From Bacteroidota bacterium (lineage in GTDB: Bacteria > Bacteroidota > Bacteroidia > 2-12-FULL-35-15): a DNA stretch of 64,000 nucleotides. The stretch is taken from assembly GCA_029237775.1 (NCBI GenBank), contig JAQZBR010000001.1, positions 496,001-560,000 of the forward strand. The letters run 5' to 3'. The notes beneath the pieces were generated by a model. The model saw only the letters and a program-made list of their open reading frames with translations, ran no database searches and was not told the origin of the DNA. The position numbers and the translations under genes are program-made. This document shows positions 1 to 64,000 of this stretch, one piece after another (position 1 is the stretch's first letter; each line of letters begins with the position of its first letter).

Positions 1-2
1 AG

Positions 3-251
3 ACTTCATCTGTCTTTACCAACGAACGGCTTCAATTAAAATCCGATATTCTCATCTTCTACATCGGTCGAATGGGATTCCATAAAATAGAGCGTATAGA
101 AGATTCTGTTAAGGCTGCAGTCAACCACTTCTGGAAGAATGATAACGTCCTGGTTAAAGAATTATTCTTCGAGATCATTAAAGGCCTTTCGGAGCAGGGT
201 CATATTGTTATTGAAAATGAAAAGACCTATATTCCTTTAAGACGAAACTAG
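3..251 (+). CDS. C-terminal fragment of an unknown protein
   Basis: An open frame runs in from the left edge and ends at a TAG at 249-251; 82 residues are visible. The segment is mixed charged and hydrophobic, with no motif, signal peptide or membrane segment that I recognise. It ends one base before the ATG of the HEAT-repeat gene, so the two genes are probably translationally coupled and share a transcript. The start and most of the protein lie outside the window, and I give no function. Confidence 0.6.
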   Translation, partial: TSSVFTNERLQLKSDILIFYIGRMGFHKIERIEDSVKAAVNHFWKNDNVLVKELFFEIIKGLSEQGHIVIENEKTYIPLRRN

Positions 252-252
252 A

Positions 253-1011
253 ATGGCTTTTTATGACCTGAGCAAAGAGGAAAGAGTTAAGCTGGTAGAT
301 AAGATCAGCGGGAACATTGCTTCGGAGATTCATTCTGCAAAGCATTCACAGATTCTCGTTTATTTTTCTGATGAAGACACGTATATCCGTAAGTCGGCTT
401 ACCTCGCCATTGGAAGACTATATAAAGCGAACGGGCACCTCCGGAGAAAAATCATTGATCTTTTAAATTTCCTTATGGATGAAGAGAACCCGAAGATTCG
501 CCAGACAGCTGTGAATGCAGCAGGTGAGATCGGGATGATCAATTTTCCTCTCATCAGAAATATAATGAACAAAGGCCTCTTTGATGAGCATCACATTGTT
601 CGCAACGCTGTGATAGGCTCGATCAAAAAAATGGGAGAAAAGAATCCCATTCCCACTCTTGCATTTGCAAAAGAGTACCTACACCATGATAATAAAGAAA
701 TTCGCAGGGAGATCTGCCATGGAATTGAACTGCGCGGCAGGACTCATCCGCAGGACATTTTACCAATGCTTAAAGAATTGCAATTCGATAAAACAGCAAG
801 GGTGAAAAATACGCTTGGACATGTGCTTGGACAAATAGCTTATAAAAAAGGCTGCCTTGAAACGGTTGTTGAAGATCTGAAAAACTGGGAGAATAAAGAG
901 ATAGTGAGCCTCGCATTAGCTGAGATCATTGATGTTCATGATCGCTATAAAGATTTCACTATTAAAACGCAGAAAGAAGCAATCGCCTATATTAACTCTC
1001 AGGGATTTTAA
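253..1011 (+). CDS. HEAT-repeat protein
   Basis: A 252-residue, all-helical protein without signal peptide or membrane segments, so probably cytoplasmic. From about residue 35 to 235 it shows repeated helix pairs of HEAT type, for example DEDTYIRKSAYLAIGRLY, DEENPKIRQTAVNAAGEIG and DEHHIVRNAVIGSIKKMG. The conserved Asp-x-x-x-x-[IV]-R turn is clear in each. Such solenoids bind proteins or nucleic acid; the DNA alkylation repair (AlkD-like) group uses the same fold, but I do not see enough to assign glycosylase activity. The start codon follows the upstream stop by one base, indicating coupling with the unknown upstream gene. The 3' end faces the polysaccharide deacetylase gene convergently with a two-base gap. 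Confidence 0.8.
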   Translation: MAFYDLSKEERVKLVDKISGNIASEIHSAKHSQILVYFSDEDTYIRKSAYLAIGRLYKANGHLRRKIIDLLNFLMDEENPKIRQTAVNAAGEIGMINFPLIRNIMNKGLFDEHHIVRNAVIGSIKKMGEKNPIPTLAFAKEYLHHDNKEIRREICHGIELRGRTHPQDILPMLKELQFDKTARVKNTLGHVLGQIAYKKGCLETVVEDLKNWENKEIVSLALAEIIDVHDRYKDFTIKTQKEAIAYINSQGF

Positions 1012-1013
1012 TC

Positions 1014-1649
1014 TTACAGTATTCCGAACTCGTACCCTTCCGCCAGAGCCAATTCAATAAAGCGCGGCAAAGCATACTCCATATTGCGTTTAGCCTTTAT
1101 GCTATCATGAAAAACCACGATAGAACCGTTTCTGATATTATCCATTACGTTGCTTAAACATTTTTCAGGAGGGGTGTCTTTATCAAAATCACCGCTAAGT
1201 ACATCCCACATTACAATTGTATAATCAGAACGAATCTTCAGCGACTGCGAGCGCTTCAGCTTTCCGTATGGAGGCCGGAACAATGGCTTGTCGCTATGCT
1301 TTCCAATTGCGATCGTCTCCATCATCGCGTTACATTTACGGATATCCTGCATGTACTGATAAGTATCCGTGTTCCATCCGTTTAAATGATGATAAGTATG
1401 ATTGCCCACGGAATGCCCTTCCATCACTATTCGTCTGAACAATTCTGGATGATGATGAATATTTGCACCTACACAAAAAAATGTCGCTTTGATCTTTTTT
1501 TCCTTGAGTAGATCAAGAACAAAAATGGTCGCTTCGGGAACCGGGCCATCATCAAGTGTCAGGTAAAGTGTCTTGCTAGGCTTATTCGAACGCCACATGG
1601 CCTTTGGGAAAAGGAGCTTGATAAGATATGAGGGCCGGACAAGATACAT
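1014..1649 (-). CDS. Polysaccharide deacetylase (NodB fold)
   Basis: A 211-residue carbohydrate esterase family 4 protein. The NodB motifs are all present: TLDDGP at residues 31-36 (the two Asp act as catalytic base and metal ligand), H-T-Y-H-H at 84-88 (metal-binding His), RPPYG at 125-129, and the late FHDS with His181. The family removes acetyl groups from N-acetylglucosamine-type polymers such as peptidoglycan or exopolysaccharide. The N-terminus has only a short hydrophobic stretch and no cleavable signal peptide, which is common in short Bacteroidota members and leaves the site of action uncertain. The gene lies downstream of the DUF2723 glycosyltransferase gene on the same strand, but a terminator separates them, so it is probably transcribed separately. 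Confidence 0.88.
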   Translation of the reverse strand: MYLVRPSYLIKLLFPKAMWRSNKPSKTLYLTLDDGPVPEATIFVLDLLKEKKIKATFFCVGANIHHHPELFRRIVMEGHSVGNHTYHHLNGWNTDTYQYMQDIRKCNAMMETIAIGKHSDKPLFRPPYGKLKRSQSLKIRSDYTIVMWDVLSGDFDKDTPPEKCLSNVMDNIRNGSIVVFHDSIKAKRNMEYALPRFIELALAEGYEFGIL

Positions 1650-1667
1650 ATGGATCTTAAATGTATT

Positions 1668-1702
1668 AAAAAAAATCGCCCCCTGTTTTAAGCAGAGGGC
1701 GA
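1668..1702 (-). terminator. Rho-independent terminator of the DUF2723 gene
   Basis: Read on the minus strand, a 10-bp stem TCGCCCTCTG / CAGGGGGCGA closes a seven-base loop and is followed by a run of T. It lies 18 bases after the DUF2723 stop codon. Confidence 0.75.
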
Positions 1703-1720
1703 ATTATTAACATGCGTAAA

Positions 1721-4700
1721 TTATCTTCTCTTGGAAAACACCGATTCCAGCTGATATTGCTGCATCATTTGATTATAGCGATCGCTGAAATCTTTGTTCA
1801 GTTCTTTCTGCTTGAACATATCAGTAATATAAACCAGACGTTCAAGAACTTCCTGTGAACGTTCCACATCACTTCCAAATGCTGCACGTTCCTTACCTTT
1901 AAATTTATAGTAGTAAGCAATGTTTTTAGAAGCATTATCAAACAGCTTTTTAGAGATCTCATTACCTTTCGCGAAAGCATCTGCCTGATAGTAACCTAAA
2001 GCGATGGAGAACATTGTTCCATCAAAAGGCACATTAAATTCAGGTGTGATCTCAACGCATTTATCAAGGACCTTCACCGCTTTATCCTTTTTTCCTTCCG
2101 CAGCTAGAGCTGAAGCAAGAGATCCCATACGCTGACGTATATTGAGCGCGCATGAACGAAGGAACACATCATCCAGATATACGCCCGGCTTATCCATTCC
2201 GCCCCACTGGAACTTTTTAGGGTCCATGATATTGTTAAACATAATGTCCGTTGCAATACGTGTTTCCTGCTGAGATTCCTGTTCGTTCTGCTTTACAGGA
2301 ACCAGACGGTAAGCAAGTCCTTCAAGTTGAAGGAATGGCGCCAGGTTCAGGTAAGAACTTGCAGGAGCTGTTGCAGCAAAATAGATCGGACGTTTCCAGT
2401 TATTATGTGCAAGAATATCCAGAATCATCAGATCATTTTTCTGAATATATGAGCCTGTTAAAGTCCACTCCAGATTCTTTAAAACCCTTCCTGCCAAAGC
2501 TTTCGAAACCGTTCCGTTATTCACAACGGTAGCACTGTCGACAGGAACACTTACGTTTTTGGTCGGGAAATAATTGTAGAATGTTCCGGAAGCCACTTCC
2601 AGTTTATCTTCACGCTTTTCGCTCTTTGAGAATTCGATCAGATCTTTTACAGGAATATAACCCTGAATCTTGCGGTCGTGAAATAAAACAGCCTCCCTTA
2701 CACCCTGATGATACTGATCCTTGGTGAACGTGATAGGCAGAGGGTCAGACTCGTAAGCCTTGTGAACCAGCTGATCGATACACCAGTCGGTATTGAGAAG
2801 TTCAAGACAAACCACACGCACATCTGTACGAATACCTTCCACTTCCTGCGCATACCAGAGCGGGAATGTATCATTATCGCCATTAGTGAAAAGAATAGCA
2901 TTCGGAGCACATGATTCAAGGTAATTTCTAGCAAAATCCCTTGCAATAGTGCGGTTTGAACGATCGTGATCATCCCATTCCTCTTTCGCCATATTACCCG
3001 GTACAAGGACAAGACACACAGCAGTAGATGCTACCGCAGCTGTAACTTCGCTGGCTTTTCTTCTGAGCATATCAAAGATCGCAAGCACGCCAAGCCCGAT
3101 CCAGATCGAATACGCGTAGAATGACCCTGCGTAAGCATAGTCTCGTTCACGCGGCTCGAATGGTTTTTGGTTCAGATAAATTACGATCGCAATTCCTGTC
3201 AGAAAGAATAAAAACCCAACAACTGTTGCATTCTTTTTATCCTTTTTGATCTGGTACCATAAACCCAATAAACCGAGAATGAATGGCAATGCGAAAAGAG
3301 AATTCTTTGCCTTGTTATTATCTGCCCCGTCAGGCAAGCCTGTTTGAGGGCCAAGGCGCCATTCATCAAAAGCTTTGATACCAGTTATCCAGTTACCGTC
3401 TGTAGCATTACCAAAACCCTGAATATCGTTCTGACGGCCTACGAAATTCCACAAGAAATAACGTGAATACATTTGTCCGACCTGATAATTAAAGAAAAAG
3501 CCAAGATTTTGTCCGAAAGTAGGTTTCGCAATTGAGATCTGTTCGCCTGTCTGTGGATCGGTAGCACTTACCTTCTGATATTTCGAAGGGTCGGTCCACT
3601 GCTTGTAACCTGATACGTGCTGCGACTGGCTGCTCCACATACGCGGGAAGATCGTACAGAATTTAGGATCATAATTCGCGATTGAATTCTTACGGTCGTC
3701 TATGATCACATATTTACCCGTTTTTTCATCCTGTCCGTATAGTGGATTTCCATCCAGATAAGGCTTTTGAGGATCGTTTGGTGCACAGAAATATTGTCCG
3801 TAGATAATTGGCCATGTACCATACTGTTCACGGTTTAGGTAAGATAACAGGTTTACAGCATTCTCAGGGTTATTTTCATCCATCGGAGGATTCGCTTGAG
3901 AGCGGATAACAAGCACCAGGAAAGAAGAATAACCGATCAGGATCACAGTGAAACAAAGAATTACCGTATTCAAAACAGGTTTAACATGTTTGGATGTATA
4001 CCGTAAACCCCAGATGATACCACCAATAAGCACGATTCCGTAAATAACGGTTCCGCTGTTAAATGGCAAACCAAGTCCGTTAACAGCAGTGATCTCAAAC
4101 CATGCGGCAAGCTTCACGATCATCGGGATCACTCCACCCTGGATCCCGCCAAGGATCACAACTGAAATAATCCCTGTAATGATGAAACCTTTGCGGGTAA
4201 CGTTCGGATATTTCTTAAAGTAATAGATATACACTACTGCCGGGATCACCAGTAAATTCAGCAAGTGGACACCCACGGCAAGACCAATAAGATATGCGAT
4301 GAGAATGATCCAGCGGTTAGCATGAGGATCCTCCGCTTCACGCTCCCAGCGAAGAATAGCCCAGAAAGAGATGGCGGTGAAAAAGCTGGACATTGCGTAA
4401 ACCTCACCTTCAACAGCAGAAAACCAGAAAGAATCACTGAAAGTATAAGCTAATCCGCCAACAGCCCCGGCACCAAGAACTGCATACATTTTACCTTTTG
4501 TAAATTCTCCTGCATTATCAACGATCTTCCTGCCGAGTGCGGTGATTGTCCAGAAAAGGAATAATATTGTGAAAGCGCTGCAGATGGCTGACATAGAGTT
4601 AACCATCATCCCGACTTTCGAGGTATCGCCAAAAGCAAAAAGACTAAAGAAACGTCCGATCAATAGAAACAAAGGCGCTCCCGGAGGATGTCCCACTTCC

Positions 4701-4846
4701 AGTTTATCAGCGCAGGCAATATATTCACCACAATCCCAAAAAGATGCAGTAGCTTCAATAGTGCTCAGATAAGTGAAAGATGCTATGAGAAAAATAAGCC
4801 AGCCTGTTATGTTGTTGAGACGTTGGTAATTGGCGGTACTATTCAT
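1721..4846 (-). CDS. DUF2723 membrane glycosyltransferase (TMEM260-like)
   Basis: A 1041-residue integral membrane protein. The N-terminal third contains many hydrophobic helices and the DUF2723 (GT117) hallmark regions, including a membrane-proximal acidic motif FWDCGEYIACA near residue 36 and VGHPPGAPLFLLIGR around 52-66. The family is related to protein O-mannosyltransferases, uses lipid-linked sugar donors, and in Bacteroidota is thought to glycosylate exported proteins or build surface glycans. After about residue 620 the protein becomes a soluble, presumably periplasmic domain, ending in TPR-like helices (about 900-1041). The length is normal for the phylum. The gene stands alone, with a strong terminator downstream and the tRNA-Gln promoter region behind it. 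Family assignment is firm; acceptor and sugar are unknown. Confidence 0.9.
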   Translation of the reverse strand: MNSTANYQRLNNITGWLIFLIASFTYLSTIEATASFWDCGEYIACADKLEVGHPPGAPLFLLIGRFFSLFAFGDTSKVGMMVNSMSAICSAFTILFLFWTITALGRKIVDNAGEFTKGKMYAVLGAGAVGGLAYTFSDSFWFSAVEGEVYAMSSFFTAISFWAILRWEREAEDPHANRWIILIAYLIGLAVGVHLLNLLVIPAVVYIYYFKKYPNVTRKGFIITGIISVVILGGIQGGVIPMIVKLAAWFEITAVNGLGLPFNSGTVIYGIVLIGGIIWGLRYTSKHVKPVLNTVILCFTVILIGYSSFLVLVIRSQANPPMDENNPENAVNLLSYLNREQYGTWPIIYGQYFCAPNDPQKPYLDGNPLYGQDEKTGKYVIIDDRKNSIANYDPKFCTIFPRMWSSQSQHVSGYKQWTDPSKYQKVSATDPQTGEQISIAKPTFGQNLGFFFNYQVGQMYSRYFLWNFVGRQNDIQGFGNATDGNWITGIKAFDEWRLGPQTGLPDGADNNKAKNSLFALPFILGLLGLWYQIKKDKKNATVVGFLFFLTGIAIVIYLNQKPFEPRERDYAYAGSFYAYSIWIGLGVLAIFDMLRRKASEVTAAVASTAVCLVLVPGNMAKEEWDDHDRSNRTIARDFARNYLESCAPNAILFTNGDNDTFPLWYAQEVEGIRTDVRVVCLELLNTDWCIDQLVHKAYESDPLPITFTKDQYHQGVREAVLFHDRKIQGYIPVKDLIEFSKSEKREDKLEVASGTFYNYFPTKNVSVPVDSATVVNNGTVSKALAGRVLKNLEWTLTGSYIQKNDLMILDILAHNNWKRPIYFAATAPASSYLNLAPFLQLEGLAYRLVPVKQNEQESQQETRIATDIMFNNIMDPKKFQWGGMDKPGVYLDDVFLRSCALNIRQRMGSLASALAAEGKKDKAVKVLDKCVEITPEFNVPFDGTMFSIALGYYQADAFAKGNEISKKLFDNASKNIAYYYKFKGKERAAFGSDVERSQEVLERLVYITDMFKQKELNKDFSDRYNQMMQQYQLESVFSKRR

Positions 4847-4943
4847 ATTCAGGAAATTAATTTTATGGTTTCTAGACGTTTGCGAAGTTAGAAAATTAAT
4901 CCAACCGTGAAGCGTTAAAAAATTACAACTTTTACTAAAAAAT

Positions 4944-4973
4944 TTTGTCTGTCCGGAATATTTATTATTTTTG
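4944..4973 (+). promoter_or_regulatory. Bacteroidota promoter of tRNA-Gln
   Basis: A -33 box TTTG at 4944-4947 and a -7 box TATTTTTG at 4966-4973 are separated by 18 bases, matching the phylum consensus TTTG-N19-TAnnTTTG closely. Transcription would start near 4980, about 34 bases before the tRNA. Confidence 0.75.
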
Positions 4974-5013
4974 CAGCCTTATTCACCGAAGCCCTAAAAG
5001 TAACGGTGTACGA

Positions 5014-5086
5014 TGTCCGATGGTGTAACTGGCAACACAACTGATTTTGGTTCAGTAGAGTCTAGGTTCGAGCCCTAGTCGGACAA
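5014..5086 (+). tRNA. tRNA-Gln (anticodon TTG)
   Basis: A 73-base cloverleaf. The acceptor strands TGTCCGA (5014-5020) and TCGGACA (5079-5085) pair fully, with discriminator A at 5086. The anticodon arm is ACTGA-TTTTGGT-TCAGT, placing TTG at positions 34-36. The T-arm is CTAGG-TTCGAGC-CCTAG. The CCA end is not encoded. It has a clear promoter upstream and its own terminator downstream, so it is a single-gene transcription unit. Confidence 0.95.
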
Positions 5087-5090
5087 CAAA

Positions 5091-5118
5091 AAGCTCTCAC
5101 GAAAGTGGGAGCTTTTTT
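5091..5118 (+). terminator. Terminator of tRNA-Gln
   Basis: The stem AAGCTCTCAC / GTGGGAGCTT closes a GAAA tetraloop and is followed by T residues, starting five bases after the tRNA. From here to 5215 I see nothing except a short GA-rich tract. Confidence 0.85.
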
Positions 5119-5215
5119 GTTTTATAAATGTTCGCGGGATTTATATGAGGTAGACACACAATCGAAAAAAGAGAGAGAGTTATTAAATGTTTCTCGAAAT
5201 GAATCATTCAATCAT

Positions 5216-5247
5216 AAAAAAACCCTGAAGATCTCTCCCAGGGTTTT
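5216..5247 (-). terminator. Terminator of the response-regulator pair
   Basis: On the minus strand, AAAAACCCTGG and its complement form a stem around an 11-base loop, with a T-rich tail. It lies about 56 bases after the stop of the 83-residue gene at 5304. Because both arms are flanked by A and T runs it could also work in the other direction. Confidence 0.65.
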
Positions 5248-5303
5248 TACCTTATTTATATAATGGGCCTGTTAAACAGTCCTCGTAGATTTAAAAATCG
5301 CTT

Positions 5304-5555
5304 CTAAGAATCAAGCAGTGAACTTATGTCCATATTTCTGGTGTAAATATCCAGACGCTTGTGATCCTCCAGCAACTTTATGTCCTCTATTTTATTATAT
5401 GCAACCGAGTAATACAACTCCACATACTCACCATCAAGTGCATAAAGCGAGATATCATAATTGTTAGTTGCTACAGCTGCTATCAGTTCGCCTCTGCTGC
5501 AAAGCAGATAGGCTTTTTCTTCGATAGGGAGCGTGTTATATTTTGGATTAATCAT
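5304..5555 (-). CDS. Small conserved-looking protein downstream of a response regulator
   Basis: An 83-residue soluble protein starting MINPKYNTLPIEEK. I do not recognise a family with a known function. It is acidic and mixed alpha/beta, with no signal peptide or membrane segment, and includes the segments EEKAYLLCSRGEL and ISLYALDGEYVELYY. I chose the ATG at 5555 over the one at 5576 because a strong Shine-Dalgarno-like GAGGAGG lies about ten bases before it, between the two ATGs. The gene follows a CheY-like regulator in the same operon; the regulator's stop codon lies just upstream of this start. The tight arrangement suggests it acts with that regulator, but this is inference. Confidence 0.65.
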   Translation of the reverse strand: MINPKYNTLPIEEKAYLLCSRGELIAAVATNNYDISLYALDGEYVELYYSVAYNKIEDIKLLEDHKRLDIYTRNMDISSLLDS

Positions 5556-5569
5556 TTTAAGGGCCCTCC

Positions 5570-6016
5570 TCAACATTTTAAATTCATCACATTCTCAGGC
5601 TGCTTAAGAAATGGTGTCATGAACTCCGGCTTACCTGATTCAAGGATCTGTCGGATAGTATGAACTGTTTCACCAAAAGCTATCGGCTTTCTCACAAACT
5701 GTTTCGCACCAAGAGCCATCACTTCAACCTTATCACAAGTGCTAAGAAACGAAGAGTAAATCACAACCGGAATCTCCCTGAAGCGGTTGGAATTTTTCAG
5801 CTCCTGAAGAAATTCAACTCCATTCATGCGTGGCATATTCAAATCCAGAAGGATGATATCAGGCGTAACCACATTTAGCTGCTCGATAGCATCTATTCCA
5901 TCCTTGGCTGCATAAAGCCTGATAGATTTATTTACCACCTTCAAGGCTTCATCAAAGAACTTTTGATCATCCAGATCATCATCCACTAACATGATCGACT
6001 TAATATACGTTTCCAT
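5570..6016 (-). CDS. CheY-like single-domain response regulator
   Basis: A 148-residue receiver domain with no output domain. The acidic pocket is VDDDLDD at about residues 11-17, the phospho-acceptor Asp is in LLDLNMP near residue 58, the switch residue is in VIYSS, and the conserved Lys is in RKP. Single-domain regulators of this kind act by protein-protein contact in phospho-relays. About 20 extra residues follow the receiver fold. No histidine kinase is adjacent; the nearest is at 8872, so the partner is unknown. It heads a two-gene unit with the 83-residue protein. Confidence 0.88.
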   Translation of the reverse strand: METYIKSIMLVDDDLDDQKFFDEALKVVNKSIRLYAAKDGIDAIEQLNVVTPDIILLDLNMPRMNGVEFLQELKNSNRFREIPVVIYSSFLSTCDKVEVMALGAKQFVRKPIAFGETVHTIRQILESGKPEFMTPFLKQPENVMNLKC

Positions 6017-6343
6017 AGCTTTTGTTTTTTTTATGAGCTAAAATTATACTTCAAATTTTCCCAATCCTTCATTTATTCGTTGAAAGCCGGTTTACGATAG
6101 CCAGACCTCCATTTTCCTGCAATTCAAGCCTGTATTAGCCTGAAGGACATTGTTTCAAATTTTAAAAGAGCGGTTTTAAGCATCGATAAAAACTTTGTGC
6201 CAGGAGAAAATCGCGGGCATTCCCTTTTACAAATCCCCGTAAAATCTTACATCTGTTATTCCACCTTAAAAAGGGGTCTGTCTAAGGTTTGAAACTGCAA
6301 TATGTTTGCTGCAGAATTATAAACGACAAAAATTACAAGCTAT
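6017..6343. other. Intergenic region between diverging genes
   Basis: This 327-base stretch separates the response regulator (minus strand) from the PKD protein (plus strand). Apart from one candidate -7 box near its right end I see no hairpin, RNA gene or repeat in it. Confidence 0.5.
6301..6308 (+). promoter_or_regulatory. Candidate -7 box of the PKD-domain gene
   Basis: TATGTTTG matches TAnnTTTG and would start a transcript roughly 30 bases before the ATG at 6344. No good TTTG lies at the expected -33 position. Confidence 0.4.
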
Positions 6344-7621
6344 ATGAATACAACTTATAAAAAGATCATCATCGGAATTCTCGCAAATGTGGCGGTATCC
6401 TTTAACTCCAGTGCCGTTTCTGACGCACTTAAGATCAAAGTGATCAATGGAAACACATCCGATGAAACTGTTGTCCGCTTTCTGCCAGGAGCTACATCAG
6501 GATTCGATGGCAATTACGATGCTTACAAACTCTTCAGTACAAGCGCGGTTGTGCCTGCCGCCTTTACCCGTCTCGATTCGGCAACCGCTCTTTCGGTGAA
6601 TGCAATGCCTTCCCTGAACTCCATAACCTCTATTGCGTTATATACGCACATTAAGGTTGCAGGAAATTATACCTTTCAGGCTATTGAGCTGGGGACTGGT
6701 TTTCCTGCCGGTGTAATTATTAAGCTGGAAGATACTCAAACCGGCATCTCTTATAATTTCAGACATGGACAGTCATTTTCTGTTTTTCTCCCGGTCAACA
6801 CCATCACTACCTCCAACAGATTTACCATTCATTTTACTCCTGTTTCACAAACCAATATCAGCAGCATTGCGGCAACCTGTAACGGTTTTGAAGATGGAAG
6901 CATCACAGCAACGAAAACAGGGAATACCGATTGGAGCTATGAATTAAAAGATGCAACATCACTCGTTGTTCGCGCAGATTCCGGAATCAACGAGACGGCT
7001 GTTATCACCGGCCTGGCTGCAGGAACATACATGTTATACACCCACGCGACAAGCACTTCAATCGACAGCGCAGCAGTTATAATAACAGAGCCCCTGCCTG
7101 TAGTTGCGGATTTTTCAAGTAGCAGTGACACTGTGCTCCTTTCGCAAGCAATCGTATATTTTTCCAATACAAGCAATCATTCGAGCTTCTACAACTGGGA
7201 TTTCGGGGACGGCACGTCCACAGTTGACAGCATTTCTCCTTATCACCAGTATTTCAACGAAGGATCTTACACGGTCTCCCTTTTAGCTGCCGATTCGGTT
7301 GGCTGCACCTCGCAAACCTCAAAAAACATTGTTGTGCTTGCAGATCCGGAGCTTGCAACCACTATAACTGAAAAGGAAATTTCGAGGTCACTTTTGATAA
7401 CCCAAACATCCGGTTTGATAGAAATGCGGATGTTTTCGGAAAACCCTTCAAATATTGCAATTGCAATTTACAATAATATGGGCCAGCTCCTTTACAATCT
7501 TGAAAGAGCTCATACCATCAGCCTGAGAGAATCTCTCCAGATAAATAATTCCGGAACATATATCATCAGCTCCATTATCAATGGAAAAAAAACAACTCAA
7601 AAACTGTCAGTCATTCTATAG
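6344..7621 (+). CDS. Secreted PKD-domain protein with T9SS-type sorting tail
   Basis: A 425-residue protein with an N-terminal signal peptide (about 1-25). A beta-rich region follows, with FLPGATSGFDGNYDAYKL, typical of T9SS surface proteins. One PKD domain lies at about 250-330, marked by YNWDFGDGTS and SYTVSLLAADSVGC. The last 70-80 residues (YNNMGQLLYNL, GTYIISSIINGKKTTQKLSVIL) look like a type A C-terminal sorting domain, which directs passage through the outer membrane and is then removed. The protein is therefore probably exported to the cell surface or medium. The substrate or ligand is unknown. The stop codon TAG lies one base before the ATG of the next small membrane protein. Confidence 0.8.
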   Translation: MNTTYKKIIIGILANVAVSFNSSAVSDALKIKVINGNTSDETVVRFLPGATSGFDGNYDAYKLFSTSAVVPAAFTRLDSATALSVNAMPSLNSITSIALYTHIKVAGNYTFQAIELGTGFPAGVIIKLEDTQTGISYNFRHGQSFSVFLPVNTITTSNRFTIHFTPVSQTNISSIAATCNGFEDGSITATKTGNTDWSYELKDATSLVVRADSGINETAVITGLAAGTYMLYTHATSTSIDSAAVIITEPLPVVADFSSSSDTVLLSQAIVYFSNTSNHSSFYNWDFGDGTSTVDSISPYHQYFNEGSYTVSLLAADSVGCTSQTSKNIVVLADPELATTITEKEISRSLLITQTSGLIEMRMFSENPSNIAIAIYNNMGQLLYNLERAHTISLRESLQINNSGTYIISSIINGKKTTQKLSVIL

Positions 7622-7622
7622 C

Positions 7623-7781
7623 ATGAAGAAAGTATCAACACTTGACCTGATTGCTCTTCTACTTTTTATGCTTTTGTTAACCTTAAGCATGTTTGCAGTA
7701 TTGGAAAAACACAACTCAACCTCTGAAAAAGTGAACAGATCGGAATCTTCAATTTACGAAGGAAATATATCGAACAATTAA
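7623..7781 (+). CDS. Small single-pass membrane protein
   Basis: A 52-residue ORF starting MKKVSTLDLIA one base after the stop of the PKD gene. It has a single strongly hydrophobic helix (about residues 8-28) and a short polar tail. The frame stays open further upstream, but only inside the PKD gene, so I use the ATG at 7623. No family is recognised. It sits between two exported proteins in one probable operon (PKD protein, this, then the gene at 7796). It may be a small membrane accessory, or spurious. Confidence 0.45.
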   Translation: MKKVSTLDLIALLLFMLLLTLSMFAVLEKHNSTSEKVNRSESSIYEGNISNN

Positions 7782-7795
7782 AAACATAACAATCT

Positions 7796-8341
7796 ATGAA
7801 AACTTTTATCAAAATATTTATTGTCCACTGTCTTATTACATCCGCTACTTTTGCGGGAAATTTTACAAAGAAAGAAAAAACAGACGCACAGTTTTGCCTT
7901 GAGATCTTTGGGATAGCCATGGAAAATGGCAAACCGGTCGATGGGGTTTCGGTGAAGCTCTATAAGGAGAATGAAGAGCTTGAATGGACAGAAGTTACGA
8001 GCGTGACCTATCATGAACACAGTTTCAATTTTAGACTTGAGGCTGATTCCTATTACACGATTGAAATAAGTAAGCCGGGTTATGTCGTGCGCTCAGTGGG
8101 TGTTTCTACAAAGATCCCTGCCTATGTGGCTCTTGAAACCAAATTTCGTTATGAATTTGAAGTTGAACTGTTTCGGACTCAAAAAGAACTTGATGAATAT
8201 TATGTTGATTTTCCTGTCGCGCTTATCAGATATGATGAAACCCGTGATGTGTTTATGAACAGTTCTTTTTATACAAAACACATTAAAACCATGATGAATC
8301 AGTTTCACACTGACAAAGGAAAACCTTACTCTAAGCAATAA
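7796..8341 (+). CDS. Exported protein with carboxypeptidase-regulatory-like fold
   Basis: A 181-residue protein with a signal peptide of about 20 residues ending near TFAGNF. Residues 30-110 resemble a carboxypeptidase regulatory-like or prealbumin-like beta-sandwich: MENGKPVDGVSVKLYKENEEL, then RLEADSYYTIEISKPGYVVRSV. In Bacteroidota this fold is common in periplasmic and outer-membrane proteins. The C-terminal half is polar with no recognisable domain. It is probably periplasmic, and possibly co-transcribed with the two preceding genes; a good terminator follows. Function is unknown. Confidence 0.7.
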   Translation: MKTFIKIFIVHCLITSATFAGNFTKKEKTDAQFCLEIFGIAMENGKPVDGVSVKLYKENEELEWTEVTSVTYHEHSFNFRLEADSYYTIEISKPGYVVRSVGVSTKIPAYVALETKFRYEFEVELFRTQKELDEYYVDFPVALIRYDETRDVFMNSSFYTKHIKTMMNQFHTDKGKPYSKQ

Positions 8342-8358
8342 GAAAACCTTCTTAAAGA

Positions 8359-8390
8359 AAACCGTCCGTATAAAAACGTGACGGTTTTTT
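8359..8390 (+). terminator. Terminator after the exported protein gene
   Basis: Stem AAACCGTC / GACGGTTT with a 13-base loop, followed by TTTTTT, 18 bases after the stop codon at 8341. Confidence 0.8.
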
Positions 8391-8447
8391 ATTTTTTGTA
8401 TTAGTGGAATAAGTAATTTAGACGCAGTAAATAAATCGATTCTCATA

Positions 8448-8867
8448 ATGAAAACAAAAGCTCCGAAGTGCAAATACAAAACTGTTATGCTTATTGACGA
8501 CAATGAGATTGACAATTTCATCAACGAAAAGCTAATAAAAGCTTATTTGTTTGCAGAGAATGTTTATGTGCATACAAGCACTAAAAGCGCTTTGGAATTT
8601 TTAAAAAACCTGGAAGTGACTCTGGCTACCCTACCGGATGACCTTATCCCTTCCCATATACTTCTTGATATAAATATGCCGATCCTTGATGGATTTCATT
8701 TTCTTGAAGAGTTTGAGAAATTCAGCGATAGACTCAAAGAGAAAATCAAGATCATTATGCTGACAACTTCCATGAATCCAATGGATATTGAAAAGAGTAA
8801 AACTTCCAAATATGTAGGAAAGTTCCTGCACAAGCCTCTTACAGAAGCAGATCTTATGGAGCTTTAA
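8448..8867 (+). CDS. CheY-like single-domain response regulator
   Basis: A 139-residue receiver-only protein. The acidic pair is in MLIDDNEIDNF (about 15-25), the phospho-acceptor Asp in LLDINMPILDG (about 74), the switch Thr in IMLTTS, and the Lys in LHKPL. It resembles the regulator at 10109 closely in layout, including the IDD-x-x-IDNF start and the inserted helix around residue 50, so the two look like paralogues. It converges on the histidine kinase gene at 8872 with a four-base gap. The natural reading is one kinase serving two flanking regulators, but the sequence does not prove this. Confidence 0.88.
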   Translation: MKTKAPKCKYKTVMLIDDNEIDNFINEKLIKAYLFAENVYVHTSTKSALEFLKNLEVTLATLPDDLIPSHILLDINMPILDGFHFLEEFEKFSDRLKEKIKIIMLTTSMNPMDIEKSKTSKYVGKFLHKPLTEADLMEL

Positions 8868-8871
8868 CCAA

Positions 8872-9912
8872 CTACTTCAGGTTTGGAAGGACTATTTTAA
8901 TTGAAGTAAATTTATTTTTCTCACTTTCCAGTGATATCGTACCTTTTAGTTTTTCGACTGATGTTTTAACGATATACAGTCCCAGGCCTGTTCCATTATA
9001 CCCGCTAACTGCGCGGTAGAACATATCAAAAACCTTTGTCACGCAACCAGCCGGAATCCCTATCCCGTTATCAGCGATCGTAATAAAACAATTATTATCG
9101 CTATACTGAATATCAATAGTTATCAAAGGTGCTATGCTTTTGTCCGTGTGACTGTACTTCACCGAATTATCTATCAGGTTCTGGAGAACAGAATATATAA
9201 TCCTTCTATCAGTATAAAACTCTTTAATGCCCCCAAAATGCCGGTCAATTCTTATCCGGTCAAAATTCTTAGAATATTTTAAAGAGTCCAGAACCTCCTC
9301 TGTTAGTACAGCGAAATCCACGTTACTTAGCTCCAGTTGTGCGTGCGTTGCATTTGTCAAACTCACAAGGTCGAGCAGCATCTGATCCATTTTATTAACA
9401 CTTTTCACAATCATCGAGAAGTATTGATTTAACCGTTGATTGCTTCCAGCTTCTTTATTTGCAAGAGTTACCAGACCCAAAAGTGAAACGAGTGGTGAGC
9501 GCAGATCGTGAGTAGCTTTATACATAAATGCATTAAGCTCTTTAACCTTAGAATTCAGGTTGAGCTCAATATTCTTGTATGCTGTTATATCCTTCGCAAA
9601 AACAGCAACACCCTCAACTTCACCATTTTCCCATACAGGATTAAACACAACATCATAATAATGCTCATCGGTATTCGAAATAAGTGTGACTTCCTTATTG
9701 AAACACTCTCCTGCCAAAGCAGCATCATAAAAGCAAATCCACTTGTTTAGAATGTCCTTCTCAAATATCCCGGCACAATTCACGAAGCCTTCGATATGCT
9801 TTCCATAGAATTTATGCGCAAGAGCGCTAAAGGATGAATTGAAATCTGTAAGATTCATTTTCTTATCAAGGAACCAAATCGGGTCCCTTGAATGTTTTAA
9901 TGCTGTGATCAT
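8872..9912 (-). CDS. Soluble PAS-domain sensor histidine kinase
   Basis: A 346-residue kinase with no membrane segment. A PAS domain occupies about residues 5-112 (DPIWFLDKKMNLTDFN, ending VAVFAKDITAYKN). The HisKA helix carries the phospho-acceptor His135 in ATHDLRSPL. The ATPase domain shows the N box (LIDNSVKYS), the G1 box (DNGIGIP) and the G2 box (GTGLGLYIV). It should phosphorylate itself and pass phosphate to an Asp on a receiver protein. It lies between two receiver-only regulators, one convergent (8448) and one divergent (10109). The signal sensed by the PAS domain is unknown. Confidence 0.88.
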   Translation of the reverse strand: MITALKHSRDPIWFLDKKMNLTDFNSSFSALAHKFYGKHIEGFVNCAGIFEKDILNKWICFYDAALAGECFNKEVTLISNTDEHYYDVVFNPVWENGEVEGVAVFAKDITAYKNIELNLNSKVKELNAFMYKATHDLRSPLVSLLGLVTLANKEAGSNQRLNQYFSMIVKSVNKMDQMLLDLVSLTNATHAQLELSNVDFAVLTEEVLDSLKYSKNFDRIRIDRHFGGIKEFYTDRRIIYSVLQNLIDNSVKYSHTDKSIAPLITIDIQYSDNNCFITIADNGIGIPAGCVTKVFDMFYRAVSGYNGTGLGLYIVKTSVEKLKGTISLESEKNKFTSIKIVLPNLK

Positions 9913-10074
9913 AAATGAGGAGGTATTATTTTTTTCAGGCGGTGTGTAATTAATACAATAATCTCTTCAGCAAAAATACACCACCATAGCAGAATACATC
10001 TTACAAAAACCGTGAATAGCTTACATTGGCAACAACGGCAGGTACTTTGGCAAGTATGCCCCCTACGGGTAGTG

Positions 10075-10082
10075 TATCTTTG
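10075..10082 (+). promoter_or_regulatory. Candidate -7 box of the response regulator at 10109
   Basis: TATCTTTG matches the consensus exactly and lies 26 bases before the ATG. A Shine-Dalgarno-like AAAGGAG lies between. The nearest upstream TTTG is 25 bases away, which is too far, so the -33 element is weak or absent. Confidence 0.5.
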
Positions 10083-10108
10083 TATAAAATTAATAAAGGA
10101 GAAACTAA

Positions 10109-10549
10109 ATGCACGTTCCAAAAACACACTCACTTGTAATGCTAATTGATGACAGTTCGATCGATAATTTCTTAATTAAAAAAATTATTAAGCGATATGA
10201 TTTTGCCAATGAAGTATTAGAATTTACTAAAACAAAAAACGCAATCAAACACCTTCTGGAGCTCAGCAGAGACCCTGAAAGCGTTTTACCCTCACTAATC
10301 TTCCTTGATCTGGCTATGCCGGAAATCGATGGCTATGAATTCCTAGACACTTTTAATCTCTTTTCAGAACGGGTGAAAGCTAATATTGACATTATCATTT
10401 TGACAAGTTCCGTGAATCCGGCTGACGTTCGGCTTTGTAAACAGTATCATACGGTACTGACTTTCCTTCATAAGCCATTGATGAAAAACAATTTAGATCA
10501 AATCGCTGGACTTCTGTCAGAAAAAAACAGTAAATTAGTGAGGTGCTAA
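10109..10549 (+). CDS. CheY-like single-domain response regulator
   Basis: A 146-residue receiver-only protein: acidic pair in MLIDDSSIDNF, phospho-acceptor Asp in FLDLAMPEIDG, switch residues in IILTSS, Lys in LHKPL. It is a likely paralogue of the regulator at 8448 and diverges from the PAS kinase gene, so the three probably form one signalling unit. A good ribosome-binding site (AAAGGAG) precedes the ATG. The gene at 10610 follows 60 bases later on the same strand and may be co-transcribed. Confidence 0.88.
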   Translation: MHVPKTHSLVMLIDDSSIDNFLIKKIIKRYDFANEVLEFTKTKNAIKHLLELSRDPESVLPSLIFLDLAMPEIDGYEFLDTFNLFSERVKANIDIIILTSSVNPADVRLCKQYHTVLTFLHKPLMKNNLDQIAGLLSEKNSKLVRC

Positions 10550-10609
10550 TTCGAATTCAGTCTATAACCGCAAACAGGATTGAATTCACATCATCTTGTA
10601 AAATCGGTT

Positions 10610-12037
10610 ATGAAAATAGAAAAGATCATTTTACAGTTAAGCGAGAAAGATTTTCTTTTATTGACTGAGCAGTTAATCCAAACAAAGGCTGATAAATTTC
10701 TCACACTTTTTCAGAGCTACCGGGAAAATAAACTTTCCGACAAAGACATTCAGCAACAGCTGGATATTAAAACAGCCGCATTTTATACTTTAAAGTCGCG
10801 CTTATATGACAAAGTTCAGGAATTCCTTTATAAATCCACACAAGATACCCGCATCGAGCTTCTTCAAAACGTAGCTAACATCGAGTATCTGCTTTATAAA
10901 TCACCAAAAGAAACTGCTATCGGGCTAATTCTTAAAATGGAAGATGAGCTTTTGAAGAATGATATGTCAAATGAGCTTATTATTGTTTACAAAGCGCTGA
11001 AAAAGCTGCATGTGTATTCTTCTAAGTTTTACGACTACCAACAGCTTTACAATAAGTTCGTTGCATATACTCTTGCACAGGATAAGGCCGAGGAGCTTTT
11101 ATCCTTATTCTGTAAAACCCTTACAATTGCTTACGTTACTAAAGAGCAGAAATATTATGATCTGTTGAGCCTTTATAAAAAAGAACTCCAGACGCTGAGC
11201 AGAATTCATCAGTCGCATCGTTTAACCTTACATAAAAACATTCTGAATATTCATTTCTCACTTTTTTCAAATGTTCAGGAAGAAACGATCACTGATGATA
11301 CAGTTGAAGATATGCTAAAAGAAAGCTTCTCAATAATTGAGAGGCATCCGGAGGATAGAACCTACATTCACCTTGAGCATGCATTGAATTTATTGGCCTT
11401 TGAATATTACCATCAGTTAAAGCTTTACAAAAACGCTTCTGTTTATTACGGAAAGCTTAACGATGACAATTGCTCCATCCTCTTATATAACCACAGCGCC
11501 TTCTCCATGCATTTTCTGGTAAGCAGGATCAACTGGCATTACCTTAATAAAACCATTGATGAGCTAAATGATAATGAGGAATTGATCTATGAGCCGGAGC
11601 CGGAGAATGCTTCAGAATTTATTCTATTTAAGCAGTATAAAGCTTATTTATCTTTTTATAAAGGCAAAATCCCCGAAGCCGTTCAAACACTCAATAAGCT
11701 GATCAATGAAGTGAGCTTTAAAGATGTTTTTTATGCTGAGGCCGAAGTAAAAATATTTTTGACGATCCTTTTACTTCTTGCTGAAAAGTCTGATCAGGCG
11801 GAGATCATATTGAGGAGCATCAGCCGGAAGCTCAGTGATGAAGATGAACCTAAATATCATACAGCTTCCTTGTATATTAAATTCCTGAAAACTGTACTTG
11901 CAAATAAAAGCACCGGAAAGCAGGAAAAACTATCAGAGCTATATAAACTCATCTCAGCGAATAATACAGGCCCTGACAGCATGTTAGGAAATTTGCATCT
12001 GAGCAAAGATCAGATAATGAAATTGTCCCGATTCTAG
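10610..12037 (+). CDS. Large helical protein of unknown function
   Basis: A 475-residue, almost entirely alpha-helical, soluble protein beginning MKIEKIILQLSEKDF. The N-terminal 75 residues (KADKFLTLFQSYRENK, then a helix-turn-helix-like LKSRLYDKVQEFLYKS) form a compact unit. The rest resembles a TPR-like solenoid, with repeated Tyr/Leu-rich helix pairs. I recognise this layout as a hypothetical family found in Bacteroidota, but I know of no function. I took the ATG at 10610 because the extension to 10580 needs a TTG and adds ten unpromising residues. It may work with the response regulator upstream as an effector; this is inference from position only. Its last four bases overlap the end of the convergent gene at 12034. 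Confidence 0.75.
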   Translation: MKIEKIILQLSEKDFLLLTEQLIQTKADKFLTLFQSYRENKLSDKDIQQQLDIKTAAFYTLKSRLYDKVQEFLYKSTQDTRIELLQNVANIEYLLYKSPKETAIGLILKMEDELLKNDMSNELIIVYKALKKLHVYSSKFYDYQQLYNKFVAYTLAQDKAEELLSLFCKTLTIAYVTKEQKYYDLLSLYKKELQTLSRIHQSHRLTLHKNILNIHFSLFSNVQEETITDDTVEDMLKESFSIIERHPEDRTYIHLEHALNLLAFEYYHQLKLYKNASVYYGKLNDDNCSILLYNHSAFSMHFLVSRINWHYLNKTIDELNDNEELIYEPEPENASEFILFKQYKAYLSFYKGKIPEAVQTLNKLINEVSFKDVFYAEAEVKIFLTILLLLAEKSDQAEIILRSISRKLSDEDEPKYHTASLYIKFLKTVLANKSTGKQEKLSELYKLISANNTGPDSMLGNLHLSKDQIMKLSRF

Positions 12038-12669
12038 TATTTCGTTTTCTTTGGTTTGCAGATATTATATGACAAACCGGTGCGCATCATGAGGCCAACA
12101 CCACTTTTATTGTAATACAGGGCGGGATGCGGATTAAAAACCTTGTATGCTCCTATACCGATCGCATTAAACCATTTAAAATTTTTCAAAAGATCAATTC
12201 TGACACCGAAGCCACCATACGCTTCAACTGTCTTGAATGTAAGCTTCTCCACCTCGATCTTTAACTCACGGTTTCCCATACGTTCCTCTTCACACATGCT
12301 TTTACTTAAATAAATGCTGCGGTGGAAACTCCCGTTCAGCCAGGCATACAATTCCAGCCAATCAAGATTACAATCTGTATTTTTATCAGGGTCGAGAAGA
12401 GTGTGTTCGTACCCAAGCTGAAAACCTGAAATGTGTTTTTTCGCCCGCTGCATGGTAATACCAGCGAGAATGGTACTCCTACCGGAGCTATAAAAAACAG
12501 AAGGAGCTAAGATAGTTCCGCAGCGATTCGCAGAAAGTGTGCCCCCCACGCGTAGCCCAAGATTACCTTTGATCTTTAATTGGGCTTTTGAACTGAAAGT
12601 TAATAATAGTGCAGTCAGACATAATAATAATGACAATTTAGTTGTTCTGATTTGTAGTGTTGTTTTCAT
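12034..12669 (-). CDS. Exported protein, probable outer-membrane beta-barrel
   Basis: A 211-residue protein with a signal peptide of about 29 residues ending SSKAQ. The rest shows alternating polar and aromatic strands (LGLRVGGTL, STILAGITM, GFQLGYEHTL, AYGGFGVRIDLL, GVGLMMRTGLSYNI) typical of a small outer-membrane barrel. Three Cys are scattered through the mature part. No known family is recognised. It overlaps the convergent helical-protein gene by four bases at the 3' end. Between its start and the RprY-like gene there is an AT-rich stretch of about 100 bases. Confidence 0.65.
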   Translation of the reverse strand: MKTTLQIRTTKLSLLLCLTALLLTFSSKAQLKIKGNLGLRVGGTLSANRCGTILAPSVFYSSGRSTILAGITMQRAKKHISGFQLGYEHTLLDPDKNTDCNLDWLELYAWLNGSFHRSIYLSKSMCEEERMGNRELKIEVEKLTFKTVEAYGGFGVRIDLLKNFKWFNAIGIGAYKVFNPHPALYYNKSGVGLMMRTGLSYNICKPKKTKY

Positions 12670-12773
12670 GCTGTTTTTTTTTACAGCACAAAGAAACAGG
12701 TATGGCGCGGGAGAAATTTGCCAGTAATATCACTAACAAATCAGATGTAAGAATTTTGATTTTTTTGTTGGCC

Positions 12774-13475
12774 TTATTTTCCCATCAGAAGCTTAAAACC
12801 TTTGCCATGAACATTGATGATCTCCACGGCAGGATCGTCTTTCAGGTACTTGCGCAACTTTGCGATGTACACATCCATACTTCTTCCGTTAAAATAATTG
12901 TCATCATTCCAGATTGCTTTTAAAGCAAAGTTTCTATCGAGGATATCGTTAGGATGCAGACATAAAAGTTTTAACAGATCAGCCTCCTTGGTTGTAAGCT
13001 TCTGCTGCGATCCTTTTATATCAAGGATCTGATGCTGATAGTCAAACTTATATTTACCGATATTAAATTCGCTCTGACTATCATTTGCGTTGGCCTTTAT
13101 TTCAGTTCGCCTTAAAATGGCTTTTATACGAGCCAATAGCTCTTCCATACTAAAAGGCTTTGTAATATAGTCATCTGCACCGGCATTGAATCCCTCAATG
13201 GTATCTTCCTTCATCGACTTTGCAGTCAGAAACACGATAGGAACATTCGAATCCAGCGCTCTGATCTCTTTTGCAAGCGTGTAACCATCCTTAACAGGCA
13301 TCATCACGTCAAGAATACAAAGGCTGAATTTATCTTTCGTAAAAGCGTCCAATCCTTGCTTACCATTAACAGCCAGAGTTGTTCCGTAGCCTTTAGCCTC
13401 AAGATACTCACGAAGAAGTGTTCCAAGATTGGTATCATCTTCCACTAAAAGGATGTTTAATTTTTCTGCATTCAT
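12774..13475 (-). CDS. rprY: RprY-like OmpR-family response regulator
   Basis: A 233-residue DNA-binding regulator. The receiver domain (about 1-125) has the acidic pocket LLVEDD, the phospho-acceptor Asp in LDVMMPVKDG near residue 55, and the Lys in ITKPFSMEELLARI. The C-terminal winged helix (about 135-230) contains LTTKEADLLKLLC, the recognition region NGRSMDVYIAKLRKYL and the wing NVHGKGFKLL. These segments match what I remember of RprY from Bacteroides, so I use that symbol, though orthology needs a tree. The ATG follows the kinase stop by one base, so the pair is translationally coupled. It should activate or repress promoters in response to its kinase; the divergent gene at 15247 is an obvious candidate target. 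Confidence 0.88.
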   Translation of the reverse strand: MNAEKLNILLVEDDTNLGTLLREYLEAKGYGTTLAVNGKQGLDAFTKDKFSLCILDVMMPVKDGYTLAKEIRALDSNVPIVFLTAKSMKEDTIEGFNAGADDYITKPFSMEELLARIKAILRRTEIKANANDSQSEFNIGKYKFDYQHQILDIKGSQQKLTTKEADLLKLLCLHPNDILDRNFALKAIWNDDNYFNGRSMDVYIAKLRKYLKDDPAVEIINVHGKGFKLLMGK

Positions 13476-13476
13476 A

Positions 13477-15084
13477 TTATTGTGTGTTTATTTCTGTATG
13501 ATATGGTAAATACACGGTGAAGATACTTCCTTTCCCCAATTCGCTTGCAACATTGATGGAACCACCATGCTTCTCCACCACTGCTTTTACATAACTTAAA
13601 CCCAACCCGAATCCCTTTACATTATGGATGTTTCCGGTTGGAACCCGGAACATGGTATCGAAGATCCGTTTCTGATTCTCTTTGCTGATTCCGATCCCGT
13701 TATCCTGAACTGAAATAAAAATGCCATCATTATCACTGCTTGTTTCAATTCTGATCTTAGGATGATCATTGGAATATTTCAAGGCATTGTCAATCAAATT
13801 GAATATAATATTAGTAATGTGGACCCTGTCCCCATTTATAACCGGTATCGCAGCTTTTAAACCTGTGGAGATCTCACCATCCTTATTTTCTACCTGCAAC
13901 TTGATGTTCGTAATTGTATTTTCTATCAGATTGTGAATATCGATGCTTTGAAGCTTTAGTTTCAGTTGGCCTTTATCAAGAATAGCAGTTTGCAGGATAT
14001 TCTCAACCAGCAGGCTCAGCCGCTTGTTTTCATCCTTGATCATTTGCACATACGTATTCACTCGTTCAGGCGACTTTTCTATGGTATTATCATTCAATAC
14101 TTCACAAGCCAGAGATATGGTTGAAATTGGCGTTTTGAATTCATGTGTCATATTACTTATGAAGTCATTCTTGATCTCAGAAAGTTTTTTCTGTTTGAAG
14201 ATCGTTGAGATGGTATAATAAAATGAGAAGATCAGGGTGAGCATAAATGCTAATGATACCAAAAGCATAAACCACATAGAACTGAAAAGGTAACTTTTTT
14301 GCTCAGGAAAATAAACAGAAAGATATTGAGGCTTTATAAATATGTTATCGGGGGATAGGTTCACCTTATATGGTGTATTATACAACTTCAGACGCTTCTC
14401 ATCCACAATGTTAGAATCTGAAGGAACATACTTTACTGACAGAATACCGAATTCATAATCGGCAGTGACACCCTTTTCCAGCAATTCAACCTTTAACACC
14501 GAATCAAGAAGCTTTGGATCAAACTTGCGATCGTAATCGTTGTAAATATTAACACTTACCAATTCATCAAAGATGTCGTTCACCATTGCATTCTGATGAC
14601 TGAACCAATTTTTCTTAAGGTCCAGAGAATCGCTAATTGACGGCTGAAGAGGGCCGTCAGATTGCATTCTGGCAAGAAGATCCGGAGAAGTGCTGTCGCT
14701 CGAATAATTCTTCTCCCGTGTTTTCTTAACTATAACGCCACTGGAATCGGAGCTGAATTCTTCGTAAACTTTTACATTCACTTTGTTCTTAGGCATGGAG
14801 AAAAAACCTTTATCATCCATTACACTTGCCTTCCCGGAAGAATCACCGGGAGAATAAAAACGCATTCCCTGTTTTCTGAAATTTATTTTTTTTGTAATGT
14901 TAGCAGCGGCCATCTGCTTCTCCATCCGGCCCACAACATTTGTCAGCGCTTCGTTTACATTTTGCTCGAAACGCTCTTTCCCGATCTTCACAGAATTATT
15001 GATCCAGTATACCTGAATAGTGATCAGTCCTATCAATGCGAGACTGGCCATTACTGTAATAATTCCAAGGTTACCTTTATTCAT
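13477..15084 (-). CDS. rprX: RprX-like membrane sensor histidine kinase
   Basis: A 535-residue sensor kinase. A membrane helix lies at about 8-28, followed by a periplasmic sensor region of about 240 residues with no recognised fold, then a second membrane helix (MWFMLLVSLAFMLTLIFSF) near 272-292. HisKA with FISNMTHEFKTPIST carries the phospho-acceptor His. The ATPase domain has LIDNALKYS, DNGIGIS and GFGLGLSYV. Topology and adjacency to an RprY-like regulator indicate an RprX-type envelope sensor. The periplasmic part is Ser/Asp-rich around residues 85-150 and may be poorly structured. The kinase gene comes first in the two-gene operon, and its promoter region is shared with the divergent gene at 15247. 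Confidence 0.87.
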   Translation of the reverse strand: MNKGNLGIITVMASLALIGLITIQVYWINNSVKIGKERFEQNVNEALTNVVGRMEKQMAAANITKKINFRKQGMRFYSPGDSSGKASVMDDKGFFSMPKNKVNVKVYEEFSSDSSGVIVKKTREKNYSSDSTSPDLLARMQSDGPLQPSISDSLDLKKNWFSHQNAMVNDIFDELVSVNIYNDYDRKFDPKLLDSVLKVELLEKGVTADYEFGILSVKYVPSDSNIVDEKRLKLYNTPYKVNLSPDNIFIKPQYLSVYFPEQKSYLFSSMWFMLLVSLAFMLTLIFSFYYTISTIFKQKKLSEIKNDFISNMTHEFKTPISTISLACEVLNDNTIEKSPERVNTYVQMIKDENKRLSLLVENILQTAILDKGQLKLKLQSIDIHNLIENTITNIKLQVENKDGEISTGLKAAIPVINGDRVHITNIIFNLIDNALKYSNDHPKIRIETSSDNDGIFISVQDNGIGISKENQKRIFDTMFRVPTGNIHNVKGFGLGLSYVKAVVEKHGGSINVASELGKGSIFTVYLPYHTEINTQ

Positions 15085-15182
15085 TTTAACAAAAATAAAC
15101 GATTCGTTATGACAAGGAAATAGCTTAACATATTTTAACAGGGATTAACAGCGCATTAACAAAGGACGCTCAGAAACTGATG

Positions 15183-15190
15183 TATGTTTG
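15183..15190 (+). promoter_or_regulatory. -7 box of the gene at 15247
   Basis: TATGTTTG matches TAnnTTTG, 56 bases before the ATG, in the divergent region between rprX and this gene. A strong Shine-Dalgarno sequence AAAGGAGG follows at about 15235-15242. Confidence 0.5.
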
Positions 15191-15246
15191 CCTCACAACG
15201 TTGAAGCATTTTAACCAATTAAGTTAAACTAAAAAAAGGAGGACCA

Positions 15247-15918
15247 ATGAAACTTTCATACTACAAACATACTACAGTCTTGATAACCGCACTTGCGTTA
15301 GCAACGGCAGCCTGCGGACAATCATCCAAAGTTAAAACAATAACTATCATTAACGGAGATACAACCATCAATGAAAGCACAGAAATGGTCGATAAAGAGA
15401 TCCGGCAAATTGAAAAAGAGATCTCGATCATCCGCGATAGCGACTCCAAGACAGAAAACAAAACGATCGTAAAAAAAATAATCGTCAATAATGATGATTC
15501 GAAAAGCGGAGATGCAGTGGCCTATGCATATTCAATGAACGAAGATGATGATACGGAAGTGATCACAAACGATGATGGAAAAGAAACGAAGATCATTATC
15601 AGAAAAGAGAAGGACGATAAGAATACTTCGGGTGAAAAAAGGAAAGTTGTAAAAAGATCCGATGACAGAGCGGAAAACAAAGAAAACATTAGCCTCAACA
15701 TAAACATTAAAGACAAAACTGTAAATCTTGGAATCGAAACCAACAGCAAGGAGCCGTTATACATCAGTGTTCTGGACGAAAATGGCAAACAGTTTTTTTA
15801 CGATTCAAAGAAAGACGGGGGAAAATACAACAAAGATCTGAAGCTTGAAAAAGGAACCTATTTCTTAAATATTATTCAGAATAAAAAAACCACCAACGAG
15901 AAAATCGTAATTAACTGA
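15247..15918 (+). CDS. Exported, highly charged protein with T9SS-like tail
   Basis: A 223-residue protein with a signal sequence of about 22 residues ending LATAACGQSS. The Cys could be a lipoprotein anchor, but the lipobox is weak (Thr at -3). The middle (about 40-150) is extremely rich in Asp, Glu and Lys, with Ile/Val at intervals. The last 60 residues (LYISVLDENGKQFFYDS, GTYFLNIIQNKKTTNEKIVIN) resemble a type A sorting domain, so secretion by T9SS is plausible. It diverges from rprX/rprY across about 160 bases, has a strong ribosome-binding site and ends at a clean terminator, so it is a single-gene unit. It could be a target or partner of the two-component system. No biochemical function can be given. 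Confidence 0.7.
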   Translation: MKLSYYKHTTVLITALALATAACGQSSKVKTITIINGDTTINESTEMVDKEIRQIEKEISIIRDSDSKTENKTIVKKIIVNNDDSKSGDAVAYAYSMNEDDDTEVITNDDGKETKIIIRKEKDDKNTSGEKRKVVKRSDDRAENKENISLNINIKDKTVNLGIETNSKEPLYISVLDENGKQFFYDSKKDGGKYNKDLKLEKGTYFLNIIQNKKTTNEKIVIN

Positions 15919-15940
15919 AACAACAAACCCCGTGTGATTA

Positions 15941-15968
15941 AGGCTCCGCTAGCGGAGCCTTTTTTTAT
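15941..15968 (+). terminator. Terminator after the charged exported protein gene
   Basis: A perfect 20-base palindrome, AGGCTCCGCT / AGCGGAGCCT, followed by TTTTTTTATTT. It lies 23 bases after the stop codon. Confidence 0.85.
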
Positions 15969-15979
15969 TTTATTTTACG

Positions 15980-15987
15980 TAAATTTG
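15980..15987 (+). promoter_or_regulatory. Candidate -7 box of the aldehyde dehydrogenase gene
   Basis: TAAATTTG matches the consensus, directly after the upstream terminator and 67 bases before the ATG at 16055. No clear -33 box. Confidence 0.45.
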
Positions 15988-16054
15988 CCTGATAGCATTC
16001 GCCCCGAGACGCTGAAACAGATGGGATGCTATTAATCACCTGAGTTGAACACCG

Positions 16055-17506
16055 ATGAATATGCTGAAGATAAAAAACTATATAAACGGAGAGCTCATTG
16101 AGCCTTCGAAAAAACAATACATAGATAACTATAACCCGGCAACCGGAAAAGTGTATTCATTCATTCCTGATTCTGATGAATCGGATGTAGAACTTGCAGT
16201 TGCGGCCGCTTCTGCAGCATTCCATTCATGGAGCAATACTCCCAAAGACGAACGCTCACGGATCATGTTAAAGATCTCTGAGCTTATCGAGAAGAACCTC
16301 GAGCGCCTTGCAGTTGCGGAATCGGTTGATAATGGAAAACCTGTTTCACTGGCACGAATGGTAGATATTCCACGGGCTGCCAGCAATTTTCATTTCTATG
16401 CAACAGGGATCTTACACTATGCTGCAGAAAGCCATTCAATGGAAGACACAGCCATCAACTATACATTAAGAAGTCCGGTTGGTGTCGCAGGTTGTATTTC
16501 CCCATGGAATCTCCCATTGTATCTTTTTACATGGAAAATCGCTCCGGCTATTGCTTCCGGAAATTGTGTGGTGGCGAAACCTTCCGAGGTAACGCCTATG
16601 ACAGCGTATTTACTTTCTGAGCTGTGTATTGAAGCCGGTTTGCCAAAAGGCGTTTTAAATATTGTGCACGGTTACGGGCATAAAGTCGGATCTGCAATTA
16701 CTGCGCATCCTAAGATCCCTTTGATCTCATTCACAGGTGGAACTAAAACCGGAGCGGAGATCGCACGTGTAGCGGCCCCGATGTTTAAAAAGCTTTCTCT
16801 TGAATTAGGGGGCAAAAATCCTAATATCATTTTTGCAGATTGTGATTTTGAAAAAATGATCAAGACCACCATCAACTCATCTTTTGCAAATCAGGGACAG
16901 ATCTGTCTTTGCGGATCACGCATTCTTGTTGAACGTAGTATTTATGATAAATTCAAAAAAGAATTTGTTGCAAGTGTTAACAAAATGAAAGTGGGCGATC
17001 CTGCCGATGCAGCTTCACGTGTGGGCGCTGTTGTTTCAAAACCACACATGGAAAAGGTTCTGTCTTACATTGAGCTGGCAAAAGAAGAAGGCGGGACTGT
17101 ACTTTGTGGCGGACATCAAATTAAGCTTGAAGGAGAATTCTCGGAAGGATACTACATTGCCCCAACAGTTATTGAAGGCTTGACTGCGGATTGCAGAACC
17201 AATCAGGAAGAGATCTTCGGACCGGTTGTTACGATCATGCCGTTTGATACTGAAGAAGAAGCCCTGAAACATGCCAACAGCACACAGTACGGCCTTGCAT
17301 CGATTCTGTGGACAGAAAACCTAACACGTGCTCATCGCATAGCAAATCAGTTGCATGCCGGAATTATATGGATCAACTGTTGGTTGCTTCGTGATCTAAG
17401 AACACCATTTGGCGGAGTAAAAAGTTCAGGTGTTGGAAGAGAAGGAGGATTTGAAGCGCTCAACTTTTTCACCGAGCCGAAGAATGTTTGTATCAAGATC
17501 AAGTAG
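16055..17506 (+). CDS. NAD(P)-dependent aldehyde dehydrogenase
   Basis: A 483-residue, full-length aldehyde dehydrogenase. Visible elements: the oxyanion-hole Asn in SPWNLP (about 149-154), cofactor-binding VAKPSEVTP and FTGGTKTG (about 226-233), the catalytic base Glu250 in LELGGKNP, the catalytic Cys284 in FANQGQICLCGSR, and EEIFGPVV. Cys286 is a second Cys next to the nucleophile. The overall pattern resembles the 2-aminomuconic / 2-hydroxymuconic semialdehyde dehydrogenase group, which oxidises ring-cleavage products in tryptophan (kynurenine) or aromatic breakdown. That substrate is inference. A RidA-family protein similar to 2-aminomuconate deaminase lies at 30212, but the two are not linked. 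The gene stands alone and ends convergently with the lamin-tail protein gene. Confidence 0.88.
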   Translation: MNMLKIKNYINGELIEPSKKQYIDNYNPATGKVYSFIPDSDESDVELAVAAASAAFHSWSNTPKDERSRIMLKISELIEKNLERLAVAESVDNGKPVSLARMVDIPRAASNFHFYATGILHYAAESHSMEDTAINYTLRSPVGVAGCISPWNLPLYLFTWKIAPAIASGNCVVAKPSEVTPMTAYLLSELCIEAGLPKGVLNIVHGYGHKVGSAITAHPKIPLISFTGGTKTGAEIARVAAPMFKKLSLELGGKNPNIIFADCDFEKMIKTTINSSFANQGQICLCGSRILVERSIYDKFKKEFVASVNKMKVGDPADAASRVGAVVSKPHMEKVLSYIELAKEEGGTVLCGGHQIKLEGEFSEGYYIAPTVIEGLTADCRTNQEEIFGPVVTIMPFDTEEEALKHANSTQYGLASILWTENLTRAHRIANQLHAGIIWINCWLLRDLRTPFGGVKSSGVGREGGFEALNFFTEPKNVCIKIK

Positions 17507-17528
17507 TCTGTATAACCCCGGGCCTTTA

Positions 17529-17548
17529 CAGCTACGGGTTGAAACCCT
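17529..17548. repeat. Short palindrome between convergent genes
   Basis: GGGTT-G-AAACCC-type dyad in the 55-base gap between the aldehyde dehydrogenase and the lamin-tail gene. It may serve as a weak bidirectional terminator or be a dispersed repeat; no long T-run follows. Confidence 0.35.
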
Positions 17549-17561
17549 AGTTATAAAAGAG

Positions 17562-20500
17562 CTAGAGTTTCCCTGCAAGCACGCAGGTTTTCTTAAAATG
17601 CTTTACATTGCCTTTCACATCAAACACTTCCGTGAAGATTATATAAATACCGATCCTTGCCTTTTCTTTTTCGTCAGTGATCCCATCCCAGCTAAAAGTT
17701 CCGTTGATCCCAAGTAATTCATTACGGATAAGGTTTTTGACAAGTCGTCCTTTACTGTCATAAATGATAACATTGGCAACATATCCAGGAGTATCAAAAT
17801 GATAATTAATATTCTCAACATCATTCATTCCGTCTTCATCAGGTGAAAACACTTCAGGTGTGATTTCTATCGCATCACTCGTTTCACCAGCATCATTGTA
17901 CTGTGAATTTTTATAACCGGGAGTCGCAAATCCTACCGTTTCAGCGGCTGAATGCCAGTTTGTATAATCCTGCGAGGGGCGCTCAAAATCAATTCTTTCA
18001 AGCGAAACCCCTTTTGTTTCATTCAACAAAGGGAATTGCATGTTCTCATAATATGTGAAATGATCGACCACCAGAAAACCAACTGCAAGACAAACAGTAC
18101 CACCGGTTATATTCAACGAAGGAAGAGCATCGATATCCAAAAAAGCTTCCTTATCAGGCGTATAATACTGCGACTGTATAGCATTGCCGTTCTCGCTCAG
18201 CACGAGATAATCACCGGGAAACAGAAGATAACCATCAGGACTTATCGGCTGCGGAAACATCGGGACATGATTGATAGTGTCGTATTGAGCGATTGTCATA
18301 TTTTTTAAGTCTATCACTTTATTTGAACGGTTAAAGATCTCAACAAAATCAACCCCATCAGTTTTAGGATCATACAGGACCTCATTAATAACCAAGTCAT
18401 TCGCAGCTGCCGGCTGAGGTATGGCAAAACGTGCGGAATTATCAGCACCCACCTGATTTCCGATACAATCGGTTACAGAATTATTGACGGTGATCTTATA
18501 GATTATTCCGGGTAGTATTGCAGTTCCTAATGTTAATCGTACACTTTTAAAATCGGGACCAACGGGAACCGCCTGTATTGGTGAACCCATGCTATTATCA
18601 ATAGTGTAGAGAGAAGTGTTTCTCATACTCATACTATCAAGTGGCTCATTGAAATATAATCTTATCGTATCTGCAGCAATTACCGAAACACGGGTAACAG
18701 CAGGCGGAGTGTTGTCCGGGTAGGATGCATTAACCGAGTTTTGAGATCCGGGTGTTCCGCCATCAGGATCAACAGAAGCGCGCCAGTTAGCCATTCCCGC
18801 GCAGGGATTATTCGGGTCTATCTGTTCAATGCTCCATCCACCCTCTTTTTTTGCTGCATCCTGATACCAGGCGTCAGTATAGGATACCGTTGAAATAACT
18901 ACACCTAAGGGATTACGCAGAACCAGTGACGAACCGGTGTTCGTTAAGCCTGGAAAACTTGTCACGCCAACTGCATTTGCACTTGCCGGTAACAGCGCAG
19001 CATTAGTGGTTGAGCTTAACACAACATAACCATTGCCGGAAATATTTACGTTCGGAATTGTTTTAGTGTTGGTTCCTGCAGTGTATTTCCAGTTATTTAA
19101 ATTGATAGTATATGGTGTGCGGTTGTGCAATTCCACATATTCATATTGAATATCAACTGAGCCAATTGTATTGTCCGGATCGGCCATGATCTCATTGATC
19201 ACAACATCGAACGGCCCCGCTTTGTAATAATCAAAGCTTGCTGTGTTTGGTGTGAGCGTGTTTCCCGCGCAGTCAGACATATTGCTAACTGTTATCGAAT
19301 AAGTGGTGGAGGTATTCAACATTGTGGCAAGAGTTAAATCCACGCAACTAAATTCAGAATTTACAACAACAGACAACGGTGTTCCAATTCCATTATTTAT
19401 CGAGTAATTTGAGAGAGCGGAGATTTGGGCACCGTTCAATCCTTCGCTGAAACAAACAGTGATATGAGTTGAATCGTTAACTGTAACAGCTGCAATTGCC
19501 GGAGCTGTTACGTCCGGAGCTAATGAATACACGCTGTTTTGAGTGCCGGGTGTTCCGCCATTAGAGTTATTTGATGCAGTCCAGTTACCTGCTCGAGCAC
19601 ATGGAGAGATCGAGTTAGGATTGATCAGCTCAAGCGTCCAGCCTCCATCAGCCTTAACCGCATCGTGATACCATGTATCAGAAAAGTTAACCGAGTCGAT
19701 CAGCCCGAGCGCATTATCTTTCAGGTAAATATTATCACCGGAGTTATTCAGAGAAGGAAAACTGCTGACCCCCATAGTTGGCCCGAAAGGCGAGAACAGT
19801 GCAGTATCGGCAACCGGACAAATGATAAGGTATTGTCCTGCAACAAGATTATAATTGCCTAATGTTGCGGTTGATGATCCGTCTGTGAGCTTCCATGCAT
19901 TGAGGTTAAATGTGTTGGTGCCACGGTTATAGATCTCAACAAATTCAAAAGCAGGTAAGCCGATTTGAGGAGTAGGATCCGCCATGATCTCGGTAATAAT
20001 GATGTCTTTAAAGCCCGGAGTTACCGGTGCATAATACGTAAATGGCGTACTTGATGAAGTCATCAAATTTCCGCTAAGATCCTGAATATTAGAAACGGAA
20101 AGAGCGTTTGTCAGTCCGCTTGTAAAAGAAGACCCGAAAGTGAGGTGAACAAGGCTAAGATTAGAACCATCGCGTAATGCAGCAACGGGGCTTCCCAATC
20201 CGTTATTCGCGCTGTAATTAGTCCCTGTTTGAGCTGTAGTCGGATCAACGGTTTCCGAAAAAAGCACATCCAGCTGCGTAGCGGAAATAACGGATGCAGA
20301 GTTCACAACAGGCGGAGTTGTATCGACAATGATAGCTCCGTTATAAAAATCATCAAAGAAAAACTTATTTGCATTACTGGATGTGTATACAGCTGCAACA
20401 CCAAAAAAAGATGTCGCTGTGTATGTGTTGTCAGTTCCCGCAGCTTGTTGTGAATAGGCTGTCCCGCCTGCAGGGTCAACAAATAAACTCCAGTTGCCTG

Positions 20501-20978
20501 ATGCATCTCTCGTTACTTTAACACCGATCGCGAATGACGCAGCTATCTGTCCGTTTGCTCCGCGCGCAACCGAAATGCTCGTGGTTCCGGTTTGCCTGAA
20601 TAATTCTACCGCATCCAGGCTGCCGGCTTCACCAAACTGGAGATAATAACCATTCAATGGCCCCTCAAGATTTGCCTGATCAGAGGCGAGATAAACACGG
20701 GCGTAATTACCGGAAGAAGGTGCGAAGGTTTGTTTAATGTAAAAATGCCACTCGATGTTACTCAATGAAGCAGCCGGACTTGCGGTTGACAAATAAGAAG
20801 CGCCCGCCACCGTGTTATTGAGCTGCAATTGCTGAGAGGCATTCACGATAAATTCGGAGGCATCACCAGTCCACGAAGGGGAAGAGGTAAAATCCCCGTC
20901 AGAAAAGTTATCTGTTACCTGAGCGGAAACGAACGAAGAGGTAAAAAGAAAAAAGGCAATAAAATAACGCATGATCAC
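17562..20978 (-). CDS. Large secreted lamin-tail-domain protein (T9SS cargo)
   Basis: An 1138-residue secreted protein. After a signal peptide (about 1-20) there is a jelly-roll, lectin-like domain (about 20-215). Then come three alternating pairs: an Ig-like domain of SbsA type (for example SATQLDVLFSETVDPTTAQ, about 220-318), each followed by a lamin-tail domain. The lamin-tail domains begin DIIITEIMADPTPQIG, DVVINEIMADPDNTIG and DLVINEVLYDPKTDG. The C-terminus (about 1045-1138, VFSPDEDGMNDVENI, YDSKGRLVKNL, GIYIIFTEVFD) is a FlgD-like T9SS sorting domain. Lamin-tail proteins in Bacteroidota are surface or released proteins, often associated with nucleases or adhesion, but no catalytic domain is visible here. 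It is a single-gene unit diverging from asd. Confidence 0.85.
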   Translation of the reverse strand: MIMRYFIAFFLFTSSFVSAQVTDNFSDGDFTSSPSWTGDASEFIVNASQQLQLNNTVAGASYLSTASPAASLSNIEWHFYIKQTFAPSSGNYARVYLASDQANLEGPLNGYYLQFGEAGSLDAVELFRQTGTTSISVARGANGQIAASFAIGVKVTRDASGNWSLFVDPAGGTAYSQQAAGTDNTYTATSFFGVAAVYTSSNANKFFFDDFYNGAIIVDTTPPVVNSASVISATQLDVLFSETVDPTTAQTGTNYSANNGLGSPVAALRDGSNLSLVHLTFGSSFTSGLTNALSVSNIQDLSGNLMTSSSTPFTYYAPVTPGFKDIIITEIMADPTPQIGLPAFEFVEIYNRGTNTFNLNAWKLTDGSSTATLGNYNLVAGQYLIICPVADTALFSPFGPTMGVSSFPSLNNSGDNIYLKDNALGLIDSVNFSDTWYHDAVKADGGWTLELINPNSISPCARAGNWTASNNSNGGTPGTQNSVYSLAPDVTAPAIAAVTVNDSTHITVCFSEGLNGAQISALSNYSINNGIGTPLSVVVNSEFSCVDLTLATMLNTSTTYSITVSNMSDCAGNTLTPNTASFDYYKAGPFDVVINEIMADPDNTIGSVDIQYEYVELHNRTPYTINLNNWKYTAGTNTKTIPNVNISGNGYVVLSSTTNAALLPASANAVGVTSFPGLTNTGSSLVLRNPLGVVISTVSYTDAWYQDAAKKEGGWSIEQIDPNNPCAGMANWRASVDPDGGTPGSQNSVNASYPDNTPPAVTRVSVIAADTIRLYFNEPLDSMSMRNTSLYTIDNSMGSPIQAVPVGPDFKSVRLTLGTAILPGIIYKITVNNSVTDCIGNQVGADNSARFAIPQPAAANDLVINEVLYDPKTDGVDFVEIFNRSNKVIDLKNMTIAQYDTINHVPMFPQPISPDGYLLFPGDYLVLSENGNAIQSQYYTPDKEAFLDIDALPSLNITGGTVCLAVGFLVVDHFTYYENMQFPLLNETKGVSLERIDFERPSQDYTNWHSAAETVGFATPGYKNSQYNDAGETSDAIEITPEVFSPDEDGMNDVENINYHFDTPGYVANVIIYDSKGRLVKNLIRNELLGINGTFSWDGITDEKEKARIGIYIIFTEVFDVKGNVKHFKKTCVLAGKL

Positions 20979-21117
20979 AATTTAGTAAGCTTCTGTAAAT
21001 ATAATAAAAAGGGAGGAATCTTCAGCAGGCGTGAGGCAATTCACCCAGATAGCATCCTGAAATTTTTGATGAAACAAAAAAAACGAGTAGGTTTGTCTTT
21101 GATTTAAAACAACAAAT

Positions 21118-22107
21118 ATGAAAGTAGCAGTGGTAGGCGCAACCGGCCTGGTAGGTACTAAAATGATCCAGGTCCTTGAAGAGCGTAATTTTCCCGTAAC
21201 AGAATTAATACCTGTTGCATCTGAGAAATCTGTTGGCAAAGAGATATCCTATAAGGGAAAGAAATACAGTGTAGTCGGTATGCAAACCGCTATCGATATG
21301 AAGCCGGCTGTTGCTTTATTTTCAGCGGGAGGAAGCACTTCACTTGAATGGGCACCGAAGTTCGCGGAAGCAGGAATCACGGTGATCGACAACTCTTCTG
21401 CCTGGAGAATGGACGCGACAAAAAAGCTCGTTGTTCCGGAAATAAATGCAGACTCACTTACTTCATCCGACAGAATAATTGCAAATCCGAACTGCTCTAC
21501 TATACAGATGGTAGTGGCTTTAAACCCACTTCATAAAAAATACAAGATCAACCGTATTGTGGTATCTACTTATCAATCGGTAACAGGTACCGGTGTGAAA
21601 GCAGTTGATCAGATGATGAACGAACGCAAAGGTGTGAAAGGCGAAATGGCTTATGCGTATCCTATCGATCTGAATGTTATTCCGCATATCGATGTGTTTA
21701 CAGATAATGGTTATACAAAGGAGGAGATGAAGATGGTGAACGAAACAAAGAAGATCATGGGAGATGACAGTATTCGCTTAACTGCGACAACTGTTCGTAT
21801 CCCGGTTATGGGCGGACATAGCGAAAGTGTAAACGTAGAGTTTGAAAACGAATTTGATCTTGATGAGGTTCGTAATATCCTTTCAAAAGAGCCGGGAATA
21901 ATACTAACAGATGATGTAAAAAACCTGAAATACCCAATGCCTATGGACGCTCACGACCGGGATGAAGTATTTGTCGGTAGATTAAGAAGAGATGAAACTC
22001 AGGGGAAAACGTTGAACATGTGGATAGTTGCCGATAATCTCAGAAAAGGAGCAGCAACAAATGCAATTCAGATAGCCGAATACTTGCTAAGTAAAAAGCT
22101 CATCTGA
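21118..22107 (+). CDS. asd: Aspartate-semialdehyde dehydrogenase
   Basis: A 329-residue enzyme that reduces aspartyl phosphate to aspartate semialdehyde with NADPH. This is a branch point to lysine/diaminopimelate, threonine and methionine. The Rossmann motif GATGLVGTKM is at residues 7-16. The catalytic Cys126 is in NPNCSTIQM, and TVRIPVMGGHSESVNVEF contains the active-site His. The length and motifs are those of the bacterial Gram-positive-like subgroup. The enzyme is cytoplasmic and essential in most bacteria. The gene is not in an amino-acid operon; it diverges from the lamin-tail gene and is followed by a 156-base gap. An imperfect -7 box (TGTCTTTG) lies just upstream. Confidence 0.95.
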   Translation: MKVAVVGATGLVGTKMIQVLEERNFPVTELIPVASEKSVGKEISYKGKKYSVVGMQTAIDMKPAVALFSAGGSTSLEWAPKFAEAGITVIDNSSAWRMDATKKLVVPEINADSLTSSDRIIANPNCSTIQMVVALNPLHKKYKINRIVVSTYQSVTGTGVKAVDQMMNERKGVKGEMAYAYPIDLNVIPHIDVFTDNGYTKEEMKMVNETKKIMGDDSIRLTATTVRIPVMGGHSESVNVEFENEFDLDEVRNILSKEPGIILTDDVKNLKYPMPMDAHDRDEVFVGRLRRDETQGKTLNMWIVADNLRKGAATNAIQIAEYLLSKKLI

Positions 22108-22216
22108 ACTGACTGTGGAAAAACGACCACATATATTCTTCTGTTGCCGTATAAAGGTGTATAGCTTAAAACACTTGAGTTAATTGGGGATCTGCCCGAT
22201 CAAAATGAAAAGGCAT

Positions 22217-22224
22217 TACTTTTG
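22217..22224 (+). promoter_or_regulatory. -7 box of the small protein / response regulator operon
   Basis: TACTTTTG matches TAnnTTTG and lies 39 bases before the ATG at 22264. No good -33 box is visible. Confidence 0.5.
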
Positions 22225-22263
22225 CCAAGAGATTGTCAGCCGAAATATTGAAAGGCGAAACAA

Positions 22264-22530
22264 ATGTATTATTTCACTTTAGAGCAAGCAGAGGGTTTAA
22301 AAAATGCCTATTCGTCCTGGATAGGAAAAAAAGCATATGCGGGCAATGGTGATGTAGATACATTAAAAGATATCCGGATCAGCTCAAAAAAATTCTTCAA
22401 GCCTTTTTTCAAGAGTTCCGGAACCCTTTATTCTATTCAGTTTCGCTTTGCCGGGGGAAAAAAATTCAATGCCCATGATTTTTTCCTTTTTAACGGGTTA
22501 ATGATGACAAAGCTTTACTCAAAGAGATAG
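22264..22530 (+). CDS. Small basic protein upstream of a response regulator
   Basis: An 88-residue soluble protein, basic and rich in Phe and Lys (KKFFKPFFKSSG, FRFAGGKKFNAHDFFLFNG). No signal peptide, membrane segment or known family is recognised. It lies four bases upstream of a CheY-like regulator and shares its promoter. A comparable pairing of a small unknown protein with a receiver-only regulator occurs at 5304/5570, although the two small proteins do not look alike. A partner or modulator role for the regulator is inference. Confidence 0.6.
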   Translation: MYYFTLEQAEGLKNAYSSWIGKKAYAGNGDVDTLKDIRISSKKFFKPFFKSSGTLYSIQFRFAGGKKFNAHDFFLFNGLMMTKLYSKR

Positions 22531-22534
22531 ATTT

Positions 22535-22936
22535 ATGTCATTGCGCCCAAAGTCCATACTGTTTGTTGATGATGATGAAGATGATCTTAATTTTATAACA
22601 TCTGCATTTACCAACCTCGGAATCCAAAACAGCCTTCATACATTTAATACCGGGAAAGAGCTGATGGAAGCTCTAATGGAAGGGAAAGCAGGAAATCCCT
22701 GCCTCATCATTCTGGATCTGAATCTACAGGGGCTAAGCGGCTTGGAAATTCTGGACTCACTACGTAAAAACAACAATTACTCAAAGATCCCGGTTGTCAT
22801 TCTATCAACATCAAGCACTGTGGAAGACATCAGAAAAGCAATAAGTAAGGGAGCTGTAGACTATATACCAAAACCTTATTCGGTTGCCGGTTATGAATTG
22901 ATCGCTGCGAAACTTGCATCTATCTGGTGTTCCTGA
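22535..22936 (+). CDS. CheY-like single-domain response regulator
   Basis: A 133-residue receiver-only protein: acidic pocket FVDDDEDDLNF (about 10-20), phospho-acceptor Asp in ILDLNLQGLSG (about 61), switch residue in VILSTS, and Lys in IPKPYS. No kinase is adjacent. It follows the 88-residue gene with a four-base gap. Its last 17 bases overlap the 3' end of the convergent glycosyltransferase gene, so the two coding regions share sequence on opposite strands. Confidence 0.87.
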   Translation: MSLRPKSILFVDDDEDDLNFITSAFTNLGIQNSLHTFNTGKELMEALMEGKAGNPCLIILDLNLQGLSGLEILDSLRKNNNYSKIPVVILSTSSTVEDIRKAISKGAVDYIPKPYSVAGYELIAAKLASIWCS

Positions 22937-24455
22937 TTCTTAGCAGCTCATTTCTCAAAAACCATATTGAACTAACAAACCCGATCAACAGTAAGGGTAA
23001 GATGGGTAATGTATATCGCTCTTCCACTCCACGCTGCACAAAGCATAGATAAAAGATATAAGCGAAGGGGATCCACCCGAACACAAGCGACAATAATCTA
23101 TGTTTTTTAATTCGTAACATATTTACAAATACAAAAAGGGAACATAGTCCGTGTATTGAAAAACAAATCAATCGTAAGGCTTCCATCCACCATGCGCCAC
23201 GGTATGTTTGCTGAAAAACATAGAGGGATAAATTCGAATGAAATGTGAGTGTCCCAAACACTTTTAATGGCGACCTAATATAATATTGAAATGGAAATCC
23301 TCGTTTGTATTCTGCAGCTAGCGCTCTGAAATTATTTTCCGCATCTTTCTCTACAAGTGCTGCCTGCATCGGCATTCGAAGCTTTCGATCATAATAATAT
23401 TTCTGATATGTAACAGCTGACTGATAATTCCTAAAAGCCGCTTCAAGCCTGGTTCTTCCAAAAAATGATGTTACGTGCCCGGGAAGACTATCGATTGCAT
23501 TCTCAATATAGCTAAACGATGTATCACCCTTTATAGCGGCTTCCCACATAGGCATCATGTATGAAAATCCTTTATCTCCACGTTCAGCCCAACAACCAGC
23601 GAAATCCCAGTATGCTCGGAATGGCGCACGATAGGCTGAATTATTGTCTTCAAAATAGATTGGGTGCAAGCCAACATATTTTCCGGCAATCCGGTAATTG
23701 CGTATTTGCCAGACAGCCATAAGACTTATCGCTACCGACAAATAAACCAGCAACTTGCGACTTACTATCCGGATTGATAATTCAGCATAGTCGGTAATTA
23801 TAAATGCAGGGAGAAACAGAATAAAAACACCTAGTACAGGACGAAGAATAAATATGAAAGCAAAAACCAATGCTGCAAGTAAATAAAATTTATTCTTCAT
23901 CCTTGACGATGACGCGTTATGAGCGTTGAATAGTAAATAAACATACAAAAGCATTATTGAAGGACTCACAGCTTCAGTTAAAGTATACGACAAAAATCCA
24001 ATTACAAATGGTGAGCAGCCATAAAATGCGGTGACGAGTATAGAGGCTTTTTGATTCTTAATGAGCATTACTAAAATGCTGTAAAACCAATAAACAGAAA
24101 ATGCGAATAAAAAATAGTGGAGATATTTTAAGGCAGTAATTGACTTTTCAGGGCCGAATATTTTAAGCAGGGGAAGATAGATCAGTCCGTAACCGGGGGG
24201 CCGAATGAAACTTCCGGTCTTTGCACCCCAATAATCTTCTCCCCAACCTTTGTGCTGCAGAAATCGTTTAGGCGGGTTCAGATAACTTGCATCATCATTG
24301 GTAATAACGGTTCCGCCATCCTGGATGTATTCCCTTGGAAGTTTATGCAAATTGAATTCATTATAGAAAACAGCAGTTAAAAAGGATAAAGCGCAGAGGA
24401 GATAAACGGCTTTCTTCTTGATCTCACTGAGAATAGAATACCTGCCATCGTGCAT
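22920..24455 (-). CDS. Membrane glycosyltransferase, GT39-like
   Basis: A 511-residue polytopic membrane protein with about ten or more hydrophobic helices. A first extracytoplasmic loop contains NDDASYLNPP (the Asp pair expected in GT-C glycosyltransferases) and SFIRPPGYGLIYLP, a motif typical of ArnT/PMT-type enzymes. These transfer sugars from polyprenyl-phosphate donors on the outer face of the cytoplasmic membrane. The acceptor is unknown. The gene starts 11 bases after lspA on the same strand, so the two are probably co-transcribed. The 3' end overlaps the response regulator at 22535 by 17 bases. Two Cys in the first half are not in a known motif. Confidence 0.75.
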   Translation of the reverse strand: MHDGRYSILSEIKKKAVYLLCALSFLTAVFYNEFNLHKLPREYIQDGGTVITNDDASYLNPPKRFLQHKGWGEDYWGAKTGSFIRPPGYGLIYLPLLKIFGPEKSITALKYLHYFLFAFSVYWFYSILVMLIKNQKASILVTAFYGCSPFVIGFLSYTLTEAVSPSIMLLYVYLLFNAHNASSSRMKNKFYLLAALVFAFIFILRPVLGVFILFLPAFIITDYAELSIRIVSRKLLVYLSVAISLMAVWQIRNYRIAGKYVGLHPIYFEDNNSAYRAPFRAYWDFAGCWAERGDKGFSYMMPMWEAAIKGDTSFSYIENAIDSLPGHVTSFFGRTRLEAAFRNYQSAVTYQKYYYDRKLRMPMQAALVEKDAENNFRALAAEYKRGFPFQYYIRSPLKVFGTLTFHSNLSLYVFQQTYRGAWWMEALRLICFSIHGLCSLFVFVNMLRIKKHRLLSLVFGWIPFAYIFYLCFVQRGVEERYTLPILPLLLIGFVSSIWFLRNELLRIRNTR

Positions 24456-24466
24456 GAACCAGATTT

Positions 24467-25111
24467 TTATATTGTCGGTGGAATCTCAGAACTGCCGGCA
24501 GCAGTAGTTAACTCTTCTTTCTTGCTGAAAAAACGTTTCTGATAAATGATGATCAATGCAACACCCATGCTTATTGCAAAATCAGCGAAATTAAAAACAG
24601 GGCGGAAGAAAACGAACTCTTCAGAACCCCAAAACGGGAACCATGAAGGGAAGTGTCCCTGGATCATTGGGAAATAAAACATATCTACAACCTTACCATG
24701 TAAAAATGAAGAATAGCCACCTTCTTCAGGCATAAACTTCGCCACCTCATATCCACTGTCGCTGAAGATAATTCCGTAAAATGCACTGTCAATGATGTTA
24801 CCTACAGCACCGGCAAAGATCAAGGCTATACAACTGATGTAAAGGCTATCTTCTTTATCTTTTGTAAGCTTCCAGAGATAATACCCGATACCTGCCACAG
24901 CAATAATACGAAAGACACTCAGAAACAATTTTCCAAAATCCCCTCCGAACTCCATTCCGTAAGCCATTCCGTTATTCTCAGTAAAATGAATGATAGCCCA
25001 GTCACCGGCAAGATGATATTCATCACCTAAAAAGAAATGCGTTTTTACGTATATTTTTATGATCTGATCGATCAGAAGTACAAGAGTAACAATCAGTAAT
25101 GGCTTTTTCAC
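24467..25111 (-). CDS. lspA: Lipoprotein signal peptidase (signal peptidase II)
   Basis: A 214-residue, four-helix inner-membrane aspartyl protease that removes the signal peptide of prolipoproteins. Visible: DQIIKIYVKTHF, the FTENNGMAYGM motif, GNIIDSAFYG, and the two catalytic Asp in VVDMFYFP and FNFADFAIS. It carries the longer extracytoplasmic insertion usual in Bacteroidota. I start it at a GTG (25111-25109), giving KKPLLIVTLVLLIDQ as a normal N-terminus. The longer ATG-started frame to 25225 crosses a -7 promoter box and reads into a dispersed intergenic repeat, so that extension is very unlikely. It lies downstream of ileS and the DksA-like gene, the standard order in this phylum, but with a terminator and its own promoter in between. 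Confidence 0.92.
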   Translation of the reverse strand: MKKPLLIVTLVLLIDQIIKIYVKTHFFLGDEYHLAGDWAIIHFTENNGMAYGMEFGGDFGKLFLSVFRIIAVAGIGYYLWKLTKDKEDSLYISCIALIFAGAVGNIIDSAFYGIIFSDSGYEVAKFMPEEGGYSSFLHGKVVDMFYFPMIQGHFPSWFPFWGSEEFVFFRPVFNFADFAISMGVALIIIYQKRFFSKKEELTTAAGSSEIPPTI

Positions 25112-25130
25112 AAATGCGGTTTTAGAGATA

Positions 25131-25138
25131 CAAAAGTA
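25131..25138 (-). promoter_or_regulatory. -7 box of lspA
   Basis: On the minus strand TACTTTTG, matching TAnnTTTG, ends 19 bases before the GTG start of lspA. It lies inside the longer ATG-started frame and so argues for the shorter protein. Confidence 0.5.
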
Positions 25139-25195
25139 TGAAAATACCGTTAAAGGAGAAGGAAATTTTAACATGGGGAAATTGGAGGCTTTTGG

Positions 25196-25225
25196 TTTTA
25201 CCACTGAGGCACTGAGGGCACTCAT
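25196..25225. repeat. Copy of the 'ACCACxGAGGCACxGAGG' dispersed repeat
   Basis: Imperfect copy of a repeat also found at 49451-49566 and 63240-63425. Upstream of lspA it produces the false N-terminal extension on the minus strand. The rest of 25226-25500 holds no gene that I can support. Confidence 0.5.
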
Positions 25226-25340
25226 GAGTTACTTTGTAAGGCAAGTTTAAACACAGAGCTAGGTCATGCGTATAAATGTTTTACCTACCGCAGATCCTGA
25301 AACAAGTTCAGAATAACCTCCACGCCCAACAGTATACATT

Positions 25341-25372
25341 TTAACTTTTTGTCTTGAAACAAAAAGTTACAA
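25341..25372. repeat. AACTTTTTG hairpin, dispersed repeat family
   Basis: AACTTTTTGT-CTTGAA-ACAAAAAGTT forms a ten-base stem, followed by ACAAAAA. The same design occurs at about 54849-54880 in the other repeat-rich gap. Confidence 0.5.
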
Positions 25373-25503
25373 AAAATTCAAGAATCATCAATCGCTTCCC
25401 ACAGGCAACACGGCATCGCGATGGTTCAGGCTTAACGCGCGGCTTCGTGGAAACCGTATTTACAAAATGATGCCGGAATCTTCGAGGGATCGCATTAGGA
25501 AAC

Positions 25504-25530
25504 AAAAAAGGCCGCCATAAGGCAGCCTTT
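25504..25530 (-). terminator. Terminator of ileS / DksA-like operon
   Basis: Minus-strand stem AAGGCTGCC / GGCGGCCTT with a TTAT loop and a following T-run, about 20 bases after the stop of the DksA-like gene. Confidence 0.8.
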
Positions 25531-25550
25531 CTTTAATATCTAAATTGCAA

Positions 25551-26615
25551 TTAAGCGTTTTGCTCAAGCTTCGCTTCGATAGCCAGTGTTGCATGAGGCA
25601 CGCTTCTTAAACGCTCCTTGGAAATCAATTTTCCGGTAGCGCGACAAATACCGTATGTTTTATTCTCGATGCGGATCAAGGCATTCTGTAAGTTCTGAAT
25701 GAATTTTTCCTGACGGGAAGCAAGATGTGCAGTTTCCTCTTTTGATAATACATCTGATCCATCTTCCAATAACTTGAAGGTTGGAGAAGTATCATCAGTG
25801 CCGTGATCATCCTTGTGAGAAAGGGTGCTCTTCAATAATTCATAATCTTTCTGCGCTTCAGTAAGCTTCTTCAGGATCAACTCTTTGAATTCTTTTAATT
25901 CGCTGTCCGAGTAACGTGTACGTGTATCAGTATTGATATGTGGTTTCGGAGCAGGGCCTTGCGGCCTGCGGATCGAAGGTGTTTTATATTCAACAATCAT
26001 CGGAGCGTCATCTCTGTCTCTTCCTCTTCTTCCATCATCATCAAGATCCATGTCGCGATCTTTTTTCTTAGGTGCAGGAGTAGATTTTTGCGCAGCAGGC
26101 TTCTGAACAGCAACCGGTTTAGCAGGCTCAGCTTTTTTAACTTCTGCTTTCGGAGCAGGAGCGACAACTTTTGCCACAACCTTCGCCACAGTTTTGATCG
26201 CTTTCGCAACCGCTTTAACGATCGGTTTTACAGGAGCTTTTTTAGCAACAGGCTTTGTTACTTTTTTAGCGACTGCTTTTTTTACAGGCTTAACTGCTTT
26301 TTTCGGAGCTACTTTTTTGGCTACCGCTTTTTTAACAGGCTTTTTTGCTGCAACCTTTTTCACCGGCTTAGCCGCTTTCTTCACCACTTTTTTTGCAGCC
26401 ACTTTCTTAACAACTTTCTTTGCCACCGCTTTTTTAACTGGTTTTTTAGGAGCCGCTTTCTTTGCAGGTTTAGCTGCTTTTTTAGGAGCTGCTTTCTTCA
26501 CAGGTTTTGCTGCTTTCTTAGGTGCTGCTTTCTTAGCCGGCTTTTTAGCCGCAGCTTTTTTTGCAGGTTTTGCCGCCTTTTTTGCCGGTTTGCCCTTTTG
26601 CACTTTTTTAGCCAT
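25551..26615 (-). CDS. DksA/TraR-like protein with histone-H1-like tail
   Basis: A 354-residue protein in two parts. Residues 1 to about 165 are an H1-like tail of Lys, Ala, Pro and Val in repeated KPAKKAA, KKVVKK and PKKAAKP blocks, followed by a charged linker (DMDLDDDGRRGRDRDD). Residues about 235-354 form the DksA/TraR-like core: a coiled-coil segment (YSDSELKEFKELILKKL, KEETAHLASRQEKF) and the end of the zinc-finger region, YGICRATGKLISKERL and VPHATLAIEAK. Only one Cys (about 324) of the C4 finger remains. DksA-family proteins bind RNA polymerase through its secondary channel. The usual Bacteroidota version is near 120-130 residues and lacks the tail. The ATG lies one base after the ileS stop, so the genes are coupled. 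Confidence 0.88.
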   Translation of the reverse strand: MAKKVQKGKPAKKAAKPAKKAAAKKPAKKAAPKKAAKPVKKAAPKKAAKPAKKAAPKKPVKKAVAKKVVKKVAAKKVVKKAAKPVKKVAAKKPVKKAVAKKVAPKKAVKPVKKAVAKKVTKPVAKKAPVKPIVKAVAKAIKTVAKVVAKVVAPAPKAEVKKAEPAKPVAVQKPAAQKSTPAPKKKDRDMDLDDDGRRGRDRDDAPMIVEYKTPSIRRPQGPAPKPHINTDTRTRYSDSELKEFKELILKKLTEAQKDYELLKSTLSHKDDHGTDDTSPTFKLLEDGSDVLSKEETAHLASRQEKFIQNLQNALIRIENKTYGICRATGKLISKERLRSVPHATLAIEAKLEQNA

Positions 26616-26616
26616 G

Positions 26617-29600
26617 TTAATTGGTGTTTTTGAGTTTAGTTATCGTGATTAATGTTTTGGTATCCTCATCTAGTTCAACTTCAGAACCTTGTGTAGCTTC
26701 CACAGAATCAACAAGTTCGAGGGAGGATGCCAAAATTTCCGCGCAAATATAGTTCAAATTATTATTGACTGCGGCATTAATAGCAGAATTTCTCTGAATT
26801 TTGACATCGATCCGGTCTGTAACGTCCAGATTACTATCCTTTCGAAGGTTCTGGATCCTGTTAACCAGTTCCCTGGCCAATCCCTCTTCCTTTAGCTCGG
26901 CAGTGATAGTAATATCAAGAGCCACAGTCAGTTGCCCCGAGTTTGACACTTTCCATCCCGGGATATCCACAGGTATGATCTCTACATCTTCTGTATCAAG
27001 CACAATAGATTCTCCTTCAAAACTCATGATGTATGTCCCTGTTTTTTCAATGCCGGAAATGATATCCTGAGCATTTGCAACAGCAAAGCTCTGAACCGAC
27101 TTCATGTGCTTACCGCATTTTTTGCCAAGGGTTTTGAAATTCAGCTTCAGATTCTTCACGATCTGAGTCTGAGACTCATTCACAAGCTCAAGTGTTTTCA
27201 CATTTACCTCAGAAAGGATCAAGTCCTTCACCGCCTCGATCTTGGATCTGTAAGAATCATCCAAAACCGGGATTTGAATTTTGTTCAATGGCTGACGCAC
27301 ACGAATATTTTCCTTCTTACGGATGGAAAGGATCATTGAAGAGATCTTCTGTGCGAGCTCCATTCTTTCTTCCAAATCTTTATCAATCAGCCCTTCAGTT
27401 ACGACAGGAAAATCACTCAGGTGGACTGAGCTTGCATTGTGTCTGCCCGTTGCGTTATTAAGATCTGAATATAGTCTGTCCATAAAGAATGGAGCGATGG
27501 GAGCTGCAAGCTGTGAGATCACTTCAAGACAACGATACAAGGTTTGATATGCTGATAGCTTATTCTGAACATGCTCCACTTTCTCCGAAGGAGTCCTTAC
27601 GGACCAGAAACGCCTTCTGCACAAGCGAACATACCAGTTACTCAAATGCTCATCGACAAAAGTTTCAATGTAACGCCCCGCGCGGTGTGGCTCATAATCA
27701 TTAAAAGCTTCATCCACTCTTTTAATAAGTGTGTTCAACTCAGAAATGATCCAGCGGTCTATTTCAGGACGATCCTTGACCGGCACCTCAGCTTCAGTAT
27801 AATTAAAACGATCAACATTAGCATAAAGCGCGAAGAATGAATACGTGTTATGAAGTGTACCGAAGAATTTACGCTGCACCTCAGCAATTCCGTCAATATC
27901 AAATTTCAGGTTATCCCATGGAGCAGCATTGGTGATCATGTACCAGCGTGTAGCATCCGGGCCGTATTGCTCAATAGTTTTGAAAGGGTCAACAGCATTG
28001 CCCAAACGCTTGCTCATTTTCTGTCCGTTCTTGTCAAGGACAAGTCCGTTCGAAACAACATTTTTAAATGCTACCGAATCAAAACACATTGTTGCAATAG
28101 CATGAAGTGTAAAAAACCAACCCCTTGTCTGGTCTACACCTTCCGCAATAAAATCGGCTGGGAAATATTTTTTTTCATCGATCAGCTCTTTATTCTCAAA
28201 AGGATAATGCAGCTGTGCATAAGGCATTGCACCCGAATCAAACCAAACATCGATGAGGTCAGGTTCGCGGAAAAGCTTTTTGCCATTACGTTCCAGAACA
28301 ATATTATCCGCGTACGGCTTGTGAAGATCGAATGTATCGTAATTCTCTTTGCTATTGTCACCGGGTTTGAAATCATGCAAAGGGTTTGATTTCATTACAC
28401 TTTTCAATACAGCATTTTCTATCTCTGATTTCAATTGTTCAGCTGAACCGATACAGATCTGCTCCGTACGGTCTTCGCTTGTCCAGATAGGAATCGGAAT
28501 ACCCCAGAAACGGGAACGTGATAAATTCCAGTCGTTAAGATTTTCCAACCAGTTACCAAAACGGCCGGTACCGGTCGATTCCGGCTTCCAGTTTATTGCT
28601 TTATTGAGTTCGATCAGACGATCTTTGTATGCTGTTGTTTTGATGAACCATGAATCAAGCGGATAATACAAAACCGGTTTATCTGTTCTCCAGCAATGCG
28701 GATAGCTGTGCTCGTATGTTTCTTTTTTGAAAAGATTTCCTTCTTCCTGCAGCTTTAGAACGATACGCTCGTCCACACTCAAATAAGCTTTTAGTTCCTT
28801 GATCTTCCCTGCTGCCTCAAGAATTTTTTTCTGATTCTTGAATTCAGCTTCTTTTTCTTCATCAGTTAAATAGGCCTCTTTCACATATTCTTCACCGAAA
28901 AGAAAAGTACCATCCTTTACTTCGGGAGCAAACTTTCCGCGCTTATCTACTAATGTTAAAGAACCGATCCCGTTTTGTTTTGCAACACGAAAATCGTCTG
29001 CACCAAAGCTCGGAGCAATGTGTACGATACCGGTTCCATCTTCCGTAGTAACGAAATCACCTGTGATCACCTTGAATGCGTCACCGTCATTCGGCTGAGC
29101 GAAACTTAGAAGCTGTTCATATTGAATTCCGGCAAGCTGTGAACCTTTCAGTGTTTTTACAATCTCAAAAGGGATCGCTTTATCACCTTCTTTGTATTCT
29201 TCGAGTTTAAGATCTTTGGCTTTGTCACTGAAATGTTTGCCGACAAGCTCTTTCGCGAGTACAACATTGATCGCCTTGTAAGTGAAAGGAGAGAAAGTCT
29301 TCACCAAAACGTAATCAATATTTTTGCCTACAGCAAGTGCAGTGTTGGAAGGTAATGTCCATGGCGTAGTCGTCCAGGCAAGGAAATAAACATCACCTGT
29401 AACATCAGCAAAATGAAGAGAATCTTTTGCGTTGCTGACTTTGAACATCGCAACCGCAGTTCTGTCTTTCACATTTCTGTAGCAGCCAGGTTGATTCAAC
29501 TCATGTGTTGAAAGCCCTGTCCCTGCAGCCGGAGAGTATGGCTGAATGGTAAATCCGTTATAGATGGAACCTTTAGAATACAGATTATTCAGCAGCCACC

Positions 29601-30084
29601 ATACACTTTCAATGTATTTATTATCATAAGTGATATACGGATTTTCCATATCCACCCAGTAACCCATCTTTGCAGTTACATCAGCCCACACATCAGTGTA
29701 TTTCATTACATCCTTGCGGCACTCAATGTTATACTGCTCAACAGTGATCTTCTTACCGATATCTTCTTTTGTGATCCCTAAAGTTTTTTCAACGCTTAAT
29801 TCGATTGGTAATCCATGCGTATCCCATCCGGCTTTACGCTTCACCTGAAAACCTTTTTGCGTTTTATAACGACAAAATATATCCTTGATGGAACGGGCCA
29901 TCACGTGATGAATTCCGGGCAAACCGTTAGCGCTTGGTGGGCCTTCATAAAACACAAAAGGGGCTTTGCCTTCACGCGAAGTGATCGACTTTTCAAATGT
30001 GTTGTTCTTGTCCCAGGTCAGCTGGATATCTTTTGCAGTCTGAGAAAGGTCCAGGCCTTTGTATTCTTTATATTTTAAGCTCAT
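26617..30084 (-). CDS. ileS: Isoleucyl-tRNA synthetase
   Basis: An 1155-residue class I synthetase that charges tRNA-Ile. The class I HIGH-type signature appears as GLPGIHHVMARS near residue 55, and the KMSKS loop as GQKMSKRLGN. WTTTPWTLPSN marks the editing (CP1) domain, which hydrolyses mischarged valine. The C-terminal anticodon-binding part follows. I see no Cys-rich zinc finger at the very end, consistent with the eukaryote-like, longer IleRS type common in Bacteroidota. It is first in the operon ileS - DksA-like. A -7 box TATCTTTG lies 23 bases before the ATG. Confidence 0.95.
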   Translation of the reverse strand: MSLKYKEYKGLDLSQTAKDIQLTWDKNNTFEKSITSREGKAPFVFYEGPPSANGLPGIHHVMARSIKDIFCRYKTQKGFQVKRKAGWDTHGLPIELSVEKTLGITKEDIGKKITVEQYNIECRKDVMKYTDVWADVTAKMGYWVDMENPYITYDNKYIESVWWLLNNLYSKGSIYNGFTIQPYSPAAGTGLSTHELNQPGCYRNVKDRTAVAMFKVSNAKDSLHFADVTGDVYFLAWTTTPWTLPSNTALAVGKNIDYVLVKTFSPFTYKAINVVLAKELVGKHFSDKAKDLKLEEYKEGDKAIPFEIVKTLKGSQLAGIQYEQLLSFAQPNDGDAFKVITGDFVTTEDGTGIVHIAPSFGADDFRVAKQNGIGSLTLVDKRGKFAPEVKDGTFLFGEEYVKEAYLTDEEKEAEFKNQKKILEAAGKIKELKAYLSVDERIVLKLQEEGNLFKKETYEHSYPHCWRTDKPVLYYPLDSWFIKTTAYKDRLIELNKAINWKPESTGTGRFGNWLENLNDWNLSRSRFWGIPIPIWTSEDRTEQICIGSAEQLKSEIENAVLKSVMKSNPLHDFKPGDNSKENYDTFDLHKPYADNIVLERNGKKLFREPDLIDVWFDSGAMPYAQLHYPFENKELIDEKKYFPADFIAEGVDQTRGWFFTLHAIATMCFDSVAFKNVVSNGLVLDKNGQKMSKRLGNAVDPFKTIEQYGPDATRWYMITNAAPWDNLKFDIDGIAEVQRKFFGTLHNTYSFFALYANVDRFNYTEAEVPVKDRPEIDRWIISELNTLIKRVDEAFNDYEPHRAGRYIETFVDEHLSNWYVRLCRRRFWSVRTPSEKVEHVQNKLSAYQTLYRCLEVISQLAAPIAPFFMDRLYSDLNNATGRHNASSVHLSDFPVVTEGLIDKDLEERMELAQKISSMILSIRKKENIRVRQPLNKIQIPVLDDSYRSKIEAVKDLILSEVNVKTLELVNESQTQIVKNLKLNFKTLGKKCGKHMKSVQSFAVANAQDIISGIEKTGTYIMSFEGESIVLDTEDVEIIPVDIPGWKVSNSGQLTVALDITITAELKEEGLARELVNRIQNLRKDSNLDVTDRIDVKIQRNSAINAAVNNNLNYICAEILASSLELVDSVEATQGSEVELDEDTKTLITITKLKNTN

Positions 30085-30106
30085 AATACGTTGTTAAAAA
30101 GGAGGG

Positions 30107-30114
30107 CAAAGATA
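30107..30114 (-). promoter_or_regulatory. -7 box of ileS
   Basis: Minus-strand TATCTTTG, an exact consensus match, 22 bases before the ileS ATG. A weak or absent -33 box. Confidence 0.55.
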
Positions 30115-30164
30115 CTATTTTGGATGTTAAAAACCTATTCCTCTTGTCCGCGAAAAGGAACGAA

Positions 30165-30196
30165 AAAGCCCCGCATACGAGGTACACAGGGCTAAA
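30165..30196 (-). terminator. Weak terminator after the RidA-family gene
   Basis: Minus-strand AGCCC / GGGCT stem with a 17-base loop and a following TTTTT. The stem is short, so this is tentative; it lies between the RidA stop and the ileS promoter. Confidence 0.35.
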
Positions 30197-30211
30197 TAAA
30201 TTAAGGAGAAA

Positions 30212-30628
30212 TTAAATAGTCGCAATCACCTTCAGCTCAATTGCAATGGGTGTTGGCAGACAATTGATCTCAATCGTAGTGCGGCAGGGCTGGTTATCTT
30301 TGAACCATTCCGCATACACACGGTTATAAATAGCGAAATCATCTTTCATGTTAGTGAGGAATACCTGCACGTCAACAATGTTATCCCAGCTGCTACCGGC
30401 ATCTTCCAATATGTATTTAATGTTTTGAAATACGCTTCTGCATTGTGTTTCTATATCGTAAGAAACGATGTTCCCCTTTTCATCTAATTCAACACCCGGA
30501 ATTTTTTTTGTTCCGCGTTCTCTCGGTCCCACGCCAGACAAGAATAGTAAGTTGCCTACCTTACGTGCGTGTGGATATGCACCAACCGGCTCCGGTGCCT
30601 TGCTTGAATTTATTCTGTCTTCACTCAT
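30212..30628 (-). CDS. RidA-family protein, possible 2-aminomuconate deaminase
   Basis: A 138-residue member of the RidA (YjgF/YER057c/UK114) family: GNLLFLSGVGPRE, the SWDNIVDVQVFLTNMKDDF region, and the end with the conserved Arg in CRTTIEINCLP and IELKVIA. Family members hydrolyse reactive imines or enamines. The opening APEPVGAYPHARKVGNLLF resembles 2-aminomuconate deaminase from tryptophan or nitrobenzene breakdown more than housekeeping RidA. That assignment, and a link to the aldehyde dehydrogenase at 16055, is inference. The protein is cytoplasmic, normally a trimer. It has its own -7 box and probably its own weak terminator. Confidence 0.82.
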   Translation of the reverse strand: MSEDRINSSKAPEPVGAYPHARKVGNLLFLSGVGPRERGTKKIPGVELDEKGNIVSYDIETQCRSVFQNIKYILEDAGSSWDNIVDVQVFLTNMKDDFAIYNRVYAEWFKDNQPCRTTIEINCLPTPIAIELKVIATI

Positions 30629-30651
30629 TGTATATCTAATATTAAGAGCCG

Positions 30652-30659
30652 CAAATATA
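30652..30659 (-). promoter_or_regulatory. -7 box of the RidA-family gene
   Basis: Minus-strand TATATTTG, matching TAnnTTTG, 23 bases before the ATG. A partial -33 box (TTGT) lies 19 bases further upstream. Confidence 0.5.
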
Positions 30660-30778
30660 GAGTTATCACTTTATAAATACAATTAGTAAAAGTGCAAGGT
30701 TTCCTTTGTAGAAAAAACATTGCGTTCACCGCATACCTGAAATCATTCCTTTGCAGAATTCGCTAATCCACAAAATGG

Positions 30779-30843
30779 TTTTGCATTATTTGCAAATCTA
30801 AGAGTCAGATCAAAAACCGCCCCTCGCATTTTGCATTAATTGC
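30779..30843. promoter_or_regulatory. Operator-like direct repeat upstream of the gene at 30944
   Basis: TTTTGCATTATTTGC (30779-30793) recurs as TTTTGCATTAATTGC (30829-30843), 50 bases apart. The first copy is part of the dyad TTGCA-N5-TGCAA. Both lie upstream of a promoter at 30898. The spacing is close to five helical turns, as for a pair of regulator sites. Confidence 0.45.
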
Positions 30844-30897
30844 TATATATCCCAAAGCCTGTGCAACATCCCGTTTTAACAGGGCATACAGCCTTCC

Positions 30898-30905
30898 TAC
30901 CTTTG
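30898..30905 (+). promoter_or_regulatory. Promoter of the gene at 30944
   Basis: TACCTTTG matches the -7 consensus; a near -33 box TTTA (30875-30878) lies 19 bases upstream. Predicted start of transcription is about 30 bases before the ATG. Confidence 0.55.
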
Positions 30906-30943
30906 ATGTATAGTTCAACAGTCAAACTAAAATCTAAAAGATC

Positions 30944-32224
30944 ATGAAAAATTTAATGAAAATATTGCTGATTAACCTGGTGATAACCGGGAATTATGCG
31001 CATGCTCAGGATACAATTATCAAAATGAATAATACTATTATAGTGGCAAAGGTGATTGAGGTTTCCTCCGGGTCTATACGGTATATAAGTCCGCAGGATG
31101 TTTCAGGACCTACTTATATTGTTAACAAGGATGAAATAGCAAAAATCATATACAAGAACGGGGCAACGGACGTTTTCAACACAGCCATCGGATCTGATAA
31201 AAAAGCTGCCGAAACAATTAGTAAAACTCCAAAATATATTTTGGTCCTGGTAGACGGTACAAAATTAAAAGGTACGATCAAGTCCCAAAGCACAAAAGAG
31301 ATCGTGTTCATCGATGATAATTTTGGCGAAAAAACTGTGAGCAAAGAAAAGATCAAAAAACAAACCCTTGAATACGGAGAGTTGCCAACTGCGTTCACCC
31401 TTAGAGACGGGACTATTATCAATGGACAGATCCTTAATAAAAACGGAACCGAATATGTTGTTGAGACCAAAGAGTTAGGAACAATAACTATTCCGGCCTC
31501 TAAGATCAAATCTATTAGAGATCTCAATGAAGCAATAGTAACGAATGAAGGGAAGATCTGGTTTAAGAATCCGAATTCAACACGTTATCTGTTTGCCCCC
31601 TCTGCATTTCAGTTAAAAAAAGGTGAAGGTTATTATCAGAATATTTATGGTGCCGGCAATGCCGTAAACTATGGGTTGAGCGATCATTTAACAATCGGTG
31701 GCGGATTGCTTGGCCCTGTAGGTGTTTATGTTAATACAAAACTAGGTTTTAAGATTCATGACATGGTTCATATAGGCGTTGGTGCAATCGCAGGTAATGC
31801 CCTATTTCCGGTTAACGGAAACAATCTTGGGGTCGGGCTTGGGTTTGGCGTTTTAACTCTTGGAAATTACGACCACAACATCACACTAGGAGGCGGATAT
31901 GGCTTTATAAACAGCGGAGGAACAACAGGTGCCATGGAAAAACCGGTATTCGTGGCTAACGGAATGGCAAGGGTCGGAAAGAAATTCGCACTTGTGTCGG
32001 AAAACTGGATCATCAATGTTAATGGCCCCGGACTTTTTAAAAATGATGAACACAAAGGCTCACATTACGATACGTTTTTTTCATATGCTTTCCGGTATAT
32101 GGGAGAAAATTCCACTCTTGACGCAGGTTTCTTAAACACACCTGCCCTTATCAAAGAAGGATGGTATGTCGGGATCCCATATATAGGATTTGTAATCCGG
32201 TTCGGGGATTATAAAGACCAATAA
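30944..32224 (+). CDS. Exported protein with repeated small beta modules
   Basis: A 426-residue protein with a signal peptide (about 1-22, ending AHAQD). The first half contains three similar segments reading roughly 'hydrophobic-x-G-x-x-[IL]-x-G-x-[IV]': TIIKMNNTIIVAKVIEV, VLVDGTKLKGTIKSQS and FTLRDGTIINGQILNK. Each is followed by a short conserved tail ending in KIKS or KIKK, which suggests small SH3-like or barrel repeats. The second half is glycine-rich with alternating strands (HLTIGGGLLGPVGVYV, LGVGLGFGVLTLG), as in outer-membrane barrels. No family is recognised. It is a single-gene unit with its own promoter, operator-like repeats and a terminator shared with the convergent sprF-like gene. 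Confidence 0.65.
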   Translation: MKNLMKILLINLVITGNYAHAQDTIIKMNNTIIVAKVIEVSSGSIRYISPQDVSGPTYIVNKDEIAKIIYKNGATDVFNTAIGSDKKAAETISKTPKYILVLVDGTKLKGTIKSQSTKEIVFIDDNFGEKTVSKEKIKKQTLEYGELPTAFTLRDGTIINGQILNKNGTEYVVETKELGTITIPASKIKSIRDLNEAIVTNEGKIWFKNPNSTRYLFAPSAFQLKKGEGYYQNIYGAGNAVNYGLSDHLTIGGGLLGPVGVYVNTKLGFKIHDMVHIGVGAIAGNALFPVNGNNLGVGLGFGVLTLGNYDHNITLGGGYGFINSGGTTGAMEKPVFVANGMARVGKKFALVSENWIINVNGPGLFKNDEHKGSHYDTFFSYAFRYMGENSTLDAGFLNTPALIKEGWYVGIPYIGFVIRFGDYKDQ

Positions 32225-32255
32225 AAAAAAGGGAAGCAAATGCTTCCCTTTTTTT
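32223..32255. terminator. Bidirectional terminator
   Basis: AAAAAAAGGGAAGCA / TGCTTCCCTTTTTTT, a hairpin with A and T runs on both sides, between the stop codons of two convergent genes. It should stop transcription from both directions. Confidence 0.9.
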
Positions 32256-33183
32256 ATAGAAAACTAACCCTTGTTTTTCTATATTTTTTTGGCAGTTCGT
32301 AGCTCAACATGATCTCATGACTACCGTAATTATATTTCATTGTTTTCAACCCATACGACCAGTCGTAAGAATAACCCACATGAAAATTATCTGAAATATA
32401 ATACCCTGCTAAAAGGCCGACCGCGTCACCTGTGCGGAACATTGCCCCGATCCTGAATTTCTGATGTATGATGAATGTAGTGGTAAGATCTGCTTCAACA
32501 GGCGCTGCATTCGTTGCTTTAATGAATGTTGTCGGCTTAAATTCCAGATCTTCATTTATCTTTATCAACCCTCCCGCAATAAAAAAGTAGTGACGAACCA
32601 CCTGTGTCTGTTTTAATGTGAAGCCCACTTCTCCTGTACTGAAATTATTTTCCAGTAACTTAGGTGTTGATACTCCTGCGTAAAAACGTGGCGCAGAATA
32701 AAACATTCCAAAGCCGAAGTTCGGCAACACCTTGCTTCTTACATCATTCTGAAAAGCCGGGTCGTTTTTTTCATCCAGTAACAGCGAGTTCAGCTTCACT
32801 TCCATGTAATTAAGTCCGCCCTTTAACCCAAACGCAAGCTTGGAATTTTGAGTGATCCTCAGTCGGTAAGCGAAATCTGCATTAACACCCATGTTTTTCG
32901 AGGGCCCTGCTTTATCATTCGTTGCCGAAAGCCCTACGCCTATCTTGCTATTCATTGCATTATGTACAGTAAGTGTCTGAGAAACTGGTGCTCCTTCGAA
33001 GCTTACCCATTGCGAACGATGCAACAATGTTGCAGTAAACGCATCCCGGCTACCGGCATATGCAGGATTCACAGCCAGTGTATTGTACATATAATGGGTA
33101 TACATCGCTTCCTGTTGCGCTACGCCTTTTATGCTTATTATGATCAACCCTACTGACAGTAATTCTTTGTATAAATTTTTCAT
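32254..33183 (-). CDS. PorP/SprF-family T9SS membrane protein
   Basis: A 309-residue member of the PorP/SprF family. The signal peptide ends near VAQQ, followed by the family signature EAMYTHYMYNTLAVNPAYAGSR and closing barrel strands including GAMFRTGDAVGLLAGYYI and VGYSYDWSYGL. Members sit in the outer membrane; SprF of Flavobacterium johnsoniae is needed to export and attach the giant adhesin SprB. The gene lies 35 bases downstream of the 2678-residue adhesin on the same strand, the same order as sprB-sprF, so it is very likely the dedicated partner of that adhesin. It ends at a strong bidirectional terminator. Confidence 0.92.
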   Translation of the reverse strand: MKNLYKELLSVGLIIISIKGVAQQEAMYTHYMYNTLAVNPAYAGSRDAFTATLLHRSQWVSFEGAPVSQTLTVHNAMNSKIGVGLSATNDKAGPSKNMGVNADFAYRLRITQNSKLAFGLKGGLNYMEVKLNSLLLDEKNDPAFQNDVRSKVLPNFGFGMFYSAPRFYAGVSTPKLLENNFSTGEVGFTLKQTQVVRHYFFIAGGLIKINEDLEFKPTTFIKATNAAPVEADLTTTFIIHQKFRIGAMFRTGDAVGLLAGYYISDNFHVGYSYDWSYGLKTMKYNYGSHEIMLSYELPKKYRKTRVSFL

Positions 33184-33218
33184 CTTTTCTCAATTTTAAT
33201 TACATCACGTTATCTCCG

Positions 33219-36200
33219 TTATCTGTTCAAATAAATATATCCGGTGTATGGCTTGGTGCCGTCCCCAAGATCAAGCACATAATAGTATGTTCCAACAGGA
33301 AGCTTATCGCCACCCAACTGTATATCCTGTTTTGTACTTCCATCCCATTCATTGTTATAAGGGCTCGACTCATGAACTGCATTCCCCCAACGATTAAACA
33401 CAACAAGCTTGTTTCCTTTGAATCGTTCAATTCCTTTTATTACAAACTGATCGTTAACACCATCTCCGTTTGGAGAGAATCCTTCAGGAACAGAGAACTG
33501 GTCTTCCACCTTCACAATAACTTCTGAAGAATCGGCACAACGCCCGTTATTAGAAGCAACCAGGGTAACGGTATAAGTACCTGCGGTTAAGAACGTATGT
33601 TCAGGATCATTCACATTCGCTGTTGAACCGTCACCAAAATTCCAGCTGAATGTATTTGCATTCTGACTGTTATTGGAAAAATCAACCTCGAATGGCGCAA
33701 CTCCTGTAAGTTCGATCGTTCCGGAAGAGATCGTTGCTTCAGGAACAACAGGGCTTTCGCTAACGACTACGGTGTCGCAGCTTGTACAGCCGTAATTATT
33801 TGTCGCGAGAACATAATAGATTCCGGTTTGATTCACACTGGCTGCACTCGCATTATTACCTGCAATAATATTTCCTCCTATCGTATTCCAGGAATAATTA
33901 ACAACATTTCCGGTCGCAGTAACATCAAGATCAATTGGATTTGCTCCGCAATCGATCTGGCGCTCATCACCTGCATCAACAACAGGAAGCGCATTTATAT
34001 TAATATTAAAAGTGTCTGATGCAATACACATTCCCTGGGTAGTGTACACTATAGAATACGTTCCGGGAGTGCTTGCAGAGATATTTATTTCGCCATTTGA
34101 GCTAAGCGCTATACCTGAATTAGCACAAGTGAACAATCCACCTGGAGTACCCAAAACCGTTGGAAGCTGGTTAGCGGATGAATGACAGAATGCAGCTGCC
34201 GCGTAATTTACAATTGCTTTGTCAGCTTCATGAATTATGAGTGAGCTTGTTGATGTAGCCTGTGCACAACCACCACTTGCAGCAACAGTGTTTGTAATAG
34301 TATAAGTTCCCGGAGTGCTTGCAGACAAATCAACTTGTCCGGTAGTTTGGTCAAGCACCAATCCTTGTGTGGATGTAAATATTCCACTTGAGCCGCCATT
34401 AACGATTGCAGGAAGAGGGTCAATTGCGTTACTGCAGTATCCACCCGCATTAAAACTAAAATCTGCAATCAGGCCATTCGTAATATTTAAAGAAACGGTT
34501 GATGAATCAGGGCATGTTCCTGAAGTGATATAAGAAACATTATAGGATCCTGCCGAGCTGTTCGTCAGATTAATTGCACCTGTTAAATTATCTATGCTGA
34601 GAGATGCTGAAGAAGAACTAAAAATTCCACCTTGTGTGCCTGTAACCACAGGAGTAGGATTTGTTCCTGTTATACAGAAAGAAGAAGAACTGAAAGCAAA
34701 TGATGGATTGTCGCGAGGTGTTATTGTTAATACCAATTCATCTGTCACTGAAGGACAAGGTCCTGACGGATCATTTGAAGTTCCAGTAAGGATCACACTT
34801 CCGGCCAAAACATCTGCTGCAGAAGGTGTGTAAATTGCATTCGCTAAAGAAGTATTGTTAAACGAACCTGAGCCGTTGCTGCTCCAGACAAACGAGCCTG
34901 ATCCTCCTCCTGCGATTCCGGAAGCTGCATATTCTGCTCCTTCACAGATTGTTGCATCTGCACCAACAGCCATTGTAGCAACAGGATGAATTGTCAGTGA
35001 TACGGTATCGTTAACTGAAGGGCAAGCACCTGCAGGATCATTCGTGCTAAAGTAAAACTCAACAGTTCCATTGGCGATATCTGAAGAGGAAGGTGAATAA
35101 TTTGCAGACATGCTGGCAGCATTGTCAAATGTGCCTGAGCCTGTACTTGTCCAGATCGCAGAAGAAGCGCCACCACCGATATTGCCATTAAGAACATACT
35201 GATTTGTTGAGCAAATGTCAGCATCAATACCGGCATTCACTGTTGGCATTGGATCAATAACAAGTGTCATCGCATCTGAAACGGTTGCACAAGGACCTGA
35301 TGGATCATTTGTAGTTAACGTTAAGGTCACCGAACCTGAAGCTATATCAGACAATGAGGGCAGATATGTAGCTGAAGCCAGTGTGTTATCATCAAATGTT
35401 CCTGTTCCGCTTGTTGTCCACGCAAGAGATGAAGCACCTCCGCTGATCGAACCTGTGAGCTTATAAGAAGATCCGGCACAAATTGACGTGTCAACACCTG
35501 CATAAGCCCTTGCTATAGGATTTATTACAATATTCATTTCATCCGTTACCGCAGGGCAAGTACCTGCAGGATCGTTTGAAGTTAAAGTCAATGTTACATT
35601 GCCTGAAGTTACATCGGCCATAGAAGGTGTATATACTGCAGAAGCCGATGAGCTGTCATCAAAGCTTCCGGTTCCATTACTTGTCCAGGTCAGGGAAGTG
35701 GCACCACCTGATACACTTCCGGATAACGTATAAGTAGAACCTGAACAAATAACTGCGTCTGAGGACGCATTGGCAAGGGCCGCAGGTTCGATAGTTAAAA
35801 CCATTGCGTCAGATACCGCAGGACAAGGCCCGGCAGGATCATTTGTTGTTAATGTCAGGATCAGGTTGCCTGCATTTATATCCGCGTGGGAAGGTGTGTA
35901 AACCGCCAAAGGAGATGTATTATCATCGAACGCTCCGGTACCTGAGCTGCTCCATGTCAATGATGAAGCCGCACCGCTGATTGCACCGGTAAGTGCATAT
36001 GTGTTGCCTTCGCAAACTGCAGCATCTGCCCCTGCAAAAGCATTCGACACACGGTTGATAGTGATGGTCATCTCATCAGTAACTGCAGGACACATACCTG
36101 CAGGATCATTGGTAGATAATGTAAGTGTTACACTTCCAGCTCCCATATCTGCAGACGAAGGTGTATATACAGCACTCGCAGAAGTGTTATCATCGAAAGA

Positions 36201-39200
36201 CCCGCTTCCGTTGCTTGTCCATGTTAAAGCGTTTGCACCGCCACCGATAACTCCTGACAAGGTATAAGCGGAGCCAATGCAGATCACTGCATCAGAAGAT
36301 GCATTGGCAAGTGCTGCAGGTTCGATGGTTAATACCATTGCATCTGAGGCTTGCTGACAAGGTCCGGCCGGATCATTAGTGGTTAGAGTCAGTGTTACAT
36401 TTCCTGATAAAATATCCGAAGCAGATGGAGTGTAGATGGCATTAGCCACTGTATTATCATTAAATGTTCCGCTTCCACTGGAGGTCCATGTCAATGAACC
36501 CGCACCACCACCGATTATTCCTGACAACTCATAAGTGCTTCCTTCACAAATAGCTGCATCTGATCCGGCATCCGCGGTAGCTACCGGATTTATTGTTAAA
36601 GAGGTGCTTTCAGAAACAACCGGGCAACCATTGGCAGCTGCGATTGTATTAGTAATTATGTAAGAACCGATGGCGCTCGTATTAAGATCTACAAGTCCGC
36701 TTGAAGGATCAATAATTAAACCTGTATTGGATGAAAAAACTCCTGAATAGCCTCCGGTGAAGATTGGCAATGGATCCACGGCATTCTGACAATATTCAGC
36801 TGCATTGTAATTAAATAAAGCAATTGGTAAAGTTGTGATCGTTATTTGCGCTGTTTCAGCAACAACCGGACAACCATTTGCTGCAGCAATAGTATTTGTT
36901 ACGGTATATGTTCCTGCTGTGCTCGCTGCAAGATCAACTATGCCGCTGGTTGAGTTAATATTAAGACCGCCTGCTGAACTGAATACACCTGAACTTGCTC
37001 CGGCTGCCAGGGTTACCGAAGCGCTACCTGCATTCTGACAATACGGTGAAGCTGTATAAGAGAATATAGCAACAGGCAATGGGGTGATCGTAATGTCAGC
37101 TGAAGCTGTAACAACCGGACAACCATTTGCTGCAGCAATAGTATTTGTTACGGTATATGTTCCTGCTGTGCTCGCAGCAAGATCTATCACTCCCGTTGAA
37201 GGGTTTATACTTAAACCTGCTGAAGAGGTGAATGTTCCTGCCGCAGCTCCTGCGCTGAAAGTAGGAGAAGTGCTTCCTGCATTCTGGCAATAAGGGCTCG
37301 CAGTGTAAGAGAATGTTGCAACCGGTAACGGAGTGATAGTAATGTCTGCTGTAGCAATAACTGCAGGGCAACCATTTGCTGCTGCAATGGTATTAGTTAC
37401 AGTATATGTTCCTGCAGTGCTCGTTGCAAGATTAACTATGCCGCTGGTTGAATTAATATTAAGACCGCCTGCTGAACTAAATACTCCTGAACTTGCTCCG
37501 GCAGCCAGAGTTACCGAAGCGCTACCTGCATTCTGACAATACGGTGAAGCTGTATAAGAGAATATAGCAACAGGCAACGGGGTAATTGTAATATCAGCTG
37601 AAGCTGTTACGACCGGACAACCATTTGCTGCAGCAATAGTATTTGTTACGGTATATGTTCCTGCAGTGCTCGCAGCAAGATCAATAACTCCTGTTGAAGA
37701 ATTAATACTTAAACCAGATGTTGATGTAAAAGTGCCAGCAGCTGCGCCACCGGTAAATGTGGGAGAAGCGCTACCTGCATTCTGGCAATAAGGGCTTGAA
37801 TTAAATGAGAATGTAGCAACAGGCAATTGAGTTATCGTAATACTCGCTGTAGCAATTACTACGGGACAACCGTTCGATGCAGCTATGGTATTAGTCACAG
37901 TGTATGTTCCTGCAGTGCTCGCTGCCAGATCAACTACACCTGTGCTTGAGTTAATGCTCAAACCATTGGTGGAAGTAAATATTCCCGCAACAGCACCCGC
38001 TGAAAATGATGGAGAAGGATTGCCTCCATTTTTGCAATATGGTGAACCTGTATAACTGAATGTCGCAACCGGCAGTGGCGTAATTGTAATGTTGGCGGTT
38101 GCTGTCACAGCCGGACATCCATTAGCCGCTGCAATCGTATTTGTAACGGTATATGTCCCCACCGTGCTTGAAGCAAGATCAACAACTCCTGTTGATGAAT
38201 TAATACTTAAACCAGATGTTGATGTAAAAGTGCCCGCAGCTGCCCCACCGGTAAATGTGGGAGAGGCGGTTCCTGCATTATTGCAATAAGGAGAGCCTGT
38301 ATAGCTGAATGTTGCCACCGGCAATGTTGTAATGGTTATTGTTGATGTGTAGCTTGCTCCTGCACAGCCATTAGATGGAGCAGTTGTATTCGTAACGGTA
38401 TATGTTCCTGCCGTGCTTGCAACTAGATTAACTTCACCCGTTGCTGAATTTATTACCAAACCGGCAGGTGCACTGAATGTGCCGGCTATACTTCCACTTG
38501 CAAAAACCGGAAGCGGATTTGCAGCGTTCTTGCAATAAGGGCTCGAAGGGTAACTAAAATTTCCTGGTGTTAAAGGGCTGATTGTAACAGGAGCAGTAGC
38601 CACAACTGCCGGACAACCGTTAAATGCAGGAACAGTATTCGTCACAGTATAATTACCTGGCACTGAAGAAGAAGGTGTCAGCGTTCCTGAATTCGGCTCA
38701 ACTGTTAAACCGGATGGACTCGAAGTGAAAACACCGTTCGTTCCTCCCGCAACTATAACCGGAGTTGGGTCTGAAGCATTCTGACAATACGGGCTTGACG
38801 TGTAATTAAAACTCGCAAGCGGAAGCGGAGTGATAGATACAGGAGCCATGTATGAAACAGCAGGACAACCATTCGCAGCAGCGATATAGTTGGTCACGTA
38901 ATAATTATCACAAACGCTCGCTGCCAGATCGATCATACCTGTATTTGAATTCAACTCAAGGAACAGGGACGAGGCGCTGAATACCCCGGCTGAACCGCTA
39001 CCTGTGAAAGTTGGTAAAGGATTGGTTGTATTCTGGCAATACGGTGATCCGGTGTAAGTAAATGTAGCATCCGGCAAAGCGGTAATTGTAAGTGAACTCA
39101 TAGCAACTGCAGCAGGGCAACTTCCCGAAGCGGCAACTGTATTTGTCACTGTATAGGAACCAGGTGTACTCGCTGCAAGGTTCACTTCACCCGTTGAAGA

Positions 39201-41255
39201 ATTTATGCTTAGTCCGCTCGTTGAAGAAAATGTTCCTGCTATACTTCCATTATTAAAAACAGGCAGTGGGTTAGTCCCATTCTGGCAATAAGGACTTGCA
39301 GTATATACGAAGTCAGCCGCATTGTATTTTGTTATTGTAACTGTTGTAGATGCAGTTACAGGCGCACAGCCACCGCTTGCAGCAATATAATTAACAACCG
39401 TATATGTTCCGGGAGTGCTGGCCGCAAGATTAATTTGCCCTTGCGAATTATTCACAAAAACTAATCCTGCAGTCGAGCTGAAAACGCCAGCGCTGGCACC
39501 AGCTGCATAAATGGGTGATGGGTTGGTTCCATTTTGACAATAAGATGGGCTTGCATAGCTAAATGTGGCAGAAGGTCCTGCTGTTACGGTAATCGGAAAT
39601 GTAGCTGTATTAGGGCATGTCGCGCTGGTTGTATAAGTCACCGTATATGAACCAATTGGAGTTGAGGACAAATTGATGTTACCCGAACCTGCCGCGATCG
39701 CTAAGCCCGCTGTTCCTGAAAAACTTCCACTGTTAGTGCCTGTAATAAAAGGTGTCGGGTTTGCTGATGTTTTGCAAAAAGTGGGAGACGAGTACGTAAA
39801 TCCGGCATTGTCTTTAGGTAAGACAGTGACAATCACCGTTTGTGGTGTTCCGGGACAGTTTCCATAAATAGTAGCAGTAGGAGTTACTGTATAAGTTACC
39901 ATCTGATTAGTAGTGGTATTATTGACAAGTGTATTGCTCATTGTCGTTGCCGACTGAGGGGTTAAACTTTCGCCTGTAACATTCGGGTTATCATTCGCAA
40001 CCCAGGAAAATACTGATGAAAAATTCGCTGCCAAAGGAATATTGAAAGTCCCTCCGGTACAAATTGAAGCTGTAGAAGCACTTATCATATAAGGTACAGG
40101 TAGGATATAAACTGTAGCAGAATATGATGAACCCGGACAAGTAGCGGTTGCTGCAACAGTATTTGTCACGGTGTACTGATTGGCTGCACTTGCAGCAAGA
40201 TTGATTTCACCGGTATTTGCATTTGCAAAAACAAGGCCCGAAGGAGTGGCAGTGAAAATTCCGGGAGTACCGGCTCCGGAAAAAGTTGGAGCAGGATTAT
40301 AGCCTAGATTTTTACAATATGCGCCAGGAGTATAAGTAAATGTTGCCACCGGTGAAGGTGCAAGCGTTTTAACTGCTGTCTTTAACGGGCACTGTGTTGC
40401 ATCGCTTACGTTCACAGTATATGTCCCTGTAGTTGATGTGGAAATGGATTGAGAGGTAGCACCGTTACTCCAGTTGTAGGTATATGGAGGCAATCCACCT
40501 GTCGGATTTGCAGTCATTGTTATCGGAGTTCCCGGTGCAGCGCACGTAACTGCAGAAGGTGGATTGATACTCACATTCATATCATTCACAAAATAAACTC
40601 TCACTGTATCTTTGCAAGTTGTACCGCACGAAAGTGTATTCGGGGCGCCTGAAACCTGAAAGTCGATATATGCCGGAGGAGTATTGCTCATTGATGTAAC
40701 CAGCGTAGATGTACAACCTCCTGTGCAGCTCAGATAATTATTATACGCTCCGGTTGCTCCAGGATAAATAGAAGTCCAGACTACAGTAGAAGGGTTTATA
40801 TTCGAAACAAAAAGGGTATCTGAACACCCCGTATTTCTGATTGTAATATCGTCAGAAGCTTTACCAATAGAACCTGCTGTTATTGTATAATTAGGATGAT
40901 CACCGCCCGGTTTACAATATGTAATAGTGAATGGAGAGGCGAGTCCCGCAACGCAAAAAGGAACTCCGATTGAAACCGGAGGCCCGCAGTTAACCTGATA
41001 AAAAGCAGATCCCGATGGAGAAGGATTTGACACTTTAAAGTTGATCAGGTCTGTGTTAGGATTTAATGTGACATTAAACCTCACACAGTTCGAAGAGCCG
41101 CAACATACTCCTGATCTCCCCGTATTGGTTAGCGTCCAGGTAGTGTCTGAAGCTGCCGTGAAATTCACACTAAAATTCGGAGCCGTACACTGCTGTGCGA
41201 TTACTGAGTTCAGAAATAAGAACTTCAAGAATATAATAAGAGTAAATTTTTTCAT
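33219..41255 (-). CDS. Giant repeat adhesin, SprB-like (T9SS type B cargo)
   Basis: A 2678-residue surface protein. The signal peptide (about 1-20) is followed by a Cys-rich head (to about 300, about 12 Cys). Then come 14 units of about 82 residues (type A; SPYCQN start, NTIAAANGCP late; two Cys each), seven of 88-89 residues (type B; DAAICEGSTY, TNDPAGPC; two Cys each) and three more type A units. One PKD domain follows (SWNFGDGS), and the gliding motility-associated C-terminal domain occupies about 2594-2678 (FSPNGDGVNDQF, VVFNRWGNAVHES, GTYYYVLDLGDG). Paired Cys suggest a disulfide in each unit. Export would be by T9SS with the SprF-like protein encoded just downstream. An adhesion or gliding role is inferred from SprB. 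Confidence 0.9.
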   Translation of the reverse strand: MKKFTLIIFLKFLFLNSVIAQQCTAPNFSVNFTAASDTTWTLTNTGRSGVCCGSSNCVRFNVTLNPNTDLINFKVSNPSPSGSAFYQVNCGPPVSIGVPFCVAGLASPFTITYCKPGGDHPNYTITAGSIGKASDDITIRNTGCSDTLFVSNINPSTVVWTSIYPGATGAYNNYLSCTGGCTSTLVTSMSNTPPAYIDFQVSGAPNTLSCGTTCKDTVRVYFVNDMNVSINPPSAVTCAAPGTPITMTANPTGGLPPYTYNWSNGATSQSISTSTTGTYTVNVSDATQCPLKTAVKTLAPSPVATFTYTPGAYCKNLGYNPAPTFSGAGTPGIFTATPSGLVFANANTGEINLAASAANQYTVTNTVAATATCPGSSYSATVYILPVPYMISASTASICTGGTFNIPLAANFSSVFSWVANDNPNVTGESLTPQSATTMSNTLVNNTTTNQMVTYTVTPTATIYGNCPGTPQTVIVTVLPKDNAGFTYSSPTFCKTSANPTPFITGTNSGSFSGTAGLAIAAGSGNINLSSTPIGSYTVTYTTSATCPNTATFPITVTAGPSATFSYASPSYCQNGTNPSPIYAAGASAGVFSSTAGLVFVNNSQGQINLAASTPGTYTVVNYIAASGGCAPVTASTTVTITKYNAADFVYTASPYCQNGTNPLPVFNNGSIAGTFSSTSGLSINSSTGEVNLAASTPGSYTVTNTVAASGSCPAAVAMSSLTITALPDATFTYTGSPYCQNTTNPLPTFTGSGSAGVFSASSLFLELNSNTGMIDLAASVCDNYYVTNYIAAANGCPAVSYMAPVSITPLPLASFNYTSSPYCQNASDPTPVIVAGGTNGVFTSSPSGLTVEPNSGTLTPSSSVPGNYTVTNTVPAFNGCPAVVATAPVTISPLTPGNFSYPSSPYCKNAANPLPVFASGSIAGTFSAPAGLVINSATGEVNLVASTAGTYTVTNTTAPSNGCAGASYTSTITITTLPVATFSYTGSPYCNNAGTASPTFTGGAAAGTFTSTSGLSINSSTGVVDLASSTVGTYTVTNTIAAANGCPAVTATANITITPLPVATFSYTGSPYCKNGGNPSPSFSAGAVAGIFTSTNGLSINSSTGVVDLAASTAGTYTVTNTIAASNGCPVVIATASITITQLPVATFSFNSSPYCQNAGSASPTFTGGAAAGTFTSTSGLSINSSTGVIDLAASTAGTYTVTNTIAAANGCPVVTASADITITPLPVAIFSYTASPYCQNAGSASVTLAAGASSGVFSSAGGLNINSTSGIVNLATSTAGTYTVTNTIAAANGCPAVIATADITITPLPVATFSYTASPYCQNAGSTSPTFSAGAAAGTFTSSAGLSINPSTGVIDLAASTAGTYTVTNTIAAANGCPVVTASADITITPLPVAIFSYTASPYCQNAGSASVTLAAGASSGVFSSAGGLNINSTSGIVDLAASTAGTYTVTNTIAAANGCPVVAETAQITITTLPIALFNYNAAEYCQNAVDPLPIFTGGYSGVFSSNTGLIIDPSSGLVDLNTSAIGSYIITNTIAAANGCPVVSESTSLTINPVATADAGSDAAICEGSTYELSGIIGGGAGSLTWTSSGSGTFNDNTVANAIYTPSASDILSGNVTLTLTTNDPAGPCQQASDAMVLTIEPAALANASSDAVICIGSAYTLSGVIGGGANALTWTSNGSGSFDDNTSASAVYTPSSADMGAGSVTLTLSTNDPAGMCPAVTDEMTITINRVSNAFAGADAAVCEGNTYALTGAISGAASSLTWSSSGTGAFDDNTSPLAVYTPSHADINAGNLILTLTTNDPAGPCPAVSDAMVLTIEPAALANASSDAVICSGSTYTLSGSVSGGATSLTWTSNGTGSFDDSSSASAVYTPSMADVTSGNVTLTLTSNDPAGTCPAVTDEMNIVINPIARAYAGVDTSICAGSSYKLTGSISGGASSLAWTTSGTGTFDDNTLASATYLPSLSDIASGSVTLTLTTNDPSGPCATVSDAMTLVIDPMPTVNAGIDADICSTNQYVLNGNIGGGASSAIWTSTGSGTFDNAASMSANYSPSSSDIANGTVEFYFSTNDPAGACPSVNDTVSLTIHPVATMAVGADATICEGAEYAASGIAGGGSGSFVWSSNGSGSFNNTSLANAIYTPSAADVLAGSVILTGTSNDPSGPCPSVTDELVLTITPRDNPSFAFSSSSFCITGTNPTPVVTGTQGGIFSSSSASLSIDNLTGAINLTNSSAGSYNVSYITSGTCPDSSTVSLNITNGLIADFSFNAGGYCSNAIDPLPAIVNGGSSGIFTSTQGLVLDQTTGQVDLSASTPGTYTITNTVAASGGCAQATSTSSLIIHEADKAIVNYAAAAFCHSSANQLPTVLGTPGGLFTCANSGIALSSNGEINISASTPGTYSIVYTTQGMCIASDTFNININALPVVDAGDERQIDCGANPIDLDVTATGNVVNYSWNTIGGNIIAGNNASAASVNQTGIYYVLATNNYGCTSCDTVVVSESPVVPEATISSGTIELTGVAPFEVDFSNNSQNANTFSWNFGDGSTANVNDPEHTFLTAGTYTVTLVASNNGRCADSSEVIVKVEDQFSVPEGFSPNGDGVNDQFVIKGIERFKGNKLVVFNRWGNAVHESSPYNNEWDGSTKQDIQLGGDKLPVGTYYYVLDLGDGTKPYTGYIYLNR
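34714..36596 (-). repeat. Type B repeat block of the adhesin gene (7 units)
   Basis: Seven tandem units of about 267 bases coding for the 88-89 residue Ig-like module. Units 2 and 4 share the same opening ALANASSDAVIC and units 1 and 3 share the ending AMVLTIEPAA, so the block shows a two-unit higher-order pattern. The conserved stretches are easy to see at the base level, but silent differences between copies are common. Confidence 0.8.
36597..40350 (-). repeat. Type A repeat block of the adhesin gene (14 units)
   Basis: About 14 tandem units of about 246 bases. Between 36835 and 37818 the period doubles: a 492-base pair of unlike units (one with AGSASVTLAAGASSGVF, one with SPTF-AGAAAGTFTS) occurs twice with near-identical DNA, while units further toward the N-terminus have diverged. 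This indicates recent duplication or gene conversion within the gene. Confidence 0.85.
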
Positions 41256-41665
41256 TTTTATTTCTTTTTTATTTAGCTATTCAGAAATATCTTTCACCTT
41301 TAATTTAATTTCAACAGTCGCTGAACACGTTATTTCCATAGGTAAAAATCCTATGCCTCAGTAGATAAAAAATGTGCGTGAATTTTATTAAAAAGGAAAA
41401 TAAATAGATAACAACCTAATTATTATAGCCAGTAGCCTTAGAAAAAAAATTGTGTTTTTTTTACCTTCTTTCAGAGAAAAATCTTAATGAGATTTTTTTC
41501 CCTATTGGGATTTAGTCAGTCGAAAAATGTAGTATTTCAGGCATGTTTCTTTCTTAAAAAAAGAAATATCTACTTCCAAAAAATTCCACACACGATAACC
41601 GAAACAACTTTTAACTATACCTTATATATAGTGTCGAGACTTCATTTACAATTCAGTTATTTAAC
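41256..41665. other. AT-rich intergenic region upstream of the adhesin and tRNA-Ala
   Basis: This roughly 410-base gap must hold the adhesin promoter (minus strand), but I find no exact TAnnTTTG there; TATTTCTG near 41310 (minus strand) is one mismatch away. No ORF or hairpin that I would support. Confidence 0.4.
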
Positions 41666-41673
41666 TACATTTG
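41666..41673 (+). promoter_or_regulatory. -7 box of tRNA-Ala
   Basis: TACATTTG matches TAnnTTTG and lies nine bases before the tRNA. The -33 element is only TTTA with a 17-base spacer. Confidence 0.5.
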
Positions 41674-41682
41674 CAGCATTAA

Positions 41683-41756
41683 GGGGAATTAGCTCATTTG
41701 GCTAGAGCGCTTCGCTGGCAGTGAAGAGGCGACCGGTTCGAATCCGGTATTCTCCA
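41683..41756 (+). tRNA. tRNA-Ala (anticodon GGC)
   Basis: A 74-base cloverleaf. Acceptor GGGGAAT / ATTCTCC with discriminator A. The anticodon arm CTTCG-CTGGCAG-TGAAG places GGC at 34-36, and the T-arm is ACCGG-TTCGAAT-CCGGT. The CCA end is not fully encoded. A terminator follows. Confidence 0.95.
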
Positions 41757-41770
41757 CGAAGAAGATTCAA

Positions 41771-41799
41771 AAGCATTCCGCTGTGCGGGATGCTTTTTT
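41771..41799 (+). terminator. Terminator of tRNA-Ala
   Basis: Stem AAGCATTCCGC / GCGGGATGCTT, three-base loop, then TTTT. Begins 15 bases after the tRNA. Confidence 0.85.
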
Positions 41800-41853
41800 G
41801 TTTTCAGTGAAATCATCAAAACTTTTCGTTTTGAAAATTTAAACCGAAAACAA

Positions 41854-41865
41854 GGTATTCTCCAC
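41854..41865 (+). repeat. 12-base copy of the tRNA-Ala 3' end
   Basis: GGTATTCTCCAC repeats exactly the last bases of the tRNA gene (41746-41757), 108 bases downstream. A shorter match (TTATTCTCCA) occurs again near 41980. It could be the trace of an integration event or of a partly duplicated tRNA. Confidence 0.45.
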
Positions 41866-41869
41866 TTTT

Positions 41870-41902
41870 GCCCTCCGAAGCTCTGCAAGAGCGCAGGAGG
41901 GC
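41870..41902. repeat. GC-rich palindrome downstream of tRNA-Ala
   Basis: Outer stem GCCCTCC / GGAGGGC and inner stem GCTCT / AGAGC are separated by a symmetric three-base internal loop. It directly follows the 12-base tRNA copy. It resembles dispersed palindromic repeats and has no T-run. Confidence 0.5.
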
Positions 41903-42011
41903 TTCGTCTTTAAAATTAAGTCACCTGAAATTAAAATTCGCTTGAGGGGACCCGTGGAGCTGCTCAAGACAGGGCCTTTATTCTCCAAACCAACCATCTG
42001 AAATAAAGTAT

Positions 42012-42019
42012 TAGATTTG
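42012..42019 (+). promoter_or_regulatory. -7 box of the TPR/SpoIIE gene
   Basis: TAGATTTG matches TAnnTTTG, 42 bases before the ATG at 42062. No clear -33 box. Confidence 0.45.
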
Positions 42020-42061
42020 CAATGAACACGAACCCTGTACTCAACTTATTCCAACAACAAT

Positions 42062-42349
42062 ATGAAAGTGAACCTAAAACACTTTTGTTATTTGTTCTTA
42101 ATATTTCAAACTTGTAATCTGTGGGGACAGCATACTAAAGCCGACTCCTTATCTGCCCTTTTAGAAAAAGATGTTTTGTGTTCTGTCCCTTGTATTGGTG
42201 ACACCACAAAAGCAAATCATCTCCAGCTGCTCTCCTGGGAATTAAGCTTCCGTGATTCTGACACTGCACTCAAACTTACCACAGAGGCTCAGCGAATAGT
42301 CGAAAATATTTGTCGAAAAACGTTGATCCTGATCTTAATAAAGTCATAA
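42062..42349 (+). CDS. N-terminal part of the frameshifted TPR/SpoIIE protein
   Basis: A 95-residue frame with a signal peptide (about 1-22, ending LWGQH) and one TPR-like helix pair (DTALKLTTEAQRIVENI). It then runs out of register into KTLILILIKS and stops. The next frame (42310) begins mid-TPR without a signal peptide. Together they would make one normal protein: signal peptide, TPRs, membrane helix, phosphatase. The break fits loss of one A from the AAAAA run at 42316-42320; restoring it gives a continuous reading through ENICRK-NVDPDLNKV. It is either a sequencing or assembly error in a homopolymer or a real inactivating mutation. Confidence 0.6.
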   Translation: MKVNLKHFCYLFLIFQTCNLWGQHTKADSLSALLEKDVLCSVPCIGDTTKANHLQLLSWELSFRDSDTALKLTTEAQRIVENICRKTLILILIKS

Positions 42350-44277
42350 AAAAATACATTGGTGTTTCTTTATTTCAAAGCGGTTCGTATTATGATGACA
42401 AAGATGAATTCGCAAAATCAATGAATTATTATACCAGGGCACTGAGCCTCTGGAATGAATTGCTAAGTGATAAGAGTCAGACAACAGATGATCTGAAAAT
42501 CAAATCATATAAAGCGAATACACTCGGGAATATTGGAATTGTTTATCGAAGACAGGGAAACTACCCCAATGCCCTTGATTATTATTTACAGGCGCTTAAA
42601 ATGGATGAGGAAACCGGTGTAAAAAAAGAGATCGCAACAGACCTCGGAAATATTGGGATTGTTTATTATAAGCTTAAGGATTATCCTAAAACGCTGCGTT
42701 TTTATTACCGGGCCTTAACCCTTGATAAAGAGATAGGAAATTTAAACGGAGTGGCCAGGCATCTTGGGAATATAGGAAGTGTGTATGCTGAAACCAAAGA
42801 TTACGCTAAAGCGCTGGAAAATTTTATGCAGGCTCTGATCCTTGCTGAACGACTTGATAATAAAGGAGGAATTGCGAGACATCTTAGCAACATCGGAAGT
42901 GTCTATCACATGATGTCGGATTATTCTAAAGCATTGGAATATTACTCCAGGGCACTCGTAATAAAAAAACAGCTCGGCTCAAAAACCCTGATGGCAAGTG
43001 GGACGCGAAGTATTGGCACCCTCTACACGGCAACAAACAATTTCGCTCTTGCAGAACAATTACTACTTCAATCCTTCCAATTTGCCACGGAGGCGGGTTC
43101 ACCGGATGAATTAAAAGAAACATATAAAAGCCTGAGCGAGCTTTATAAAAAAACGGGTCAACATGCTAAAGCCTTATATAATTATGAGAGATCAGTAGCT
43201 ATCGCTGACTCACTTTATAACTCTGAAAAAGACAAAGAAATAACACGTAAGGAATTAACCTACGAGTTTGATAAAAAAGAGTCTTTATTAAAAGCTGAAC
43301 ACGAGAAAGAAAAGGTCATTGCAGAATTAAATAAGAAAAAGCAAAACATCATTCTGTTATTTGTTTCCATCGGCCTTCTTCTCGTATTTATTTTCTCCGC
43401 GTTCGTTTTTAAAGCTTTGAAGGTCACACGCAGACAAAAGCAGTTGATTGAAGAAAAGAGTCGGCAAACGGAAGAACAAAAAAAGATCATCGAACATCAA
43501 AGGGACATTGTTGAGCAAAAAAATAAAGACATTATCGATTCGATAAATTATGCCAAACGGATCCAGGAAGCTCTTTTAAAAGAGGAAGAATATGTTACTG
43601 AACATCTGCCGGAACATTTTATTTTATTTAAGCCTAAAGATATTGTGAGTGGTGATTTTTACTGGGCGTTGGAAAAAGAGGAGCATTTCTATATCGCGGC
43701 AGTGGATTGCACAGGCCATGGTGTGCCCGGGGCCTTCATGAGTATGTTAGGGGTCGCCTTTTTAAACGAAATAACATCTGCAAGCAGGATCCTTAGTCCT
43801 GCAGAGATCCTCGAAGAACTGCGTCATAAAATCGTAAAGGAACTTGGGCAATCCGGAAAGGACCATGAATCAAAGGATGGCATGGATATGTCCCTGGTGC
43901 GTCTAAACCTTAAAACCAATGAACTTCAATGGGCGGGAGCAAACAATCCCTTATATATCATATCGGACGGAAAACTCCAGGAATTAAAACCCGACAAACA
44001 ATGTATAGGGTTTGAACATGATATGCAGCCTTTTAAAAACCACAACCTGACACTGGCAAAAGCCTCATCTTTTTACCTCTTTACTGATGGATACGCTGAT
44101 CAATTCGGTGGAAACAAAGGCAAAAAATTTAAAAATAACCAACTAAAAGATCTGTTGATTGACTTGAACGACAAAAGCCTCGAAGTTCAAAAAAACATTC
44201 TTGATCAAACATTCATTGATTGGAAAGGTAACCTTGAACAGGTGGACGATGTTTGTATCGTAGGAGTAAAAGTCTGA
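42310..44277 (+). CDS. TPR / SpoIIE-type protein phosphatase, main part
   Basis: A 655-residue frame opening with a TTG only because its true N-terminus lies in another frame. Residues about 1-290 hold six or so TPR units (for example LGNIGIVYRRQGNYPNALDY). A membrane helix lies at about 345-367 (ILLFVSIGLLLVFIFSAFVF), then a coiled coil (to about 420). A SpoIIE/PP2C phosphatase domain occupies about 430-655, with DIVSGDFYW, AAVDCTGHGVPGAFMSMLG and DDVCIVGVKV; the Asp residues bind metal. Such proteins dephosphorylate Ser/Thr on regulatory partners such as anti-sigma-factor antagonists. With the N-terminal fragment it should be a periplasmic TPR sensor coupled to a cytoplasmic phosphatase. 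Confidence 0.82.
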   Translation: MSKNVDPDLNKVIKKYIGVSLFQSGSYYDDKDEFAKSMNYYTRALSLWNELLSDKSQTTDDLKIKSYKANTLGNIGIVYRRQGNYPNALDYYLQALKMDEETGVKKEIATDLGNIGIVYYKLKDYPKTLRFYYRALTLDKEIGNLNGVARHLGNIGSVYAETKDYAKALENFMQALILAERLDNKGGIARHLSNIGSVYHMMSDYSKALEYYSRALVIKKQLGSKTLMASGTRSIGTLYTATNNFALAEQLLLQSFQFATEAGSPDELKETYKSLSELYKKTGQHAKALYNYERSVAIADSLYNSEKDKEITRKELTYEFDKKESLLKAEHEKEKVIAELNKKKQNIILLFVSIGLLLVFIFSAFVFKALKVTRRQKQLIEEKSRQTEEQKKIIEHQRDIVEQKNKDIIDSINYAKRIQEALLKEEEYVTEHLPEHFILFKPKDIVSGDFYWALEKEEHFYIAAVDCTGHGVPGAFMSMLGVAFLNEITSASRILSPAEILEELRHKIVKELGQSGKDHESKDGMDMSLVRLNLKTNELQWAGANNPLYIISDGKLQELKPDKQCIGFEHDMQPFKNHNLTLAKASSFYLFTDGYADQFGGNKGKKFKNNQLKDLLIDLNDKSLEVQKNILDQTFIDWKGNLEQVDDVCIVGVKV

Positions 44278-44421
44278 TAGTAAATTTTCTTACCTTGGAT
44301 TGCAAACGCTTGACCGGTCATCCTTCAAAAAATCCCTTCTTCATAAATTTCTTCAAGTATTACTGAATTTCAACCGATATTATTACCTTCGGCACCACGA
44401 AAAATCAGTAAAATTTAAAGC

Positions 44422-46329
44422 ATGAAAAAAACATTCTCCCTTCTTTCCCTTTTTACGATTACCCTTACCCTATCTGCCCAGCAGACAATGACTCCCGAAG
44501 CACTTTTTCAATTAGGAAAAGTTAGTAGCATGGGAATAACCAAAGATGGCAAGTCTGTAGTGTATAATGTTAAAACATATAATGCCGCTGAAGGCAAATC
44601 CTTCTCTAAACAATATACTGTCCCCGTTACGGGCGGAACAGCAACGGTCACAACTGAGGCTGATGCTCTTTTGAAAAACAAAAACATCTCTCCTGACGGG
44701 AAATACAGCATCGGAAGCAATGAAGTAAAAGTTCAAAAGGTTTTTGGAAAAGATTTTTATCCTGATCTTACAAAATCAGATGTGCAGATCTATACTGATC
44801 TGAATTACCGCCACTGGGATACCTGGGAAGATGGAATGTTCGGACATGTTTTTTTAAATACACTTAGTGGTAGCAAAACAACCGACAGCCTTGATCTTAT
44901 GAAGGACGAGCCGTATGATTGTCCGCAGAAACCCTTTGGTGGCGATGAGGATTATATCTGGAGCCCTGATAGCAAGCAGATCCTGTATGTCACTAAAAAG
45001 AAATACGGTAAAGATTACGCTGTAAGCACCAATACAGATATCTATGTTTATGATATCGCTTCCAAAAAGACCACCAACCTGACTGAAGGTATGATGGGGT
45101 ACGATATCAAGCCTACGTATTCTTCAACTGGAACCCTTGCTTTCCTAAGCATGAAAACTGATGGATATGAGTCCGACAAAAATGACATCATTGTAATGAA
45201 CGGGACTGAAAAGGTCAACATTACAAAAGATTGGGATGGAACAGTGGATGATTACAAATGGAGCGCTGACGGAAAAAAACTCTATTTTACTGCTGCATCG
45301 GATGGAACCGTTCAGCTTTTTGAAGTTGCATATCCTGTTAAGAAGACTGCTGAAATCAAACAGGTTACCAAAGGAGATTTCGATATCACCACTTTGGTCG
45401 GACAGGTTGGAAACACGATGATCGTTGACCGCACCGACATGAACCATGCTGCAGAAGTTTATTCAGTTGATCTTGCAAACGGGACAATGAAACAACTCTC
45501 ACACGTGAATGATGCAACGTATAGTTCAATGACACTTCCAAAAGTGGAGAGGAAATATTTAACTGCAACTGACGGTCAGCAAATGTTAGTGTGGGTGATC
45601 TACCCTCCGAACTTTGATCCTGCAAAAAAATATCCTACACTTTTATATTGTCAGGGAGGACCTCAATCTCCGTTAACGCAATTTTACTCTTTCCGCTGGA
45701 ACTTTCAGCTGATGGCATCTCAGGGTTACATTGTGGTTGCTCCAAACAGACGCGGAATGCCGGGTCATGGTGTAAAATGGAATGAACAGATCAGCCGTGA
45801 TTATGGCGGACAAAACATGAAGGATTATCTGATCTCAATTGATGCTTTGGCGAAAGAGCCATTTGTAGATAAGAATCGTTTAGGTTGTGTTGGAGCGAGC
45901 TACGGGGGATATTCAGTTTATTTCCTTGCAGGAATGCACGAGAAGCGTTTTAAATCGTTTATAGCACATGATGGGATCTTTGATTGGAGAAGCATGTATG
46001 GAACCACCGAAGAAGTATTTTTTGTGAACCAGGATCTTGGAGGACCATATTGGGAAGAAGGAAATGTAGCTGCGCAAAAAAGCTATAATCAATTCAACCC
46101 GGTTAATTTTGTAAAAAAATGGGACACTCCAATTATGATCATTCAGGGTGGCAAAGATTATCGTGTACCTATCGAGCAGGGATTGGGCGCTTTCCAGGCT
46201 GCGCAGCTTCAGGGAATAAAAAGTAAATTACTTTATTTCCCGACAGAAAACCATTGGATCCTTAGAGAACACGATGGGCTGGTTTGGCAGAGAGAATTCT
46301 TCGGATGGCTCAAAGAAACTTTAAAATAA
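44422..46329 (+). CDS. Exported S9-family (prolyl oligopeptidase-like) peptidase
   Basis: A 635-residue protein with a signal peptide of about 19 residues. A WD/beta-propeller-type N-terminal domain (about 20-390; PDSKQILYVTKK, SADGKKLYFTAASD) is followed by an alpha/beta-hydrolase domain with catalytic Ser493 in GASYGG, Asp579 in GGKDYRVP and His611 in TENHWIL. S9 peptidases cleave oligopeptides, often after proline (dipeptidyl-peptidase IV and acylaminoacyl peptidase types); which subtype applies is unclear. The location is probably periplasmic, suiting peptide uptake. It is a single-gene unit with a good terminator. A near -7 box (TACCTTCG) lies just upstream. Confidence 0.9.
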   Translation: MKKTFSLLSLFTITLTLSAQQTMTPEALFQLGKVSSMGITKDGKSVVYNVKTYNAAEGKSFSKQYTVPVTGGTATVTTEADALLKNKNISPDGKYSIGSNEVKVQKVFGKDFYPDLTKSDVQIYTDLNYRHWDTWEDGMFGHVFLNTLSGSKTTDSLDLMKDEPYDCPQKPFGGDEDYIWSPDSKQILYVTKKKYGKDYAVSTNTDIYVYDIASKKTTNLTEGMMGYDIKPTYSSTGTLAFLSMKTDGYESDKNDIIVMNGTEKVNITKDWDGTVDDYKWSADGKKLYFTAASDGTVQLFEVAYPVKKTAEIKQVTKGDFDITTLVGQVGNTMIVDRTDMNHAAEVYSVDLANGTMKQLSHVNDATYSSMTLPKVERKYLTATDGQQMLVWVIYPPNFDPAKKYPTLLYCQGGPQSPLTQFYSFRWNFQLMASQGYIVVAPNRRGMPGHGVKWNEQISRDYGGQNMKDYLISIDALAKEPFVDKNRLGCVGASYGGYSVYFLAGMHEKRFKSFIAHDGIFDWRSMYGTTEEVFFVNQDLGGPYWEEGNVAAQKSYNQFNPVNFVKKWDTPIMIIQGGKDYRVPIEQGLGAFQAAQLQGIKSKLLYFPTENHWILREHDGLVWQREFFGWLKETLK

Positions 46330-46342
46330 AATTACATTTAAG

Positions 46343-46365
46343 AACCGGGGAAACCCGGTTTTTTT
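46343..46365 (+). terminator. Terminator of the S9 peptidase gene
   Basis: AACCGGG-GAAA-CCCGGTT followed by TTTTT, 14 bases after the stop codon. The AT-rich gap from 46366 to 46607 shows nothing else I can support. Confidence 0.85.
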
Positions 46366-46607
46366 ACGCCCAATTTTTTAAGAATGCATAAAATTATTTT
46401 TTTCATTTTTATTTTCTTTCCACACTATTGCTGACTATTTTCCATGAATGATGATCAAAGGCAGTGGTATATATTTTTACTTTTTATTTACGGAATATCT
46501 CTTAGTCTTCAACAGCCTTTTGTTTATAACAAATGCATACACTGAGTGAACTTTTGGTGGATATTCACGTAATTTTGAGTATTAATTTTTGGCTTATTAA
46601 ATAAAAA

Positions 46608-46883
46608 ATGGAAAACAGAATTAACATTTTAAACAGGTACCTGGCAAAAGCGGAGATCGGAGGAACAACGCCAAGTATTAATGATCTGCGTGAGAAGGAG
46701 TTCAATGGTGAGCCACTAACACTGAAAGAAAAACAGGCACTCGTAAATTTTGATCGCTTCCGTATCAATGTTCTGAATGCACAAACAGATGATATGGCAT
46801 TTCACAAACGCTACCAGGAATTACAGGTAATGGCCAACCTTGGTGATTACCAGGAATTTCTGCATGAAAAGTATTTTATCTGA
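46608..46883 (+). CDS. Small conserved-looking hypothetical protein
   Basis: A 91-residue, soluble, mostly helical protein (MENRINILNRYLAKAE, REKEFNGEPLTLKEKQALVNFDRFR, DYQEFLHEKYFI). The codon pattern and the clean terminator behind it support a real gene. I recognise no domain. A potential start of transcription is unclear. It lies upstream of hrpB but is separated from it by a terminator. Confidence 0.65.
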   Translation: MENRINILNRYLAKAEIGGTTPSINDLREKEFNGEPLTLKEKQALVNFDRFRINVLNAQTDDMAFHKRYQELQVMANLGDYQEFLHEKYFI

Positions 46884-46898
46884 TCAGAATTCAAATTC

Positions 46899-46924
46899 AA
46901 ATCCCGCTTCATGCGGGATTTTTT
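46899..46924 (+). terminator. Terminator of the 91-residue protein gene
   Basis: AAATCCCGC-TTCAT-GCGGGATTT followed by T residues. It includes the ATG at 46911 that would be the longest hrpB start, which makes that start unlikely. Confidence 0.85.
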
Positions 46925-46940
46925 ATGCCTATTTTTACGC

Positions 46941-49445
46941 GTGTTTCAACCCGAGCTTCCAATACATGAAATAATTCCCGCGCTTAAAACAAAGCTGGAA
47001 AACTCACCCGTCATTATTTTACAGGCGCCTCCCGGAGCAGGGAAATCAACAGTGTTACCGTTAGAGCTGTTAAATGAAAAGTGCCTTTCCGGAAAAAAGA
47101 TCCTGATGCTTGAACCACGCAGACTCGCGGCACGCTCTGTTGCTAACCGCATGGCTGACTTGTTAAATGAAGATCTCGCAGAAACGGTCGGCTATAGAAT
47201 TCGCTTCGAAAACAGAATCGGAAAAAACACACGGATTGAAGTTGTGACTGAAGGAATTTTAACACGGATGCTACAGAATGATAATGCACTTGAGAATGTC
47301 GGACTCGTCATCTTTGACGAATTTCATGAACGAAGCTTAAATGCTGATCTAGCGCTGGCTCTTTGCTTACAGGTTCAGCAAGTGATACGTGAAGATCTCC
47401 GAATCCTCATCATGTCTGCAACGCTAGATGGAGCCAAGCTTTCATCGCTCCTTAATAATGCTCCGATCTTAACTTCAGCCGGCAGACAATTTCCTGTCGC
47501 GGTTAAATACCTTGGCAGTGATGATAAAGTTTACCTGCCACAACAAATGGCACGCGCAATCAAGATCGCATTAAAAGAAGAACAAGGAGACATTCTCGCC
47601 TTCTTTCCCGGAGCAGGTGAAATACAGAAAACGCAGCAACTGCTAGAAGATGATAATGTAAGCGTAAGCATTCAGCCTTTATACGGAGACCTCTCCTCCC
47701 AGAAGCAACAGGAAGCCATCATGCCGCATCCTCATGGAAAAAGAAAAGTAGTTCTTGCAACTTCGATTGCTGAAACGTCTCTCACCATTGAAGGCATCAC
47801 AACGATCATTGACAGCGGCCTATCGCGTGTACCTGTTTTTGATCCACGCAGCGGACTGACAAAACTTGAAACAGTAAAAGCCACCAAAGATGCTGCAGAT
47901 CAGCGTGCAGGACGTGCAGGACGACTAGGCCCCGGAGTGTGCTACCGACTATGGAGTGAAGGATCACACATTCACCTGAACGCAAACAGGAAACCCGAGA
48001 TCCTCGAAGCTGACCTAGCACCCTTAATGCTCGAGCTTTTTGAATGGGGAATAAAAGATCTGAATGAACTGCTCTGGATCAATCCGCCCCCGGCAGGAAA
48101 CATCGGACAGGCAAAAGAATTACTGACCTCACTTGGTGCAGTGACGGATAACAAGATCACTTCCCGCGGAAAGAAAATGTTGCAGCTTCCTACACATCCG
48201 CGGATTGCACACCTCCTGATAGAGGCAAATGAATGGCATCTGAAAGAACCCGGAATAAATTATCCTGCGCTCGCTTCGGATCTCTCGGCATTGCTTGAAG
48301 AGCGTGATCCGCTTCAAAAAGAAAGCGGAACCGACATTACCCTTCGTCTTGAAGCATTACGCAAATGGCGTTCAAAGGAATTTGTGAATGCCGACAAACG
48401 TGTTCTTGAACGTATTGAACGACTTGCGCAATCGTGGCGAAAATCAATTAAAACAGAAATTGATAATTCAGCACCTGATAATTATGCCGTAGGAAAATTA
48501 CTTGCCGCTGCATATCCCGAACGTGTTTCAAAACGAATTGATAAAAAAGGACTGCGTTATCGATTAGCAAACGGACGAATAGTAAAAATTCTGGAACAGG
48601 ACCCCTTACATTCCGAAGAATACCTTGCAATAGCACAGCTTGACGCAGGCTCATCCGAAGGAAAAATATTTTCTGCTGCAGCGCTTGATCCTTCTGATCT
48701 TGCTGACCTTTCAGTTGAGAAACAAAATGCGAAATGGGATGATGAAAGAGGAATGATCAGCGCATCACTTGATAAATGTGTCGGTGGGATCATCCTGGAA
48801 TCAAAGGTGATCACAAAGATCAGCGATGAATTGAGAATTTCCATTATATGCAAAACAATCCGTGAAAAAGGCTTAAAGATGATTGGCTGGTCGGAACCGC
48901 AGGAAGATCTGCAAGCGCGGATCATGAGTCTGCGTACCTGGAGGCCGGATGACAACTGGCCCGATGTAAGCGAAGAAAATCTTCTGGAAACACTTGAAGT
49001 ATGGCTTGGCCCCTATCTCAATAACATCAGCAAACAAAGCGAACTGCAAAGGCTGGAATTAAATCAGATCATCCGGTCAATCCTTCCCTACGAGCTTTCC
49101 CAAAAACTGGACAAGCTTGCCCCTGCAGCAATAGAAGTACCTACAGGTTCTATGATCAGGTTAAAATATTTTCCTGAAGGAAGCAAGATCGAAATGGCAG
49201 TCAGGCTCCAGGAAGTCTTCGGTTTATTTGAAACTCCTGCTGTGAATGAAGGAAGAAATAAAGTCCTCATGCATTTACTTTCTCCCGGATACAAGCCTGT
49301 ACAAGTAACACAGGATCTTAACAGCTTCTGGAACAAAACATATTTTGAAGTCAGAAAAGATCTGATGTCGAGGTACCCGAAACATCATTGGCCTCAGGAT
49401 CCCTTGACTGCGGAGGCGATGAGGGGCCCGAAGAAAAGACGATAA
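46941..49445 (+). CDS. hrpB: ATP-dependent helicase HrpB
   Basis: A DEAH-box helicase of 834 residues from the GTG at 46941. Motifs in order: Walker A in APPGAGKST, EPRRLAARSVA, Walker B as FDEFHERS, MSATLDG, ATSIAETSLTI, and DQRAGRAGRLGPG. The HrpB-specific C-terminus ends YPKHHWPQDPLTAEAMRG. HrpB is an RNA-helicase-type ATPase of unclear physiological role. I prefer the GTG because the in-frame ATG at 46911 lies within the upstream terminator, and VFQPELPIHEIIP matches the usual short N-terminus of the family. The longer form would be 844 residues. A near -7 box (TATTTTTA) lies just before the GTG. Confidence 0.9.
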   Translation: MFQPELPIHEIIPALKTKLENSPVIILQAPPGAGKSTVLPLELLNEKCLSGKKILMLEPRRLAARSVANRMADLLNEDLAETVGYRIRFENRIGKNTRIEVVTEGILTRMLQNDNALENVGLVIFDEFHERSLNADLALALCLQVQQVIREDLRILIMSATLDGAKLSSLLNNAPILTSAGRQFPVAVKYLGSDDKVYLPQQMARAIKIALKEEQGDILAFFPGAGEIQKTQQLLEDDNVSVSIQPLYGDLSSQKQQEAIMPHPHGKRKVVLATSIAETSLTIEGITTIIDSGLSRVPVFDPRSGLTKLETVKATKDAADQRAGRAGRLGPGVCYRLWSEGSHIHLNANRKPEILEADLAPLMLELFEWGIKDLNELLWINPPPAGNIGQAKELLTSLGAVTDNKITSRGKKMLQLPTHPRIAHLLIEANEWHLKEPGINYPALASDLSALLEERDPLQKESGTDITLRLEALRKWRSKEFVNADKRVLERIERLAQSWRKSIKTEIDNSAPDNYAVGKLLAAAYPERVSKRIDKKGLRYRLANGRIVKILEQDPLHSEEYLAIAQLDAGSSEGKIFSAAALDPSDLADLSVEKQNAKWDDERGMISASLDKCVGGIILESKVITKISDELRISIICKTIREKGLKMIGWSEPQEDLQARIMSLRTWRPDDNWPDVSEENLLETLEVWLGPYLNNISKQSELQRLELNQIIRSILPYELSQKLDKLAPAAIEVPTGSMIRLKYFPEGSKIEMAVRLQEVFGLFETPAVNEGRNKVLMHLLSPGYKPVQVTQDLNSFWNKTYFEVRKDLMSRYPKHHWPQDPLTAEAMRGPKKRR

Positions 49446-49450
49446 TTTTT

Positions 49451-49566
49451 TTTACCACAGAGGCACGGAGGCAACAGAGTTTTTCACGGAGACGATTGAA
49501 ATCGACTTAAATAGAAAAGCATAGGTTCTCTGTGTATCTCCGTGTTCTCCGATCCTCCGTGGTAAA
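49451..49566. repeat. Inverted copy of the 'ACCACGGAGG' dispersed repeat
   Basis: TTTACCACAGAGGCACGGAG at the left and the near-complement ending CCTCCGTGGTAAA at the right enclose about 75 bases with further CACGGAG/CTCCGTG motifs. Similar sequence occurs at 25196 and 63240. It lies between hrpB and the M16 peptidase pair and could act as a weak terminator. Confidence 0.65.
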
Positions 49567-49666
49567 ACAACTACCCGCTCATCTACTTCCCGAACCATTC
49601 ATCCACCAAAGCTTTTTTTAACCGGAATTAATCCTATTTTTAACAAAATTTTAAATCCTTTCTTAA

Positions 49667-51037
49667 ATGAATTTGAAACATCTTGTTTTATCAACAGTAG
49701 TGATGGGCAGCAGTGTTCTGTATGCACAGAAGCCTGCACCTAAAGCGGCTCCCAAAGCTGCAAGCCCGGTGAAATCCAATCCTATTAAATTTACTGAATA
49801 CGATCTGCCAAACGGGCTCCATGTTATTTTACATGAAGATCATTCAACTCCGATTGTCGCAGTTACCGTTCTCTATCATGTTGGATCAAAAAATGAAGAT
49901 CCGATGCGTACCGGTTTTGCTCACTTTTTTGAACATTTAATGTTCGAAGGTTCTGACAACATCAAACGCGGTGAGTATATGAAGCTTGTGCAGGATGCGG
50001 GTGGTCAGTTAAACGCCAACACATCTTTCGACCGCACTTTTTATTATGAAGTGATACCAAGCAACCAACTTGAGCTCGGATTATGGATGGAATCAGAGCG
50101 TATGCTTCACTCCAAGATCGATTCAATCGGTGTTGAGACCCAGCGTAAAGTTGTTAAGGAAGAATTGAAGCAGCGTAATGAGAACACTCCATACGGGTCT
50201 ATTCTGAATGAGGCTTTCGGACATGCATATACTGTTCACCCGTACCGCTGGACACCGGGAGGTTCTCCTGAGTATATCAACAAAGCAGCAATCAGCGAAT
50301 TCATTGATTTCTATAAAACATTTTATGTTCCAAACAACGCTACGCTTTCTATTGCCGGTGACATCACGCCTGCACAGACAAAAGCAATGATTGAAAAATA
50401 TTTCGGAAGCATCCCGAAAGGAACAAAGGCCATTCCTCGTCCGAATGCTGTTGAACCGGTTAAAACAAAAGAAGTAAGAGACACTGTTCCTGATAACATT
50501 CAACTTCCTGGTGTGATCATGGGTTATCACACACCGGCTCAGGGAACTCCTGATTATTACGCGGTAAACATGCTTGCGACTTTATTATCTCAGGGAAAAA
50601 GCTCACGTATGCAGAAGTCGATTGTAGACAAGCAGCAAAAAGCCTTGTTCGCAGGAGCATTTCCTTTGCCATCAGAAGATCCGGGTTTAACGCTGATCTT
50701 CGGAATTGCAAATATGGGAGTTTCTCCAACCGACCTGGAAGCAGCTATGGATGCTGAATTTGACAAAACTAAAAAAGACCTGATCAGCGAAGAGGAATAT
50801 CAGAAGCTACGCAATCAGGTGGAGAATGATTTTGTAAGCAACAACTCTAAAATGGTTGGAATCGCAGAGAACCTTGCAAACTACTATGTGTATTTCAAAG
50901 ATGCAAACCTTATCAATACAGAGATCGATCGTTACATGAAAGTAACACGTGAAGACATTCAGAAGGCTGCACAAAAATATCTTACAAAAGAGAACCGTGT
51001 AGTATTGTATTATCTGCCAAAAGAGGAGCTTAAGTAA
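49667..51037 (+). CDS. Active-type M16 zinc peptidase
   Basis: A 456-residue pitrilysin-family protein. The signal peptide (about 1-20, ending LYAQK) is followed by a Pro/Ala/Lys linker. The inverted zinc motif HFFEH is at residues 86-90 within GFAHFFEHLMFEGSDN; His86 and His90 bind zinc and Glu89 is catalytic. The second Glu ligand is expected around residue 165 (KVVKEELKQRNEN). It is probably periplasmic and degrades peptides. The next gene, 36 bases downstream, encodes a second M16 protein without the zinc motif. The pair matches the active/inactive two-chain M16B arrangement, in which both halves form the peptidase. Confidence 0.92.
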   Translation: MNLKHLVLSTVVMGSSVLYAQKPAPKAAPKAASPVKSNPIKFTEYDLPNGLHVILHEDHSTPIVAVTVLYHVGSKNEDPMRTGFAHFFEHLMFEGSDNIKRGEYMKLVQDAGGQLNANTSFDRTFYYEVIPSNQLELGLWMESERMLHSKIDSIGVETQRKVVKEELKQRNENTPYGSILNEAFGHAYTVHPYRWTPGGSPEYINKAAISEFIDFYKTFYVPNNATLSIAGDITPAQTKAMIEKYFGSIPKGTKAIPRPNAVEPVKTKEVRDTVPDNIQLPGVIMGYHTPAQGTPDYYAVNMLATLLSQGKSSRMQKSIVDKQQKALFAGAFPLPSEDPGLTLIFGIANMGVSPTDLEAAMDAEFDKTKKDLISEEEYQKLRNQVENDFVSNNSKMVGIAENLANYYVYFKDANLINTEIDRYMKVTREDIQKAAQKYLTKENRVVLYYLPKEELK

Positions 51038-51073
51038 GATCCCGAAAAAACATTAAAAAGAAATCTATTCAAG

Positions 51074-53176
51074 ATGAAAAAAATATTCACATCCATTACT
51101 GCAGTCCTTTTCGCTACGGCATTAATTGCACAGCAAAAGCCTGCTCCCTCACAAAAGCTCGACAGAAGCAAAAAACCGGCTCCTGCGCCTGCTCCGACCA
51201 TTAAGCTTGGCGACATACAATCCTTTCAACTGCCGAATGGCCTTAAAGTATTCCTTGTAGAAAACCACAAGGCACCGACTGTTGCATATTCAATCGTTCT
51301 GGATGTTCATCCTCAACTGGAGACTGATGCAGCCGGATTAGGTAGCATCACCAGCGAACTGATCACAACCGGGACCAAGACTCGCACGAAAGATCAGCTT
51401 GATAACGACATCGACTTTATTGGTGCAACACTTACGGCAACACCTACAAGCATTTATGCTGCTTCATTAAAAAAGCAAAACAACAAATTGCTTGAGCTGA
51501 TGACGGATGTGTTATTAAATGCTGATTTCAAGCAGGAAGAGTTAGATAAGTTGAAGACACAAACACTTTCTTCACTTGCACAGGGCAAAGATGATCCGGA
51601 TGCGATCTCCAACAATGTTAAAGCTGTATTGAACTTTGGAAAAACTCATCCTTACGGAGAGATAACCACTGAAGAAAGCGTTGCAAAGATCACCCTTGAA
51701 AAATGCAATAACTATTTCAGCACTTATTTTCGTCCGAATGTAGCATACCTCGCCATTGTAGGTGATGTTACCCTTGCGGAGATCAAGCCAATGATCGAAA
51801 AATATTTCGGTGCATGGAAATCAGCTGAAGTTCCTAAACCAAATTATAAAATGCCTGTTGCACCAGAAAAAACACGCGTGGTAGTTGTAAACAAAGCGGG
51901 AGCGGTTCAATCTGTGGTGAACGTTACTTATCCGGTTGATCTGAAACCAAACAGTGATGACGTTATTAAAGCACGTGTGATGAACACGATCCTCGGTGCA
52001 GGCTTCTCTTCCCGCTTATTCATGAACCTTCGTGAAAAGCATGGTTATACCTACGGATCATATTCTTCATTGAACAATGATGATCTGGTAGGAGAATTCA
52101 GCGCTTATGCAAAAGTTCGCAATGCTGTTTCCGACAGCGCTATCGCAGAGATCATGAATGAGCTGAACCGTTTACGCAAAGAAAAAGTACCACAGGATGA
52201 GCTTGACGGAATCAAGAATTTTCTCACCGGGAATTTCGCGATCTCTCTTGAGGATCCGGCAACAGTGGCTCTTTTTGCGATCAACACAGAACGTTACCAT
52301 TTACCGAAGGATTATTATGCCAATTATTTAAAGAACCTTGCAGCAGTTACTTCTGACGATGTGTATGCTATGGCTCAGAAATATATTCGCCCTGAGAATG
52401 CGACCATCCTTGTTGTTGGTGATAAAGAAGAGCTTACCAAAAAGCTTACGCCTTTCAGTGCATCAAAAACTGTGGAGCTTTACGACTTTTATGGTAATCC
52501 TGCAGTAGCATCTGCTATCAAACCCGTACCTGCAGGCGTGACTCCAAAAACAGTGATTGACAGCTACGTTAAATCAATTGGCGGAGAAAAAGCGTTGACT
52601 GCGATCAAGGACAGAAAAATGAAGATGACCACAGAAGTTCAGGGAAGAGCAGTGAGCCTGGAAACAATGAACAAAGCTCCGAACAAATATTCTATGAGCT
52701 TTAACATGGGCCCAATGGTGCTTCAGAAACAGGTTTACGATGGTACCAAAGGTAAAGCAAGCGGAATGCAGGGCAAGAAAGATATTACCGGCTCTGAGCT
52801 GGAAGATCTGAAGGCAGAGGCAACGCTTAACCAGGAAATGCTGTACGAAAAGACAGGTCATAAGTTAAACCTGAAAGGCATTGAAATTGTGAACGGAAGC
52901 GATGCTTACATCATGGAGGTTGTGAGCCCTGCCGGTAAAAAGTCAACCGAATGGTATGATGTAAAGACCGGATATAAAGTGAAAGCTTCGAGCACGAACT
53001 CGGCAGAAGGCCAAACAATGACCACGGTTTCTGAATATTTTGAATATAAAGATTACAATGGCATAAAATATCCTTCTGTAGTTTCCATCACGGGAACACC
53101 AATGCCATTAAAGCTTAAGCTGGAATCAGTTGAAGTTAACACGGGTATAAAAGACAGCGAATTCAGCACAGAATAA
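51074..53176 (+). CDS. Inactive-type M16 partner with extra C-terminal domain
   Basis: A 700-residue protein with a signal peptide (about 1-20) and a Pro/Lys linker. Two M16 domains follow (about 45-470), including the glycine-rich RLFMNLREKHGYTYGSYSS region that contributes to substrate binding. The HxxEH motif is replaced by LETDAAGLGSITSEL, so this chain should not bind zinc. After about residue 500 comes an extra domain (VIDSYVKSIGGEKALTAIKD) resembling the lipoprotein-carrier LolA/LolB-like fold seen in Bacteroidota proteins. It is co-transcribed with the active subunit and is followed by a strong terminator. Confidence 0.9.
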   Translation: MKKIFTSITAVLFATALIAQQKPAPSQKLDRSKKPAPAPAPTIKLGDIQSFQLPNGLKVFLVENHKAPTVAYSIVLDVHPQLETDAAGLGSITSELITTGTKTRTKDQLDNDIDFIGATLTATPTSIYAASLKKQNNKLLELMTDVLLNADFKQEELDKLKTQTLSSLAQGKDDPDAISNNVKAVLNFGKTHPYGEITTEESVAKITLEKCNNYFSTYFRPNVAYLAIVGDVTLAEIKPMIEKYFGAWKSAEVPKPNYKMPVAPEKTRVVVVNKAGAVQSVVNVTYPVDLKPNSDDVIKARVMNTILGAGFSSRLFMNLREKHGYTYGSYSSLNNDDLVGEFSAYAKVRNAVSDSAIAEIMNELNRLRKEKVPQDELDGIKNFLTGNFAISLEDPATVALFAINTERYHLPKDYYANYLKNLAAVTSDDVYAMAQKYIRPENATILVVGDKEELTKKLTPFSASKTVELYDFYGNPAVASAIKPVPAGVTPKTVIDSYVKSIGGEKALTAIKDRKMKMTTEVQGRAVSLETMNKAPNKYSMSFNMGPMVLQKQVYDGTKGKASGMQGKKDITGSELEDLKAEATLNQEMLYEKTGHKLNLKGIEIVNGSDAYIMEVVSPAGKKSTEWYDVKTGYKVKASSTNSAEGQTMTTVSEYFEYKDYNGIKYPSVVSITGTPMPLKLKLESVEVNTGIKDSEFSTE

Positions 53177-53194
53177 ACGCATTCTTCCGACTCC

Positions 53195-53228
53195 TAAAAA
53201 ACCGCCCGATAATGTTGGGCGGTTTTTT
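53195..53228 (+). terminator. Terminator of the M16 operon
   Basis: AAAAAACCGCCC-GATAATGTT-GGGCGGTTTTTT, 20 bases after the stop codon. Confidence 0.9.
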
Positions 53229-53365
53229 ATTTTTAGGCCTATCTTTAAGCCGAATATGCTTATTTCACTATTTTTAAAAAATTGAAAATGAATAGGCAAC
53301 CACGCCCAACCTTTTACGTCTTATTTCCGTAGAAGAAGGTGTTTTTAGCTTTAAAAGCGCTGTTT

Positions 53366-53926
53366 ATGAATGAACATGAGATTATCAAAGGCTGTTTAAA
53401 AAATGACCGTGCAAGCCAAAAAGCCTTGTACGAGCAGTATTACAGTAAAATGTTAGGTGTTTGTTTAAGATATGCGAAAGATAAAGACGAAGCTAAAGAC
53501 ATCCTCCACGAAGGTTTCCTGAAGGTATTTAACAGCCTTAAGAATTTCAACGGCAGCGGCTCTTTCGAGGGCTGGATCCGAAGGATAATGGCTAATACGT
53601 CCATTGATCACCTGAGGAAGAATAAACAGAATTACCTGATCGTGAGCACAGTTTATGCAAATGAAAAGGCTTCTAATATGATTGATGAAATTGATGAAGA
53701 TGAACTGATAAACATTGATAAAGAAGAGATCTTAAAAGCAGTTCAGGAGCTTACACCTGCGTACCGGACTGTTTTTAACCTTTATGTGATAGAAGAATTC
53801 ACGCATAGAGAGATCGCGGAGATGCTGGATATCAGTGAAGGAACTTCGAAATCAAATTTATCAAAAGCGAAATTTAATTTGAAAAAGAATCTTATGCACC
53901 TAATAAAGGCAACACATGGTAAATAA
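53366..53926 (+). CDS. ECF-type RNA polymerase sigma factor
   Basis: A 186-residue sigma-70 factor of the extracytoplasmic-function group. Region 2 (about 15-85) includes YEQYYSKMLGVCLRYAKDKDEAKDILHEGFLKVF and FEGWIRRIMANTSIDHLR. Region 4 (about 120-175) includes LTPAYRTVFNLYVIEEFTHREIAEMLDISEGTSKSNL, a helix-turn-helix that contacts the -35 element. I use the ATG at 53366; the longer frame needs a GTG at 53339. The downstream gene overlaps by 11 bases and encodes a single-pass membrane protein, presumably the anti-sigma factor. The regulon is unknown. Its neighbours, including a PorP/SprF gene, suggest surface or secretion functions. Confidence 0.92.
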   Translation: MNEHEIIKGCLKNDRASQKALYEQYYSKMLGVCLRYAKDKDEAKDILHEGFLKVFNSLKNFNGSGSFEGWIRRIMANTSIDHLRKNKQNYLIVSTVYANEKASNMIDEIDEDELINIDKEEILKAVQELTPAYRTVFNLYVIEEFTHREIAEMLDISEGTSKSNLSKAKFNLKKNLMHLIKATHGK

Positions 53927-54632
53927 TACTCCTGAAAGTAAGCTTGATGAAACCGTAAAGAAGACCTTATCCGAGTATGAGGCCTCTTACGATGCTGCCG
54001 ATTGGTCAAGGATGGAAGCGATGCTTGATGCGGCCCCAAAACCTGCATTTTCCTTTAAAATGTCTTATGCTTTGTATGCCCTCGCAGGTGTTCTTGTAAT
54101 TGGCGGTGGTTATGCATTGATCAATAATATAAAGAATAGAAAATCCGACACGCCTGTCAGCACCTCAACACCTGTTGTTGTTCCACAAAAAGATATTGTG
54201 AAGGAAACCCCTAAAACAAAAACAGTCGTTCCGCCTCCTATTCAGAACGTACTCCCTCCTGCTACGGAAACAAAAGAAACTGTTATAAGCTCTCCGGAAC
54301 CGGCAAAAGAAACCAGGACTATAACGACAGAAACAAAAACTGAAAAAACCCCTGTTAAAACGGACAAGCCAAAAACAAAAAAACAAACCAATGAGCCCAT
54401 CATTGAACCTCACGATAAGATCATCATCATGGGTAATGAACCGGTTTTTGGTGATATGCTGGATTCCTCAAAAGGTATCGTAGGCGAAACGAAAGAGAAA
54501 GAAGAAATTAAGAAAGCTGCTAAGGCAAAAAAAGAAACGCCTGTCGGCTGGAATCAGATAATGACACCGCACATGAATATAGATAGTATGAGGAAAGCGA
54601 GACAGCAGCGGGATTCGCTAAAAAATCAATAG
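53916..54632 (+). CDS. Single-pass membrane protein, probable anti-sigma partner
   Basis: A 238-residue protein overlapping the sigma gene by 11 bases. Residues 1-40 are cytoplasmic and carry LDETVKKTLSEYEASYDAADW followed by SRMEAMLDAAPK. A membrane helix (LYALAGVLVIGGGYALI) lies at about 50-68. The rest is periplasmic and low-complexity (Pro, Thr, Lys, Glu), ending MRKARQQRDSLKNQ. There is no classic zinc-binding anti-sigma motif. The N-terminal segment resembles the short stretch that binds the sigma factor in some Bacteroidota anti-sigma proteins, and the same pattern occurs in a 34-residue ORF at 56398. The anti-sigma role is inferred from position and topology. Confidence 0.7.
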   Translation: MVNNTPESKLDETVKKTLSEYEASYDAADWSRMEAMLDAAPKPAFSFKMSYALYALAGVLVIGGGYALINNIKNRKSDTPVSTSTPVVVPQKDIVKETPKTKTVVPPPIQNVLPPATETKETVISSPEPAKETRTITTETKTEKTPVKTDKPKTKKQTNEPIIEPHDKIIIMGNEPVFGDMLDSSKGIVGETKEKEEIKKAAKAKKETPVGWNQIMTPHMNIDSMRKARQQRDSLKNQ

Positions 54633-54650
54633 TACATAACAACATCCCCT

Positions 54651-54678
54651 AAAAACCATCTTAACGGATGGTTTTTTT
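54651..54678 (+). terminator. Terminator of the sigma / anti-sigma operon
   Basis: AAAAACCATC-TTAAC-GGATGGTTTTTTT, 18 bases after the stop codon. Confidence 0.85.
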
Positions 54679-54730
54679 ATTTTTCTTTTCTCTTATAAGA
54701 AAAGAAGGGACTAGCCTTCTTCTACCTAAA

Positions 54731-54807
54731 TTTAAAAAAATCAGGAGAGGAGCGAAGGATTGGTTCTGGCTTGAACTTTTGCTTCTTTTCTTTTAAGAGA
54801 AAAGAAG
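54731..54807. repeat. 77-base direct repeat, left copy
   Basis: Matches 55187-55263 at 76 of 77 positions. Each copy contains AGGAGAGGAGCGAAG near the left and ends in a hairpin, CTTCTTTTCT-TTTAAG-AGAAAAGAAG. The copies lie in the 758-base gap (54633-55391) between the anti-sigma gene and the second PorP gene. I find no gene in that gap. Confidence 0.85.
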
Positions 54808-54848
54808 GAACTATTTTTCTCCTATCTATAAATTAAAAGATTATTTCT

Positions 54849-54880
54849 TCAAACTTTTTGAAGGCAAAAAGTTACAAAAA
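54849..54880. repeat. AACTTTTTG hairpin, dispersed repeat family
   Basis: AACTTTTTG...CAAAAAGTT followed by ACAAAAA, the same design as at 25341. Dispersed intergenic hairpins of this sort recur in Bacteroidota genomes. Confidence 0.5.
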
Positions 54881-55134
54881 CCTTTTCTTTTCATAAGGAG
54901 ATTTTCAACTCTCTACCGTTCGTTGAAACCACGGACAAATTAATTGCAGCAGACATTTCACCTCGAAAGTTTAATTTGAATGGCAATCATTTGCCGTTAT
55001 CTCTTAATGAAAAGAAATCCTGCCCTGATGATCCAATGCCCATTCCAAACCCTATTATCATTAATGATTGACCGAACTCCTCCTACGAAGTAGCGCGCTG
55101 GCCCTGCCGGAACCCGATGCCGTGTCGGGGTGAA

Positions 55135-55201
55135 CCTGATTTTTTTAAAATATCTTAGCGAGAGCTTCAGTTCTCGAGCTTAGATATTTAAAAAAATCAG
55201 G
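55135..55201. repeat. Long hairpin next to the 77-base repeat
   Basis: CCTGATTTTTTTAAAATATC and the near-complement ending AAAAAAATCAGG make a stem of about 28 bases (with one bulge) closing a short loop. Its right arm overlaps the first 15 bases of the second 77-base repeat copy; the first copy lacks the left arm. Confidence 0.7.
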
Positions 55202-55263
55202 AGAGGAGCGAAGAATTGGTTCTGGCTTGAACTTTTGCTTCTTTTCTTTTAAGAGAAAAGAAG
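55187..55263. repeat. 77-base direct repeat, right copy
   Basis: Second copy of the repeat at 54731-54807, one mismatch (GAAGA for GAAGG), 456 bases away. It ends 128 bases before the PorP gene start. Confidence 0.85.
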
Positions 55264-55391
55264 ATACTTTCTGGTCTTGATCTTCTGTTTCTTTTGCATG
55301 CTACAGGGATGTTTTTTTGATAGAAAGAAAAGATATAAAGGCAACTCATTCCTCCACTCCCCGTCTTATAATCAACCACAAATAAAACCGC

Positions 55392-56342
55392 ATGAGAAAA
55401 CTTTACTTGCTAATGTTATCACTAAGCTTGCTGACATTTGAAAGGGCCTCTGCCCAAGATCCGCAGTTCACGCAGTTTTACGCAAATCCTCTATATCTGA
55501 ATCCCGCTTTTGCAGGATCGAATATTTGCCCGAGAATAAATATTAATTATAGAAACGAATGGCCGGGAATCTCCGGAACTTTTGTCACAACAAGCGCATC
55601 GTTTGATCGACTCGTTTACAAAATAAAAAGCGGGATCGGTATTATGGCAATGAGCGACAATGCCGGACAAGGCACATTAAAAACAACAAGCATCAGCGGA
55701 GTGTATTCATATCAGGTAAGAATAAAGAAAGACTTCGCTATCAATTTCGGTTTACAGGCCACTTATGGCGAAAAGTCAATTGACTGGACCAAACTGAACT
55801 TCGGTGATCAGATCGATGAGCGGAGAGGATTTGTAAGAAATACAAAGGAGGTGCAAGGTCTATCTAAAAAGTCGTATGTGGACCTTTCAGCGGGAATTGT
55901 GGCTTTCAGTAAAAGATTTTATGGAGGTTTCGCAGCACATCATCTGAATACACCCGATGAAGGATTGATCGGGCAAAGTAAATTGCCAATGAAATTAACT
56001 GCTCACGCAGGAGCGATCATTCAGGTTGGCGACAAACAAGCGGAAACCACGATCTCACCCAATATTATATACCAGAAACAACAGGACTTTCAACAACTTA
56101 ACCTTGGTGTTTACTTAACCAAAGGAATTTTGGTTGGCGGACTCTGGTACCGGAACAGTGATGCATTCATTATTCTGGTTGGAATTCAGAAAGGCGCCTT
56201 CAAGATCGGTTATAGCTATGATCTGACAGTTTCAAAATTAACAAGTGCATCTGCCGGATCGCATGAGTTGTCGTTAGGTATACAATTGAATTGTAAAAAG
56301 CCGAAGCCGAAATACAGACCGGAATTATGTCCCAGCTTTTAA
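55392..56342 (+). CDS. Second PorP/SprF-family T9SS membrane protein
   Basis: A 316-residue family member with a signal peptide of about 21 residues ending RASAQ. The signature DPQFTQFYANPLYLNPAFAGS follows, then barrel strands through to LTVSKLTSASAGSHELSLGIQL and a Pro/Lys-rich tail. Unlike the copy at 32254 it has no giant adhesin beside it. Its neighbours are a repeat-rich gap, an ECF sigma operon upstream and a 34-residue ORF downstream. It is probably an outer-membrane partner for a T9SS substrate encoded elsewhere. The gene ends with a palindromic terminator after the small ORF. Confidence 0.9.
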   Translation: MRKLYLLMLSLSLLTFERASAQDPQFTQFYANPLYLNPAFAGSNICPRININYRNEWPGISGTFVTTSASFDRLVYKIKSGIGIMAMSDNAGQGTLKTTSISGVYSYQVRIKKDFAINFGLQATYGEKSIDWTKLNFGDQIDERRGFVRNTKEVQGLSKKSYVDLSAGIVAFSKRFYGGFAAHHLNTPDEGLIGQSKLPMKLTAHAGAIIQVGDKQAETTISPNIIYQKQQDFQQLNLGVYLTKGILVGGLWYRNSDAFIILVGIQKGAFKIGYSYDLTVSKLTSASAGSHELSLGIQLNCKKPKPKYRPELCPSF

Positions 56343-56397
56343 TGTTAAACACTGTTAAGATTTTTAAGATGGCATTACAATTGGAATCCCTCAGAAT

Positions 56398-56505
56398 ATG
56401 AAACTTGGAATTGAAAATACGATCAAAGAAATTTTTGAAAATTTTGAAGCAGAGATCACCTCAGAGATCTGGAACAATATTGAATCGGAGATCAATCCGA
56501 AATAA
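56398..56505 (+). CDS. 34-residue ORF with anti-sigma-like motif
   Basis: A complete short frame (ATG at 56398, TAA at 56503-56505) coding for a single acidic amphipathic peptide, including IKEIFENFEAEITSEIWNNI. Its pattern (T-x-K, E-A, W-x-x-x-E, P-K) lines up with residues 9-41 of the probable anti-sigma protein at 53916. It is too short to be sure that it is translated. It could be a free-standing sigma-binding peptide or the remnant of a larger gene. Confidence 0.35.
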   Translation: MKLGIENTIKEIFENFEAEITSEIWNNIESEINPK

Positions 56506-56578
56506 GTATTTCCTGCATGGGCAGGAATGTTGTGAAGTTGAGGGTTAGTTTTAGTTTGTTTAGTTTTAGAGAGCAGCA

Positions 56579-56612
56579 AGGCCCACAAAATTGTGGGCCT
56601 CGTTGTTTTTAT
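56579..56612 (+). terminator. Terminator after the PorP gene
   Basis: AGGCCCACAA-AA-TTGTGGGCCT, then CGTTGTTTTTATTT. The perfect stem may also protect the convergent gene ending at 56609. Confidence 0.75.
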
Positions 56613-56884
56613 TTCTTTGTAGTCGTTTTCTTACCTGCTTTCTTCGCTCCTTTTTTTGCCGGGCCCTTAGGAGTTTGATTTCCTGTTTTTGCGGCTGCTT
56701 TCTTTGGTGCTGACTTTCCGGGATTTTTTGTTTTCACTTTTTCTCCGCCTTTCATTTTCGCAGTATTATCTTTTCCACCAACCTTTGCTTTTCTGCTGTC
56801 CATGTCGTCCTTGTTCTGAGGCTTCATAGTTTTTGAACCACCTTTGTTTCCTTGTTGTCCTTTATTGCCTGTTGCTGTTTTCAT
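56609..56884 (-). CDS. Small lysine-rich, histone-like protein
   Basis: A 91-residue, very basic protein (about one third Lys, plus Gly, Ala and Thr) without hydrophobic segments. The C-terminal half (KNPGKSAPKKAAAKTG, PAKKGAKKAGKKTTTKK) resembles histone H1 tails; the N-terminal half has GNKGQQGNKGGSKTMK. It probably binds nucleic acid non-specifically, or is disordered. The composition recalls the tail of the DksA-like protein at 25551 but the two are not the same repeat. It is a single-gene unit. A low-complexity artefact is possible but the frame is clean. Confidence 0.65.
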   Translation of the reverse strand: MKTATGNKGQQGNKGGSKTMKPQNKDDMDSRKAKVGGKDNTAKMKGGEKVKTKNPGKSAPKKAAAKTGNQTPKGPAKKGAKKAGKKTTTKK

Positions 56885-57016
56885 AGTGTTAAGGTTTAAA
56901 AATAATTATTCATTGATCATTCGATCTCAATAAGAATTGTAAAAAACATGCCATCGCCTCAGTGTAAATGCGTTGAAACTATTATGATTACCTTCACCCG
57001 GAACAATTCTTCTATA

Positions 57017-58021
57017 ATGAAAATCTATCTTCAATACTTCCTGTTACTACTGCTTGCCCTTCTGATATACTCCTGCGGGAATGAACCTGCTCAAAAGCCT
57101 CTCTCCATTAATCAGCCCGACACTCTTAATTATGATTCAACTGCTGATGTCCGGAATGAAAAACTCAGCTACAGCGAATCATATAACCGGGCTCTGTCTT
57201 TATTTAAAACACCCTATAATGAAAAAGACATAGCGACAAGTTTCGGAAATGCGCATGTGATCATTTCGGGCCCGGAAGATGGTGACCCGCTTGTGCTGCT
57301 GCATGGCATGAATGCAAGTTCAACCATGTGGTATCCAAACATAAATGCTTTATCACAGTCTCACAGGGTTTACGCCATCGACTTTTTGCTTGAGCCCGGA
57401 AAATCACTTTGTCAGAGTGAAATAAGCAATACCGATGAGATCGTGAACTGGTATTACGAGATCTTTGATAAGCTAAGCCTTCATCATTTCAGCATTGTTG
57501 GGGCCTCCCGCGGTGGATGGCTTGCAATGAACATTGCACTTCGTAGTAAAAGCCGTATTGATAAAATTGTTTTGCTAAGCCCCGCGCAAGCATTCATCTG
57601 GATCAAACCGAACATGAAGATCATCTCCAACATCACGTATACCATGTCCCCGAAAAGGAAACGCTTAAGAAATGTGTTGGAAACAATGACCAATAATGTC
57701 GACAATATCAATCAGATCTATATCAACCAATATTATATTGCAAGCAAAGAAGCGGAAGTAAGTAAATGCATTCTGCAGATGAGGCCATTCGCTGATGAGC
57801 AGCTCCGTTCATTAAACATGCCGGTACTTCTCTTAATTGGTGACAACGACATCATCAACAATCAAAACAGCATTGAACGGGCAAATAAATACATGAAGAA
57901 CGTGGAAGCGGAAACCATTAAAGATGCAGGACACTTTCTTTCGATCGACCAATCGGAGATCATAAATAAAAAGATCCTTGACTTTTTAACTGTCAAGGAT
58001 CCTCTGATTGTTAAAGATTAA
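57017..58021 (+). CDS. Lipoprotein alpha/beta-hydrolase
   Basis: A 334-residue protein. The N-terminus (MKIYLQYFLLLLLALLIYSC) is a lipoprotein signal with Cys20 as the expected lipid anchor, so the ATG at 57017 is preferred over 56948. The alpha/beta-hydrolase core (about 75-330) shows VLLHGMNASSTMWYPN (oxyanion region), nucleophile Ser164 in GASRGG, the Asp in LLLIGDNDI, and the His in DAGHFLSI. The fold covers esterases, lipases and related hydrolases; the substrate is unknown. It is probably tethered to a membrane in the periplasm. It lies between the lysine-rich gene (divergent) and glyS (convergent). Confidence 0.85.
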   Translation: MKIYLQYFLLLLLALLIYSCGNEPAQKPLSINQPDTLNYDSTADVRNEKLSYSESYNRALSLFKTPYNEKDIATSFGNAHVIISGPEDGDPLVLLHGMNASSTMWYPNINALSQSHRVYAIDFLLEPGKSLCQSEISNTDEIVNWYYEIFDKLSLHHFSIVGASRGGWLAMNIALRSKSRIDKIVLLSPAQAFIWIKPNMKIISNITYTMSPKRKRLRNVLETMTNNVDNINQIYINQYYIASKEAEVSKCILQMRPFADEQLRSLNMPVLLLIGDNDIINNQNSIERANKYMKNVEAETIKDAGHFLSIDQSEIINKKILDFLTVKDPLIVKD

Positions 58022-58162
58022 TAAAATTTGATTTGTAATAAAGCTCTGCAACCTTCTCGATACGTTTTTTCTGAAAAAGAAAAAACACTCGAACTGACCC
58101 AACCACAGACTCGTTATTCGTAAACCATAGATTCGTAAATTCGTACCGATTCGCTATCTGTA

Positions 58163-59707
58163 CTATTTTAAGCTCATCAACGCTTTCTTAAAGCTCACCT
58201 TCTCATCCACAATTTTCGCAAGCGCATCAATACTCACACGGTCCTGTGTCATTGTATCACGGAAACGGATCGTAACTGTATTATCTTCCAGCGACTGGTG
58301 ATCAACGGTGATACAGAACGGTGTTCCGATCGCATCCTGTCTGCGGTAACGCTTACCGATAGTATCCTTTTCATCGTACGCAGTTGCATGGTCGAACTTC
58401 AACAGATCCATGATCTCGCGTGCCTTTTCAGGAAGTCCGTCTTTTTTCACCAAAGGCAATACAGCCACCTTTATTGGCGCTAAGAATGCAGGAAGGTTCA
58501 ATGCTGTACGTGTTGTTCCATCTTCCAGCTTCTCCTCTACAAATGCTTTCGACATCACCGCAAGGAATAAACGATCCAGCCCCACCGAAGTCTCCACCAC
58601 ATAAGGCACATAATTCTGATTCAGCTCCGGATCAAAATACTGAAGCTTCTTCCCCGAATGCTGTTCGTGTGCTTTTAAATCGAAATCGGTACGTGAGTGG
58701 ATTCCTTCAAGCTCTTTGAATCCGAAAGGGAAGTTAAATTCTATATCGCAGGCTGCATTCGCGTAATGTGCAAGTTTCAAGTGGTCGTGGAAACGGTAGT
58801 TAGCTTCACCAAATCCAAGCGACTGATGCCATTTCATCCTGGTTTCTTTCCAGTGATTGTACCATTCCATTTCAGTTCCGGGACGAACAAAGAATTGCAT
58901 TTCCATCTGTTCAAATTCACGCATTCTGAAAATGAACTGCCGCGCTACGATCTCATTCCGGAAAGCTTTTCCTGTTTGTGCGATCCCGAAAGGAATTTTC
59001 ATCCTTCCTGATTTCTGCACATTTAAAAAATTAACAAAGATCCCTTGTGCCGTTTCCGGACGAAGATAAATTGTGTTAGAATCCTCACTCACAGCGCCCA
59101 TTGAAGTGCTGAACATTAAATTGAACTGACGTACTTCCGTCCAGTTCTTCGAACCGGAGATCGGACAAACTATCTCACAATCAATGATGATCTGGCGAAC
59201 AGCCTCGAGATCATTCTTCTCCAGCGAATCTTTGAACTTGCTTAATATTGAATCCGCTTTCGCCTGGTTTTCCAATACTCTTGCATTGGTTGAACGGAAT
59301 GTTTCTTCATTGAAAGCTTCCCCGAAACGCTCTTTCGCCTTGTCAACTTCTTTCTGGATCTTCCCATCTATTTTCGCTACGTGCTCCTCAATCAGCACAT
59401 CTGCACGGTAACGTTTCTTGCTGTCCTTATTATCGATCAATGGATCATTGAAAGCATCCACGTGTCCGGAAGCTTTCCATGTGGTAGGATGCATAAAGAT
59501 CGCAGCATCGATTCCCACAATATTCTCATGCATCTGCACCATTGCTTTCCACCAGTAATCACGGAGATTTTTTTTCAGCTCCGCTCCCATTTGTCCGTAA
59601 TCATACACTGCACTTAATCCGTCATAGATCTCGCTGCTTTGAAATATAAATCCGTACTCCTTTGAGTGGGAAATAATGTTTTTGAATATATCTTCCTGGT
59701 TTGCCAT
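58163..59707 (-). CDS. glyS: Glycyl-tRNA synthetase
   Basis: A 514-residue class II synthetase of the single-chain, homodimeric type that charges tRNA-Gly. Recognisable regions are GFIFQSSEIYDGLSAVYDYG (motif around residues 16-35), the motif 2 segment IAQTGKAFRNEIVAR, and the C-terminal anticodon-binding domain (PIKVAVLPLVKKDGL to the end). I start at the ATG at 59707, giving MANQEDIF. The 19-residue extension to 59764 crosses a -7 promoter box and does not look like this family. The predicted start of transcription falls only a few bases before the ATG, so the mRNA may be nearly leaderless. Confidence 0.95.
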   Translation of the reverse strand: MANQEDIFKNIISHSKEYGFIFQSSEIYDGLSAVYDYGQMGAELKKNLRDYWWKAMVQMHENIVGIDAAIFMHPTTWKASGHVDAFNDPLIDNKDSKKRYRADVLIEEHVAKIDGKIQKEVDKAKERFGEAFNEETFRSTNARVLENQAKADSILSKFKDSLEKNDLEAVRQIIIDCEIVCPISGSKNWTEVRQFNLMFSTSMGAVSEDSNTIYLRPETAQGIFVNFLNVQKSGRMKIPFGIAQTGKAFRNEIVARQFIFRMREFEQMEMQFFVRPGTEMEWYNHWKETRMKWHQSLGFGEANYRFHDHLKLAHYANAACDIEFNFPFGFKELEGIHSRTDFDLKAHEQHSGKKLQYFDPELNQNYVPYVVETSVGLDRLFLAVMSKAFVEEKLEDGTTRTALNLPAFLAPIKVAVLPLVKKDGLPEKAREIMDLLKFDHATAYDEKDTIGKRYRRQDAIGTPFCITVDHQSLEDNTVTIRFRDTMTQDRVSIDALAKIVDEKVSFKKALMSLK

Positions 59708-59715
59708 AGTGGGTG

Positions 59716-59723
59716 CAAAAGTA
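59716..59723 (-). promoter_or_regulatory. -7 box of glyS
   Basis: Minus-strand TACTTTTG, matching TAnnTTTG, ends eight bases before the glyS ATG. A partial -33 box TTTC lies 19 bases upstream. Confidence 0.55.
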
Positions 59724-59807
59724 AGTGTTATTGTGAATTTTGGAAAATAATATTGAGCAGACAATTTTTAACATAAGGTTCATACAGATTGTTTGATTTG
59801 AATAGAC

Positions 59808-59815
59808 TACTTTTG
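59808..59815 (+). promoter_or_regulatory. -7 box of the T9SS / collagen-like operon
   Basis: TACTTTTG matches TAnnTTTG and ends four bases before the ATG at 59820, implying a leaderless or nearly leaderless mRNA. Confidence 0.5.
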
Positions 59816-59819
59816 CCGA

Positions 59820-60305
59820 ATGATCAGAAATGTATTTATATTTATATTCATATTCCTCTTGTCATGTAAATTTTCCATGGCTCAGTCAGCTTCACCGGAT
59901 GTGATCTCCTGCTCCGGCAACAGCTTTAACAACGGAGGCAACCAGCTGGACTGGACGCTCGGTGAGCCCGTCACTTCAACTCTTTCGGGAGGAAATAATG
60001 CATTAAGTCAGGGATTTCATCAGCCGGATCTTCTGATCACTTCATTGAATGAGCTTCAGCTGGATTACCTGCTCAATGTGTATCCGAATCCAACCACTGA
60101 CATTGTCCATCTTCAGTTCACTGACCTTAAAGTAACTGTCAGCATAGAATTATTTACATCCGAAGGAAAATTACTCGAATCACAGAAAGTGAATTCAAAC
60201 GAGGCTCAGCTGAGTTTGTTGAAATATAAAGCCGGCACCTATCTTCTTTCAGTTAAAGAAAGTGGCTCAGCAGCAAAAACCTTCCGAATCATCAAATCAC
60301 ATTAA
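59820..60305 (+). CDS. Short T9SS sorting-domain protein
   Basis: A 161-residue protein. The signal peptide (about 1-21, ending FSMAQS) is followed by a small domain with NNGGNQLDWTLGEPVTSTLS and NNALSQGFHQPD (about 35-70). The rest is a type A C-terminal sorting domain (VYPNPTTDIVHLQF, GTYLLSVKESG). It is therefore a T9SS cargo protein. The compact WTLGE...GFHQP domain often precedes tail-fibre-like proteins in Bacteroidota. It starts a two-gene unit with the collagen-like protein, 12 bases downstream, and probably works with it. The predicted start of transcription lies almost at the ATG. Confidence 0.8.
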   Translation: MIRNVFIFIFIFLLSCKFSMAQSASPDVISCSGNSFNNGGNQLDWTLGEPVTSTLSGGNNALSQGFHQPDLLITSLNELQLDYLLNVYPNPTTDIVHLQFTDLKVTVSIELFTSEGKLLESQKVNSNEAQLSLLKYKAGTYLLSVKESGSAAKTFRIIKSH

Positions 60306-60317
60306 TTAAAACCTATC

Positions 60318-62540
60318 ATGAAAAGATCATTACTTTTTGTTGCATTAAATTTATTATTTCTCGCAACTTTTGGCCAGGCCCCACAGGGATTCAATTACCA
60401 GGCTGTTGCAAGAAATACTGCAGGAGTAGCTCTGACCAACCAGGCAGTAGGTTTACAGATCAGTTTGTTGCAGGGGAGCGCAACCGGGACTGCTGTTTAC
60501 ACAGAAACACACGCAGTCACCTCAAATAATATCGGTCTTCTCAACATTGTAGTGGGGAACGGAACACCTGTAACGGGTACATTTAGCGCTATTAACTGGG
60601 CTACGGGTCCGTATTTTATCCAGATCAGCATGGACATAACAGGTGGAACCAGCTATGTGCTGATGGGTACACAGCAACTGATGAGTGTGCCATACGCCCT
60701 GTACGCAGCCAATTCAGGAGGTTCAGCAGGTGCTACAGGTGCTACAGGTGCTGTTGGTGCCACCGGAATCAACGGGACCAATGGTATAGATGGAGCTACA
60801 GGTGCAACCGGAGCAGATGGAACAAATGGTACTAACGGAACGAATGGTGTTACAGGTGCAACAGGAACTGCAGGAACAAACGGTACTAATGGAGCTACAG
60901 GGACTACAGGAGCCACCGGGACCACGGGAGCAACAGGAACCGCAGGCACTAACGGTTCAACAGGTGCGACTGGAACTGCGGGAACAAATGGTATAAACGG
61001 AACTAACGGATCTAATGGCGTTACAGGTGCAACTGGAAGCACTGGCAGCACCGGTGCAGCAGGAACTGCAGGAACCGATGGAACTAATGGTGCAACTGGA
61101 GCTACGGGTGCTGTTGGAGCCACCGGAACTTTTGGTGTAACAGGAACGATCGGGCAGACTCTTCGTCACAATGGAACCACATGGCAATCCACCAGTAATC
61201 TTTTTAACAATCCTTCAAACAACTATATCGGAATTGGTACAACAAACCCTTCTGACCTACTGCATGTCTCTAGAACTGCAGTAAATTCAACCGCTGAAGG
61301 ACTCGCTCGTTTTTCTGTATCAGATGGATATTCTTATTTGCAGATTGTTAACAACACTACCAATGACAACGTTTTTGAACCAAAGATCTATAGTAATCAG
61401 AATGGATCCCTGGCTCCTTCTTTAGTTATTGAAGCCGATAACAATAATGATACGGGCGGACAACCTGTAATTGTTCTGAATGGTAAGTCAGGTGGAGATG
61501 ATGTAAGCTACAGATCACTTTTTGATGTGCGTGACAATGGCGTTTCTACATTACTCATTGATAAAGATGGAAATGTAGGAATGGGAAACAATACAGCACC
61601 AACTGCTAAGCTGCATGTCCTATCCACATCAACTAATTTTACTGAAACGTTTAAGATCACTAATACCGCGGCTAGTGGTGCCGGGGTGTATCTTGATGCT
61701 CAAAATAAAGACTGGCTGATTTATGGAAGTAATGCTTCATCTGCTGCGGGAGATCAGAAACTGGTTTTCAGAGATCAGTCCGCTGCTATTGACAGAATGG
61801 TGATTAATAACAACGGACACGTTGGGATTGGTACTACATCACCGGGAATATTTTCGGGATCCTCACGTTACTTAACGGTTTCTTCCGGAGATAATTACGG
61901 ATCATTCCCGGTTTCACTTGAGCTTCAAGGTGCTAACACTTCTCCTTTAGCACCTTTTGCTCAGATCGATTTCTCCTCTTATGGGACATCCGCGGATAAT
62001 GCCGCGCGGATAGATGCAAGGCGTGGCAATTCGACCAATATGGGAACTCTGGTTTTTTCCACAAATGACGGAACAGCACTCACTGAAAGAATGCGAATAA
62101 AAGATGCAGGGAATGTCGGGATCAATACGGGCAGTTCCACCATTTCCGTAAACGCACTGCTTTCAATCAAAGACGGGCACGTTCAGATCCAGCAGACTAC
62201 CGCTCCGACAGTGGTACTAGGCGCTGCGGGTACAGGCGCTTCCGCTTCAATATCCACATCGAACCCCAAGTCGACTGATGTCGTTGGAAGGGTTACCATC
62301 ACTACCGGAACAGGTGCGGGAACAGGAGTTTCCTATATAACTGTAAACTATAATAAAGCTTATGCGAGCAATCCGGTTGTGATCCTTACACCCGCTAATG
62401 CAGCCGCTGCATCAGCTGAATCCGGCCTAGGTGTTTATGTGCAAAACAGCACAACTACAGGTTTTTCCATTGGATTTTTAACTGCAGCACCGGCTTCAAC
62501 TACCTATACCTTTAATTATTTTATTATTGAAACCCAGTAA
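60318..62540 (+). CDS. Collagen-like, tail-fibre-like exported protein
   Basis: A 740-residue protein. The signal peptide (about 1-20) is followed by [20 protein letters not shown] and a beta domain to about 135. Residues 138-278 form 47 uninterrupted Gly-x-y triplets, mainly GAT, GTN, GTA and GTT, with no proline at all. The rest is beta-rich and carries repeated tail-fibre-type stretches: [51 protein letters not shown] and [14 protein letters not shown]. No sorting domain is visible at the C-terminus. It probably forms a trimeric fibre on the surface, perhaps carried by the small T9SS protein encoded just upstream; this is inference. A terminator follows. Confidence 0.8.
60729..61151 (+). 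repeat. Collagen-like Gly-x-y repeat tract
   Basis: 47 consecutive codon triplets encoding Gly-x-y without proline. The DNA forms a nine-base quasi-repeat (GGN-ACN-GCN and relatives) with changing third bases, so it is a diverged minisatellite rather than a recent expansion. Confidence 0.85.
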
Positions 62541-62563
62541 ACTGAAAATATCAAACTGATATT

Positions 62564-62589
62564 AAAACTCTGCACCAGCGGAGTTTTTT
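62564..62589 (+). terminator. Terminator of the collagen-like operon
   Basis: AAAACTCTGC-ACCA-GCGGAGTTTT followed by TT, 24 bases after the stop codon. Confidence 0.8.
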
Positions 62590-62622
62590 GCTTATCCTCT
62601 TTTCTTTCCGCCCCTTAAATCG

Positions 62623-62630
62623 TATCTTTG
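62623..62630 (+). promoter_or_regulatory. -7 box of the DUF3109 gene
   Basis: TATCTTTG, an exact consensus match, 15 bases before the ATG at 62646. It overlaps the longer frame start at 62628, which is therefore not used. Confidence 0.55.
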
Positions 62631-62645
62631 CAATCAGAACTCATC

Positions 62646-63212
62646 ATGATAGCTATAGATAACACCATCGTTTCCGAGCATTTGCTGGAAAAAAAATTCG
62701 TCTGTGACCTCAATGCTTGCAAAGGGGAATGTTGTGTTGCCGGTGATTCAGGTGCGCCTCTCGACCAGGAGGAGATCGCGATCATGGAGGATATCTGGGA
62801 TGACGTGAAGCCTTATCTTCCTAAGGATGGCGTAAAAGCGATCGAAAAGCAGGGAGTTTTTGTAATTGATGATGATGGCGATTATACAACACCTCTTGTA
62901 AAGGGAAAACACTGCGCCTTCACTATATTCGATAAAGAAGGAATTGCCAAATGTGGTATCGAACAAGCATACCTTGATGGAAAAGTCAACTGGAAAAAGC
63001 CTATCTCCTGCCATTTATATCCTGTACGCATCACTAAATACAAAGATTACGATGCAGTGAACTACCATAAATGGGATGTCTGCAAGCCTGCCTGTACGTG
63101 CGGTGCAAAGCTGGATGTACCTGTCTATAAATTCCTCAAAGGCCCATTGATCCGTAAGTACGGGGAAGATTGGTATAAGCAATTGGAGCTCGCTGATAAG
63201 TTGAAGAAGTAG
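62646..63212 (+). CDS. DUF3109-family cysteine-rich protein
   Basis: A 188-residue cytoplasmic protein of the DUF3109 family. Conserved Cys clusters: FVCDLNACKGECCVAGDSGAP near the start, KGKHCAF and AKCGIEQAY in the middle, then SCHLYPVRI and DVCKPACTCGAKL. The pattern suggests metal or Fe-S binding, similar to the YkgJ/zinc-chelator families. Function is unknown. The start at 62646 (MIAIDNTIVSEHLL) fits both the promoter and the usual N-terminus. It stands alone between the collagen-like operon and the gap before nrdB. Confidence 0.85.
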   Translation: MIAIDNTIVSEHLLEKKFVCDLNACKGECCVAGDSGAPLDQEEIAIMEDIWDDVKPYLPKDGVKAIEKQGVFVIDDDGDYTTPLVKGKHCAFTIFDKEGIAKCGIEQAYLDGKVNWKKPISCHLYPVRITKYKDYDAVNYHKWDVCKPACTCGAKLDVPVYKFLKGPLIRKYGEDWYKQLELADKLKK

Positions 63213-63239
63213 GTCTTCGCAGGCTCAGTTATCTTTTTA

Positions 63240-63425
63240 ACACGGAGATCACTGAGTCTAAAGAGAGTTTCACAGAGGTATTCTTATCATCTAAATTCAA
63301 CTGTCTAACTTAGTGCGCACATACTCTGCGTTCTCTGCGCCTCTGCGAGAAAAAAAACATACTCTAAAGAAACCACTTCAATTTTTCTCCGTGACTCTCC
63401 ATGCCCTCCGTGTCTCCGTGGTGAA
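63240..63425. repeat. Copy of the CACGGAG / CTCCGTG dispersed repeat
   Basis: AACACGGAGATCACTGAG at the left, CTGCGTTCTCTGCGCCTCTG in the middle and CCCTCCGTGTCTCCGTGG at the right form an imperfect inverted repeat of the family seen at 49451 and 25196. Confidence 0.6.
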
Positions 63426-63452
63426 AACTTCTGATGTTGCGTTTTCGAATAA

Positions 63453-63477
63453 GATCCCTCCGCTGCGGTCGGGATGA
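63453..63477. repeat. GATCCCTCCG hairpin repeat
   Basis: ATCCC-T-CCGC-TG-CGG-TC-GGGAT forms an imperfect hairpin followed by GACAAA. It looks like a widespread intergenic repeat; the short minus-strand frame over it is not a real gene. Confidence 0.45.
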
Positions 63478-63907
63478 CAAATAGCATGATTTCAAATTTC
63501 CCGATTACCTGAACATATCAACTTTATTGGGCTTCCGCAGGCATTCTCCCCGAAACACTTGTATATCTAATTGTGATTTTTTTTCCGTCCCTGCAAATAA
63601 AAACCACCTTTATTTTTAGTTTTTTTTCCAATTTTCTTAAAATACTGTTTTCTAATACGTTGGTCGATTTTCAACATTCGTCTGTTAATTCCGCGTGTTT
63701 ATAACTTCGGTCTTTTGTTAATTCAATACCCTTGACTCCACCGTTTTTTATGTGAAAATTTGTGAACCGTTAATTACAATAAGCATCACTTTATTGATAA
63801 GCACAAAAAAAGGGGTTAGCCCCCAGGGATATTTCTCCCTCTAATTGAAAAAAGTGAAAGCTACAAATTATTGAGGATCAGATTTTTACACATTTATAAA
63901 GAACCAA
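63478..63907. other. Intergenic region upstream of nrdB
   Basis: About 430 AT-rich bases. I see no RNA gene. A sequence near 63558-63574 (ACACTTGTATATC) only loosely resembles half of an NrdR box, and I do not claim it. No exact -7 box lies directly before the nrdB ATG. Confidence 0.4.
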
Positions 63908-64000
63908 ATGGCAGCAGAAGAACCAATTTTAAAAGAAAACAAGGACCGCTTTGTTTTATTCCCGATCAAACACAATGAGATCTGGGAAATGTATAAAAAA
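63908..64000 (+). CDS. nrdB: Ribonucleotide reductase small subunit, start only
   Basis: Only the first 31 residues are in the window (MAAEEPILKENKDRF, then FPIKHNEIWEMYKK). They match the usual opening of the Bacteroidota class Ia small subunit, the di-iron protein that supplies the radical for making deoxyribonucleotides. The catalytic and metal-binding parts lie beyond the right edge. The identification rests on this short stretch. Confidence 0.8.
   Translation, partial: MAAEEPILKENKDRFVLFPIKHNEIWEMYKK

Follow-up and report, generated by a model that had tools for sequence, protein, structure and literature searches.

The window, a stretch of 64,000 nucleotides from a Bacteroidota bacterium, contains directly behind ileS a gene for a DksA/TraR-type protein with a long, basic, histone-H1-like tail, which raises the question of what such a tail does on a putative polymerase factor. 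A preliminary description of this DNA had placed a gene coupled to ileS at this site, and the open reading frame of 354 codons, which starts 1 nt past the ileS stop, bears this out. In the encoded protein, a tail of 185 residues is joined by a linker of 45 residues to a DksA/TraR core of 124 residues. The KPAKKAA-type repeats mentioned in the preliminary description are present, while the length of about 165 residues given there has to be corrected to about 185. The features of the locus and the related genes in the same genome are listed in Table 1.

Table 1. Features of the tailed dksA-type locus (positions in the window) and of related genes elsewhere in the genome (positions in the named locus).
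Feature	Position	Strand	Remarks
Gene for the 354-aa tailed DksA/TraR-type protein	25551..26615	-	354 codons
H1-like K/A/P/V-rich tail, residues 1-185	26061..26615	-	KPAKKAA, PKKAA and KKVVAKK units; net charge +67
Variable acidic/arginine linker, residues 186-204	26004..26060	-	DRDMDLDDDGRRGRDRDDA; genus conservation 0.60
Conserved linear motif, residues 205-230	25926..26003	-	PM[VI]VEYKTPSIRKPMGPAPKPHINTD; genus conservation 0.90
Predicted DksA-fold core, residues 231-354 (124 residues)	25554..25925	-	
Predicted coiled-coil tip loop, residues 266-291	25743..25820	-	invariant D-T, E, G (DDTSPTFKLLEDG)
Sole core Cys, residue 324 (YGICRATGK)	25644..25646	-	first position of former C4 finger
ileS	26617..30084	-	directly upstream of dksA-type gene, 1 nt between genes
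lspA	24467..25225	-	next gene downstream of dksA-type gene, 325 bp gap
Hairpin, 3' arm ending in U run	25504..25533	-	just past dksA-type stop; -22.5 kcal/mol, z -4.8
Topoisomerase I with C-terminal KKAAPKKAAKKA tail	L197 1570-3216 (own genome G000:C3)	-	KPAKKAA-type
START_2 (PF19569) protein	L198 1468-2676 (own genome G000:C11)	+	H1-like N-terminal tail
Second DksA-type paralog without tail, 131 aa	L001 1483-1878 (own genome G000:C11)	-	away from ileS

The hairpin behind the dksA-type stop was absent from a simple pattern scan and was found by the scoring of folding energies. It is a likely intrinsic terminator, and the ileS-dksA transcript may thus end there, with lspA perhaps transcribed separately in this genome. 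Despite this terminator-like hairpin in the window, the gene order ileS-dksA-lspA is widely kept. Among the fetched loci with enough flanking sequence, and with distal paralogs removed, ileS was the immediate upstream neighbour in 153 of 180 loci, and lspA followed in 158 of 183. These counts were obtained with the IleRS and LspA of the window as queries, by which far relatives may be missed. For complete proteins, lspA was found downstream of 59 of the 71 distinct tailed members and 83 of the 93 distinct short members. At one locus of a genus member (L195, G028:C33:37500-44000) the ileS stop is missing at the junction near position 2775, and the IleRS frame continues into the tail and the DksA core as an open frame of 1498 codons, with GTG where the window has ATG; this is either a natural fusion or an assembly error.

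The match of the protein to the Pfam family PF01258 is marginal, with a score of 25.6 bits for residues 169-354 at a cut-off of 24.9, 24.4 bits, or just under the cut-off, for the whole protein and 28.3 bits in the genome search. The NCBIfam matches of the core to yteA (E 5.6e-13) and dksA (TIGR02420, E 1.2e-11) are both well below their cut-offs, which for the dksA equivalog model means 45 bits against the 115.5 bits required. A phmmer search of PDB sequences matched the core to 6ptg, 4ijj and 1tjl. An AF2 model of the core was built from 52 sequences, with pLDDT values of 88-93 in the helices, a mean of 71 over all residues and 55-58 in the tip loop. In a fold search, this model was aligned over 116 residues to DksA2 (4ijj, Z 13.4, rmsd 3.6), DksA (1tjl, Z 12.9, rmsd 3.3) and RNAP-bound DksA (5vsw, Z 11.5, rmsd 3.7); the top six rows were all of the DksA type, and the best unrelated chain had a Z-score of 8.5. 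The tool cautions that Z-scores under about 13 can be common among helical proteins, and the weight therefore rests on the gap to the next rows and on the sequence matches. The model points to a DksA fold, with a two-helix coiled coil, whose tip is predicted at low confidence, and a finger-like region. This agrees with the DksA/TraR-like core of the preliminary description, and the coiled coil is present in the predicted structure. A Pfam scan of the same protein at E up to 10, with filters that drop most weak matches, yielded only zf-dskA_traR and a weak match to DUF5645 for residues 169-354, with no match to a CarD/CdnL domain or to the winged-helix globular domain of histone H1.

The tip of the coiled coil in classical DksA carries the motif DxxDxA. 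In the family studied here, the core residues D90, T91, E99, G101 and E108 (A1 numbering) are invariant in 52 of 52 rows. When the family is paired to 4ijj as by phmmer, other pairings being possible, column 100 holds D or E in all 52 rows, column 103 holds D or E in 34 of these, and at column 105 the residue is always L, M or T and never A. The identification of the invariant tip residues as stand-ins for DxxDxA thus depends on the alignment.

Only one of the four zinc-finger cysteines remains in the window protein, as stated in the preliminary description. A single core Cys was identified in 184 of 194 rows and two in the remaining 10, and an odd loss of zinc-finger cysteines at this locus was consequently rejected. 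These rows comprise 180 distinct proteins (195 loci and the window, minus two copies of the gene itself, with paralogs included). The C4 pattern C..C.{15,25}C..C was found in 0 of the 194 rows, and [FY]GxCxx[TS]G in 193. Four or five Cys are present in the core part of some deeper members that belong to other classes of the phylum (L293, L296, L297, L301). Two of these loci (L296 and L297, family f82 of another class) encode an extended Cys-rich finger, CxxC...CxxC followed by PLIPKERL, together with a lysine-rich tail. Of 396 genomes of the class, 387 contain a relative of the core, as do all 89 genomes of the phylum sample, and in the own genome PF01258 matched nothing but the tailed gene and a single short paralog, which argues that the tailed protein is the main DksA-type factor of the organism. 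The short paralog is about 75% identical to the core. Such short paralogs, with N-termini of 6-37 residues and 72-77% identity to the core, were recovered alongside the tailed gene in G000, G009 and G028, and also in G008 and G018.

The tail (residues 1-185) contains 69 K, 50 A, 30 V, 23 P and 2 E, with no D or R, and at 37% K, 27% A and 12% P it qualifies as a K/A/P-rich basic tail of the histone-H1 type. Repeats and gaps make its alignments imprecise, and its N-terminus, MAKKxQKGKP, is conserved. Across 29 rows of the genus, the commonest residue at a position has an average share of 0.90 in residues 1-12, 0.63-0.76 in residues 13-185, 0.60 in residues 186-204, 0.90 in residues 205-230 and 0.94-0.95 in the core. 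Ratios of nonsynonymous to synonymous change were estimated for those 8 of the 406 genus pairs whose synonymous distance in the core fell within a selected range; some of these pairs share a genome. The tail gave ratios of 0.08-0.29, the motif 0-0.20 and the core 0-0.12, and the variable linker reached 0.70 and 0.92 in two pairs. Such low ratios show purifying selection on the amino-acid composition of the tail, weaker than that on the core. Lysine is kept while its codons vary (AAA 51, AAG 18).

The preliminary description had given 120-130 residues as the usual size of the protein at this locus. Complete frames in the fetched loci cover 58 families of the class, of which 24 have a tail of at least 40 residues and 34 the short, tail-less form; most of these families are represented by a single genome, and two of them (f15 and f33) hold both states. 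The usual size is thus correct for the 34 families and incorrect for the 24, and the tail is neither an oddity of the locus nor present in nearly all members. The 34 sister families without a tail indicate that it is dispensable for the core role. Within the genus, the tail is present in all 29 genomes with a complete aligned frame, with a length of 195-264 residues. Three other genomes of the genus, G016, G017 and G021 (75-83% complete), gave no dksA-type hit, and in G008 (76% complete) and G018 (64% complete) the short paralog was found and no tailed gene. In total, 83 rows and 72 distinct proteins have complete tails of at least 40 residues, with a median length of 210 residues and a lysine content of 18-35%. 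In other classes, a lysine-rich tail was identified at 5 of 10 loci (L292, L296, L297, L298, L301), four of them beside ileS; these 10 loci were picked for long frames of 199-470 codons, and the proportion is not a rate. A feature unique to this genome was rejected on the basis of this distribution. A chance low-complexity reading frame was also rejected, given the presence of the tail in all genus rows, the restrained ratios of change and the lysine content across tails.

Phylogenetic analysis of the core joined to the C-terminus of IleRS (168 rows, of which 73 are tailed and 34 lack the IleRS part) gave at least 12 changes in the state of the tail, as compared to a mean of about 55 after shuffling, which suggests that the tail is recurrent and clustered by lineage. 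Three of the 12 changes are forced by well-supported (starred) branches, and the tree cannot tell gain of the tail from loss. Two copies of the gene itself (L002, L083) were dropped from the tree, the genus alignment and the Cys count and kept in the family count as two rows of f1, which accordingly has 30 rows for 29 genomes. The distal paralogs (L001, L176-L182) were dropped from the tree, the genus alignment and gene-order count and the family count. Frames cut by contig ends or fused to ileS (L008, L089, L108, L195 and others) were dropped from the tree, the family count and the tail count, L173 was kept in the tree despite its frame, and identical rows were dropped from the tree.

Another explanation sees in the tail a low-complexity expansion that has no specific role and serves solubility or represents a tolerated product of slippage. 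The internal tandem repeats that are visible in the tail DNA would fit this, as would the range of complete tails, from 49 to 305 residues, and their absence in 34 families. We consider this explanation rather unlikely in light of the restraint on nonsynonymous change in the 8 pairs, the preservation of lysine across different codons and the recurrence of the tails, which in part co-occur with tails on the START_2 protein and TopA.

Within the genus, the motif at residues 205-230, which lies between the tail and the core, is conserved almost as strongly as the core itself. Related forms ending in PKPxIxxD before RxRYSD were recognized by eye in several other tailed families. In the AF2 models the motif is extended and of low confidence, even with motif rows supplied, and folding of the motif onto the core was not seen in the second AF2 run, in which such rows were included. 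An extended, low-confidence segment is as expected for a short linear motif.

Most of the tails that were read are H1-like. In three rows of family f40 and two relatives (L125, L157, L175, L012, L017), an acidic block is followed by KRGRGRRKK, which by its sequence is AT-hook-like. This combination is confined to these five rows, and the window protein contains only RRGR. The net charge is only +10 to +27 for the KRGRGRRKK tails and -5 for that of L063, values that are a poor fit to simple DNA binding.

We also compared the tail to the other proteins of its own genome. A search with the tail at E up to 0.01 matched three places, which are the protein itself, the C-terminus of TopA and the N-terminal half of a START_2 protein. 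The tailed START_2 protein also contains an acidic stretch and a conserved motif of the PKILKTFVNPMTSLTVAP type. The START_2 domain was found in 35 of 36 genomes of the genus, with frames of at least 329 codons in 31 of these. At 24 of the 30 START_2 loci that were read, a lysine-rich tail of 204-273 residues begins with ATG; of the other six, two are cut by contig ends and four have a lysine-rich open frame without ATG. Across families, of which those outside the genus were judged by frame length only, a START_2 frame of more than 250 codons was found in 6 of 11 families with tailed DksA, as compared to 0 of 10 with tail-less DksA (Fisher p 0.012, uncorrected for kinship). For the C-terminus of TopA, the most Lys/Arg-rich stretch of 40 residues had a median of 14.5 such residues in 24 tailed families versus 12 in 29 tail-less families, with p 0.001, uncorrected for kinship, and again p 0.001 without the contig-cut frames of f14 and f57. 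Many families with tail-less DksA also have short lysine tails on TopA. The hypothesis that every nucleoid protein of the genome is tailed was rejected, the three HU-type matches having frames of only 77-100 codons. An equivalence of H1 and HMGA was reportedly the subject of work by Garcia-Heras in 2009. In the Bacteroidota, the H1-like tail might be a mobile module, added several times and in a coordinated fashion to a few proteins that act on the chromosome, namely the DksA-type factor, TopA and the START_2 protein, with H1-like and HMGA-like tails interchangeable on the same core; it would then create a common chromatin-like layer by which the control of polymerase, supercoiling and the state of the nucleoid are linked. 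We regard this wider scheme as doubtful. The tailed START_2 protein is an unstudied possible partner.

For the protein itself, our preferred explanation, to which we give a moderate probability, is that of a zinc-less DksA-type polymerase factor kept on the nucleoid by its H1-like tail. The core, having lost its zinc finger and being predicted to retain the DksA fold, would probably enter the secondary channel of RNA polymerase, to which DksA binds in its action with ppGpp, and the disordered cationic tail would bind DNA without sequence specificity. Held at the nucleoid in this way, the factor would be more concentrated around promoter-bound polymerase and would be released more slowly, and the conserved 26-residue motif beside the core would contact the polymerase or another partner. 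Binding of the core to RNA polymerase is suggested by the fold and by the known families, and binding of the tail to DNA by its composition, by the tailed TopA and by published tails. DNA binding in vitro is reported for KPAA-repeat peptides from AlgP (PMC9239181), lysine repeats are credited with stabilising TopA on DNA (PMC7398561), and the HMGA-like tail of CarD is reported to bind DNA and to be needed for full activity (PMC4374960). In the same report, the RNAP contact of CarD is apparently dispensable in vivo, and a model based on CarD may therefore not carry over to a DksA-type protein (PMC4374960). The tail probably lets the regulator hold on to DNA. Its tethering function and the role of the motif we only infer.

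Lysine/alanine tails are unspecific binders of polyanions, and one alternative is that the tail mainly binds RNA (rRNA, mRNA or the ribosome) and links a polymerase factor to translation. Co-transcription with ileS would be consistent with such a role, and among complete proteins with enough flanking sequence ileS is located just upstream more often for distinct tailed members (69 of 72) than for distinct short ones (71 of 94), as counted with the IleRS of the window as query, by which distant relatives may escape, and this could point to translation instead of DNA. The link to ileS nevertheless holds for most short members too, a similar tail is found on TopA, and KPAA repeats are reported to bind DNA in other systems (PMC9239181), for which reasons an RNA-binding tail seems unlikely to us. 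The tail could also bind polyphosphate and couple DksA activity to a polyP stress signal, given that the KPAA protein AlgP is reported to sit on polyP granules (PMC9239181) and that lysine-rich sequences are reported to bind polyP (PMC12077175). AlgP binds DNA as well, however, and nothing that points to polyP was seen at the locus; we consider this role of the tail improbable. Retention on DNA remains our preferred explanation, and the variety that occurs naturally, in which orthologs are found with and without a tail, short paralogs share a cell with tailed proteins and one core carries two types of tail, makes it testable by simple swaps.

Finally, we compared the protein to known systems. 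It shares with DksA from E. coli (1tjl) and DksA2 from P. aeruginosa (4ijj) the predicted fold, with a coiled coil and a former zinc-finger region, and DksA2 is likewise reported to contain no zinc (PMC9213440). It differs from both in having only one Cys, an N-terminal H1-like tail and motif, a score below the cut-off of the DksA equivalog model and the family-specific tip DDTSPTFKxLE(D/E)G. The KPAA-repeat proteins AlgP and PhaF from Pseudomonas also have a long KPAA-type tail, which is reported to bind DNA, and for PhaF the tail is proposed to attach the granules to the nucleoid (PMC9239181). Unlike in the window protein, their folded domain is another one, their tail is C-terminal and their cargo consists of polyP or PHA granules. 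Actinobacterial TopA likewise has H1-like lysine repeats on a protein that acts on DNA, which are held to stabilise it (PMC7398561), but it is an enzyme and not a polymerase factor; the own genome of the window protein also encodes a tailed TopA.

A similar design is that of CarD from Myxococcus and Anaeromyxobacter, in which an RNAP-binding domain is joined to a disordered K/A/P-rich tail. The tails of CarD are described as HMGA-like, with an acidic segment and AT-hooks, or as H1-like in A. dehalogenans (PMC9304148, PMC4374960), and these two types resemble those of the DksA-type proteins, the H1-like tail on the one hand and the acidic block with KRGRGRRKK in f40 on the other. CarD coexists with the tail-less CdnL, as the tailed DksA-type protein does with short copies, which are close in G000, G009 and G028 and distant in G012, G019 and G032. 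In contrast to CarD, the putative RNAP-binding domain is an unrelated one and the tail is at the opposite end. Among the best matches of the open-licence literature, with subscription papers mostly outside, no description of a DksA-type protein with an H1-like tail was found, and the arrangement looks undescribed, as the preliminary description had supposed, yet it is not unique, recurring in many families of this bacterial group. The joining of an RNAP-binding domain to an H1- or HMGA-like tail is already known from myxobacterial CarD (PMC4374960, PMC9304148). The window protein is neither CarD, having no CarD domain, nor classical DksA, having no C4 finger and a sub-equivalog score, and would work like both in parts. 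If the DksA-type factor is indeed held on DNA by its tail, binding to the nucleoid would be coupled to the control that the factor exerts on polymerase through the secondary channel, and the protein would represent a second case of the CarD design, with an unrelated polymerase-binding domain, and convergent evolution of H1/HMGA-tailed transcription factors in bacteria.
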